A stretch of 40,510 nt of DNA. Origin: a virus. Shown in pieces: positions 1 to 40,510 of the stretch. Below the pieces are notes generated by a model, which was given only the letters and a program-made list of their open reading frames with translations, was not told where the DNA came from and did not search any database. The position numbers and the translations under genes are program-made. Positions within the stretch are counted from its first letter, which is position 1; the number at the start of each line of letters is the position of its first letter. The stretch covers positions 1 through 40,510 of IMG/VR virus record IMGVR_UViG_3300037140_000104; one strand, given 5' to 3'.

Positions 1-209
1 CGACAGCAGAGAAAGTCGAACAGCTAGTCCTGACCACGCCGTCCGCTCCGACAGCGACAGAAGCCGTCGCGGGTACCAACATACTTGTAACCGCAGCCAA
101 CGTTCAGAAGCTCCAGTCAGAAGCGAAAATCAAAGCCGAAAGCAACCTGGCGATTACCGAGTGGGGACTGACCACGGAGAAAATCCTCAAATCAACTACA
201 GGTACGCCT
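1..209. repeat. Terminal overlap, left copy (circular closure)
   Basis: Bases 1-209 match 40302-40510 in the same orientation over the full length. I found one mismatch: T at 82, C at 40383. The match ends exactly at both window ends, and the virion gene starting at 39947 stays open when 40510 is joined to 210. This is what an assembler produces from a circular or circularly permuted genome. It could instead be a true short terminal repeat. Confidence 0.93.
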
Positions 210-551
210 GCTACGGCCACGACAGCCAACACGCTGACCAAAGCCGCAGCCTGGACAGCATCTACGACAGCCGTCGCGGGACAGACCAAAAAAGTCCTGC
301 GCGCAGAAAAAACGGAAAAAGTGTTCGGGATCGTTACTTCCAACACGACGGGCGTCTGCACCATCAATGGCGGCGGCTCATCTACGTGGTACAAGGAAGC
401 TGACGGTACCGCTGGCACCACGCCAGAAGCAACAACGGCGTTTGACTTCCTGGCAGTCCTATTCGACCGCAGGAAATTCGAACCCATCAACGTTGAATCG
501 GGTAACGAAATCAGTTTCCCTTGGACGCTAGAACTGAAATCAGGCGGCTAA
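1..551 (+). CDS. Virion structural protein, C-terminal part (gene continues from 39947-40510)
   Basis: This is the 3' part of a gene that starts at 39947 and crosses the contig join. The frame has codons starting at base 3 (residue 120) and ends with TAA at 549-551. The joined protein is about 301 residues. Its middle reads WTKYHSWGIGTTAE and it ends with a stretch containing GTLLDR-like FDRRKFEPINVESG and FPWTLELKSG. From memory this pattern occurs in phage virion proteins encoded next to the capsid gene, but I cannot name the family. It lies between the major capsid gene and the fibre, 28 bases before the fibre start, so a head decoration or neck-fibre role is likely. The T/C difference at base 82 changes an Ile codon (ATA) here to Thr (ACA) in the other copy. 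Confidence 0.8.
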   Translation, partial: TAEKVEQLVLTTPSAPTATEAVAGTNILVTAANVQKLQSEAKIKAESNLAITEWGLTTEKILKSTTGTPATATTANTLTKAAAWTASTTAVAGQTKKVLRAEKTEKVFGIVTSNTTGVCTINGGGSSTWYKEADGTAGTTPEATTAFDFLAVLFDRRKFEPINVESGNEISFPWTLELKSGG

Positions 552-579
552 ATCTGCTCCTGACGTGAAGGAGTAAGAC

Positions 580-3500
580 ATGGCCACAAGAACACTGTAC
601 TGGAACGAAGCCACTGCTGGCAAATGGAGTGAAGCGGCCAAGTGGCGCGAAGGTTCCCCTGCCGGGGCGGAAAATACGCTCAAAACGGTACCCACCGCCG
701 AAGATGACGTGATTCTCGGTGAAAAATCGAACAGTCTCGAAATCGCCGCCGAAGCTAAATGCCGTTCGCTGAACGCTGAAAAATACGCCAAAACGCTCAC
801 GATAGCTGCTTCTCAGAAAGTCAAAATCGGCTTCAGCACAGGGAATGCCGGGATGGCTCTCAAACTTGGTGCGTCAATGACGCTGACCAATGGGGCGTCG
901 GCGGTGATCGAATTCATTTCTACTGTTGCTGAAGTCGTCAAAGTCACTACGGCTGGCAAGACCATGCCAAAGATGGTGTTTGGTACGGAAGCAACTGTCG
1001 GTAAATACCAACTCGCGGACAAATGCACCTGCGAAGGAATGATCCAGGTCAACGCCTCAGGAGAATTCAAAACCGGCAACCAGGAAATGGTCTGCGCGGA
1101 ATTCAAAGAGAGCAGCGTCGAAAGAGGTACGACCGTCGCCTTCGGCAGCAGCGTTGTGAAAATCACGGGCAAAAAAGGCACAGTCTTCGAGACCGAAGGT
1201 TCCAAAACTACCTTCAAAGCCGAAACCTCAACCATTGAATTCACGGGAACCGGCACGGAAGCAAAGAAAATCAGCGTAGGCGGTTCGAGCTTTACACTCA
1301 ACAACGTCACAATCGCTGCCGAAGCCGTTGAATTCATTACCGTACCGGCTATCGCCACGCTCACCTTGAACACGGCTGGCTTTGCGAACGCGACGAAGTT
1401 CAAAGAAGCCACCATTACTACTGTCACAGCGCTCGTTACGAACGGCAAAGCGGCATCGCTCGTCAAGATGGAATCTACGGTCGCTGGCAAAGCCTGGAAA
1501 CTGAAAGTTGCCTCGGGCACGGTCGCTGTCGAATACGTCTCACTGAAAGACTCGGCGGCAGAAGGCGGAGCCACCTTCCAAGACATCAACGGCAAAGAAG
1601 AAACGGGCAACTCAGGCTGGACATTTGAAACGGCCTCCGAATACACGGCTTCAGTGAAAGGCGGCAAATGGTCTGAAACGGCGGCTTGGACAGGCCGCAA
1701 AGTTCCGGCAGCAGCAAATGACGTGATCCTTGCTGCGACATCTGGCTCCATCGAAGTGGCCGCTGAAGCCCAATGTCGGTCCCTCGACGCGGCGAACTAC
1801 GCCAAAACGCTGACGCTCGCGGCGAAACAAGAGATCACCATTGGCACCACAACGAGCAACGCTGGTCTATGCCTGAAACTGGGCAAAGCGATGACCCTAA
1901 CGTTCACGGGCTCGGAATGCCGTTTCTTGTTCGTCTCGTCTTCCAAAGCAACCGAACAAATCACGCTCGCTGGAAAGAACGTCAAAGGTGGCCTCACCTT
2001 CGAAAACACGAACGGTGTGTGGCGGTTCGAAGACAAAGTGGAAGCGAACTATCTGTTCGTCTGGTCGTCCGAAGACTTGCAACTGAACGGCCAAGAATTC
2101 ATCCTCGAAAATTTCGAAGTCAATGGCGAAAACACCAAGACCATTTCGATGGGGTCGAGCAAAGTCAATCTCAACACCGCAAACAGCCACTTTGAATTGG
2201 AAGGATCGGGTCTTTACACCTTCAACGCCGGAACATCTACTATCGAATTCACCGGGCCAGGTGAATTCGAAAAGATACTCTATTGCAATCGACCTACGAC
2301 TTTCAACGTTGTCACGTCTACACATGGCTATCTCGTATTCTACGTGTCTTGTACAATTGCCACCCTCAATCTGAACACTGCTGGCAATACCGGAGCGACG
2401 AAAGTTGAAGAAGGTCGCACTGTTACTATTACGAATGCCATCAAAACGAACGGCAAATCAGGCAGCCTAGTCAAGCTTGAATCACGCGAACCGGGCAAAC
2501 CGTGGAAACTCAGCAAAGCATCTGGTGTCGTTGGCCTCAACTGGCTCTCGTTGCAAGATTCAACTGCGGAAGGTGGCGCTGAATGGTATGCGGGCAACGA
2601 ATCAACCGATGTTTCTGGCAACTCTGGCTGGAAATTCGAAATGGCCACATTCAAAGAAGCCCTCACGGCCAAACTCGAACCGGCAGGGAAAGTTACCAAA
2701 GCGTTCAGTATCGCAAAGAAACTGACGGCGGCACTTGAATCGGTTGGGAAATTGCCGCGCAACATGCTGCATGGTCTTGCGGCGAAACTGGAATCGAAAG
2801 GCACGTTTCCTCGCAACATTCGCCGAGCGCTGACTGCCACAATCGAATCCAAAGGTTCTCTCACCAAGGGCTTCGCGATAGCTAAGAAATTGACGGCGAG
2901 CCTGGAATCAAAAGCCGCGCTTCAACGGAACGTGTTGCATCGGGCGCAAGCCATCCTCGAATCTGCTGGATCGATGGTACCGAAACCAGGTACCGTTATC
3001 CACGCAATAGCTGCGAGCCTCTCATTCGCAGGAGCGTTGCCCCGTAACACAGTCCATGGTCTGAAAGCGACCCTGGAATCCAAAGGTGCTTTGCCTCGCA
3101 ACACCCTTCACGCCCTCTCGGCGAAACTTGAAGCGGCGGGACAGCTTCCGAAGAGCGTGGTTCACGGACTCAAAGCCACTCTGTTCAACACTGGTATCAA
3201 TGGCCCGACGACCCTTCTCGACAGTTTCAACCGCGCCAATGAAGAACCTCTGTCAGGCGCATGGAGCTTGATTGCCGGTGGAGTGATCACTGGAGCGGTC
3301 ATCGGCAAAGCCTACGGCGAGCCGGTCCTTCACGTCGATCAGGCGTACTGGAACGCGACGCAATACCGCGAACCCGTCGTATCGGCTGAAGTTACAGCGC
3401 TTCCGGGCGAATCCGCAAAGTATCCGATCCTCTGGGCTTGTCTCCAGAATCCAACGGTCGAAGCTCAGAAGAACGGTTATCGTCTGCGCCTGCTCGAACA

Positions 3501-4464
3501 GGCAGAAGCGGGCAAATTCGAATGGAAAGTGGATCGCTTCGATCTTGGGGTAGCCACGCAGGTAATGGCAAAATCATCGGTGGCTACGGCAATCGGAGAT
3601 CGCATTGCTCTCTCTGTGTCCAACGGCAAAGTGGCTATGAACCATAAAGTTGGGGCTGGAGCCTGGACTGTTGTCAAAGAAGAAGCTGACTCCAAATACG
3701 CCAAGGGCTACGTCGGCATCGGTACATTCGGTACCGGAACTCGACTAACCAACTTTGAAGTGGGCTTCAATGCTCTCGTCAATCTCGAACGTAACGTCCT
3801 TCACGGACTATTGGGCGCGTTGAGCTTCGTCGGGGCAGTCGTTCCGTCGCCGATCAAGAACTTCGCAGCGGTCCTCGCGTTCCAAGGCACATTGCCGAGA
3901 TCAGTCTCGCGCGGCCTCAAAGCCACAATGACGTTTGCAGGGAAACTACCGCGAACGGTTACACGCACGCTAGCGGCCTCTCTCGCGCCTGAAGCCAAAC
4001 TTGGGCGATCCATCGCTCTAAAGCTCGAAGGGGCTTTGGACACCGCTGGCGCGCTTCCACGGAGCATTCTGCACGGTCTACAGGCGAGCCTCGAATCAGC
4101 GGGCTCTCACGACTGGAACTTCGTCGTGCATCTCAAAGCGGCTCTGTCGTTCGCTGGAACCCTACCGCGCAATGTGAGTGTGGTGTTGAAAGCGACCTTG
4201 ATGCCAATCGGAAGAACCCGTCGCAATGTGACGAAGGCTCTTCGCGGGTCAATCTCGTTCATAGGCTCCGTTGCTGGTAAACGACCGCCGATCAAACGGA
4301 TTGGTCGCGGTGGCGTTGCCATCCTCGGAAGCATCGTAAGGATGGCAAGCAACGGGTCTGTCCGCAGATCAACGCCTGAGGAGGATACGCCCGGAGTCCG
4401 TAGCGCCGGATCGATTCGTCGTACCGGACAACCCGACCGCCCCAACAAACTGAACGAGGATTAG
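580..4464 (+). CDS. Large modular tail fibre or receptor-binding protein
   Basis: The protein has 1294 residues and is the largest in the genome. Residues 1-110 and about 350-470 are two copies of one module: a GKWSE..aW start, a P-AA-DVIL turn, then EVAAEAQCRSL, resembling G8-type beta domains. Each is followed by beta-rich sequence with recurring STIEFTG and LNTAG motifs. Residues about 690-870 and 1067-1250 are tandem repeats of 18-20 residues, with consensus L-A-LESKG-LPRN--HGL. Between the two repeat blocks, residues about 875-1065 look like a concanavalin-type lectin fold (DSFNRANE, YRLRLLE, GYVGIGT). The C-terminus is basic and disordered. An SD GAAGGAG precedes the ATG. Host receptor binding is inferred from size, repeats and position next to the connector genes. 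Confidence 0.8.
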   Translation: MATRTLYWNEATAGKWSEAAKWREGSPAGAENTLKTVPTAEDDVILGEKSNSLEIAAEAKCRSLNAEKYAKTLTIAASQKVKIGFSTGNAGMALKLGASMTLTNGASAVIEFISTVAEVVKVTTAGKTMPKMVFGTEATVGKYQLADKCTCEGMIQVNASGEFKTGNQEMVCAEFKESSVERGTTVAFGSSVVKITGKKGTVFETEGSKTTFKAETSTIEFTGTGTEAKKISVGGSSFTLNNVTIAAEAVEFITVPAIATLTLNTAGFANATKFKEATITTVTALVTNGKAASLVKMESTVAGKAWKLKVASGTVAVEYVSLKDSAAEGGATFQDINGKEETGNSGWTFETASEYTASVKGGKWSETAAWTGRKVPAAANDVILAATSGSIEVAAEAQCRSLDAANYAKTLTLAAKQEITIGTTTSNAGLCLKLGKAMTLTFTGSECRFLFVSSSKATEQITLAGKNVKGGLTFENTNGVWRFEDKVEANYLFVWSSEDLQLNGQEFILENFEVNGENTKTISMGSSKVNLNTANSHFELEGSGLYTFNAGTSTIEFTGPGEFEKILYCNRPTTFNVVTSTHGYLVFYVSCTIATLNLNTAGNTGATKVEEGRTVTITNAIKTNGKSGSLVKLESREPGKPWKLSKASGVVGLNWLSLQDSTAEGGAEWYAGNESTDVSGNSGWKFEMATFKEALTAKLEPAGKVTKAFSIAKKLTAALESVGKLPRNMLHGLAAKLESKGTFPRNIRRALTATIESKGSLTKGFAIAKKLTASLESKAALQRNVLHRAQAILESAGSMVPKPGTVIHAIAASLSFAGALPRNTVHGLKATLESKGALPRNTLHALSAKLEAAGQLPKSVVHGLKATLFNTGINGPTTLLDSFNRANEEPLSGAWSLIAGGVITGAVIGKAYGEPVLHVDQAYWNATQYREPVVSAEVTALPGESAKYPILWACLQNPTVEAQKNGYRLRLLEQAEAGKFEWKVDRFDLGVATQVMAKSSVATAIGDRIALSVSNGKVAMNHKVGAGAWTVVKEEADSKYAKGYVGIGTFGTGTRLTNFEVGFNALVNLERNVLHGLLGALSFVGAVVPSPIKNFAAVLAFQGTLPRSVSRGLKATMTFAGKLPRTVTRTLAASLAPEAKLGRSIALKLEGALDTAGALPRSILHGLQASLESAGSHDWNFVVHLKAALSFAGTLPRNVSVVLKATLMPIGRTRRNVTKALRGSISFIGSVAGKRPPIKRIGRGGVAILGSIVRMASNGSVRRSTPEEDTPGVRSAGSIRRTGQPDRPNKLNED

Positions 4465-4465
4465 C

Positions 4466-5377
4466 ATGGCATACGTTGTCAACTTCATCGGCATCTTGCC
4501 GCCCCCAAGGTACGACTCTCTCCCGTGGACTAAGGCACTCGTTTACGAATGCGCCACAGAAGAAGGCGAATTCAAACTGATCGCCACTATCGAACTCGCC
4601 ACATTGCCAGGCGGGTTGGACACGGAACCAGAAGAGCCAAAATATCGTGATCTCACGATCAACAACGCCGTTCTACAGGAAGGCTGGTACATCTTCATCT
4701 TTGAAGATGCTGCCAAAAACGAAAGCGCGAAGACCAAAGCGATCCAGAACGCCGTATCGGTTGAAAGCTCGATTAGACCCTCGCTTGAAGACCTCGGAGC
4801 GCTCTTGCGAGTACGCACAACGGTTGAGGGAAGCGCCGGGATTGAGCTTGGCACCTTCAACAACAAAACTCGTCCAACGGCTGCTGAGGCTCAGTATCTC
4901 ATTGACCAGGCTGTCAACCAGACGCTTCTAACGACCGGGCCAGACATTCAGTCGCAGTTCTGGCAGCAGACGAAGACCGTGATCCTGTACCTGACTGCCC
5001 AGCTAGTCGAGCTTTCGTTTTACAAGAACGAGATCGACAAAGGCATTTCAGCCTACCCGGCATACGAGAAGATGTACGAAGCCGCAATCGATGGGCTAAT
5101 CAACTCGATCCAAGGTAACACGGCAGCGAGTCCCACACAGAGCTTCTTCACTGTTCCGATCATCACGAGTAGCCAAGCTCGTTTCAAAGCCCTCACTCAA
5201 GCGGTTGACCCTGCGACAGGTAGGTTGGACCCCGAAAAGCTCCCCGCAGATATGGATTGGCCTCTTGGCCCAGGTGGCTTGCCGAAATACTTCTACGAAG
5301 CAGTGAACAGTTGGCCAAACGCACTCGACTTCGGTGGCTGGTGGTACAACTCAGACAGCTTCCTTGACCAGTATTAG
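4466..5377 (+). CDS. Probable head-tail connector protein with N-terminal FN3-like domain
   Basis: The product has 303 residues. Residues 1-95 look like a fibronectin-III-type beta domain (PWTKALVYEC, GWYIFIFEDAAKNES). The rest is mostly helical and contains PSLEDLGALLRVRT followed by ELGTFNNKTRPTAAEAQYLI. That pattern resembles gp6-type head-completion or connector proteins of actinobacteriophages. The C-terminus is aromatic (FGGWWYNSDSFLDQY). The gene starts one base after the fibre stop and is followed after nine bases by a gp10-like gene, the usual position for connectors. The family match is by eye; the FN3 part would be an added surface decoration. Confidence 0.62.
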   Translation: MAYVVNFIGILPPPRYDSLPWTKALVYECATEEGEFKLIATIELATLPGGLDTEPEEPKYRDLTINNAVLQEGWYIFIFEDAAKNESAKTKAIQNAVSVESSIRPSLEDLGALLRVRTTVEGSAGIELGTFNNKTRPTAAEAQYLIDQAVNQTLLTTGPDIQSQFWQQTKTVILYLTAQLVELSFYKNEIDKGISAYPAYEKMYEAAIDGLINSIQGNTAASPTQSFFTVPIITSSQARFKALTQAVDPATGRLDPEKLPADMDWPLGPGGLPKYFYEAVNSWPNALDFGGWWYNSDSFLDQY

Positions 5378-5386
5378 GAGGTCGCC

Positions 5387-5863
5387 ATGACCGTAAACAT
5401 GGGAATCCATGTGGATTCGCTAGATGTCGAGGCCATGATTGACCGCGAGGTAGAGAAGCTATCGAAAGTCGATGAGGCTCTTGCTGAGGTTGGCGTCAAC
5501 ATCCTCAGGTACAACGAGGAGCGTTGGGGTAAGGGCTGGAAGCCTGAGTCCGAAAGCAGGGCCGTCCAGAAGCAAGGTGGCGAAGTCGGAGTCGTCTCGG
5601 GAAGGATGAAGGACGCTGCGACACGTCCGGGCGCTCCAGGCCAAGTACACGAGATTGCAGATGGCCGACTCCTTCTCGGATTCGACAGAACACTCTTCTA
5701 CGGACGCTTCTTCGCCAAAGGCACAAAGTCCCACGGCGTTCGCGGTGGAGGCAAGTCCTCTCCTGGTCAGCCTAAACGATCAGTGATGCGTCTCACCCCC
5801 ACGGTTCGCAAGGCGATTCAAGAGACGCTGAAAAAGAAGCTAATGCCTGGAGAGCACTTGTAA
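5387..5863 (+). CDS. Tail completion / virion morphogenesis protein (HK97 gp10- or Mu gpG-like)
   Basis: The product has 158 residues. The N-terminal helix (VEAMIDREVEKLSKVDEALAEVG) leads to a RYNEERWGKGWKPES segment. The second half has FDRTLFYGRFFAKGTKSHGV, then a basic loop ending in QPKRSVMRLTP and a final helix. Short helix, beta core and the FYGRFF..GT followed by P-R form the pattern of phage virion morphogenesis and gp10-like tail-completion proteins at the head-tail joint. TAGGAGG overlaps the upstream stop and serves as SD. Its own stop, TAA at 5861-5863, once probably overlapped the start of the next virion gene; an endonuclease gene now separates them. Confidence 0.72.
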   Translation: MTVNMGIHVDSLDVEAMIDREVEKLSKVDEALAEVGVNILRYNEERWGKGWKPESESRAVQKQGGEVGVVSGRMKDAATRPGAPGQVHEIADGRLLLGFDRTLFYGRFFAKGTKSHGVRGGGKSSPGQPKRSVMRLTPTVRKAIQETLKKKLMPGEHL

Positions 5864-6281
5864 TGTCAATTGCTGTCAAGGGCCTTGTGGCAGCGTCCAC
5901 ATAGCTCAGCCCAATCTTCGCGGTTGCGGGTATAGACGTGACCAAGGCAGGCATATTCGGTTCGCTTATTGGTGCATCTACAAACGTCGCAGACGCCAGT
6001 GCGCGGAAACCTAGTGTTGATCCAGTAGTGAATAGCCCCGTAGCTATCGGCATGAATTTTGTCTAGCTGGGCCTCTTTCGCCCGTTGACGCTGTAGACAG
6101 CCGCAGGACTGAGTGTGGCCTTGGCGCAACTTCTTTCCTTCGACCGTCACCCTTTTACCACAGTCGCAGAGACAAAGCCATTGAGCCCGGCCATCTCGAC
6201 TGTTTGTGGCTCGGTCAATAACGGCGAGCCGTCCAAATCTTGACTGAGTGAGGTCGATTACCAACATGATATCCACTAATG
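5861..6281. mobile_element. Endonuclease insertion flanked by TAATG direct repeats
   Basis: TAATG occurs at 5861-5865, where it contains the stop of the gp10-like gene, and at 6277-6281, where it contains the start of the next virion gene. The 411 bases between are exactly the reverse-strand reading frame from GTG (6276) to TGA (5866). Removing 5866-6281 restores a TAATG stop-start overlap with GGAGAG eight bases upstream, the arrangement seen elsewhere here (for example at 34667-34671). This reads as a recent homing-endonuclease insertion at a stop-start junction. Five-base repeats can arise by chance, and no empty-site relative is available to compare. Confidence 0.6.
5866..6276 (-). CDS. 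HNH-like homing endonuclease with N-terminal zinc domain
   Basis: This 136-residue gene runs antisense within the structural operon. The N-terminus DLTQSRFGRLAVIDRA, then CLCDCGKRV and SCGCL, is the small zinc domain common in phage homing endonucleases and shared with the proteins at 28403 and 30071. The C-terminal half is different: CDVCRC, GHVYTRNREDWAELC and CGRCHKALD, a histidine and paired-cysteine pattern fitting a degenerate HNH nuclease. A GTG at 6276 gives the longest frame; ATG at 6267 (MLVIDLTQS) fits the family start equally well. No clear SD is visible. A role in copying itself into uninfected alleles is inferred from the family. Confidence 0.72.
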   Translation of the reverse strand: MDIMLVIDLTQSRFGRLAVIDRATNSRDGRAQWLCLCDCGKRVTVEGKKLRQGHTQSCGCLQRQRAKEAQLDKIHADSYGAIHYWINTRFPRTGVCDVCRCTNKRTEYACLGHVYTRNREDWAELCGRCHKALDSN

Positions 6282-6953
6282 ATAGCGCGCTTCATGCCAG
6301 AATCTAGCGCCTTTACTCAGTTTGGTCCCGTAGTAGCGCCTCCTCAGGTCGAACGGGCCATCGAAGCGGTAGCCAAAGAATGGCTTCCCACATACGTCAA
6401 CGTCGTTCGCTCTAGCGAAGGTCTGAATCTGACCGAACCGTTCAAGTACCCGCAATCTTGGCAGAACTCATTCGACTTCAAGAACTACGCCGAGTGGAAC
6501 TTGCCATCGTTCATCTGCGTGTGCTCTGGTACTCCGAAAGGATACGAGCGCGGCGAAGGTGGAGAGATCGGAGCTTGGTTCGCCTGGGAATGCGCCGTCT
6601 TGCTTGAGGACACCAAAGAACAGAGCGCTCGCCGAGTCGCCGGAATGTACGCGACAGCCATCGCCTTGATGCTTGAGCAACGAGGATCACTCAACAAACT
6701 TGCCTCAGACACCCTTACCCACAAGATTGAAACGAAGCTACCAGTCGCACAAACACGAAGCTTGGTGCTTGGTCATGTTACTGGTGAATCCTTCATCAAC
6801 AACATCATGAACAAGTACGACGGTCCTCCGATTGGCACATTCCCTGGAGAAATTCCGGGCACGCCGTTCGAAGAACCGACTGAACCATATCCACCTTTGG
6901 TGGAAGTCGAGACGGTCGATACAGAAGTCATCGGCCTCCCGCTCGAAGAGTAG
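6279..6953 (+). CDS. Tail terminator or neck protein (probable)
   Basis: The product has 224 residues: a mixed alpha/beta body (AIEAVAKEWLPTYVNVVR, FICVCSGTPKGYERGEGG, WFAWECAVLLEDTKEQSARRV) and an acidic, proline-rich tail (EIPGTPFEEPTEPYPPL). I do not recognise a named family with certainty. Its place between a gp10-like gene and the tail sheath is where tail terminator and neck proteins sit, and the FAWECAVLLED-type strand followed by a helix suits such folds. No SD precedes either possible ATG (6279 or 6294). The likely ancestral SD, GGAGAG near 5850, is now separated from the start by the reverse-strand endonuclease gene. Confidence 0.6.
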   Translation: MIARFMPESSAFTQFGPVVAPPQVERAIEAVAKEWLPTYVNVVRSSEGLNLTEPFKYPQSWQNSFDFKNYAEWNLPSFICVCSGTPKGYERGEGGEIGAWFAWECAVLLEDTKEQSARRVAGMYATAIALMLEQRGSLNKLASDTLTHKIETKLPVAQTRSLVLGHVTGESFINNIMNKYDGPPIGTFPGEIPGTPFEEPTEPYPPLVEVETVDTEVIGLPLEE

Positions 6954-6999
6954 TAACCAACACAACAATCCCGCCGTAACCCGGCATAGGAGAACAAAC

Positions 7000-8778
7000 A
7001 TGCCACGCCTTGGCGTCGAAACAACCTCAAGAAGTGCTCCGCCAGCGAGCGGGAATTTCACAACCACAGACACAGCATTCTTGGTCGGGCTAACCGATCA
7101 GGGACTTGCAAACACGTCCGTGGAAATCAACTCCATCGGTGCATTCGAATCGGCCTTTGGTGCTCGTTCGACTACGAACCAAACCCTCTACGATTCCGTA
7201 GACGTTGCCCTCCGCGAGGGGCTAGGCCGCGTGTACGCATCCAGGGTCGTTGGTCCGACTCCGGTCAATGCATCGGTCAAACTGTATGACTCGGTAGGCA
7301 CCGAAACACTCACGCTTACGGCCAAGTATCCGGGCGCGTACGCTAACGGCTTTACGGTCGTTGTCGCAACCGAATCGAGCAACTTCGCTCTCACGATCAA
7401 GAACGGCCTCAATGAAGTCGTTGAGAAAAAGACCGGGATCGCGTCGGCTGCTGCTGCGGCTGCCCTTACCTGGTCAACCGTTACGGTTACTCGCACGGGT
7501 GCCGGAACCAACCCGGTTCCGCAGGAACTCACGACGCCAACGGAAGTTGTCTCTGAAGCGCCGTCTGCCGGTGGTGCTTTGACCAAATCAACCAAATACT
7601 ACTACCAGGTGGTTGCTGAAGATGACACGGGAGCTACGCTTCCGTCTGCCGAGACGGCGGAACAGAAAACTGGTGCAGGTACAGAACTCACGATCAAACT
7701 GAAATGGAAAGCGGTTACTGGTGCTCTCAAATACACCATCTATCGTGCAACCGAAGCTGGTAAAGAGGTCAAATACGCGACTTCAACAGAAAACAAATAC
7801 ACCGATGCTGGTGGAGGTTCTGAAGAAGTGGGCAAAGTCGTTCCTACGGCTAACACTACGGCAGCTACCTTGGCGAACGGAACAGACAACCGCGCGGCTA
7901 TCACAGCCGGTGCTGAAACCACGAAATGCTACGAAGCCGCTCTCAACGGGTTCAATGCAAATCTTGGCTCAGGCCAGGTTGCTGCTCCGGGTCAGAACAA
8001 CCTCGAAGTCTGGACGGTTCTGACCACGCACGCAAACGCCAACAACCGAATCGCATTCTACGACCTCGGCGGCGGAAAAACCGAAGCCGAATACAAGTCA
8101 TCGCTGGCGGAAATCGCTGCACTGGCAAACGTCAGTGAAGGTGGAGCATTCATCGGGAACCTCAAAGCTCCTGGTGTCACGGCAGGCACAGAACGCACGA
8201 TTCCTGGTTCTGCTGTCGCATGCGCCCTCGCGGCCCGTGGCGACGAGACTGGTTCGCCGAACGTGGCTCCGTGTGGTCTGAACTACCCACTCGTGTACTG
8301 CACGGGCGTAGACACCGACCCAAGCGCCGTCGAGCGCGAAACCCTGTTCAACCTTGGGGGCAACAGCTTCCACTTCGAATATGGCGTTCTCGCTCTATAC
8401 GGATGGCAGACTCCAGTTCCTTCAACAACGAGTGAAGTTTACAACCAGCTAAACCACTCGCGTACACGCATGGCGATTCGCGCGCAGTCGAAGTTGATTG
8501 GGGCTCACTACCAGTTCGAAGACGTTGATGGTCGAGGAACGCTGTTCTCAGCATTCCGCACGACCCTCAACAGCATGCTCAACGAACTGTGGAAGGCAAA
8601 CGCTCTGTACGGGCTAACGCCTGCTGAAGCGTATGTCGTGAACGTTGGTCCGACAGTGAATACACCGACGACCATCGCAAAACAGGAACTCAAGGCAATC
8701 GTGGAAGTTCGGTACTCGCCATATGTGTCGTTCGTTCAGATTGAACTCGTTTCCGTACCCACAAACCAAGTGGTATAG
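7000..8778 (+). CDS. Contractile tail sheath protein with inserted FN3-like domain
   Basis: The product has 592 residues. The N-terminus (VGLTDQG, SIGAFESAFGARS, TLYDSVDVALREGLGRVYASRVVG, YPGAYANGFTV) is typical of tail sheath proteins. So is the C-terminal region (NQLNHSRTRMAIRAQSKL, FRTTLNSMLNELWKANALYG, EVRYSPYVSFVQIEL). Residues about 178-290 hold an inserted module with STKYYYQVVAED and ALKYTIYRATEAG, an FN3-like fold not needed for sheath function and probably displayed on the tail surface. AGGAGA lies seven bases before the ATG. The gene is followed, after an endonuclease gene, by the tail tube gene, the standard order in myoviruses. Confidence 0.9.
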   Translation: MPRLGVETTSRSAPPASGNFTTTDTAFLVGLTDQGLANTSVEINSIGAFESAFGARSTTNQTLYDSVDVALREGLGRVYASRVVGPTPVNASVKLYDSVGTETLTLTAKYPGAYANGFTVVVATESSNFALTIKNGLNEVVEKKTGIASAAAAAALTWSTVTVTRTGAGTNPVPQELTTPTEVVSEAPSAGGALTKSTKYYYQVVAEDDTGATLPSAETAEQKTGAGTELTIKLKWKAVTGALKYTIYRATEAGKEVKYATSTENKYTDAGGGSEEVGKVVPTANTTAATLANGTDNRAAITAGAETTKCYEAALNGFNANLGSGQVAAPGQNNLEVWTVLTTHANANNRIAFYDLGGGKTEAEYKSSLAEIAALANVSEGGAFIGNLKAPGVTAGTERTIPGSAVACALAARGDETGSPNVAPCGLNYPLVYCTGVDTDPSAVERETLFNLGGNSFHFEYGVLALYGWQTPVPSTTSEVYNQLNHSRTRMAIRAQSKLIGAHYQFEDVDGRGTLFSAFRTTLNSMLNELWKANALYGLTPAEAYVVNVGPTVNTPTTIAKQELKAIVEVRYSPYVSFVQIELVSVPTNQVV

Positions 8779-8780
8779 GT

Positions 8781-9140
8781 ATGCCGCAGACCAAGAGTGA
8801 AATCAACAAACGTTACTGGCAAAAGCACAAGGTTCGTCTATACGACAAACACAAGAAGTGGTTGCAAGAGAATCCCGCCAAGCAACGTAGTTATAACCTG
8901 AAGAAACTTCATGGAATTGATCTAGAGACATATGAGATCATGTTCATGGAGCAGGCACAAGTGTGTGCCATTTGTGGTCAGGAACGTGAAGAGAATCTAC
9001 ACGTTGACCACGATCATAAGACCGGCCTTATTCGCGGTCTGCTATGTACCGACTGCAACAAAGGGCTTGGAATGTTTCAAGATAACCCGGATTGGTTGTC
9101 GGCGGCATCGAAGTATCTAACAACCAACCAAATCGTCTAA
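8781..9140 (+). CDS. Endonuclease VII-type HNH homing endonuclease
   Basis: The product has 119 residues. A basic N-terminal half (KRYWQKHKVRLYDKHKKWLQ) is followed by the nuclease core CAICGQE, LHVDHDHKTG, IRGLLCTDCNKGLGMF and DNPDWLSAASKYL. The CxxC, HVDHDH and CxxCN pattern is that of recombination endonuclease VII family (HNH/ENVII) proteins. The gene starts two bases after the sheath stop and ends just before AGGAG of the tube gene, so it sits between sheath and tube without breaking either. A free-standing homing endonuclease is the likeliest role. The protein at 10794 is a relative with the same core. Confidence 0.88.
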   Translation: MPQTKSEINKRYWQKHKVRLYDKHKKWLQENPAKQRSYNLKKLHGIDLETYEIMFMEQAQVCAICGQEREENLHVDHDHKTGLIRGLLCTDCNKGLGMFQDNPDWLSAASKYLTTNQIV

Positions 9141-9152
9141 GGAGTAATGTCA

Positions 9153-9611
9153 ATGGCGAATCCTAACACACTGTACTTCCGCGAGGAGACAGCACTAATC
9201 CAGGTATCAGCCTATGAAGATGCGGCGAAAACGAAACCGATCTTCTTGACCCAGCAGTTCGCCGTCATTGACGGTGGACACGCTGAGGGTGCTACCGAGT
9301 TCGTCCGTCCTGGCAACATGGAAGGGGCGAAAGTCATCGGGGGTATCGTGACCCCAGCCGATGTAACGGCAGAAGTTCCCTACGGCGACGGAAGCGCCCC
9401 GTGGGTCTTGCCTCTGTTCAACTCCGCAGGTAGGGGTTGGATCGTGGCGAAAGTCGAACCGCGCGATGGCGATGGTAATCCCCAGGCCGAGGGCAACCTC
9501 CAGTGGGAAGGCATCATCAAGACCGTCACGGTTCCAAAGCGCGACTCAAACTCAAGCGCTAAAACGATGCTCTCGCTGGTCTTTACACCAGACCAGGGCA
9601 TCCAGGTCTAA
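9153..9611 (+). CDS. Tail tube protein
   Basis: The product has 152 residues and directly follows sheath and endonuclease. The N-terminus reads LYFREETALIQVSAYEDAAKTKPIF, then VRPGNMEGAKVIGG, and it ends in a beta-hairpin pattern (EGIIKTVTVPKRDSNSSAKTMLSLVFTP). Size, beta-rich character and position between sheath and chaperones fit a contractile-tail inner tube protein. I chose ATG 9153, eight bases from AGGAG; an in-frame ATG at 9147 is only two bases away from it. After the stop the sequence enters a reverse-strand endonuclease gene. Confidence 0.78.
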   Translation: MANPNTLYFREETALIQVSAYEDAAKTKPIFLTQQFAVIDGGHAEGATEFVRPGNMEGAKVIGGIVTPADVTAEVPYGDGSAPWVLPLFNSAGRGWIVAKVEPRDGDGNPQAEGNLQWEGIIKTVTVPKRDSNSSAKTMLSLVFTPDQGIQV

Positions 9612-9624
9612 GGACCAACCAAAT

Positions 9625-9657
9625 CCGCTTAGCGGGGCGCAGGGGTCACTCCCTGCG
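9625..9657 (+). terminator. Tandem hairpins after the tail tube gene
   Basis: CCGC/GCGG (9625-9635, loop TTA) and CGCAGGG/CCCTGCG (9638-9644 with 9651-9657, loop of six) lie 14-46 bases after the tube stop. No T-run follows, so this may be an attenuator or only structure within the end of the converging endonuclease gene, whose stop is at 9629. Confidence 0.35.
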
Positions 9658-10084
9658 TCTCTAAGCCTTGGTTTTTGGTACGTCGTTGGTTGCGTTGTTG
9701 CTGTGATCGTGTAGCCCAACGACAGTTGCCCGGTTCATAGTTTCCATCGTTGTCGATGCGGTCGAGCGTTAGGTCTTTTGGCCGTTCGTTCATGTCGGCA
9801 AGGAAGTTCTCAAACTTGAACCACGATTCACAAATCTCGATCCCACGTCCACCATAACCATCCCAAAATGGATCGTTTGAATTCGTGCAACGTTGAATCA
9901 TAGACTTCCACGAACGATATGTGGGCGAGCGCCCGTGACGGGCGTGTCCATGTTTCGTGGGTCTACCAGCCTTACCAATCTTTTGGTCGGCTTTCAAATC
10001 ACCCCGGCGTAGTCGCTGGTAATGCGTAAAGCACAATCCGCGACAATGAATGGGTTTTGGACAGCCGACAATTGAGCAGTTCAT
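9629..10084 (-). CDS. HNH-type homing endonuclease (GGRGI family)
   Basis: The protein has 151 residues from ATG 10084. The N-terminus has a zinc-like motif, CSIVGCPKPIHCRGLCFTHY followed by a basic stretch. The rest is the phage-type core found also at 28403 and 30071: SWKSMIQRCTN, GYGGRGIEICESW, FLADMNERP, LDRIDNDGNYEPGNCRWAT. It lies antisense between tube and chaperone genes. AAGGA at 9610-9614 and 10118-10122 brackets the cassette and could be the split SD of the ancestral junction. It seems to have its own promoter (TTGTTA-N17-TATACT), with the -10 box six bases before this ATG, suggesting leaderless translation. A longer start at 10102 is possible but lies inside the promoter. Confidence 0.82.
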   Translation of the reverse strand: MNCSIVGCPKPIHCRGLCFTHYQRLRRGDLKADQKIGKAGRPTKHGHARHGRSPTYRSWKSMIQRCTNSNDPFWDGYGGRGIEICESWFKFENFLADMNERPKDLTLDRIDNDGNYEPGNCRWATRSQQQRNQRRTKNQGLETQGVTPAPR

Positions 10085-10090
10085 GATTGT

Positions 10091-10119
10091 AGTATACCAC
10101 AAACCCCGTAATGTAACAA
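10091..10119 (-). promoter_or_regulatory. Promoter of the antisense endonuclease gene
   Basis: On the reverse strand TTGTTA (10119-10114), a 17-base spacer and TATACT (10096-10091) form a good sigma-70-type promoter. The endonuclease ATG at 10084 lies six bases after the -10 box, about where transcription should start, so the message would be leaderless or nearly so. Confidence 0.55.
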
Positions 10120-10129
10120 GGAGAATGTA

Positions 10130-10651
10130 ATGTCGGACGTATCAATTGCAGCAGACACAGCCGTACCAAGCACGCCAGTTCAAGATGGTTCTCTCAAGAG
10201 CCAACTTCAAGCTCGGCGTGCTTCTTTGCAGAAAAGGGACGCTTTTGAGCTTCCTGTAGACGGATTCGACAACCTCTTCGGAGAGTATCGACCGCTCGCG
10301 CTGAAGGAGAACATCGCAATCGGCGAGCGCCACCAGAACCAGGAGACTTACGATCAGGTGCTCTACACGGCAGCCGATTCGTTGGTTACCGCTTGCGTTC
10401 GTTTGTTCTCGAAGGACGAGGACGGCAATGAGGTCGATATGGGCCGCTGGGGCGTTGCCTTTGCCAAGGAGTACTTCGGCATCGATGACCCCAACATCAA
10501 CACAGCCCGCAAGGCCCTGTTGGCTATCTACTCCGGCATGGAGGAATTCCTTGTCGTACACGCAGCAGCGTACAAAGAGGGCGGCAAGCCAGTCAACGAG
10601 AAGGTTGATGAAGAGCTAGCGGGGGAATCCGAGGCAGTCACGAGCATCTAG
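10130..10651 (+). CDS. Tail assembly chaperone, short form
   Basis: The product has 173 residues, mainly helical: SLKSQLQARRASLQKRDAFELPV, VLYTAADSLVTACVRLFS, WGVAFAKEYFGIDDPNINTARKALLAIYSGMEEF. It lies between tube and tape measure, the fixed position of tail chaperones (lambda gpG equivalent). Its end, EELAGESEAVTSI, follows GCG GGG GAA, which contains the shift-prone GGGGGAA. A second open segment in the -1 frame continues to 10788 (separate entry). AGGAG lies seven bases before the ATG. Chaperones of this type bind the tape measure during tail assembly and are not in the virion. Confidence 0.85.
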   Translation: MSDVSIAADTAVPSTPVQDGSLKSQLQARRASLQKRDAFELPVDGFDNLFGEYRPLALKENIAIGERHQNQETYDQVLYTAADSLVTACVRLFSKDEDGNEVDMGRWGVAFAKEYFGIDDPNINTARKALLAIYSGMEEFLVVHAAAYKEGGKPVNEKVDEELAGESEAVTSI

Positions 10652-10788
10652 CTCAGTTGGCTGCCTCTTTCGCGGAATTCGGAATCAACCCGGATCGCAT
10701 CTACGAAGAGCACGACCCTTGCTGGTTCATGTTCACCAAGGCGTGGATGGAGGTAGTAATCGAACGGCAAGAGGAATCTAAGGAGTAA
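10130..10788 (+). CDS. Tail assembly chaperone, long form by -1 frameshift
   Basis: At 10621-10627 (GGGGGAA) a -1 slip on GGG would continue reading as GIRGSHEHLAQLAASFAEFG and on to TAA at 10786-10788, giving a product of about 219 residues. The extension (INPDRIYEEHDPCWFMFTKAWMEVV) is well-formed protein sequence with no start codon of its own near its beginning. This matches the G/GT fusion conserved in tailed phages. The slip site is not a perfect X-XXY-YYZ heptamer, since the second codon re-pairs as GGA, so the exact site is inferred. The long form would act with the short form on the tape measure at 11173. Confidence 0.7.
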
Positions 10789-10793
10789 GTCCA

Positions 10794-11168
10794 ATGAGTA
10801 CCGCAAGTGCAGCAGACACGCGATACAAACGCGCTTACTACGCCAGAAACAGGGCGACTATGGCCAGTCAGAAAGCCTCTTGGAACGCCACGAACGAAGA
10901 CAAGGTACGAGCCGCGAATCTGTGGCACTTCTACCGTCTTCGGCCAGAGCGGTACAACGCAATCCTGAAGGCTCAGGGCGGCGTATGCGCGATCTGCCAG
11001 AAACCCCCAAAGGGGAAGGGCAAAGAGAAGTACCTACACGTAGACCATGACCACCTAACCAGTGCGGTTCGGGGCTTGCTCTGCGGCGAGTGCAACACGG
11101 GGCTTGGCAAATTCCGTGATGACCCAGACCTATTGATCGCTGCCGCCGAATACCTACTGAAGGACTAG
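10794..11168 (+). CDS. Endonuclease VII-type HNH homing endonuclease
   Basis: The product has 124 residues. The N-terminus is basic and helical (RYKRAYYARNRATMASQKASWN). The core CAICQKPPKGKG, LHVDHDHLTSAVRGLLCGECNTGLGKF and DDPDLLIAAAEYLL is that of the endonuclease VII family, as in the protein at 8781. It is placed between the chaperone and tape measure genes, normally adjacent. The SD AAGGAG belongs to the last codons of the chaperone extension, so expression is coupled to the late operon. AAGGA also occurs at its 3' end before the tape measure, perhaps marking the insertion edges. Confidence 0.87.
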   Translation: MSTASAADTRYKRAYYARNRATMASQKASWNATNEDKVRAANLWHFYRLRPERYNAILKAQGGVCAICQKPPKGKGKEKYLHVDHDHLTSAVRGLLCGECNTGLGKFRDDPDLLIAAAEYLLKD

Positions 11169-11172
11169 CCCG

Positions 11173-12927
11173 ATGGCCGATGACGTTTCACGAATGTTGA
11201 TTGAGGTACGTGTAGAGAACGGCGAGGCTAGTATTCGCCAACTCAAGAGCGTGGGCAAGGCCGCTAAGGGCGCTGGCGAGGAATCCGGCCGGGCAGCCAA
11301 GAAAATCAAGAAACATTCAGACGGCTACAACAAACTCAACAAGGCCGCTACCGCCTTTGCCGTTGGCGGAGCAGCCGTTGTAGTAGGTGCCGTTGGAGAG
11401 ACGATCCAAGCGGGCGTCAAGTGGCAGGCCCAGCTTGCATCGTTGACCACGAGTCTGAAGAACAGCCACCAATGGAGCAAGAACGCAGCCAACGAAATTG
11501 GCGGCATCGCAGAGAAGTCTTCGGCTCACGGTGGATTCGGTGCCGAAGAAGAACTCACGGGCATCGCCAAATTCATTTCCGAGACAAAGAGCCGGGCGAA
11601 GGCTATTCGAGACAACGCGACTGCGGTGAACTTTGCGCGTGCGCAGAACATCCCATACGCGAAGTCTTTGCAGATGGTCCAGATGGCCCAGTCGGGCAAG
11701 ATCGGCAGGCTTGAAAAAGAAATCGGGTACATTCCGAAAGTCACCGAACACACCAAGCGGGTTACTGAAGCGGAATCTGAACGCAAGAAAGTCCTCAAAG
11801 AAAACGGCCAGGTGATGAGTGAAACCGAAAAGAAATCCTTCGAACATCAGCGTCAAGAAGCCAGCCGCCTTGACAAGCTCGCTACTGGTGAAGGCGCTAT
11901 TGCCAAAATCCAGCAGAAAGGCCGTGGTGGCGCAAACCGTTACGCCCACACTCTCAAGGGCATGTGGGAAGACCTCAAGCACTCCGTTGAGAACACTGCG
12001 AGGACTCTGGGAACGGCTCTTCTTCCCGCCGTCACCAAGGTATTCAAACTCATTGTTGGCGCTTTTGGATGGCTTGGTAAGCATAAGGAAGTGCTGGTGA
12101 TTCTTGGTTCGGTGGCCGCTGCCATCTGGCTTATGAGCGCCGCTCTATCGGCCTACAACGCGCTCAAAGCGATCCAAATTGCTCTGGACGAGATCAGCGC
12201 GGAGACTTCGCTAGCCGCGTGGGGAGCCATCGGGCTTGGCATCATCGCCGTAGTGGTCTTGATCGTTGAGGTCATCAAACACTGGAAGCAGATCGAGCAG
12301 GTTGTCAAGGAAGTTTTCCATGTCGTGGTCGGCGTTATCCATAGTGCGATCAACTGGATCAAAACGAACTGGCTAAAACTGGTCGAGATCATCACATTCC
12401 CGTTCACCTGGCCGATCCAGGTCTTCTTCAAGTTCAAAAAGACGATCATCGGGATCTTCGACGGGATCGTCAACTGGATCGAGACGGCGTTCAACAACGT
12501 CCTGAAGTTCCTTGAGAGCATCCCTGGCAAAATCGTCAACGCCTTCATGAAACTGCCGCACGCGCTTGGCAGCATCCTCAGGAAAATCCCTGGCGTCAGC
12601 CTCGTTACAGGCGCTCTCGGGTCAATCGGTCTGAATGCTGGCGGACTGGTACCCGCATTCGCTTCTGGGGGCGTGGTGCCCGGCTACGGCTCGTCTGACA
12701 GTATTCCAGCCATGCTTACGCCGGGCGAGTTCGTCGTGCGCAAGCAGGCTGTACAGTCTCTTGGTGTTGGAACGCTCAACGCAATGAACGGAACAAACCA
12801 GACCAACCCCGTTGGTAGTGGTGGTGGACAGGAGTACGTGCCTATTCAGATCATCAACAAGGTTGATAGCCGCGTAATATCTGAGTCAACCACTCGATAT
12901 GCTCTTGTGAAGGCGAGGCAACGATAA
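11173..12927 (+). CDS. Tape measure protein
   Basis: The product has 584 residues. The N-terminus (VRVENGEASIRQLKSVGKAAKGAGEESG) and a long helical body lead to hydrophobic segments at about 306-333 and 347-368, with more amphipathic helices to about 470. The C-terminus has glycine-rich turns and PAMLTPGEFVVRKQAVQSLG, a signature of tape measure proteins. At about 0.15 nm per residue it predicts a tail near 85-90 nm. It sets tail length and enters the host at infection. The preceding SD is AAGGA. It overlaps the next gene by one base (TAATG). No peptidase domain is visible; the lytic function lies in the hub protein. Confidence 0.9.
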   Translation: MADDVSRMLIEVRVENGEASIRQLKSVGKAAKGAGEESGRAAKKIKKHSDGYNKLNKAATAFAVGGAAVVVGAVGETIQAGVKWQAQLASLTTSLKNSHQWSKNAANEIGGIAEKSSAHGGFGAEEELTGIAKFISETKSRAKAIRDNATAVNFARAQNIPYAKSLQMVQMAQSGKIGRLEKEIGYIPKVTEHTKRVTEAESERKKVLKENGQVMSETEKKSFEHQRQEASRLDKLATGEGAIAKIQQKGRGGANRYAHTLKGMWEDLKHSVENTARTLGTALLPAVTKVFKLIVGAFGWLGKHKEVLVILGSVAAAIWLMSAALSAYNALKAIQIALDEISAETSLAAWGAIGLGIIAVVVLIVEVIKHWKQIEQVVKEVFHVVVGVIHSAINWIKTNWLKLVEIITFPFTWPIQVFFKFKKTIIGIFDGIVNWIETAFNNVLKFLESIPGKIVNAFMKLPHALGSILRKIPGVSLVTGALGSIGLNAGGLVPAFASGGVVPGYGSSDSIPAMLTPGEFVVRKQAVQSLGVGTLNAMNGTNQTNPVGSGGGQEYVPIQIINKVDSRVISESTTRYALVKARQR

Positions 12928-13691
12928 TGGCAATAGGCACAGTTCACTTTGCAGTCGTCGTAGGTTCGGGTCCTGCAACAATCGAATTCACAACGCTAGC
13001 TCAGACTGGCCAATTCACTGTTACATCGGGCTACAGCAAGATCAACGTTGTTGACGTTCCTCAACGTCTGGGTATTACCGTCTTCGCGGGATTTGATCCC
13101 CTTGTGGCCACGCTCGGGCTCATTTTTGACAATTTCGGCAATACGTCTACAACCCAGGTTGAGGATGACATCAACGTTCTTGAATGGATGACGGGTCAAG
13201 GACACTCTGTTGCTGGACAAGAACCAAAGGCAAAGACCTCGGGTATTCTTCCCGCCGTTGATGCTGAACGAAAGCCCCCCGGCATTGAAGTCGATGGTAG
13301 TCCAGCGGGGATCATTCCTTCGGCGTACCGAGAAATCATTTGGATCATCACTGGATTGGCGTGGGAAGAGTCTATTCGCGATAGCCAGGGTAATCGTCAG
13401 AGGCAGAAGGTGACAGTTACTTTGACGCAGGCTCATGGGGACGCCTATTACACCCCTATCGCGCCTTTGGTATCCGTACCTCTTTCTCGCAAGTGGCGTC
13501 CATACTCGGTTCCCGCGAAAGGCAACAACACTTGCCTCAAGATCGCCAAAAATGTCTTGAAAAAGTCGGGCGAATCCGCTAAGAAAGAAGCAAAGGCGAT
13601 CAAAGATTACAACAGCGGTAAGCACGGACTGAGTATCCGAACAATCAAAAGTCCGATAAAGGCCAAGGCCAAAATACAGATTCCGGGGTAA
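12927..13691 (+). CDS. Baseplate hub / LysM-linked tail protein (probable)
   Basis: The product has 254 residues and starts in a TAATG overlap with the tape measure. The first half is beta-rich (TIEFTTLAQTGQFTVTSGYSKINVVDVPQRLGITVFAGFDPL, VLEWMTGQG). The second half contains REIIWIITGLAWEESIRDSQGNRQRQKVTVTLTQ followed by a segment with PAKGNNTCLKIAKNVLKKSG, which looks like a LysM-type step. Proteins with a beta domain plus LysM between tape measure and hub are common in contractile tails (gp53/XkdP-like). The family call is by position and pattern. The C-terminus is very basic. Confidence 0.6.
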   Translation: MAIGTVHFAVVVGSGPATIEFTTLAQTGQFTVTSGYSKINVVDVPQRLGITVFAGFDPLVATLGLIFDNFGNTSTTQVEDDINVLEWMTGQGHSVAGQEPKAKTSGILPAVDAERKPPGIEVDGSPAGIIPSAYREIIWIITGLAWEESIRDSQGNRQRQKVTVTLTQAHGDAYYTPIAPLVSVPLSRKWRPYSVPAKGNNTCLKIAKNVLKKSGESAKKEAKAIKDYNSGKHGLSIRTIKSPIKAKAKIQIPG

Positions 13692-13695
13692 TGCA

Positions 13696-16083
13696 ATGTC
13701 AAAGCCTAAGTCCGCTCCTCCCAAAGCAGTTTCCACAGAACCCTTGCTCGTCCCGGCGCTTTTTGCTACAAGGCTGCGACGCGGCACAGAAATCGTAGAA
13801 GCTCAAGATAACCTGGCCGCCATTATCACAGACGTTCAGATCGAAACGCAAGTGGTGGGGGCTAACTGTCTCAAGCTCGCAATATCTGACCCGAATTTGC
13901 AACTCGTTACGAATGGGCTCTTTTGCGCGACACATTCCGGAACCCTTCCCACGATCGACTTGGAACTAGATGGCGTTTCATACCGTTTGACGGATATTAC
14001 GGGAACGACGGACCTAAGTCAGCCCAACCTAACGATGGAATTTCAGACGCTTGGCGCTGTGCTCTTGCGTGAAACGTATCGTAATGCTCACGCTAAGCGC
14101 GGGGCTCATATGACGCGGGCCGAGTTCATCAAGGCCCAAATGCACTCTGTCAAGGGGGATGCTCATGTCCCCTTCATCTCTCCCGCGCTGGAAGTCATAC
14201 AGCCCATTGGCGTAGAAATTCAAAAAGTCAATGCGAAAGCACGACACGAAAAAAAGCACAAGGGCATCTCGCCATCTTCTCAGATGGCCGCTCATGCGGG
14301 CAAATCCGTTACGGTATTCAAAGAATCCAAGGGGACAATCAAGAACAACACTATTGGTGCTCCGGCTTCGCTCAATACGGTAGTGAAGAACAAACATAGT
14401 CAGCAGGCCAAGAACCTCACCGTGAAGACCGCTAAAATCAGTCCGCAACAGGAAAAGGTCGCTAACGAACTCCTCGACACGGCACAAAAAGTAGGCGCTG
14501 GACAAGTTGGTCACGAAGCCGTTGTGTTCGCTGCTATTGGCGAGTCTGCCATGGGGGCTGATATAGGCCCTACGTTGGGCGGAGGAACGCTTCACTACGG
14601 CGTTCTACAGGGCAACGAAGAACCACAATGGAACACTGTCGAGCAGGCGACCAAGTTCTTCAGAGGAACAACCCCTTTCCAGGGCGGCGGAGGAGCCCTC
14701 GCGCTTGAAAAAGGTGGCATGACTGACCCTATCAAGATCGCTGAAACCGTTGAGTCCGGTGGCGCTTACCCGAACTCGGAAAACAACCTCAAAGAGGCTC
14801 AAGCGATCGTTGTCAACTATGGTGGTTCTTCTACTGGAACCAGCGCTAGTAAAGGCGGTACGACCGGGACAAAATCTTACGAAGAAGCCGAATTCGAAAT
14901 CAAAGAGGAAGAAGACTTCTGGACCGGACTTCAAAAGACGGCTCAGGAAGTCGATTGGCTCCTGTGGTTTGAAGGCAACATTTGCTACTACATGAACTCG
15001 TACGAATTGATCACAGCGATGCCGCTGTGTGTCATCGACGTTGTGGAAAACAGGATGGTGACGAACGCCAAAGTTGATCCGAGCACTGGTCAGCGTACTT
15101 ACGACAAGAATCACCATGAAGAGATGGGACTCGTCTCCAACTTCATGTTTGACTATGGCGGAACCGGGAACACTGGATCATCGAATCACAAGTCATCAAC
15201 CGAAGGCGCTGTTGGTGGAGTATCTACAGAATGCTCGATCGACATCATATGTTCTCCCAACTTCATATGCGCCGGGGATGTCATCATGCTCACAGACCCC
15301 AACGGTTGTGGTCCGTGGAGCACGGGGCAATACAACGGACGATGGGTCGTTATCAATACCACCCGTTCGCTCTTCAACACGTACACGGCTTGTACTCTTG
15401 CGATTCCGGGCACCACTAGTCTTCCTGCTCCTCTAGACGAGCCTTTGGGTAAGGAAATCATCAACACCAACACTGAAAGTCCTGCTGCGGCGAGCGGCTC
15501 TGGAGATGAAGCTGAAAAGGCGGGCGCGGCTAAGGCTGGAGGCGGCAACGCGAAACTCCGCAACAAGATCGTTGCGAACGCCGTTTACGCGGCTCGCCTT
15601 GAGAAGGAAAAGAGCCTCTACGAATACACAGAGTCGGGAAGCCGCAACTTCAAGGACATGAGCCTGTTCAACATCGAACCTCCGCTTACTCACATCCAGT
15701 TGGACTGCTCAGGCTTCTGCATGATGGTCTACAAGGAATGTGGAGCACCGGACCCGAACGCACCCGGCTACGTCGGTGGCAACACCTACAGCATGATGCA
15801 GCACGGCTACAAGACATCTCACCCTCAGCCTGGCGATCTCGCATTCGTTCTCAACGGAGCCCACGTCGTTATCTACATCGGCAACGGCAAATGCGTATCG
15901 ATGGGACACCAGGGCGATCCCACGATACAGGACATCTCGGTCTACTCCGGCTTGCTCGGATACTGGGACTTCATTGACTCTGCTGCCGTTCACGAAAATG
16001 TCCACCAGGCCGAAGTCACCACATCACAGGGCGGAAACCCCCAAGCTGAACAAGAAGCTGGGGAAATGCGGCTAGGAGGCTAA
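13696..16083 (+). CDS. Baseplate hub with tail-associated lysin (NlpC/P60)
   Basis: The protein has 795 residues. The N-terminal 150 residues resemble a gp27/gpD-type hub domain (VEAQDNLAAIITDVQIETQVVG, DGVSYRLTDITG). Residues about 250-380 may be a lysozyme-like region (VFAAIGESAMGAD, LHYGVLQG), with the Glu as a possible catalytic residue. A second hub-like region follows (DFWTGLQKTAQEVDWLLWFEG, YELITAMPLCVID). Residues about 620-760 are an NlpC/P60 domain: LDCSGFCMMVY holds the catalytic Cys (about 670), and GAHVVIYIGNGK holds the His (about 723). It would cut peptidoglycan during DNA entry. As the only clear lysin in the genome, it might also serve in release. Confidence 0.82.
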   Translation: MSKPKSAPPKAVSTEPLLVPALFATRLRRGTEIVEAQDNLAAIITDVQIETQVVGANCLKLAISDPNLQLVTNGLFCATHSGTLPTIDLELDGVSYRLTDITGTTDLSQPNLTMEFQTLGAVLLRETYRNAHAKRGAHMTRAEFIKAQMHSVKGDAHVPFISPALEVIQPIGVEIQKVNAKARHEKKHKGISPSSQMAAHAGKSVTVFKESKGTIKNNTIGAPASLNTVVKNKHSQQAKNLTVKTAKISPQQEKVANELLDTAQKVGAGQVGHEAVVFAAIGESAMGADIGPTLGGGTLHYGVLQGNEEPQWNTVEQATKFFRGTTPFQGGGGALALEKGGMTDPIKIAETVESGGAYPNSENNLKEAQAIVVNYGGSSTGTSASKGGTTGTKSYEEAEFEIKEEEDFWTGLQKTAQEVDWLLWFEGNICYYMNSYELITAMPLCVIDVVENRMVTNAKVDPSTGQRTYDKNHHEEMGLVSNFMFDYGGTGNTGSSNHKSSTEGAVGGVSTECSIDIICSPNFICAGDVIMLTDPNGCGPWSTGQYNGRWVVINTTRSLFNTYTACTLAIPGTTSLPAPLDEPLGKEIINTNTESPAAASGSGDEAEKAGAAKAGGGNAKLRNKIVANAVYAARLEKEKSLYEYTESGSRNFKDMSLFNIEPPLTHIQLDCSGFCMMVYKECGAPDPNAPGYVGGNTYSMMQHGYKTSHPQPGDLAFVLNGAHVVIYIGNGKCVSMGHQGDPTIQDISVYSGLLGYWDFIDSAAVHENVHQAEVTTSQGGNPQAEQEAGEMRLGG

Positions 16084-16084
16084 T

Positions 16085-16843
16085 ATGCCTGATCCACGTT
16101 TGTTGCTTGGTAATACAGTATCACATCCAGGTCCGGTCAAAAAGGCCGCTGACGAAAAGATCGTGCGAGGCAAGATTTCCCAGATCAAGGGGACCGAAGT
16201 CTTCGCCACTCTTGCTGCGCCATATGTGTCGAGCGTTCAGGTCGGCCCGTTGGAATATGTGACCAAACCATCAGTTGGTGAAGACTGCCTGATTGGTTTT
16301 GATGCCAGTCGTGTCGGTTACATCATCTATGTGGCCTCAATGGCTTCGGTAAGCAGCATACCGAGCGGAAGCATGGTCATCACAGCGGCAGCAGCGGCTC
16401 CTACTGGATACCTTCTATGCGAAGGCCAAGCTGTATCTCGTACAACGTACGCAGCGCTCTTTACGGCCATTGGCGTCGTCTATGGCGAAGGGGATAAAGC
16501 AACCACCTTCAATCTGCCGGATGCCAAAAACAGGTCTTTGATCGGTGTAGGTACTCATGCGCTTGGTGCCAAAGGCGGAGAAGAAACGGTCGAATTGACC
16601 GAAGGCCAGATGCCGGAACACACTCACGTAGACGAAGGCCACACGCATACGCCAGAAGGCGCAGGTAACTTCGTAAAGGATGGCGAAGGCGCAGGCACGA
16701 AGCTGTGGGGAACGGCAGGAGTGAAAGTCCTTGACGTTCTGAAAACGGCAGCCGGTAAAGCCCTTCTCAAAAAAGCCGGAAAATCAGAAGCTCACAACAA
16801 CATGCCGCCGTACCTCGCCGTCCACTGGATGATCAAGATTTAG
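16085..16843 (+). CDS. Baseplate spike-like protein with tail collar domain
   Basis: The product has 252 residues. Residues 20-90 are an OB-like beta domain (VRGKISQIKGTEVFATLA, PSVGEDCLIGFDASRVGYIIYVASM), as in gp5/gpV spike proteins. Residues about 105-160 are a phage tail collar domain (PTGYLLCEGQAVSRTTYAAL, YGEGDKATTFNLPD). A histidine-rich stretch follows (MPEHTHVDEGHTHTPEG), and the C-terminus reads HNNMPPYLAVHWMIKI, typical of collar proteins. The combination suggests a spike that ends in a small fibre. AGGAGG overlaps the hub stop. The collar segment is clearly related in DNA and protein to the gene at 19868. Confidence 0.75.
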   Translation: MPDPRLLLGNTVSHPGPVKKAADEKIVRGKISQIKGTEVFATLAAPYVSSVQVGPLEYVTKPSVGEDCLIGFDASRVGYIIYVASMASVSSIPSGSMVITAAAAAPTGYLLCEGQAVSRTTYAALFTAIGVVYGEGDKATTFNLPDAKNRSLIGVGTHALGAKGGEETVELTEGQMPEHTHVDEGHTHTPEGAGNFVKDGEGAGTKLWGTAGVKVLDVLKTAAGKALLKKAGKSEAHNNMPPYLAVHWMIKI

Positions 16844-16854
16844 GAGCCAACACC

Positions 16855-17184
16855 ATGGCCTTTGTAGAAACCCCTCACTTCGCTGCACCCTTTTCGATTT
16901 CCAAGTCTGGAGCGGCTGTCGTAGAACAGAACGAGCCAGAGGAGATCGAGGCTTGCGTATACAACATCGTTCAGTGTCCTCTCGGATTCCGCGAGGATCT
17001 ACCTAAGTTCGGTGTGCCCGAGATGGAGTTTCAGAACGCTCCGTTGGACGTGAGCGGCGTCCAATATGAGATCACCAAATGGGAGCCCAGAGCAGAAGAT
17101 GAAATCATCGAACGGGTTCTCAACAACAACGAACAAGAACGCAAGCTCTCAGTAAGAATCTTCAACCCACAGACCGAAGGCTAA
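16855..17184 (+). CDS. Baseplate wedge protein, gp25-like
   Basis: The product has 109 residues. NEPEEIEACVYNIVQCPLGFREDLPKFGVPE and the end NNNEQERKLSVRIFNP follow the gp25/gpW-type baseplate pattern: a helix, a short loop with GxR-LP-FG, and a closing beta-strand. The neighbours are the spike gene upstream and baseplate J downstream, the conserved order in contractile tails. The SD AGGAG is ten bases from the ATG. It would nucleate the baseplate wedge at the sheath end. Confidence 0.85.
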   Translation: MAFVETPHFAAPFSISKSGAAVVEQNEPEEIEACVYNIVQCPLGFREDLPKFGVPEMEFQNAPLDVSGVQYEITKWEPRAEDEIIERVLNNNEQERKLSVRIFNPQTEG

Positions 17185-17202
17185 CGATGGCGCACGCTGT
17201 AG

Positions 17203-18954
17203 ATGACACCCGAAAGCACGACCGTATTGAAAGGACTGATTCAAATTTCTAATTTCATTGATCTAGGAATCACCACCAACGAGCAAGGACTAGCTACAGA
17301 TGCGCTGTCGTTCTTGACTAGCAACATCGAAGGCTATACCCCTAACTCCGGAAACCTTGAGGTCATCGAGATAGAAGCTATCGCGCCGATGGCTGGCGCT
17401 CTCGCCGACGCGGCTGGCGAAGTCCCGTTGCTCATCTTCGCAAACTATGGCACACAGCTAATAAAACTCCCGTATAACCCTGGAGCTTATGCCGAGGTCA
17501 GCGTCTTCTTTGAATCGACCAACACAAACGGCCCTTACCCGATTCCCAAGGGAACATTCGTCAACATTGGCGGCGTAGGGTTTGAAACACAGTTCGAAAG
17601 CGCCATTCCTCATGGTATCCAGAACGTGATCGTCAAATGCGTGGCTACCGAAATCGGCGCAGAATCCAATGGCGTAAGCAACCTAAGCCCTGGCGGCACA
17701 GAACTCGTTAGTGGTGTGACGAACATCGAAAAGGTCGAAGCCTTGGGTACCTCTTCTGGTGGGTCAAATGCTGAAACGGCTATTGAATACGTCAACCGTC
17801 TAGCCAACTACCTGACCCTACAGGCTCCTCGTCCAATCACGGCTCTGGACTATGCGAACTTCGTCCTAACGGCAGACCTCCCGAGCCCCGTGACGGCTGG
17901 CACCTTCCTAGAGATCGAACGCGCGGTAGCCATTGACGGATACAACCCGGCGACCAAAGAATTCGAAGGCACGATAAAAGCCGGAGAATTGAGCCTGGTT
18001 CAGGAAGTCACGCTTACGGGTTACACCGAAGAAGAAGCAATCGGTGCTGAAATCGAAGATGAAGCTAAATCCATTCCGCCCGGCACTACGATCACGGCCT
18101 ACAACTCGGGCACCAAAGTCCTGACGCTCTCCGGTCCCGCTGGAGTACTTCACGCCAGAGAGAAAATGAAACTCATTGGCAAGTATCACAACCAGCGAAC
18201 GATCACGATCTGGGTCCTCGGCAAGGAAGGCGCAACTGTATCGGCAGAAGAACGCGAAGCTATTGATACCTACCTGTCTGGTAGCGAAACGACTCACAAA
18301 TCAATTCTCGGAACCAACTACAACGGTTTCCGCGAGATCAACTTTGTCATCAACGTCGAATCTCCTACCGAGACTATGGTCAACGTCAACTACACCGTTC
18401 AAGTCTTGCCCGAATACAACTCGACCTTCGTAAAAACCGCCATCGATACAGCCCTGTCTAACTTCCTGAGCCCAGGTAAGTGGGGAGCACCGACAGCGTT
18501 CCAGACAACGATCTCTTGGCTCAACGACAGAATCGTTCGTTACAACAAGGTGATCGGTATCATCGAGAACGTACCGGGAGTCGATTACTGTTCTGCTCTG
18601 GAAATCTCTTCCAACAAGGCGATCACACCTGTGAAAAGCGCCTCCGAAGGTATCGGCTCTGTCGTGCTTGTCGGCCCAGCCCCGCTCCCTGCCGCAGTTG
18701 TGACGACAACGGTTGAAGGTAAAACGGAATCTTCCGAAATTCTCAAATCACTTACCTTGACGCAACTCGCAATGGAAGAAGCTGGCATCAAGATAGGTAT
18801 GTTCATCAAGGGAACGGGTATTCCGGCCAACACATACGTCACTGAAATCAAAGAAAAAGAACTCAAAATCTCTGCACCGGCTACCAAAACTGAAGCGGCG
18901 ATTGTCTTCACGATTTCCAACCTGTCAGGTACAGTCGTCCTTGAGGAGGCATAA
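17203..18954 (+). CDS. Baseplate J-like protein with extra beta modules
   Basis: The product has 583 residues. The central region (GTFVNIGGVGFETQFESAIPHG, GTSSGGSNAETAIEYVNRLANYLTLQAPRPITALDYANF, REINFVINVESPTETMVNVNYTVQV) is characteristic of baseplate J / gp47-type wedge proteins. Two extra segments stand out: about 253-326 (IPPGTTITAYNSGTKVLTLS) and the C-terminal 484-582 (GMFIKGTGIPANTYVTEI). They resemble the TGTGIPAGT-type beta modules seen in many phage virion proteins. TAG lies in frame just before ATG 17203, fixing the start; the SD is weak. The stop overlaps the next start (TAATG). Confidence 0.87.
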   Translation: MTPESTTVLKGLIQISNFIDLGITTNEQGLATDALSFLTSNIEGYTPNSGNLEVIEIEAIAPMAGALADAAGEVPLLIFANYGTQLIKLPYNPGAYAEVSVFFESTNTNGPYPIPKGTFVNIGGVGFETQFESAIPHGIQNVIVKCVATEIGAESNGVSNLSPGGTELVSGVTNIEKVEALGTSSGGSNAETAIEYVNRLANYLTLQAPRPITALDYANFVLTADLPSPVTAGTFLEIERAVAIDGYNPATKEFEGTIKAGELSLVQEVTLTGYTEEEAIGAEIEDEAKSIPPGTTITAYNSGTKVLTLSGPAGVLHAREKMKLIGKYHNQRTITIWVLGKEGATVSAEEREAIDTYLSGSETTHKSILGTNYNGFREINFVINVESPTETMVNVNYTVQVLPEYNSTFVKTAIDTALSNFLSPGKWGAPTAFQTTISWLNDRIVRYNKVIGIIENVPGVDYCSALEISSNKAITPVKSASEGIGSVVLVGPAPLPAAVVTTTVEGKTESSEILKSLTLTQLAMEEAGIKIGMFIKGTGIPANTYVTEIKEKELKISAPATKTEAAIVFTISNLSGTVVLEEA

Positions 18955-19829
18955 TGGGGTTCGCTACCGAGCATATCATCCCGGCCCTAAAGCCGTGGAT
19001 GAACCCTGACGCCGAACTCTACAACGAGGCTATCGGTACGATGTTCGATCCTCTGTCCACCGTTCTGGAGGACAGCGAAGTACAACCTTCGGAATGGACA
19101 GGTGCTCCCTTCGCGTCGCTAGCAGAAGAAGAAGCGTGCATTCCCGATCCAGGGTGGGGGTCTATCCTCAACCCGAGGACTTTCCCTGCTCAGTTCAACC
19201 CCCAGTACCTTGGGCAGTTCGTGGGCGTTACGACACCAGAAGGTCTGACCAACCCAGAAGACCTGGTGCTGATCGCGGAAGAGCAAGGGTTCTCTCGCGG
19301 CACAGCCACATCGATTCTGATGGCGGCTAAACGAGGAATGAAGGTGGGCGCTGTTCCAAGGCTAGAAGAGCGCAAGAACTCCAACTTTGAAGAAGATGGA
19401 TACCACTTCCTGATAGTCACACGAGGAGAATTCGTACTCGGCTCTGTCGTTACCAAAGGCAACGTCAAAAGCGGAGAAAACAAGATCAAGCTGACCGAAA
19501 CAGCGGGTATGGAAAAGGGCGAGAAAATCGTTTGCTTGGGGTTCAAACCTGAAGCCACCATCAAAGAAATCCTCAGTGCCACAGAACTTGAAATCAGCGA
19601 AAACTCAACGATCACCGAAACCGGCGTCAAGGTAGTCGCCGTGAACCTTCAGGGGATTACAAACCTACAGAACTTCGTCAACTACGTCAAGCCTGCTGGC
19701 CTTCAGTGGACCTTGGTGACAACCGGAACGTATGCAGAATACGAAGCCGCTAAGGCAACGTACAAACTCAACGAAGAAGGCGCAGGACGTTCAACCTACG
19801 CCGCCTTGGAACTGGAACCTGGGGCGTAA
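18954..19829 (+). CDS. Tail protein I-like baseplate wedge protein with beta insert
   Basis: The product has 291 residues. It begins HIIPALKPWMNPDAELYNEAIGTMFDPL and continues DPGWGSILNPRTFPAQFNPQYLGQFVGV and AAKRGMKVGAVPRLEERK. This is the pattern of tail protein I / gp48-type wedge proteins following baseplate J. Residues about 160-235 are a beta insert (GSVVTKGNVKSGENKIKLTE, GMEKGEKIVCLG, ATELEISENSTITETG), related in style to the inserts in the J protein and capsid protein. The end (GLQWTLVTTGTYAEYEAAKA) resumes the base fold. The start overlaps the J stop by one base. Confidence 0.78.
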   Translation: MGFATEHIIPALKPWMNPDAELYNEAIGTMFDPLSTVLEDSEVQPSEWTGAPFASLAEEEACIPDPGWGSILNPRTFPAQFNPQYLGQFVGVTTPEGLTNPEDLVLIAEEQGFSRGTATSILMAAKRGMKVGAVPRLEERKNSNFEEDGYHFLIVTRGEFVLGSVVTKGNVKSGENKIKLTETAGMEKGEKIVCLGFKPEATIKEILSATELEISENSTITETGVKVVAVNLQGITNLQNFVNYVKPAGLQWTLVTTGTYAEYEAAKATYKLNEEGAGRSTYAALELEPGA

Positions 19830-19867
19830 TAACGAGCCCAGACAACACCTTGAAAGGGTGATGACTT

Positions 19868-20533
19868 ATAGCATATTCAAAAACCCCAAATCTAGGGCTG
19901 GAAACACCGGAAACGGGTAACGCCCCTATCGTAACGGCCGACCTCAAAAGGCTTGCCGAACAGCTTGATAAATTCCTGGAACCAGGGGATCTCAAGTGGT
20001 CAGCACGCGCGGCCCCTCCGTCTGGATGGTTGGCGTGCGAAGGGCAGGCCGTATCTCGGGTAACCTACGCTGCGCTATTCACCAATATCGGAACCACCTA
20101 CGGAGAAGGCGACAAATCCACTACCTTCAATGTGCCGAACTTCACGGAACGAGTACCTGTCGGCGTGGGGTCTGCTTCTGGTTTCAAACGCGGTGAAAAA
20201 GGTGGAGCATCAACGGTCACGCTGACGCTTTCTCAGATTCCGGCCCACAAACACCCGGTCGTAGACCCAGGTCACGCTCATGGTGTGACCGATCCTACAC
20301 ACAACCACGGCTTGGAACAAACCATCTCGTATGTAGGTGGTGGCAACGGCGGACAGACGGGGTCCCTTGGCCACGAAGGCTACAATAACGGCTTTGTTGG
20401 TGTTGGTTATTCAAAAACCAATATCGCTGTGAACTCCGCCTCAACGGGCGTTAGCACGAGCAACGAAGGTGGAAGCACGTCTCACACGAACATTCAGCCG
20501 TATGAGACGTGCAACGTCTGGATCAAGACGTAG
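19868..20533 (+). CDS. Tail collar-domain fibre with apparent ATA start
   Basis: The product has 221 residues if read from ATA at 19868, giving (M)AYSKTPNLGLETPETGNAP, a typical opening for short phage fibre proteins. The frame is open only from 19865, and it contains no ATG or GTG before TTG at 20030, which already lies inside the collar domain. AAGGGTGAT precedes the ATA by five bases and matches the anti-SD. A nearby ATG at 19861 is in another frame and stops at 19920; joining it would need a +1 shift. The collar domain (PPSGWLACEGQAVSRVTYAA, GEGDKSTTFNVP), a His-rich beta region and the end NIQPYETCNVWIKT follow. It is paralogous to 16085-16843. Confidence 0.75.
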   Translation: MAYSKTPNLGLETPETGNAPIVTADLKRLAEQLDKFLEPGDLKWSARAAPPSGWLACEGQAVSRVTYAALFTNIGTTYGEGDKSTTFNVPNFTERVPVGVGSASGFKRGEKGGASTVTLTLSQIPAHKHPVVDPGHAHGVTDPTHNHGLEQTISYVGGGNGGQTGSLGHEGYNNGFVGVGYSKTNIAVNSASTGVSTSNEGGSTSHTNIQPYETCNVWIKT

Positions 20534-20536
20534 CGC

Positions 20537-21649
20537 CTAGTCCTCTTCGGATTCCAGAGTCGCTATTTCGCTTTCGACGCTAGCGAGTTCAGCGTTGAGC
20601 GTTACCAACGTTTCCCTAAGCGCTGCGTATTCTGCGTTGGAAGCTTTCCATTCTGCGTTGGCATGTTCGTATTCTTCGTGAAACTGGACGCACCTTTCGG
20701 GTTGAAAGGTCTGACAATTGCTGCTGTTGAGATTCCAATCTCCGAGGCTTTGCGCTTCTTCGAAGATCGATACCGTTTCGTGGTAATGGGTTTCGTCTTC
20801 AACCTGTACCGACTGCAAGGATGCTTCGTCGTTAGAGATTTCGGTCTTGAGTTGCGTCGCAGTGGCTTGGGCCGTCGTGATCTTTTCGTGAAGTTCGAGT
20901 TCGTGCTGTTCGTGAGCTTCACGTTCTTCCTGTTCGTGTTTTTCGTGGGCCTGCTGTTCTTCATGTTCGACCCGTTCTTTGGCTTCGCGCTGTTCGCGTT
21001 CATGCCGTTCAACCGTTTCGGTTTCGAACGTGGTTGGCGCAATCGTCTCGGTTTCAGGACCGCTGGTAGCTGAGCTTTCGCCAGAGACGTAGATGACTTC
21101 GACGTTGTACGTACCGAAGTGGGGATACGAGACGGCGCATTCGCCGCCCGTTTCGTTGCCTCCGACGTTCATGGAGCAAGCCAAGACGCCCTGGTTGTAG
21201 AGGAGCAACACGCCGTTGGGCAAGCTCGGAGCTTCCACGGCGACCTGATCAGTAATCGTCTGAGCACTCGCGCTGTAGCTGTAGCTCACTTCCAGCCCGT
21301 TTTCCGGGTTCTGCGTGAAGCTAGGGTCAATGTGAGCCCTCAGCACCGTAACGGGCGCAGACGGAGCCACAGAGGCCGCAGGAGTGACGACAGCGGGGCT
21401 CGAAGGAACGACCGCTGGCACCGTAGCCTTCGGCGCAACCTTCTTGACCGGCACGCGGACACAGAAGGTCTTGGTCTTGTGTACGAAGCGACCGTGCTTC
21501 TTGACCTTCACGCGCTTATGCCTCTCGACATAATGTGCCGCGCAGTGATGATGGGGCTTCAATGCGTACTGGTGGCTCGACTGAGCAACAGCCGTAGCAG
21601 GAGTGGCCAGCAGGACCGTAGCGATCAGGCATGTGGATAGACGCTTCAT
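20537..21649 (-). CDS. Secreted His- and Glu-rich coiled-coil protein
   Basis: The product has 370 residues. Residues 1-22 are a clear signal peptide (MKRLSTCLIATVLLATPATA) with an AVA-Q cleavage site. Next come a basic His/Lys region with three Cys, a Pro/Ala/Val linker (about 65-100) and a beta domain (VSYSYSASAQTITDQ, GVLACSMNVGG, GGECAVSYPHFGTYNVEVIYVSG). A long, highly charged heptad-like stretch (HEREQREAKERVEHEEQQ onward) leads to the C-terminus. The beta domain recalls Ig-like domains of secreted Thermoleophilia proteins, which is memory only. I chose the ATG with SD GAGGAGGGG, overlapping the upstream stop. It converges on the fibre gene three bases away. Function unknown; an envelope-directed role such as exclusion or lysis control is a guess. 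Confidence 0.7.
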   Translation of the reverse strand: MKRLSTCLIATVLLATPATAVAQSSHQYALKPHHHCAAHYVERHKRVKVKKHGRFVHKTKTFCVRVPVKKVAPKATVPAVVPSSPAVVTPAASVAPSAPVTVLRAHIDPSFTQNPENGLEVSYSYSASAQTITDQVAVEAPSLPNGVLLLYNQGVLACSMNVGGNETGGECAVSYPHFGTYNVEVIYVSGESSATSGPETETIAPTTFETETVERHEREQREAKERVEHEEQQAHEKHEQEEREAHEQHELELHEKITTAQATATQLKTEISNDEASLQSVQVEDETHYHETVSIFEEAQSLGDWNLNSSNCQTFQPERCVQFHEEYEHANAEWKASNAEYAALRETLVTLNAELASVESEIATLESEED

Positions 21650-21813
21650 TGCCCCTCCTCGATCTTGATCTTGTTCCTTGCTAGTGGCTCTCTGACCAAC
21701 GAGTTGATCAGCGACGTAACCGATTCGTCGTAGTGAGCAGCCATGACTCGTATGTCGGTCCACTCGGCCTCGGTCAAACGGACCCTGATGTTCTTAGTGA
21801 TGACGGCGCTCAT
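21646..21813 (-). CDS. Ribbon-helix-helix DNA-binding protein
   Basis: The product has 55 residues. KNIRVRLTEAEWTDIRVMAA, then a turn and ESVTSLINSLVREPL, is the strand-helix-helix pattern of CopG/Arc-like proteins, which bind operators as dimers. It is middle gene of a three-gene operon: its ATG overlaps the upstream stop and its own TGA overlaps the ATG of the secreted protein. A longer frame starts at 21885, but the ATG at 21813 gives the normal family length. Repression of its own divergent promoter region near 22030 is plausible and untested. Confidence 0.72.
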   Translation of the reverse strand: MSAVITKNIRVRLTEAEWTDIRVMAAHYDESVTSLINSLVREPLARNKIKIEEGQ

Positions 21814-21998
21814 GACTGGACCGCCGTAGCAACATCCGCCACCGGCTTCGGCAGTCTTTCCTCCAAGAGGAGATAGATGGCGCAAAGCGCGTCTGCGCTG
21901 CGAAGCGTGTTCTTCTCCGTTACGTTGCCGCCCTGCTTAGCGGCTTTCTGGAAGTACTGCTCGTGTGTGTACTCCTCCGTGTCCTTGTCCTTGAACAT
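21810..21998 (-). CDS. Small protein of unknown function, first gene of leftward operon
   Basis: The product has 62 residues: an acidic start (FKDKDTEEYTHEQYFQKAAK) and a helical second half (LRSADALCAIYLLLEERLPKPVADVATAVQ). I do not recognise it. AAAGGAAG lies five to six bases before ATG 21998. The stop overlaps the start of the RHH gene (ATGA), so the two are translationally coupled. The promoter is probably the TATAGT box near 22033. Confidence 0.6.
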   Translation of the reverse strand: MFKDKDTEEYTHEQYFQKAAKQGGNVTEKNTLRSADALCAIYLLLEERLPKPVADVATAVQS

Positions 21999-22029
21999 CC
22001 TGCTTCCTTTCAATTGATTTGATCTTCTA

Positions 22030-22041
22030 CATACTATAGCA
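22030..22041. promoter_or_regulatory. Divergent promoter region
   Basis: On the reverse strand TGC-TATAGT (22041-22033) is an extended -10 box about 35 bases before the leftward operon. On the forward strand the same bases read CATACTATAG, identical to the -10 region of the promoter at 30639. No TTAGGCAGT-like -35 is present on either strand here. Genes diverge from this 117-base gap (starts at 21998 and 22115), so at least one promoter is expected. Confidence 0.45.
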
Positions 22042-22114
22042 CAGATGCGTGCAAAGAACACTATGCACGCACCAACTTGCAACCAAACTTTCATCCACCG
22101 AAGGCAGAATCCCA

Positions 22115-22327
22115 ATGACTCACAACGAGGAACGCGCCCTAGACATTCTCAACTCGGAGCTAAACCGCATGCGTGGCAAGCTTTTTGAGGTCGTAGAGGC
22201 CACGGGCATCCCGGATAAGCAGGAAGAAGCTTTCAAGCGCTTGATCAGGCGCACGTCCTACGACTCACAGAACTTGATCGCATCGGCGCTACGCGGAAGC
22301 TACCAGGGCGACGGCAGTAGACCCTAA
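22115..22327 (+). CDS. Small helical protein of unknown function
   Basis: The product has 70 residues and is mostly helical and charged: NEERALDILNSELNRMRGKLFEVVEAT, KQEEAFKRLIRRTSYDSQNL, IASALRGSY. No family is recognised; the size and pattern would suit a small regulatory or scaffold-like protein. ATG 22115 follows AAGG ten bases upstream. A longer frame from 22049 exists without an SD. It opens a rightward set of three or four genes ending at the terminator at 23331. Confidence 0.58.
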   Translation: MTHNEERALDILNSELNRMRGKLFEVVEATGIPDKQEEAFKRLIRRTSYDSQNLIASALRGSYQGDGSRP

Positions 22328-22355
22328 ACCACAACGAAAGAACTGGCAGCAATGA

Positions 22356-22736
22356 ATGAAGCAACAAACCAGGGCCAAACTAACAAGCCTGTTTCGAAAC
22401 CTCTTCTTGGGCAGTCTCGCACTGGCGATCTTCGTGGACCAAGTTTTCTTGGTGGCAACAGCGCAACCCATCTTGATCTTCCTCATCATCTTCCTGTTGG
22501 GGTCGATTCCGGCTTTGCGAGGAGATGGCAAATCGGGCCGTCCGAGCACATTCGCACGAGTCATCATGATGCTTTTGGGGGTGCAGTTCCCGGAAAGCTA
22601 CTCCGAGAACGAAGAGCACCCCGATGGCACAAGGCCGTCCACAGATGGCCCAACACCGTCGCCTGGACCTTCGCATGCGGGGCACTCGGCGTCATCCTCC
22701 AAGTCGCACTCAGCATCCACTAAGGATCGGCAATGA
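22356..22736 (+). CDS. Small membrane protein, holin-like candidate
   Basis: The product has 126 residues. A basic N-terminus (MKQQTRAKLTSLFRN) is followed by two hydrophobic segments at about 16-34 and 37-52 (PILIFLIIFLLGSIP). Then comes a short amphipathic stretch (FARVIMMLLGVQF) and a Pro/Ser/His-rich tail. The stop overlaps the ATG of the next membrane gene. Size and topology would fit a holin, but no family match is seen. In the -1 frame, the sequence opposite the Pro/Ser-rich tail encodes a hydrophobic segment (NTVAWTFACGALGVILQVAL), and TTTGGGG at 22574-22580 could connect the two. The start is uncertain; another ATG lies at 22352 in the -1 frame. Confidence 0.58.
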   Translation: MKQQTRAKLTSLFRNLFLGSLALAIFVDQVFLVATAQPILIFLIIFLLGSIPALRGDGKSGRPSTFARVIMMLLGVQFPESYSENEEHPDGTRPSTDGPTPSPGPSHAGHSASSSKSHSASTKDRQ

Positions 22737-23077
22737 CGACCCAACGCTTTAGGACATTCATCATTGCCAGCGTTATCATTAGCGCATTGTTGGTGGGCTA
22801 CGGCTTCTCGGCTCTTACGGCCCAATCCGGGCGTATTGAAACGGAGGCTACGGCTCAAGGCACGTTGGCCACTCAGGTCGCAACGATCACAAAGGCCAAT
22901 CTGGCAAACCGAACATCCAATGTCGGTACTTGGTGCGGTGCGATCAACGCAAATCGTATCGAATCTAAACGCACCATTTCTGGTTGGAGGCTCAAGCCTC
23001 TCAATTGCAAGGCGCTTGAAGCTGCGACAACTGCTTCTGGGGTACCCGTTCCGGAACCTACGGGAGTATCAAAATGA
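22733..23077 (+). CDS. Single-pass membrane protein of unknown function
   Basis: The product has 114 residues. Residues 8-28 form one membrane segment (TFIIASVIISALLVGYGFSA). The remaining domain has two Cys (GTWCGAINAN and LKPLNCKALE) and would lie outside the membrane. The start overlaps the upstream stop (ATGA), so it is translated with the holin-like gene. An i-spanin-like or other envelope role is possible from topology and neighbours only. Confidence 0.6.
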   Translation: MTTQRFRTFIIASVIISALLVGYGFSALTAQSGRIETEATAQGTLATQVATITKANLANRTSNVGTWCGAINANRIESKRTISGWRLKPLNCKALEAATTASGVPVPEPTGVSK

Positions 23078-23169
23078 CCGTCTCGACGCGCTTCCGTCCT
23101 CCAACGCGGCTGACTCGAATGATGCCTATAGCGTCCATGCTTGCCTCCCATTGTAGAAACCTTGGTTGA
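23074..23169 (+). CDS. Possible 31-residue peptide
   Basis: ATG 23074 overlaps the upstream TGA (ATGA), the coupling seen throughout this genome, and opens a basic 31-codon frame ending at TGA 23167-23169. Nothing in it is recognisable. It could equally be a chance frame before the terminator. Confidence 0.25.
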   Translation: MTVSTRFRPPTRLTRMMPIASMLASHCRNLG

Positions 23170-23330
23170 TCCGGTACCAAGATTGTCCTCCTGACAGCCC
23201 TGTTTGTCAAGCAAACATGGTACGGCCTGAAAACGGCTCTAGAATCGGGCGAATCAGAAACAGAGGGAGACTTCGCGGACGCTCATTGGTAGCGTCGAGA
23301 CGCACTCATCCCCACAGATAGGGTGCAGTT

Positions 23331-23364
23331 GATCAGGGCTGGTCCTTCGGGGCTGGCCCTGATT
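23331..23364 (+). terminator. Rho-independent-type terminator with UUCG loop
   Basis: Bases 23331-23345 pair with 23350-23364 around a TTCG tetraloop, giving 15 consecutive pairs including G-T wobbles. On the forward strand all wobbles are G-U, whereas on the reverse strand several would become A-C, so it works best for rightward RNA from 22115-23169. Only a weak T-run follows. It overlaps the last codons of the converging gene at 23333. Confidence 0.65.
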
Positions 23365-23536
23365 TCGTTGAGGGCTCACCAGTCTCCTTTTTTGGCCGTC
23401 CGCCTGCCGGTTTCGCCAACGCGAGTACGTCTGTGATCAGGTTGCGATACACGTCCTCTGGATCTACGTTGCCCGTCTTGAATTCTTTGGCCGTACGCTT
23501 GGCCAGTGTGTCGATTTGCTCTTGTTTGTCACTCAT
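23333..23536 (-). CDS. Small charged protein, last gene of leftward operon
   Basis: The product has 67 residues: KQEQIDTLAKRTAKEFKTGN, VDPEDVYRNLITDVLAL, then a basic and proline-rich tail (GGRPKKETGEP). The tail has AT-hook-like GRPKK, so nucleic-acid binding is possible. AAGGAGACTCA precedes the ATG. Its stop region lies within the UUCG hairpin, so transcription from both sides probably ends here. No family recognised. Confidence 0.62.
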   Translation of the reverse strand: MSDKQEQIDTLAKRTAKEFKTGNVDPEDVYRNLITDVLALAKPAGGRPKKETGEPSTKSGPAPKDQP

Positions 23537-23570
23537 TGAGTCTCCTTGTCTCCCATCGTGTCCCGCTCGC

Positions 23571-23807
23571 TCATGACTGAAGCTCACCAACCGAACGGTC
23601 TGGAATCGTGTGCTCGGCGGTCACAAGCGTCTCGCTATCCACGAATGGGTCAAGTCCGCTATCGCGAGCGATCTCGAATTGGTGTTTGCTGAAGATACGA
23701 TAGCTCGCGTCACGCAACTTATTGATGATGTGCTCTGTTACGAAGTCAGAGTCGATACCGCAATGCGGACCTACGGCCTCGCTGATTATGTTTGTTCGGT
23801 TCTTCAT
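23571..23807 (-). CDS. Small protein of unknown function
   Basis: The product has 78 residues: NRTNIISEAVGPHCGIDSDFVTEHIINKLRDASYRIFSKHQ and an acidic C-terminus (DSETLVTAEHTIPD). It is predicted helical, with no recognised family. GAGGAGGT lies just before the ATG and also encodes the end of the upstream gene, whose TGA overlaps this start. Part of the dense leftward operon. Confidence 0.62.
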   Translation of the reverse strand: MKNRTNIISEAVGPHCGIDSDFVTEHIINKLRDASYRIFSKHQFEIARDSGLDPFVDSETLVTAEHTIPDRSVGELQS

Positions 23808-24016
23808 ACCTCCTCGTTTTCGATGGTTTTGTTTACTGCGTCTTCTACGTCAGCCGGTACGGTGCCGTCGTCAATGACGTAGCACCAACGACCGTTAGCG
23901 TTCTGTAGCTCATATCGTGCGTCGCCCTCAGTGAACTCGGGAGCCCCCACGCGGACCTCTTGTCCGTTGAGAGGACCCCCGATCACCAACGCCGTTTGCA
24001 GGCTAGGGGGTAGCAT
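23804..24016 (-). CDS. Small beta-rich protein of unknown function
   Basis: The product has 70 residues from ATG 24016, which overlaps the upstream gene by 14 bases. ALVIGGPLNGQEVRVGAPEF, RYELQNANGRWCYVIDDG and an acidic helix follow. The phrase LVIGGPLNGQEV is common in small phage and bacterial proteins of unknown function (my recollection). The stop overlaps the next start. A longer start at 24040 is possible. Confidence 0.6.
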   Translation of the reverse strand: MLPPSLQTALVIGGPLNGQEVRVGAPEFTEGDARYELQNANGRWCYVIDDGTVPADVEDAVNKTIENEEV

Positions 24017-24323
24017 TGTCCACCGCGCTAGCCAGCCCACCAGCGATTAGGCCCTTGAGCCAACCAAGGGCTGTCGTGCTGCCCTCGAATTCAAAAGTGG
24101 CCTCGGGATCATTCAAAGTCTCGTTTCCAATCGGTAGCGTTGTCGTTGCCTTCTTTCCGTCGATAGTCGCTGTTGCAACGACCAAGGTGAGGTCGTTTTG
24201 AAAAGCGCTTAGGTACTCGCCATCACCAAGCTTGATCGTTGCCTCGGTTGAGGTCCGCACCCTATCGACGCCAAGCTGCTCCGCGAGATCGGGTGTTTGA
24301 AGTAGTATTGCTAGTTCGTTCAT
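24003..24323 (-). CDS. Hypothetical protein with beta-sandwich-like body
   Basis: The product has 106 residues: an acidic N-terminal helix (NELAILLQTPDLAEQLGVDRVRTS), then beta strands (ATIKLGDGEYLSAF, LTLVVATATIDGKKATTTLP, ATFEFEGSTTALGWLKGLIAGG). No family is recognised. GGAAGG is about 13 bases upstream of the ATG, inside the preceding small gene, whose stop lies only three bases away. Confidence 0.6.
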   Translation of the reverse strand: MNELAILLQTPDLAEQLGVDRVRTSTEATIKLGDGEYLSAFQNDLTLVVATATIDGKKATTTLPIGNETLNDPEATFEFEGSTTALGWLKGLIAGGLASAVDNATP

Positions 24324-24326
24324 CGT

Positions 24327-24446
24327 TTATGCCACCTTCCTCAAGCTATTGCGGAGCATGCTCCGCACGAGGTCGGCATACAGATGCGTGGCATTCCGTA
24401 GCCGATGAAGCTCCTTCTTGTAGTATGTTGCTTCTTGCTTATCCAT
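24327..24446 (-). CDS. 39-residue basic helical protein
   Basis: The ATG at 24446 overlaps the end of the zinc-ribbon gene, and the frame ends with TAA at 24327, three bases before the next start. The peptide (DKQEATYYKKELHRLRNATH, LYADLVRSMLRNSLRKVA) is a single amphipathic, basic helix. The tight fit between two genes of the same operon is the main support; function unknown. Confidence 0.55.
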   Translation of the reverse strand: MDKQEATYYKKELHRLRNATHLYADLVRSMLRNSLRKVA

Positions 24447-25131
24447 GTGACTGTTCCTTTGTTCGTTTGGCGAGCCAAGCTTTTTTGTTGGCTCGTTTGA
24501 CCGCCTGCTTTGTGGGATCGGCCCACGCGGCTGCGCTTTTCGCCTTCTTGCATTCCTTGCAGGATGCTTGACGACCGACAGTGCCGCTACTGTAAGTTCG
24601 GCTGTGAAACTGATTGAAAGGCTTCTCGACTTTGCAGTCCACGCACGTCTTCTCGCCCTCGATGACCACAGGCGCGACCGCAGCCTTGACAGCCTTTGCT
24701 CGTTTGCGTTGCGCAGCTTTCTTGACCGTCGCAGCTTTCCTAGCTTTCTCAGCCGCTTTGAACTCGGCTCGCGCCTTCCGTTCTTTTGCTAGCTGTGCCT
24801 TCTCTTTGCGCCGTTTGTCCGCCCACTTGAGACTCTTCGCCTTGCTCGCGGTCCTTGTCTGCTTTTCCTCCTGACTAAGCTCTTTGACATCCACGTCCTT
24901 TGGTTTGACCCACATGGCTTCCTCGCCAAGTTCAGATCGAAGCCCAGGCACGCAGACATCACAGATAGCATCGCCCTCAAGGATGCCGCCCTTGAAGTAG
25001 CGCGGGGTGTACGTGCCTTTGAAGCAGTGTTGGCACATGAACAGTTGGCGAAATGGGATCGTGTACTTGCCCACTTTGGTAATCGGATTGCCGCCAGGCG
25101 AGAATGCCCTTATGTGAGTCGCGCTGGTCAT
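24439..25131 (-). CDS. Zinc-ribbon protein with lysine/alanine-rich linker
   Basis: The product has 230 residues. Near the N-terminus FMCQHCFKGTY and AICDVCVPG form a CxxC pair. The middle (about 85-150) is a Lys/Ala/Arg-rich, probably long helix. The C-terminal region has CVDCKVEKPFNQFH and SCKECKKAK, a second CxxC pair of a type frequent in phage proteins. Two zinc sites and a strong positive charge suggest nucleic-acid binding. It directly follows the sigma factor gene (ATGA overlap), so a role in phage transcription is possible. A similar CxxC-F-CxxC motif opens the protein at 25805. Confidence 0.68.
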   Translation of the reverse strand: MTSATHIRAFSPGGNPITKVGKYTIPFRQLFMCQHCFKGTYTPRYFKGGILEGDAICDVCVPGLRSELGEEAMWVKPKDVDVKELSQEEKQTRTASKAKSLKWADKRRKEKAQLAKERKARAEFKAAEKARKAATVKKAAQRKRAKAVKAAVAPVVIEGEKTCVDCKVEKPFNQFHSRTYSSGTVGRQASCKECKKAKSAAAWADPTKQAVKRANKKAWLAKRTKEQSHG

Positions 25132-25808
25132 ACGCTCACCATGTTCGTGGCAATCGCCATCGACCTCATTTTGTCCAACGATGCTCGGTACATTTTCCAG
25201 ACTGCGTTCTCGCTCATATCCATTCCTTTGGCTACTTCAATGCCTGTCCGTTTCGGTCCTTTGATCCCATCTGAGAGCAGTTCCACCACAAGCCGATTGC
25301 GTTCCGGCAGCCTGCTTAGAAGAGCTTCCACGTCTACGCCTTCATATGCGTGTTCTTCTTCGTAGATGACAGCCGGGTCTTGGCTCATCGTCTCGTCGCT
25401 GACGGTTTCGTTCCACTCCTCAAGCGTGGTGTATTGGATGATGTGTTGTTCAGGAACCCGGATCAGGCTCCCGCGTTCTTTCCTTTGTCGTTCGATGGTT
25501 GACCTGATCCAGATGAAGGCGATGGTGCTGAATCGCTTTTCTCTGCGATAGTCGAACTTCTCCACCGCTCGAATCAAGCCTTCGATTCCCCACCCACACA
25601 ATTCCTCTAGCTCTACTTCGCCAGTGTAGCAACGCTGTGCTATCAGCAATACCAAACGAAGGTTGTGTTCAATGAGCTTGTCCTTTGCTCTCAGGTCGCC
25701 CCTCTCAATCCCCTTAGCTAGCTCGCCCTCTTGATGCGCAGTCAGGAGAGGCAGCTTTAGGGCCTTGATGAACTCCGGCGTTAGATGGTTGAAGTCGTCG
25801 GCATTCAT
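25128..25808 (-). CDS. Phage-encoded sigma-70 family factor
   Basis: The product has 226 residues from ATG 25808, which overlaps the upstream stop. Region 1.2-like sequence (LLTAHQEGELAKGIERGDLR) leads to region 2: IEHNLRLVLLIAQR, LEELCGWGIEGLIRAVEKFD, YRREKRFSTIAFIWIRSTIE, the core-binding and -10-recognition motifs. IRVPEQH is a trace of region 3. The C-terminal 60 residues (LSRLPERNRLVVELLSDGIK, GIEVAKGMDMSENAVWKM) are region 4, which reads the -35 box. It would direct host RNA polymerase to phage promoters. It is expressed within the operon driven by the TTAGGCAGT promoter, so self-reinforcement or a switch to late genes are both possible. Confidence 0.9.
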   Translation of the reverse strand: MNADDFNHLTPEFIKALKLPLLTAHQEGELAKGIERGDLRAKDKLIEHNLRLVLLIAQRCYTGEVELEELCGWGIEGLIRAVEKFDYRREKRFSTIAFIWIRSTIERQRKERGSLIRVPEQHIIQYTTLEEWNETVSDETMSQDPAVIYEEEHAYEGVDVEALLSRLPERNRLVVELLSDGIKGPKRTGIEVAKGMDMSENAVWKMYRASLDKMRSMAIATNMVSV

Positions 25809-26188
25809 GCCGTTACCCGGTGGTCTTGCTTGTGGCATGGCGTGCAGTGCCACTCGACAACAAGCGGTTTGCTGTAGTCCCTGTGATGAGACTCCAGCTT
25901 GCGTTCCTTGCCGCACGCTTCGCAGCGCCTTGGCTTTACGAGCGAGCCCTTTGCGAGTGCTCTTTCGACGGCTTTGTGAGCCTTGATCTTCTCTGGGTTG
26001 AGCCGCTTGTACTTCAGTTGCGTCCGCGCTTCCTGGCTCAGGTGGGTTGCTCGGTATTCCTTCTTGCAGTCTTTGCAATACGACTGGAAGCCCTTTTCGC
26101 GGCACCTATCGAATTGCTTGGTTGATCGTCGTTGTTTGCAGCTAGAGCATTGCTTTCGCTGCGCCGTCCGTGTTGATGTATGAGTCAT
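25805..26188 (-). CDS. Zinc-ribbon/HNH-like nuclease-type protein
   Basis: The product has 127 residues from ATG 26188. CSSCKQRRSTKQFDRC and YCKDCKKEYRATH form an N-terminal zinc ribbon; after a basic helix, CEACGKERKLESHHRDYSKP and EWHCTPCHKQDH form an HNH-like site with paired His. This pattern is frequent in phage proteins annotated as HNH or zinc-finger proteins. The stop overlaps the sigma gene start. Either a homing nuclease or a transcription accessory protein would fit; the intact HH..CxxCH supports a nuclease. Confidence 0.66.
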   Translation of the reverse strand: MTHTSTRTAQRKQCSSCKQRRSTKQFDRCREKGFQSYCKDCKKEYRATHLSQEARTQLKYKRLNPEKIKAHKAVERALAKGSLVKPRRCEACGKERKLESHHRDYSKPLVVEWHCTPCHKQDHRVTA

Positions 26189-26277
26189 CCTGCGTTCCTT
26201 CAGATTGTGGTTTCCATCTATTCTTGAGACGGCGAACCACAAATATGTAGTACGTCTCCAGATTTCGTTGGTTGTGG

Positions 26278-26583
26278 CTAGTCACGAGTATCCGTCGCTT
26301 TCTCCAAAAGCCCCAAAGCCGCCGCGAGTCCCTGTAGATACTGCATGGTCGCGATCTGACCGCCCATCGCAATCGGGTTAGTTTCCGCCAGCATTGCCTG
26401 TTGTTCAGAGACGATGTGCATGCCCTCTACCGATTGATCACCAACGTCGCCCTTGACGACCACGCTGGTTCCCTTCATGGGTAGCGTGCTGATTTTGGTT
26501 TCTGGTTTCTGCACGATCAGGTAGCCTGCGTCGCGCAGTTCGGCAATCTCGTGCCGCGTGATGATCTCGTCTGCTCGGGTCAT
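26278..26583 (-). CDS. Hypothetical protein with central beta region
   Basis: The product has 101 residues: a helical start (RADEIITRHEIAELRDAGYLIVQ), a beta-rich middle (TSVVVKGDVGDQSVEGMHIV) and an end with PIAMGGQIATMQYLQGLAAALGLL. No family recognised. AAGGAAGCAGC precedes ATG 26583, which overlaps the upstream TGA. The 89-base gap to the next gene holds an inverted repeat, GAGACG (26226-26231) with CGTCTC (26253-26258). Confidence 0.6.
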   Translation of the reverse strand: MTRADEIITRHEIAELRDAGYLIVQKPETKISTLPMKGTSVVVKGDVGDQSVEGMHIVSEQQAMLAETNPIAMGGQIATMQYLQGLAAALGLLEKATDTRD

Positions 26584-26924
26584 GCTGCTTCCTTTCTGTC
26601 GTCTGTTTCGTCTACTCGCTGCATTTGTCGTTTCTCCTCGTGTGTCTCGGCGTGGCAGTTCTTGCAAATCACATCGCACTTGTCTACCTCGTCCCAAATG
26701 TCTTGAATGGCACGCAGGAATTTCGGACCTCCAAACTCAAACAGCTTGGTGCTAGGATCGCGATGATGAAAGTCAAGGGCGGCTGCGCATTTGTCATAGC
26801 CGCATCGAATACACCCTTGTTCGATCTTGTAGTCGGCCAAGGCGTCCTTGATTCGGCGATAGTGCCGTTTTGAAGCTTGCCGAACTTGCGCTTTACGTCG
26901 CTCATCGGTCCTAGCTGCTCTCAT
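26580..26924 (-). CDS. HNH-like nuclease-type protein
   Basis: The product has 114 residues. A basic N-terminus (TDERRKAQVRQASKRHYRRI) is followed by GCIRCGYDKCAAALDFHHRD, then CDVICKNCHAETHEEKR. The CxxC, FHHRD and CxxCHxxxH arrangement matches a large family of phage HNH endonuclease-like proteins. AGGAGG lies ten bases before the ATG. It sits between two unknown genes in the leftward operon with overlapping ends, so it is either a long-resident homing gene or has a phage function. Confidence 0.72.
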   Translation of the reverse strand: MRAARTDERRKAQVRQASKRHYRRIKDALADYKIEQGCIRCGYDKCAAALDFHHRDPSTKLFEFGGPKFLRAIQDIWDEVDKCDVICKNCHAETHEEKRQMQRVDETDDRKEAA

Positions 26925-26927
26925 GTT

Positions 26928-27053
26928 CTATGCCTCCTGGGCGTGTTGAAGTAGATCGTGAATCGTCTGCTGGGTGCGCCGAACTTCACGTTCGCATCGA
27001 ACGAGATCCAGCACGCAGAAGACGACCGCGATTACGAGGATGGTGATGATCAT
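26928..27053 (-). CDS. 41-residue membrane peptide
   Basis: MIITILVIAVVFCVLDLV at the start is one membrane segment; the rest is a charged helix (RCEREVRRTQQTIHDLLQHA). AAAGGAGC lies nine bases before ATG 27053, and the stop is four bases before the next gene. The good SD and fit in the operon support it. Function unknown. Confidence 0.58.
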   Translation of the reverse strand: MIITILVIAVVFCVLDLVRCEREVRRTQQTIHDLLQHAQEA

Positions 27054-27145
27054 GTTGTCCTGCTCCTTTGTTTGATGGTTTCCTCATTGCGCACGGCTAC
27101 CGCGCTGATGAGTGCTTGCCACTTCTGCTGGAAATCGAGGTTCAC
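27050..27145 (-). CDS. 31-residue peptide with GTG start
   Basis: GTG at 27145 overlaps the phosphoesterase stop (TAGTG) and the frame ends in TGA overlapping the next ATG. The peptide NLDFQQKWQALISAVAVRNE continues to a basic end. Overlaps on both sides leave no spare base, which supports a real gene; an in-frame GTG at 27157 is an alternative start. Function unknown. Confidence 0.45.
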   Translation of the reverse strand: MNLDFQQKWQALISAVAVRNEETIKQRSRTT

Positions 27146-28419
27146 TACGCTCGCCACCTTTGGTCACGCCACAGAAGCGTTTTGTTGACGTAGGTAGCTG
27201 GCTCTACGCGGAACTGGCCATCTGGGTAGGTCACGACCGTGACGAATCCCTGCTGCCAATCAGGAAGCACCGTGAATCCAGGGAACTTCTTGCCGTTGGT
27301 CTTCTTCTGATCGACTCGGCACATGCAGCCCGCTTCGACGCCGGTCAAAACCTCGGGCTCGCCATGAATGTCGTGAGCCGTGTGGTAGACGATCCCCTGC
27401 CGATGCGTGTGGCCGACGATCACTGAGTAGCCAAGGTGCTCTAGGGTGGCTAGAGCGCTCGTGCCCGATCCCTTCTTGGCAATCCAGCCGTGACGAACCG
27501 CTAGGTTTTCGCTGATCTCGATCTGCCCCATGTCGTATGGACCCTCAGGATCTACGTAGTCGATGCCTAGCTCGTCTAGGCGCAACAAGTGAGGAACCGT
27601 CAGAACGGGCTCGCCTGCATCCTCAGGACTATCCGCGCGCTTGACTCCGTACAACGGCTGCACCGATGGCTTATCGAGCAGGATGTTCCTTAGACGCTCA
27701 TCGTGGTTGCCGCAGAGTTTCGACCACTTGGTATCGGGTGATGCGACTCGATAGCCCCTGAGAAGGTCATATCCGGCCTGTAGGCATTCGTTGACCGTTG
27801 CTGTGTTCTCTGGGTCCAGACGATGCCGTGAGATCGTCGGCAGATCGATTGTGTCGCCGAGCGAGATACCGAAGTCCGGCTCGTTGGCTTCCAGCCATGC
27901 GCAGAAGACCCGATGTAGCCCCTCATCATGGAACGGGGCTTGCTGATCCCCAACGACTACCGTCAGGTGTGGCTTGCCGCGTGCTGGCTTCTTCGGCTTA
28001 GGTGCCTTCCAGCCATCTGTACGCGGCGCGACTATCTGTGCCAGTGGTCGCTTGCGCTTCAGGTGGATCTTGCACTGGTAGTAGGTGACGGTGCCTTGCT
28101 CCTTGCTTGGTCCGTCCCACTCGTTGACGATCAGGTTCTCGATCAACCAATCGGCAGGATCAAGACCTCGGTCGAGGAGCATTGTGTCTGGGTCATCCAG
28201 TTTCCTAGACGGTCTGCTCGTTAGCTGAGCATCATCTCCTTTGATGGTGAGTTCGCCGTTCTGCTTGCTCGGATAACCAAGCTGGTGGCGCTCTCTGAAA
28301 CGTTTGACGCTGTACGACGTGGTTGTGATGGGCAGATTCTTGGCGATCCAGCAATTGCTCTCTCCTCTATGGATAGCTGCTGTGACGAAATCCGCGTGCT
28401 GCTCAAGCGGTGATTGCAT
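27145..28419 (-). CDS. Calcineurin-like metallophosphoesterase
   Basis: The product has 424 residues from ATG 28419 (an ATG at 28464 is possible). The first 60 residues look like an HTH (AAIHRGESNCWIAKNLPITT). From about residue 150 the metallophosphoesterase motifs follow in order: VVGDQQAPFHD, ISLGDTIDL, CGNHDERL, and near the C-terminus VRHGW and VGHTHRQG. These residues bind two metal ions in the family. Such proteins are common in actinobacteriophages; substrates could be nucleic acids or nucleotides. The start overlaps the endonuclease gene by 17 bases, with no clear SD, consistent with the endonuclease having been inserted upstream. Confidence 0.85.
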   Translation of the reverse strand: MQSPLEQHADFVTAAIHRGESNCWIAKNLPITTTSYSVKRFRERHQLGYPSKQNGELTIKGDDAQLTSRPSRKLDDPDTMLLDRGLDPADWLIENLIVNEWDGPSKEQGTVTYYQCKIHLKRKRPLAQIVAPRTDGWKAPKPKKPARGKPHLTVVVGDQQAPFHDEGLHRVFCAWLEANEPDFGISLGDTIDLPTISRHRLDPENTATVNECLQAGYDLLRGYRVASPDTKWSKLCGNHDERLRNILLDKPSVQPLYGVKRADSPEDAGEPVLTVPHLLRLDELGIDYVDPEGPYDMGQIEISENLAVRHGWIAKKGSGTSALATLEHLGYSVIVGHTHRQGIVYHTAHDIHGEPEVLTGVEAGCMCRVDQKKTNGKKFPGFTVLPDWQQGFVTVVTYPDGQFRVEPATYVNKTLLWRDQRWRA

Positions 28420-28978
28420 GTTGGGGGTCTTTCGGAGTAGTCGATTTGGACTCGACTTGTGCATCTTTGGGTGAGAAACTTGGCTTTGTACGTCGTTGGT
28501 TCTGTCGTTGTTGCAACTGCGTAGCCCAGCGACAATTGCCGGGTTCGTAATGTCCTTCGTTGTCGATACGGTCTATTGAGAGCCCTTCGGGTTTCTCGCC
28601 CATGTCTTCTAGGAAGTTCTCGAAAGAGATCAGCCAGCGATCACAGACTTTGATGCCGCGTCCTCCGTAATACGCCCAATTCGGGACGTTGGGGTTAGTA
28701 CAACGTTGCTTCATTGCCCTCCACACTTCGTATGTCAATAGTCCGGCTCCCACGGAATACCCGTGAGCAACGTTGGCTTTGCCGTTAGCGCGTTTCGTCT
28801 CTTCTGCGAGACAACCACAACTTCGCGTGTTGCCCGTGCGTAGATGGTTTACGGTGGCAACGACCTCGTTGCCGCATGAGCACAAACACACCCATCGAAC
28901 CTTGCCGCTAGCTGTACGCTCATCCACCGGATTGAGAACCCATAGGCGACCGAATGTTTGGAATGTAAGATCAAGCAC
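28403..28978 (-). CDS. HNH-type homing endonuclease (zinc domain plus GGRGI core)
   Basis: The product has 191 residues from GTG 28978. The N-terminal zinc domain is DLTFQTFGRLWVLNP, CLCSCGNEV, RSCGCLAEE. The core is [57 protein letters not shown] tail of about 25 residues is rich in Ser, Lys and Pro. GAAGGAG lies seven bases before the GTG, which overlaps the upstream gene's stop. An ATG at 29014 exists but has no SD. The two-domain layout equals that of the protein at 30071. Confidence 0.84.
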   Translation of the reverse strand: MLDLTFQTFGRLWVLNPVDERTASGKVRWVCLCSCGNEVVATVNHLRTGNTRSCGCLAEETKRANGKANVAHGYSVGAGLLTYEVWRAMKQRCTNPNVPNWAYYGGRGIKVCDRWLISFENFLEDMGEKPEGLSIDRIDNEGHYEPGNCRWATQLQQRQNQRRTKPSFSPKDAQVESKSTTPKDPQHAITA

Positions 28979-29465
28979 TGACGGGCTCCTTCGTAAAGCT
29001 GGCGCTCGTCCCACTGAGTAGGAGTTCCTTGGCTGCCGGGTCTTGTTTTGCCTCTCGGCGGAAACGACGAATGGTGCCTTCTGCGTAGTTCAGTAGATAT
29101 GCAAGCTCGCGCGGCTCTACGTCTGGGTTCTCAAGCACGATTTTCTTCATGTGCTTTGCGATGTCGGCCTCGTGAACGATCTCGGGGTTTTTCCTGATGG
29201 CTTCTGCCGCGTCCCGGATCGGATGGATCGACCTGCGCTCCGCTACTGCTCTGCGGCCTGCAACGACTTTCTCGACGCGCATGAGTAGTTTCACGATCCA
29301 CTCTGCATCATCGCCATAGTCCTTAGGTGCTGAGCCCGTGGCCGCAGGGTGTTTGCCCTGTGATGCCCCGTAAACGCTGGTTCCTCCTCCTGAGTGCAGG
29401 CTAAGTGCCTGCCAGTGCTTTCCGATCTCCGTTAGCACTGTGTTGATGTCGCTGGTTGCTTCTAT
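28971..29465 (-). CDS. HTH-type DNA-binding protein with apparent ATA start
   Basis: This is the first gene of the leftward operon. With ATA at 29465 the product has 164 residues. AAGGAGGAGG lies six bases before this ATA, the best SD in the operon, and no ATG, GTG or TTG is present there; the next in-frame start is GTG 29438, 27 bases further. The C-terminal half (KHMKKIVLENPDVEPRELAY, LLNYAEGTIRRFRREA) is an HTH-like unit, and the middle is basic (KVVAGRRAVAERRSIHPIRD). As a promoter-proximal DNA-binding protein it could be a replication or transcription regulator. No family recognised. Confidence 0.62.
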   Translation of the reverse strand: MEATSDINTVLTEIGKHWQALSLHSGGGTSVYGASQGKHPAATGSAPKDYGDDAEWIVKLLMRVEKVVAGRRAVAERRSIHPIRDAAEAIRKNPEIVHEADIAKHMKKIVLENPDVEPRELAYLLNYAEGTIRRFRREAKQDPAAKELLLSGTSASFTKEPVSA

Positions 29466-29828
29466 GTTGATCCTCCTCCTTGGTGTCTTTTCGATTGGTT
29501 TGCTGCATTTGCGTAGCCTTCACATGATCCCTCTTGGGGAGTGTAGGGTTCATACGACGTTGAAGATGATGGTTTCCTAAGCCCCTTCAACCTGTCGAGC
29601 CCCACAACCGCAAGTCAGACCTCGTAGGGTCCTTGCAAGTTGCACCAGCATGAGTGGCGGGACATCTGTTGTCCCGCACTAGGTATTACTCCCGCCCTAA
29701 AGGGCTAGCTGGACCACTCTCGACAGGGCTAACCTGTCAACGCTCCGGATATGCCTTGTACGTCCGTTCCGGTGGGACTGTGCGCGAGTGTCCTGAGCGC
29801 CAATTGTTGAGCGTACGATTTTGCTCTA
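29466..29828 (-). ncRNA. Structured 5' leader or ncRNA of the leftward operon
   Basis: From the expected start near 29828 to the first gene there are about 360 bases without a convincing frame. Strong helices: GACAGG/CCTGTC (29722-29738), GCCCT/AGGGC (29694-29705), GCGGGAC/GTCCCGC extended by AGT/ACT (29653-29680) and GTTGAAG/CTTCAAC (29559-29591). The leader ends in AAGGAGGAGG. A riboswitch-like leader, an anti-termination signal or a separate small RNA are all possible. No known class recognised. Confidence 0.5.
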
Positions 29829-29834
29829 TACACT

Positions 29835-29866
29835 ATTATGACACATCGGAGTATCGAACTGCCTAA
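29835..29866 (-). promoter_or_regulatory. Bipartite phage promoter, leftward copy
   Basis: On the reverse strand TTAGGCAGT (29866-29858) is followed after exactly 17 bases by CATAAT (29840-29835). The same nine-base box and spacing recur at 30032 and 30613 on the forward strand. Position upstream of the leader and the whole leftward operon makes this its likely promoter. Confidence 0.68.
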
Positions 29867-30031
29867 ACTCGTCAGCCAAAGTCACTTCAGTAGGTAAAGT
29901 AACGCCTATCTACGCGAGATTGAGTGGTCAAAGCCATTGTGCGATTCCTTGTGCAGAGCGTGTTTCGACTCCACTTTGCCGCAAACCTACACGCCCACCC
30001 ACAGACAGTCACACACGCGGTCTGAACCAAT

Positions 30032-30063
30032 TTAGGCAGTAGTCAAACATAACTGGCTATACT
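30032..30063 (+). promoter_or_regulatory. Bipartite phage promoter, first rightward copy
   Basis: TTAGGCAGT (30032-30040), 17 bases, then TATACT (30058-30063). ATAGGTA and the ATG of the endonuclease gene follow at once, so the transcript should begin at or next to the start codon (leaderless). The 160 bases between this and the leftward promoter hold no gene and no repeat that I could make out. Confidence 0.7.
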
Positions 30064-30070
30064 ATAGGTA

Positions 30071-30601
30071 ATGGGACAAACCATCAAGCACATCCAGCCC
30101 GGAACACGATTTGACCGTTTGACAGTCGAGGAATTCGCCGGTAGGCGTAAGAGCGGCAAACAGTCATTCACCCAATACCTGTGCCGCTGCGATTGCGGCA
30201 CCAAGAAGATCGTGACGGCCCACCACCTACGCCGTGGTGCTACTCGATCATGTGGGTGTCTGAAACGGGATCGTGTAAGCGAAGCAAAGAAGACGCACGG
30301 GATGAGCCGAGGAGCGAGCAAACACCCTCTTTACCGAACGTGGGTCAACATGCGCCAGCGATGCAACAATCGTAGCGATGGCAACTATGGTCGCTACGGT
30401 GGACGTGGCATCAAAGTCTGTGGACGATGGGACGACTTCGAGAACTTCCTTGCTGACATGGGCGAGCGGCCAGAGGGAATGACTCTCGACCGCATCGACA
30501 ACAATGGAGACTACGAACCGGATAATTGTCGCTGGGCTACCTGGGATGAGCAGAACAACAACAAGACTCAATCGGGCATCAACCAACATACCAAGAAATG
30601 A
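30071..30601 (+). CDS. HNH-type homing endonuclease (zinc domain plus GGRGI core)
   Basis: The product has 176 residues. The N-terminal zinc domain is [33 protein letters not shown]; the core is [56 protein letters not shown]. It has the same architecture as 28403-28978 on the other side of the control region. There is no SD; ATG 30071 lies seven bases after the TATACT box, so a leaderless message is likely. As the first gene from a phage promoter it may be expressed early and strongly, unusual for a homing gene. Confidence 0.86.
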
Positions 30602-30612
30602 ATCCATGAAAG

Positions 30613-30644
30613 TTAGGCAGTTTGTGTTCGTCCAGTGCCATACT
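30613..30644 (+). promoter_or_regulatory. Bipartite phage promoter, second rightward copy
   Basis: TTAGGCAGT (30613-30621), 17 bases, then CATACTATAGGTA starting at 30639; twelve of these thirteen bases equal those of the copy at 30058. Transcription should begin near 30651, about 33 bases before the SD-led gene at 30684. It probably also transcribes the structured region that follows. Confidence 0.7.
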
Positions 30645-30683
30645 ATAGGTAAGATGTCAGAAATGGCAGCGCGGAGGAACACA

Positions 30684-30905
30684 ATGAGCAAAATCGTACC
30701 TAGCACATTCACGCCACATACCAGCGTCGGAACCGCGCCAGCGCGCGAGCACCCAAACGGCGAATGGCGATACCCAATCGGGATCTTCTCTGATCCCAGG
30801 CTCCTAGATCCGATCTTGCGCAAGCTTCAGGTCAAGATGCGCGATGCCGAAATCGAACATCGTCGGGCACACCCGGACGTTCCGCTAGCAACGGAGTTCG
30901 GCTAG
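30684..30905 (+). CDS. Small protein of unknown function
   Basis: The product has 73 residues: SKIVPSTFTPHTSVGTAPAR, then EWRYPIGIFSDPRLLDPILR and a charged helix to the end. No family recognised. GGAGGAA lies six bases before ATG 30684. In-frame ATG 30654 would extend it by ten residues but lacks an SD. First gene from the second rightward promoter; the 700-base structured region follows directly. Confidence 0.66.
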   Translation: MSKIVPSTFTPHTSVGTAPAREHPNGEWRYPIGIFSDPRLLDPILRKLQVKMRDAEIEHRRAHPDVPLATEFG

Positions 30906-30910
30906 AACTT

Positions 30911-31530
30911 TTGGTCTGTGATTTGCTGAGGTTGCGAGCCTACCATGTGAACGATGTACTGGCTTGCGCAAATCGCCAAAACAACATAGACGGTAAGAAT
31001 CACAGATACCTCAACCGTCACACATAGACCGGCCATCCAAACGACGCTGATTTACGTATCTGGTGTTGCCAATCTCCGGTCGAGACGCCTCCTAAGGATG
31101 GATGGGGCGTCTCAAATCTTTCAACAGTAAGCGGTCTGCTAGACTGATTCGCAGATCAACAAAGTTTGACGGCTGGATGACCACAGTGGTTTCCTCCCCC
31201 TCGTCTGGTCGTCAAAATCATCGTGCTCAACGCACGTTTCGGCACTCCAGGCTTGAGTTCCTTTAGCCAGATGCCCGATCCGCTCTTAGTAGTGGAGTGA
31301 GCTAAGAGCAACACTTCAAAATCCCCTGTAGTCCCTTCGTGGATTGCAGATGCAGGCTCCCTACGGGAACCTAGCGGATGGGCGACAGGTGCCTTCTCAG
31401 CACTGTATGGCGTCCACAGGCCGACATGAGAGGTCGGCCACACGGGGCTCAGAGGCGCGTAGTGCGCGCTCAGGGGATCGTATCCCGAAAGCTCCATCAA
31501 CGGGGGTCTAAGCGTGGTCCGCTTAGCTCA
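30911..31530 (+). ncRNA. Large, hairpin-rich noncoding RNA candidate
   Basis: About 620 bases lack a convincing gene but carry many helices: 30913-30923 with 30998-31010, enclosing GCGAGCC/GGCTTGC (30934-30940, 30961-30967); 31027-31032 with 31076-31081; GAGACGCC/GGCGTCTC (31082-31113); CGTGC/GCACG near 31222-31236; GCTCTTAG/CTAAGAGC (31282-31309); 31355-31371; 31385-31406; GGCCGAC/GTCGGCC (31419-31439); 31452-31471; GGGAT/ATCCC (31474-31486); CTAAGCG/CGCTTAG (31508-31526). A G-U pair in the inner 30934 helix favours the forward strand; the 31355 hairpin favours the reverse. It lies downstream of the 30613 promoter. Large ornate phage RNAs such as GOLLD and ROOL are the nearest concept; I cannot assign it to either. 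Confidence 0.55.
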
Positions 31531-31608
31531 AACGTCAAAACGCTGAAAAGCACCTGCGCCCCGATAACTTCATAACCAACCCCCCGAAAAACAAACAAGG
31601 GAGTCACA

Positions 31609-31803
31609 ATGTCACAAGATGTACAAGCGCTACAGGTCTGGGAGAGCGGCGCGCTGGTGGTACAACCTTCGCTTCTCGAAGTAGATCGGTACAACCAGAA
31701 CATTCACGATGCGGCGCACGGTGCAGCGGTCCTATCACTCAATCATACGCCCGGTCTATGCAGCAGATGCGATACAGCGCGGGTCGCGCGGGCTAATGAG
31801 TAA
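31609..31803 (+). CDS. Small protein of unknown function
   Basis: The product has 64 residues: SQDVQALQVWESGALVVQPS, LLEVDRYNQNIHDAAHGAAV and a C-terminal GLCSRCDTARVARANE with a single CxxC pair. AAGGGAG lies six bases before the ATG. No family recognised. It follows the structured RNA region and begins a run of small genes. Confidence 0.62.
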   Translation: MSQDVQALQVWESGALVVQPSLLEVDRYNQNIHDAAHGAAVLSLNHTPGLCSRCDTARVARANE

Positions 31804-31865
31804 CCTGCGCCCATGTCCCCCTTTTTCCGAGAACAACAAGGAACGCATACACATGGAGATCAATC

Positions 31866-32240
31866 ATGCTTGGTCCTACGCAGCCATTTCAACCAAATGA
31901 GCGCATACGGCTCAAGGATGGAATCGATCCGTCCTTCACACAGGGATTCGGCCGCGTAGGTAACGAGGCCATCGTCAAGGACGTGTCTGCCGACAAGTAC
32001 GGCTATCCACAGGTCCAAGTTGCTTTCGATCATGACCATTGGTCGTACAACGGCGCACAAGATGGCTGGTACTGGGCAAATCACTTCGAACCTGTACCGC
32101 GCATGCGATACGAACCTGTACCGGGCTCTATCGTGCCAATCGGTACCACAGACGGTAATCTCATATCGACGCTTGTGGACGAGTTCATAGAGGGCGTCAT
32201 GAAAGTCGCAAGAGAGGCACCAAATGGGTCTGTCGGCTAG
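31866..32240 (+). CDS. Hypothetical protein with SH3-like beta region
   Basis: The product has 124 residues. PFQPNERIRLKDGIDPSFTQ, GNEAIVKDVSADKYGYPQVQ and VAFDHDHWSYNGAQDGWYWA look like a small KOW/SH3-type beta barrel of the kind that often ends in W-W-HFEP. A short helix follows (LISTLVDEFIEGVMKVA). No family name assigned. GGAG lies seven bases before the ATG. It overlaps the next small gene by 17 bases. Confidence 0.64.
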   Translation: MLGPTQPFQPNERIRLKDGIDPSFTQGFGRVGNEAIVKDVSADKYGYPQVQVAFDHDHWSYNGAQDGWYWANHFEPVPRMRYEPVPGSIVPIGTTDGNLISTLVDEFIEGVMKVAREAPNGSVG

Positions 32241-32343
32241 GTATCCGGTCGCATCAACGCTAATCGTCATTTGCGCAGCCGCCGACGTGGCATATCGTCT
32301 TTTGCTCCGACAGCCGCTTCGAGACGCACTTGGAATTCACTAG
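32224..32343 (+). CDS. 39-residue membrane peptide
   Basis: MGLSARYPVASTLIVICAAA continues DVAYRLLLRQPLRDALGIH, with one hydrophobic segment (about 8-22) and a basic end. GAGAGG lies six bases before ATG 32224. It overlaps the upstream gene by 17 bases, and its stop TAG overlaps the SD of the next gene. The spacing supports a real gene; function unknown. Confidence 0.5.
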   Translation: MGLSARYPVASTLIVICAAADVAYRLLLRQPLRDALGIH

Positions 32344-32354
32344 GAGGACATGGA

Positions 32355-32513
32355 ATGGCCAAGATAGGCAAAGACGTAATCGTTGATCTTCATGAGTGGC
32401 CAGAGCGCGGACAGCGCTACCACATCCTCGACAGAGAGTGCATGTGTGATCCGGCAGTTGTCAAAGACGGCAAAATGCCAAACAGCTTCATCGTGCAACA
32501 CAAAGAGCGATGA
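32355..32513 (+). CDS. Small protein of unknown function
   Basis: The product has 52 residues: AKIGKDVIVDLHEWPERGQR, then YHILDRECMCDPAVVKDGKM. It is beta-rich and contains CMC. AGGAGG lies seven bases before ATG 32355. The stop overlaps the endonuclease start (ATGA). The opening resembles the reading of phage genes that end in a -VQHKER-type tail; no family recognised. Confidence 0.6.
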   Translation: MAKIGKDVIVDLHEWPERGQRYHILDRECMCDPAVVKDGKMPNSFIVQHKER

Positions 32514-32827
32514 CTGCGTTCGCATGCTTTACATGCGGCAGGATCTCAAAGACCAAATGGTGCGAGAACTGTAGCGACACAGGAAAGCGACCATCGCCGA
32601 AGATGCGTGGATACCATGACGCTGAATTCCTTCAGAACCGCGCAATCCTGCTCCATACCAACCCAACTTGTATTGAACCCGGCTGCACGAATCTAGCGAC
32701 CATCGCAGATCACCGGCCAACCAGAAAACGGCTAATCGCCAACGGAGTAGCAAATCCAGATGCCATCATCTGGCTTTTTCCCGTTTGTGACCGATGCCAC
32801 AACTCTCGTTCTGCAAAGGGTCTATGA
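32510..32827 (+). CDS. HNH endonuclease
   Basis: The product has 105 residues. The N-terminus holds ACFTCGRISKTKWCENCSDT (two CxxC pairs). The core CIEPGCTNLATIADHRPTRK and WLFPVCDRCHNSRSAKGL is a compact HNH nuclease, with ADH as the first His and CDRCHNSRS closing the site. Short HNH nucleases near terminase genes help some phages cut DNA during packaging, but this one lies 1.4 kb before the terminase with several genes between, so homing is equally likely. Overlaps (ATGA) at both ends. Confidence 0.8.
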   Translation: MTAFACFTCGRISKTKWCENCSDTGKRPSPKMRGYHDAEFLQNRAILLHTNPTCIEPGCTNLATIADHRPTRKRLIANGVANPDAIIWLFPVCDRCHNSRSAKGL

Positions 32828-33330
32828 TGAAACATGGAACTCGATCTATGTACACGCAAGGTTGTCGATGTGAACCTTGTAAAGCCGCTAATGCTGAGTA
32901 CAGGCGTTTGGTTGACTATCCGCGTACCAAATCGACGGTAATCGCTGCGAGACACAAATATCGAGTCGATAACGCAGATCAAATCCCTGTACAGGCGGCT
33001 AAGAGTTATCGAAAGCACAAAGATGATCGAATCAAGAAACAGAAGCGATACAACGCGACTCACAACGGTCAGGTCGCGTTGCAGCGAAACGGTGCTAATT
33101 ATCGAGCCCGTAAGCGAAACCAATTTGTAGAGGCCGTAGATCGAGATGTCGTTTTTGAGATGCACGGAGGAATCTGCGGTATCTGCGGTACGGCCATCAT
33201 CGGTAAGTTTCATGTTGACCATGTAGTTCCGATCTCAAAAGGCGGTTTACATTGTTACGCAAACACACAGCCTGCGCATCCAAAATGTAATCAAGAAAAG
33301 TTTGACAAACTTATCGCCCGAGGAGGGTAA
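32824..33330 (+). CDS. HNH endonuclease with N-terminal KHGT/GCRC domain
   Basis: The product has 168 residues from ATG 32824 (or 32827). KHGTRSMYTQGCRCEPCKAA is a small Cys-rich domain common in actinobacteriophage proteins. A basic linker follows, then the HNH core: EMHGGICGICGTAIIGKFHV, DHVVPISKGG and HPKCNQEKFDKL. The metal ligands look complete. AAAGGG precedes the double ATG. It lies directly after another HNH gene, an uncommon tandem pair. Confidence 0.83.
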   Translation: MMKHGTRSMYTQGCRCEPCKAANAEYRRLVDYPRTKSTVIAARHKYRVDNADQIPVQAAKSYRKHKDDRIKKQKRYNATHNGQVALQRNGANYRARKRNQFVEAVDRDVVFEMHGGICGICGTAIIGKFHVDHVVPISKGGLHCYANTQPAHPKCNQEKFDKLIARGG

Positions 33331-33338
33331 ACACCAAA

Positions 33339-33752
33339 ATGGCATTGTTCAACTGGCGTAATCGTTTCGCAACCGAAGGTAACGAGACAACCGCAGACAA
33401 AGACGTTCTTGAAGAAGCAAAAGCGCAGACCGAAACACTCATTGCGGGTGCATCGATTAGCCCTGTAGGTGCCGCTAACTCATACAGCGCCGCAACGAGC
33501 AAAGTCAAAGTTGCGACCCCTACAGAACCTAGTGCAACCAAGGCGGCGTTCGTGATCGTACGCGCCGTGATGGAAGCCAAAAAAGCTCTCAAAGTCAAGG
33601 TCAACTCAGTTGCTCTTGTAGCGCCCGGCGCAGAAGGCGCAGCCAAAGAAGCCGTCACGCTTTCGTTCGTTGTGCCAGTCGGCCAGCAATACGAAATCGA
33701 AGCATCCGGTGTAGAAGGCGAACCAACCGTCAGCACATTGCTACTGAGCTAG
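33339..33752 (+). CDS. Possible virion protein of unknown function
   Basis: The product has 137 residues: an acidic N-terminus (TTADKDVLEEAKAQTETLIA), a Ser/Ala-rich middle (SYSAATSKVKVATPTEPSAT), then a regular alpha/beta end (AAFVIVRAVMEAKKALKVKV, AVTLSFVVPVGQQYEIEASG). The style is that of small virion proteins of this phage, and the final VPVGQQYEIEASG recalls beta-hairpin ends of fibre-associated proteins. No family recognised. GAGGAGGG precedes the ATG by 11 bases. Confidence 0.6.
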   Translation: MALFNWRNRFATEGNETTADKDVLEEAKAQTETLIAGASISPVGAANSYSAATSKVKVATPTEPSATKAAFVIVRAVMEAKKALKVKVNSVALVAPGAEGAAKEAVTLSFVVPVGQQYEIEASGVEGEPTVSTLLLS

Positions 33753-33763
33753 ATCGGCCTACT

Positions 33764-33973
33764 GTGAACCAGACAGAGCAACAGGTACATGCAGACCAAC
33801 AAGATCGCATAGCAGAGTGGCGCGATGGCGTACACAGATGGACATGCGCTAACTGGGCACCGGCACAAGGATTCACCACTACCGAATCAACAGAACCGCA
33901 GCCAGACCCCAATGATTCAGACGCTCCAATGCTAAGGCTTCGAGCAGGATCGGCCTCAAGATACCAGCAGTAG
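33764..33973 (+). CDS. Possible small protein, GTG start
   Basis: A 69-residue frame opens with GTG at 33764: NQTEQQVHADQQDRIAEWRD, then RWTCANWAPAQGFTTTESTE and a polar end. There is no clear SD and no recognised family. It fills the space before the terminase leader. Real coding is possible but not shown. Confidence 0.4.
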   Translation: MNQTEQQVHADQQDRIAEWRDGVHRWTCANWAPAQGFTTTESTEPQPDPNDSDAPMLRLRAGSASRYQQ

Positions 33974-34092
33974 TGGAACACACAACTGCATAGCCCATCA
34001 CACAGCGCGGGCCAAAGGTATTTTCATTCACTGATTCGCCAGCCACATCCTCTGGTCAATCACCCCGGCAAGTTTCTCCCAGGAAGTACATC

Positions 34093-34220
34093 TGACCGCG
34101 CCTCGCTTGTGAAAAACATTCAACGTGCGCAGTCGAGCGCGGAGTCATGGTGAAAATAACGGTGGTATGACCCCGCCGAACGATGTCGCTCAATGACCGC
34201 GCCTCGGGCATGAAAAATAA
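34093..34220 (+). repeat. Direct repeats before the terminase genes
   Basis: TGACCGCGCCTCG, four bases, TGAAAAAYA occurs at 34093-34118 and 34194-34219, 101 bases apart. Between them lie partial copies: TGAAAATAA at 34151-34159 and TGACCCCGCC at about 34168. The 300 bases 33974-34273 hold no gene. Iterated sites just before the small terminase gene suggest terminase binding (pac) sites or late promoters. Confidence 0.6.
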
Positions 34221-34273
34221 GTGGGCTAAAACCCAGTCGTAGAGCCAAATCTTGGCCCACAAGGAGTTCTGTC

Positions 34274-34669
34274 ATGTCGCAAGCCAACACATTCACTCTG
34301 GAGAAGAGGGAGCGATTCCTCGCTTCTCTCGAACGGGGAGCAAGTCGGAAAGAGGCAGCGGCGACAGCAGATGTCACTGTACGAACCGTCACAAACTGGC
34401 TTTCCAAAGGCAGAAAGGCCAATGACGACTCCGAGCATGCCCAATTCGCTCGCAGGTTCGATGAGATCCTGAACGGTGATGGCCCGGTCGAATTGACCAA
34501 GCCCGATCTAGTGAAACTACTGGAGGCTGAGGCTCGCAAGGGACGCACAATCGCCATCCTGGCTTTGCTCAACAAGCCGTGGGAGAAAGGCGAAAACCCG
34601 GAACCCGCCGAGACGAAACCCCAGAAGACTTTCGCCGAGAAGTTGGCTGACAAGCGCAAGGGCAAGTAA
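34274..34669 (+). CDS. terS: Terminase small subunit
   Basis: The product has 131 residues. LEKRERFLASLERGASRKEA and AATADVTVRTVTNWLSKGRK form an HTH of the type found in small terminases. An acidic helical segment (QFARRFDEIL) and a basic C-terminus follow. AAGGAG lies eight bases before the ATG. The stop overlaps the large-subunit start by one base (TAATG). It would recognise the packaging site; the repeats at 34093-34220 just upstream are candidates. Confidence 0.8.
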   Translation: MSQANTFTLEKRERFLASLERGASRKEAAATADVTVRTVTNWLSKGRKANDDSEHAQFARRFDEILNGDGPVELTKPDLVKLLEAEARKGRTIAILALLNKPWEKGENPEPAETKPQKTFAEKLADKRKGK

Positions 34670-36138
34670 TGCTCGATCAGCTAGTCGAGGCCGCAGCCGT
34701 CGAGTTGAAGGCGTTTGAGTGGTTCTGCTCAAGCCTCACGACTCAGCAAAAAGAGACGCTGATGATCGAGCCATTTCAGCGCGAGCTTCTGACCCCAACC
34801 TTCGCAGGCGTACAAGTCAATGTAATCTGCCTCCCGAAGAAGAACGGGAAGAGCACGATCATCGCCGCCGTGGCCCTGTATCACCTGATGACAGTGGATC
34901 TCGCCGACGTGATCGTGATCGCTTCATCCAAGGAGCAGGCATCGATCCTCTACAAGCACTGTTGCAAGTTCATCGGTTCATCGCCTGAGCTTCAAGAGGC
35001 TTTCGTCGTTCGTTCTGGCTCCAAAGAAATCCGGCTTCGCAGCAACGAGCTAACCAAAATCCGCGTGCTCACGAACGATCCGGGCACTCTGGAGGGCATC
35101 GAGCCCACACTTGGCATCGTGGACGAGTATCACGAGTACTCATCAAGCGAAGCCTACGGGATCATCCGAGACGGTATCGACACACGCGAAGGCCAGATGT
35201 TGGTCATCACCAACGCCGGTCAGGACGAGTTGTCGCCTTTCGGTCAACTGCGAGCCCAAGCGCTTGAATTGCCCCAGAAAGAGCGACGCGGCGCATACAC
35301 CTTCTGCATCAACAACGGGCTGACATTCGCCTACAGCGAGTATGCCCTTGACGCCGACGCCGATGTAGAGAACCTAGCTTTGGTCAAGACCGCCAACCCG
35401 GCATCTTGGATCACCGAAACATTCTTGAAGGAACGCAAAAACGATCCCGGCATCACGCCTCAGCGATTCAAGCGATTCGCCTGTGGCCTCTGGGTGCGTT
35501 CTGAGGATACAGTCATCCTGCCAATCGAGTGGGATGCACTTGGGCCTCCGATGCGCCCAGAAATCCCGATTCCGCAAGGCTCAAGTATCTGGATCGGCTG
35601 GGATCACGCGACAAGAGGACCCGACAAGGCCGCTCTCGTGCCGCTTTGGTGGAAGTCAGACACCGAGCGCGTGTTTGGCGACCCAATCATCTTGAGTGCC
35701 CCCGACGACGGCGGCATGATCACCGATCTGGATGTGACGAAAGCCCTCTTGGAGTTCGAGGAGGACTATCAGATCGAGGCAATCGTCTATGACCCCGAGG
35801 CAGGAGCATCCATGTTGGCCACCATGCTCGAACGCGAGCACGGCTGGACAATGGTGGAGCACTCACAGAAGTCATCGACGCTCTCCAAGGCTGATGTTCG
35901 CTTCCTAGAGGCCGTTCGCGAGAAGAAGATCGTCCATAACGGCAACAAGGAGTTCCGCCAGCACGTTTTGAACGCAGTCGAAGTTACTGTGTCCACTTCG
36001 GGTGAATGGATCTTCGGGCGACCCAAAAAAGGCGCGCGTCCACCAATGGATGCACTCCGAGCAGCCTCTATAGCTCACGCCGTAGCACTCAAAGAGAACG
36101 AATACGACTACAAGGGCGTCAAACCCGTTTTCGCCTAA
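34669..36138 (+). CDS. terL: Terminase large subunit (HK97-type)
   Basis: The product has 489 residues. The Walker A motif is CLPKKNGKST (Lys about 61), the Walker B motif LGIVDEYHEY (about 150-156). A coupling segment (VITNAGQDELSPFG) lies between ATPase and nuclease. The nuclease domain has IWIGWDHATRGPDKAALVPL (first Asp about 313), AIVYDPEAGASML and the closing MDALRAA. It has full length for an HK97-like terminase. It drives DNA packaging through the portal encoded 123 bases downstream. Confidence 0.95.
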   Translation: MLDQLVEAAAVELKAFEWFCSSLTTQQKETLMIEPFQRELLTPTFAGVQVNVICLPKKNGKSTIIAAVALYHLMTVDLADVIVIASSKEQASILYKHCCKFIGSSPELQEAFVVRSGSKEIRLRSNELTKIRVLTNDPGTLEGIEPTLGIVDEYHEYSSSEAYGIIRDGIDTREGQMLVITNAGQDELSPFGQLRAQALELPQKERRGAYTFCINNGLTFAYSEYALDADADVENLALVKTANPASWITETFLKERKNDPGITPQRFKRFACGLWVRSEDTVILPIEWDALGPPMRPEIPIPQGSSIWIGWDHATRGPDKAALVPLWWKSDTERVFGDPIILSAPDDGGMITDLDVTKALLEFEEDYQIEAIVYDPEAGASMLATMLEREHGWTMVEHSQKSSTLSKADVRFLEAVREKKIVHNGNKEFRQHVLNAVEVTVSTSGEWIFGRPKKGARPPMDALRAASIAHAVALKENEYDYKGVKPVFA

Positions 36139-36217
36139 CCCTTTGGCCCTCTGCGAGCCCATCGCAGGTCCCACCTTCCGCTCAGCGGGTCGTACCGGCA
36201 GCACCCGTCGTACCAAG

Positions 36218-36260
36218 TCGCCATGAGGGCGAGTAGTGACATTCCCAAGAGGGGTCGTAC
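36218..36260 (+). promoter_or_regulatory. Conserved leader before the portal gene
   Basis: A hairpin (TCGCC/GGCGA, 36218-36232) is followed at once by GTAGTGACATTC, then AGAGGGGTCGTAC and ATG. The same order (hairpin, GTAGTGACAATTC, GAGGGAGGTCGTAA) precedes the scaffold gene at 37923. GTCGTAC occurs twice more upstream (about 36169, 36207). Confidence 0.5.
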
Positions 36261-37874
36261 ATGGCTTCGAATCAGCTAGAACAGCAGACCGTCAACCCAC
36301 AGGCACCTATTGTCAGTGAAAAGAGCGGCCAGTACTCAACGTTTGACATTGGTCGTAACCAGAGCATTCGCGAAACGCTTCAACTGCTTTCACACAACCT
36401 TCAGATCAAGAAGAAATACCTGATCGACGCAGACAACTGCTATCACGGCGACACTTCGCACCGATCATTCAGTTCCGAGCAGTTCCGGGCGACGTTCATG
36501 CACTTGCGGAGCTTCAGCGATAACTGGCTAAAGATGATCGTTGATGCGTATGTTTCTCGCGAGATCATCCAGGGCTTCAACGTCGGCAGTGAAGCGGACA
36601 ACGAAACCGCATGGAGCCTGTACCGAGCTAACAACCTTGACAAGTTCGCACAATTGGCTTTTCGAGAGGTCAAGAAGTTCGGCGAGGTCTATCTGCTCGT
36701 TGATCCGACTGTCACGGTCAAGGACAAAGACAGTGACAACGACAAATTCCCTCGCATCACCGTAGAGACGCCTTACCAGATGATCGGTTGGCAGGACCCC
36801 AACGACCGCTCAAAGAACGTCTGCGCCATGAAGTACTGGCAGGCAGCGGACGGATTCATTTACGCGAACCTCTTCACGGCAAACAAAGTGCTCAAGTTCC
36901 AGAGCCCTACCAGCTACTTCCGCTGGCAAGAGGCCGGTTACATGGAGCACATTCCGATCCCGCAGTCGATTCCGTGGGAGCAGTATGAGGAGTATGACCA
37001 TGGTCTTGGCATTTGCCCGGTATTCACCATCGAGCACGCCCCGACACTGACTCGCGGTGGTGTATCGATGCTGGAGGAGCTTATTCCGCTTCAGAAGGCC
37101 ATCGACGTTGAGATCAAGAACATGCTTCTCAACAGTGAATACAACTCTTGGCCCCAGCGCTACGCGCTGAACGTAGTCACTGACAGAAACCCTGACGGCA
37201 CTCCGAACCTGAAAACTGAGATGGAGGCGGCACGCAGCCGCTTTTGGGGATTTCCTCCGCCGGAAAAGGCAGGAGCGCCCGAGGTCAAGGTAGGCGCATT
37301 CCCGATTGGCGACGTAGGACAGTACACAGTCGCCATCGAGGAGCTAATCGAGAACATGGCGCACGTCGCCAGCATTCCGGCTTACCGACTGATGGGCAAG
37401 CTTGCCAACATGAGCGCTTCGGCAATCATCGCGGCTGAGGCGGGGTTCATTGACTCGGTTCGAACGAACTGCGTTGACTACTCGCTTGGAATTGAGAGCG
37501 CGATGGCCCTTGCTCTTGAAATCTCCGGTACCCCGGTGAAGAGCATCGAGACGCTTTGGAAGGACCCGTCAGCGGTATCCGGTCCTAACCTCGCTGCTTC
37601 ACTGGTCGCCCTTGAGTCCATCGGCGTGCCACAGAAGGTTCTCTTCAAAATGCTTGGAGCAGGGCCGCAGGAGGTCGAGGAGTGGCTGAAGATCGCCAAG
37701 GAAGAGGCAGCCGAAGAGGCAGAGCTTGGCGCGAAGTCTGAAGCCAACAAGACGATGCTCCTTGAAAACTCGCTGAACCAACTGACCTCCAACAACAAGC
37801 CAAACGGCAACAGTTCTGGAGATGAAGAGCAGAGCACCAACGGCGAAAGCCTAGTGGGCCACGAATCAGACTAA
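36261..37874 (+). CDS. Portal protein (SPP1 gp6-like)
   Basis: The product has 537 residues. ETLQLLSHNLQIKKKYLIDA, FRATFMHLRSFSDNWLKMIVDAY, LAFREVKKFGEVYLLVDP, ISMLEELIPLQKAID-like GVSMLEELIPLQKAIDVEIK and NMLLNSEYNSWPQRYAL match the SPP1 gp6-like portal family. A helical crown/clip follows (HVASIPAYRLMGKLANMSAS, AAEAGFIDSVRTN), with an acidic, Asn-rich C-terminus. It forms the dodecameric DNA channel between terminase and connector. SD AGAGGGG. The leader upstream is shared with the scaffold gene. Confidence 0.92.
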   Translation: MASNQLEQQTVNPQAPIVSEKSGQYSTFDIGRNQSIRETLQLLSHNLQIKKKYLIDADNCYHGDTSHRSFSSEQFRATFMHLRSFSDNWLKMIVDAYVSREIIQGFNVGSEADNETAWSLYRANNLDKFAQLAFREVKKFGEVYLLVDPTVTVKDKDSDNDKFPRITVETPYQMIGWQDPNDRSKNVCAMKYWQAADGFIYANLFTANKVLKFQSPTSYFRWQEAGYMEHIPIPQSIPWEQYEEYDHGLGICPVFTIEHAPTLTRGGVSMLEELIPLQKAIDVEIKNMLLNSEYNSWPQRYALNVVTDRNPDGTPNLKTEMEAARSRFWGFPPPEKAGAPEVKVGAFPIGDVGQYTVAIEELIENMAHVASIPAYRLMGKLANMSASAIIAAEAGFIDSVRTNCVDYSLGIESAMALALEISGTPVKSIETLWKDPSAVSGPNLAASLVALESIGVPQKVLFKMLGAGPQEVEEWLKIAKEEAAEEAELGAKSEANKTMLLENSLNQLTSNNKPNGNSSGDEEQSTNGESLVGHESD

Positions 37875-37922
37875 CTGATTCGCATAAGACTTGACTGACG
37901 CATAGCGTCGGTATACGGGTGT

Positions 37923-37978
37923 CCTCGTCCCGCAGAACGAGGGTAGTGACAATTCTCCATTGAGGGAGGTCGTAACCA
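37923..37978 (+). promoter_or_regulatory. Conserved leader before the scaffold gene
   Basis: A hairpin (CCTCGT/ACGAGG, 37923-37942) is followed at once by GTAGTGACAATTC and GAGGGAGGTCGTAA, six bases before ATG 37979. This is the counterpart of 36218-36260. Stem sequences differ while the fold and following bases are kept, suggesting a functional RNA element. Confidence 0.5.
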
Positions 37979-38548
37979 ATGTCGGACTCAGCAGCCGCTC
38001 CAGCGGCAACACCTTCTGCCACAGAGGCAGGTAGCGCAGCAGCAACCCCAGCAGCCACACCGGCTGCCACAGCACCAGCAGCAACCCCCACAGCACCCGC
38101 AGCAGCTTCATCTGAGGCATCCACTGCGCAAGCGCCGGAGGCGACGTACACACAGACAGAGCTTGACACAATCGTTACTGAACGGTTGAACAAAAAGTAC
38201 AAAGATCACGAGACTGTGAAGGCACAGGCCGCAAAACTGCCTGAGCTAGAAACCCAGAATACAACCCTTCAGACCAAGGTCACTGAGTTGGAGTCTGACT
38301 TCGGTGCAGCAGTCAAAGATGTGAATGTACTCAAAGTGGCGCTCGACAAGGGCGTACCTGCTGATCTACTTGATCGACTCAAGGGCAACACCCTGGAGGA
38401 GATCGCAGCCGATGCCGACGTTCTCATGCAGAAATTCGGTCACGGCAAGCAACCATTCTCAGGTTTCAACGGAGGAACTTCCCCCGCAGCGCAAGTGCTG
38501 GCTCCCGAGGGTGCAGACGCGGCTATTAGACGCGCGGCTGGCTACTAA
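37979..38548 (+). CDS. Capsid scaffold protein
   Basis: The product has 189 residues. Residues 1-60 are Ala/Thr/Pro-rich and disordered. Residues about 62-130 are a coiled coil beginning TQTELDTIVTERLNKKYKDH, then AAKLPELETQNTTLQTKVTE. The short C-terminus includes LLDRLKGNTLEEIAADADVL. Coiled-coil content, size and place between portal and major capsid genes are those of phage scaffold (minor structural GP20-like) proteins. No protease is encoded nearby. Confidence 0.85.
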   Translation: MSDSAAAPAATPSATEAGSAAATPAATPAATAPAATPTAPAAASSEASTAQAPEATYTQTELDTIVTERLNKKYKDHETVKAQAAKLPELETQNTTLQTKVTELESDFGAAVKDVNVLKVALDKGVPADLLDRLKGNTLEEIAADADVLMQKFGHGKQPFSGFNGGTSPAAQVLAPEGADAAIRRAAGY

Positions 38549-38560
38549 AACACACGGCAT

Positions 38561-38577
38561 CTAGGACGCCATCCTAG
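38561..38577 (+). terminator. Hairpin between scaffold and capsid genes
   Basis: CTAGGA/TCCTAG with a five-base loop lies 13 bases after the scaffold stop and 44 before the capsid ATG. No T-run follows. A transcript-processing or stabilising hairpin before the most abundant virion message is the likeliest role. Confidence 0.4.
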
Positions 38578-38620
38578 TTCAAGCCGTCCAAACAAAGCAA
38601 ACCAGGAGGTTTGAACACTC

Positions 38621-39862
38621 ATGGCGTATAACTCAATCATCAACGGTGGCCCGCAGACGTACTCAAGCGGTGCTCCCGAAACCGCTCAGAGCCTTATCCC
38701 TCTTGAGTACGCAAACGAGATCGTTTCTCTCGTTCCGGCTCAGTCGGTTGCGCTCAAATCGTTCCGTCGTTACAACATGGGACACTCTGTTCTTCAGATC
38801 CCGGTTCTCGACGCTCTGCCTTCGGCAGAATGGGTCAGCAACCAGGGCTTCGCTTCTCCGTCAACACCGGCTGAAGAAGCATATGGAGCGCTGGAGGAAA
38901 CAACCGAAGCTGGTTGGAAGGGCGTTCAGCTAACCGCTGAGACGCTCGCAGTCAACGTGCCTATTTCTAGGATCACGCTGGCGGATTCGGGCTTCCCGAT
39001 CTGGAGTGAAGTTGTGCCGCTCGTGGCAGGCGCTCTGGCTCGCAAGCTTGACGCATCAACGTTGTTCGGGTACTCAAGCCCGTTCACGGCTCCGGCTCTC
39101 GTCCCGGCTGCTGTTGCAGCAGGTCAGGTCGAAACCAAAGGCACGCACACCGCTGAAGAAGGTGGACTGGCTCACGACGTTTCGCAGCTATTCAACGCTG
39201 TCGAGGCTGTATCCGGTTTCAACGTAACGAACGTCATCGCTTCGAAGGCGCTTCGCTACGCGGTACGTAACGCACGTACGACCATCGGCTCACAGATTCC
39301 TATCGCGTCTGGTTACCAGATTGACGAGAAAGAATGGTACGGCGTCGATGTGGACTACAACGCGGCTCCCGGTCTATGGCCTGGTGCTCCGGCAACAGGG
39401 CTGAAAGGCACCGTAGCCGAAAAAACGTCAGTTGTCACCTTGACGACCGGCGAAACGACTACTTTGCGCCCAGGCGACACGGTAGTCATCGGCAGCGTTA
39501 CCGGAACCTTCACGATCACGAAAGTTGAAAGCTCTACGAAATTCGCGGTGAACCACGAATTCACGAAAGCTGATCAGGAAGCGACCGCAGGCAAAGTCGT
39601 TGTCACGTCGCTCAACCCGGTCGCCATCCTTGGTGACTTCGCTGGGCAGGCAATCATCGGTGTTCGTCAGGATCTCGAATTCCAGATGTTCAACACGGGT
39701 GTAATCACCAACAAGAAAGGTGAAATCACTCAAAACCTGATGACTCAGGATATGGTCAACCTGCGTGTCACGGCTCGCTACGGCTACGCAGTAGCCAACA
39801 GCGTCACGTACTACCACGAAGCAGAAAGCGGACGTTACCCGTTCGGCGTACTGCTTGCGTAA
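38621..39862 (+). CDS. Major capsid protein (HK97 fold) with beta insert
   Basis: The product has 413 residues. SLIPLEYANEIVSLVPAQSV, FRRYNMGHSVLQIPVLDALP and LTAETLAVNVPISRITLADS belong to the HK97-type capsid start. The middle has VVPLVAGALARKLDASTLFG and VIASKALRYAVRNART; the end reads AIIGVRQDLEFQMFNTGVIT and DMVNLRVTARYGYAVANS. Residues about 262-331 are an insert (SVVTLTTGETTTLRPGDTVV, then SVTGTFTITKVESSTKFAVN) between two capsid strands, probably exposed on the shell. AGGAGG precedes the ATG by ten bases, and a strong terminator follows. Confidence 0.92.
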   Translation: MAYNSIINGGPQTYSSGAPETAQSLIPLEYANEIVSLVPAQSVALKSFRRYNMGHSVLQIPVLDALPSAEWVSNQGFASPSTPAEEAYGALEETTEAGWKGVQLTAETLAVNVPISRITLADSGFPIWSEVVPLVAGALARKLDASTLFGYSSPFTAPALVPAAVAAGQVETKGTHTAEEGGLAHDVSQLFNAVEAVSGFNVTNVIASKALRYAVRNARTTIGSQIPIASGYQIDEKEWYGVDVDYNAAPGLWPGAPATGLKGTVAEKTSVVTLTTGETTTLRPGDTVVIGSVTGTFTITKVESSTKFAVNHEFTKADQEATAGKVVVTSLNPVAILGDFAGQAIIGVRQDLEFQMFNTGVITNKKGEITQNLMTQDMVNLRVTARYGYAVANSVTYYHEAESGRYPFGVLLA

Positions 39863-39874
39863 AGAAGTTCCCAC

Positions 39875-39906
39875 AAGAGGCTCCCGGCAAATGTCGGGAG
39901 CCTCTT
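39875..39906 (+). terminator. Terminator/attenuator after the capsid gene
   Basis: AAGAGGCTCCCG (39875-39886) pairs perfectly with CGGGAGCCTCTT (39895-39906) around an eight-base loop, 12 bases after the capsid stop. There is no T-run. It probably reduces read-through so that capsid protein exceeds downstream virion proteins. Confidence 0.7.
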
Positions 39907-39946
39907 CGTGCAGCACCCCCACTTACGAGGCCGGAGGGCCAACACA

Positions 39947-40510
39947 ATGTCAACGAATTCAGTGGGCATGAGCGCATCGCTCAAGCCCAATCTCATTAGG
40001 CCATTCGGCTCACAACAGAAGAAGGTCCGCAGCTTTAGCGTGCCGGGTCTAGGACGCATTGCATTCTCGCGCGATGCTGGCGAGGCGGGTCTTTTCTCGC
40101 AGCACTTCCTTGCCACCCGTCTTCGCGCAATCGTTACCGACCCTCTCGGACGCATCGTAGAGGAACGCGATCTCGGATCGGGCAAAGTTACGAACGCAGG
40201 CGTTCTCTGCCTCGCCAATGATGCAGTTGGCTGGCCGGTAGAAGCCTCTGCGCCAAGCAACACGTTCGCGTGGACCAAGTACCACTCATGGGGCATCGGC
40301 ACGACAGCAGAGAAAGTCGAACAGCTAGTCCTGACCACGCCGTCCGCTCCGACAGCGACAGAAGCCGTCGCGGGTACCAACACACTTGTAACCGCAGCCA
40401 ACGTTCAGAAGCTCCAGTCAGAAGCGAAAATCAAAGCCGAAAGCAACCTGGCGATTACCGAGTGGGGACTGACCACGGAGAAAATCCTCAAATCAACTAC
40501 AGGTACGCCT
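39947..40510 (+). CDS. Virion structural protein, N-terminal part (continues at 210-551)
   Basis: ATG 39947 follows GGAGGG nine bases upstream, just after the capsid terminator. The window ends inside the frame at residue 188, and the frame continues at base 210 to the stop at 551, giving about 301 residues. The N-terminus reads SLKPNLIRPFGSQQKKVRSF and SVPGLGRIAFSRDAGEAGLF, then a beta region (RAIVTDPLGRIVEERDLGSG). The first codon of the overlap is residue 120. A head decoration or neck protein is inferred from position. Confidence 0.8.
   Translation, partial: MSTNSVGMSASLKPNLIRPFGSQQKKVRSFSVPGLGRIAFSRDAGEAGLFSQHFLATRLRAIVTDPLGRIVEERDLGSGKVTNAGVLCLANDAVGWPVEASAPSNTFAWTKYHSWGIGTTAEKVEQLVLTTPSAPTATEAVAGTNTLVTAANVQKLQSEAKIKAESNLAITEWGLTTEKILKSTTGTP
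40302..40510. repeat. Terminal overlap, right copy (circular closure)
   Basis: This is the right-hand copy of bases 1-209, with C at 40383 instead of T at 82. Removing one copy gives a 40,301-bp circle in which the gene starting at 39947 reads through without a break. Confidence 0.93.

Follow-up and report, generated by a model that had tools for sequence, protein, structure and literature searches.

A stretch of 703 bases at positions 30906-31608 of a phage genome carries no convincing gene, contains more structure than expected by chance and lies downstream of a repeated promoter-like element, all of which we observed directly, and we regard it as an orphan candidate for the loosely defined group of large structured phage RNAs. 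The window, that is, the whole stretch of DNA analysed, is the 40510-base IMG/VR record IMGVR_UViG_3300037140_000104. We judge the chances to be about even that the region acts as RNA within the rightward transcript, either as a free RNA or as a cis-acting control element. With no relative carrying the same stretch found, we offer this as a guess with good support, not as a demonstrated RNA. A sequence-only reading of this DNA had described a large, structured, non-coding and undescribed phage RNA; these attributes stood up to shuffling, to an Rfam search and to a search for relatives, whereas the words ‘phage RNA’ are the part that we infer.

Positions 1-209 and 40302-40510 of the window are identical at 208 of 209 bases, and from this terminal repeat with its single mismatch it follows that the genome is in effect complete at about 40.3 kb. 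The overlapping ends give a circular map, although the record class is linear. The portal and capsid proteins are 28-37% like those of Arthrobacter, Mycobacterium and Microbacterium phages, and a tail-sheath-like protein is also encoded. There are zero tRNA genes in the whole window according to ARAGORN, and neither a polymerase nor an integrase was seen among the scanned ORFs. Several HNH endonuclease genes are present, including the paralogues at 28403-29014 (reverse strand) and 30071-30601 (forward strand), which share 75% DNA identity over 110 bases, and a putative third, assigned from sequence, at 9629-10102 (reverse strand). The earlier statement that most genes overlap is partly true, but gaps other than the region under study exist at 29439-30070 and 33753-34273.

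The region is bounded by two rightward genes, the first with its stop at 30905 and the second with its ATG at 31609. When codon scores were calculated, no ORF within 30906-31608 scored like the phage’s own genes. The top-scoring one, 31156-31500 on the reverse strand (114 codons), reached -0.036 per codon, with 92% of spurious ORFs scoring lower and 97% of real genes scoring higher; no Shine-Dalgarno sequence was seen by eye, there was no Pfam match, and tblastn against phage genomes returned nothing. We therefore rejected a hidden protein on the basis of codon scores, Pfam and tblastn, which agrees with the sequence-only reading that no credible gene lies between about 30905 and 31609. A group I or group II intron was rejected because no Rfam intron model matched, and no split gene was seen around the region, the flanking frames each having their own start and stop. 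Of the two neighbours, the upstream gene (30684-30905, forward strand, 73 codons) has a GGAGG Shine-Dalgarno sequence and a codon score of 0.118, higher than that of all 91 spurious ORFs, and its product matched no family. Downstream, a possible short gene of 64 codons (31609-31803, forward strand) carries AAGGGAG before its ATG; its codon score is weak (-0.083), and the non-coding stretch may therefore continue to 31865. Small genes follow further rightward, and then the terminase and head genes.

Folding of the whole region yielded z-scores of -4.29 on the forward and -3.36 on the reverse strand, and on each strand none of 100 dinucleotide shuffles was as stable. Folding beyond dinucleotide-matched shuffles, as expected of structured non-coding RNA, was thus found here. 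The control gap at 33753-34273 is also non-coding and showed z-scores of +0.15 and -0.27, which makes chance a less likely explanation for 30906-31608. Perfect hairpins of at least seven pairs number four in the region against 0.44 expected, a count reached by none of 300 shuffles and by 1.3% of the 703-base windows of the genome. These are the four stems, of 7-8 pairs, at 31082, 31282, 31419 and 31508 that had been noticed by inspection, and the dense structure described at the same time is likewise evident from the shuffles. When the genome was divided into 620-nt tiles, the region ranked third of 65 on the forward and first of 65 on the reverse strand; in 120-nt windows the shift was modest, with mean z-scores of -1.5 (forward) and -1.2 (reverse) versus -0.4 genome-wide. 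The structure signal is strong yet not unique, as some coding tiles fold equally well.

The forward-strand fold, forward being the putative sense of the candidate, predicts a succession of helices. Well-supported ones pair 30934-30940 with 30961-30967, 30989-30994 with 31014-31019, and 31027-31032 with 31076-31081. They are followed by a hairpin with eight perfect pairs at 31082-31113 (31082-31091/31104-31113 in the fold), a hairpin of 16 uninterrupted pairs including four G-U pairs (31165-31180/31201-31216, p=0.94), a second hairpin with eight perfect pairs at 31282-31309, found both in the hairpin count and in the fold, and a hairpin of nine pairs including two G-U pairs (31326-31334/31341-31349, p=0.99). 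The 3' part, 31376-31565, is predicted to form a multibranch domain on the forward strand (z -3.82; -4.33 on the reverse strand; 0/200 shuffles for each). Its closing helix pairs GGGCG-A-CAGGTGC-(4)-TCAGC (31380-31401) with GCTGA-(3)-GCACCTG-CGCCC (31542-31561), and inside it lie hairpins at 31419-31439, 31456-31468, 31474-31486 and 31508-31526. The boundary of 31530 given by the sequence-only reading is hence too short, since the structure continues and the helix 31380-31401/31542-31561 closes a larger domain.

At the 5' end, the two nested stems reported between 30913 and 31010 are both present: TCTGTGATT pairs with AATCACAGA (30915-30923/30998-31006) and GATTTGC with GCAAATC (30920-30926/30968-30974). 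Bases 30920-30923 are common to both stems, which therefore cannot both form fully as had been implied. On the forward strand, the helix 30915-30923/30998-31006 would stand in pseudoknot order with TGAGGT/ACCTCA at ~30927-30932/31008-31013 (by reading the sequence), and such pseudoknotted 5' helices lie beyond scoring by nested folding. This 5' segment, 30912-31025, folds into one long hairpin when the reverse strand is taken (z -3.78, 0/200 shuffles), as against partly pseudoknotted alternative stems on the forward strand (z -1.49, 14/200). Conversely, segment 31161-31280 scored -3.1 on the forward and -0.6 on the reverse strand, and it and segment 31278-31380 beat shuffles on the forward strand only, via G-U pairs; the four G-U pairs in the hairpin 31165-31216 mean that the forward strand is needed. 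Segment borders were picked after viewing the fold, making the segment z-scores somewhat flattering. The promoter and the middle segments favour the forward strand and the first 110 bases favour the reverse, so that the doubt over the strand voiced earlier was justified.

Upstream of the 73-codon gene lies the promoter-like element TTAGGCAG-N18-CATACTATAGGTAA (30613-30652, forward strand). The pattern TTAGGCAG-N18-NATACTATAGGTAA occurs twice on the forward strand, at 30032-30071 and ~30613-30652, with 21 of 21 specified bases equal and with spacers that are unrelated and not conserved. The remaining sites in the genome fall to about 14/21, none exceeding 15/21, and the pattern had no match in IMG/VR. 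Given two exact copies, the promoter at ~30613-30652 is real-looking. Because this second copy precedes the gene at 30684-30905, transcription from it would have to pass through that gene to arrive at the region; a phage promoter does lie upstream, as had been claimed, but not directly. We found no promoter of the region’s own immediately before it, no promoter-like site reading leftward into it in the genome scan and no recognisable terminator downstream of it. A divergent relative of the forward copies, TTAGGCAG-N18-CATAATAG, is located on the reverse strand at 29826, within 29439-29866, and is followed by ~390 non-coding bases ahead of the first leftward gene. This leftward leader has a sense-strand z of -0.9 and beats shuffles on its antisense strand only, and the motifs it has in common with the region amount to a few CCTAAG words. 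The start of the HNH gene at 30071 adjoins TATACTATAGGTAATG, which suggests leaderless transcripts, and the phage sigma factor encoded at 25128-26105 on the reverse strand (Pfam Sigma70_r2, phrog_351) may be the reader of the TTAGGCAG promoters.

Relatives were sought via terminase, portal and capsid scans of IMG/VR and bacterial genomes. Searches by DNA similarity, by patterns from the promoter and from fragments, and with a covariance model built on the 3' domain took in phage records and plasmids as well as IMG/VR and bacterial genomes. The closest phage relatives have a terminase 42-46% identical (locus L050) and a capsid protein 37% identical (locus L014), and none of the protein-level relatives showed DNA similarity at the region. 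As judged from these searches, the phage is a singleton in the collections covered. In the same collections, neither BLAST nor the covariance model turned up anything related to the region or any hint of its conservation. When exact fragments of the region were searched in IMG/VR, the first gave zero matches and the second a single 18-base match (20 when extended) with no wider similarity, which we dismissed as chance level. The covariance model, built from the single sequence of the 3' domain and run on ~200 loci, found itself and otherwise weak partial matches; the strongest (locus L215; 21.7 bits, rough E 7e-4) covered 64 bases only and was lost when searched alone. BLAST against 396 genomes of one bacterial phylum gave two short matches. 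The better of them (30 bases, E 4e-4 against a single genome) looks like the beginning of a sugar-nucleotide dehydratase-like frame and, with 396 genomes searched, is what chance would give.

Phages have few large structured RNAs, most of them without a known function; GOLLD is often found near tRNA islands, genes or arrays. In HK022 put and other leaders for processive antitermination, structured RNA follows divergent phage promoters, and the region resembles them in this respect, but put sites measure ~70 nt, and the region is about ten times longer and has no known motif. An Rfam 15 cmscan at gathering thresholds and at E<=10 assigned no family, and its sole hits, TCL6_3 and MS2 among them, were due to chance; the GOLLD, ROOL, OLE and HEARO models, suggested earlier as a check, gave no match, and membership in each was rejected. 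GOLLD, which occurs in phages and prophages, is a large non-coding RNA with an elaborate fold, described as conserved in its 3' region and looser in its 5' region; recent work showed that GOLLD and ROOL both assemble into RNA-only cages (PMC12286853). The compact 3' domain of the region is loosely similar to GOLLD, but the candidate’s phage lacks a tRNA gene and the candidate lacks relatives. ROOL, likewise a large phage RNA, similar in size and rich in helices, differs in that the region has neither a tRNA island nor demonstrable sequence similarity. The likeness to both is one of size and location, and the earlier caution that there was no basis for assigning the region to either was well placed.

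In the model that we propose, rightward transcription would start from TTAGGCAG-N18-NATACTATAGG at ~30613-30652, and the transcript would encode the 73-codon gene first, with the region after it. The transcribed region would fold into a chain of hairpins and then into the closed 3' multibranch domain (31380-31561). It might then be set free as a stable RNA of its own, or it might stay in the transcript and control the downstream small genes, then the terminase and head genes. That it represents a new class of large, multi-domain RNA from phages, without sequence kinship to GOLLD or ROOL and encoded near the start of the rightward operon in a so far singleton lineage, is a tentative and rather doubtful reading. 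If real, the candidate would broaden the group of large structured phage RNAs by another independent case, from an actinophage-like genome. Against the proposed model stand the lack of a homologue for covariation, the reverse-strand preference of the 5' segment, the lack of a promoter immediately before the region and of a terminator after it, and the fact that some coding tiles fold as strongly.

More specifically, the region could be a cis-acting element, placed as a leader or between cistrons, in which the folded RNA acts on the polymerase or ribosome engaged on it and so controls the rightward operon, by processive antitermination, by attenuation or through RNase processing sites. Its position inside that operon, 250 bases past the promoter and ahead of the packaging and head genes, is consistent with such a role, as are the ~390 non-coding bases that likewise follow the divergent promoter. 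However, 700 bases in several domains far exceed what known antitermination RNAs need, the leftward leader is without sense-strand structure and no downstream terminators were recognised, and we consider this version unlikely. About equally unlikely in our view is that the region consists of eroded gene remnants or neutral spacer, with its structure a chance outlier. Such an origin would fit a singleton without conservation whose neighbours are mobile HNH endonucleases and whose genome has further gaps, and it gains from the 114-codon reverse ORF with its borderline coding score and from the coding-DNA tiles of similar z. It is at odds with the shuffles (none of 100 on each strand, and none of 300 for the perfect hairpins), with the other large gap (33753-34273), which has no structure, and with a chain of separate segments that are each past their shuffles.

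A DNA element, be it a replication origin, a single-strand initiation site or a protein-binding array, would use the inverted repeats as DNA, and we regard it as improbable, the least favoured of these alternatives. Watson-Crick-paired helices score on both strands, the region is near the point at which leftward and rightward transcription diverge, and no polymerase gene was seen, so that a host-recruiting origin must exist somewhere in the genome. Yet direct repeats or iterons are absent inside the region, no GC-skew extremum falls there, stem sequences differ among the hairpins, and several of the good helices depend on G-U pairs, which would be unfavourable in DNA. Because of these G-U pairs and the promoter, an RNA role for 30906-31608 fits better than a DNA role.

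The ~520-base non-coding gap at 33753-34273, with a z of about 0, is located directly before the terminase small subunit gene. It contains an imperfect direct repeat, TGACCGCGCCTCG-N4-TGAAAAA, at 34093 and 34194 that is found nowhere else in the genome, and a late promoter or a packaging site are candidates for this gap.
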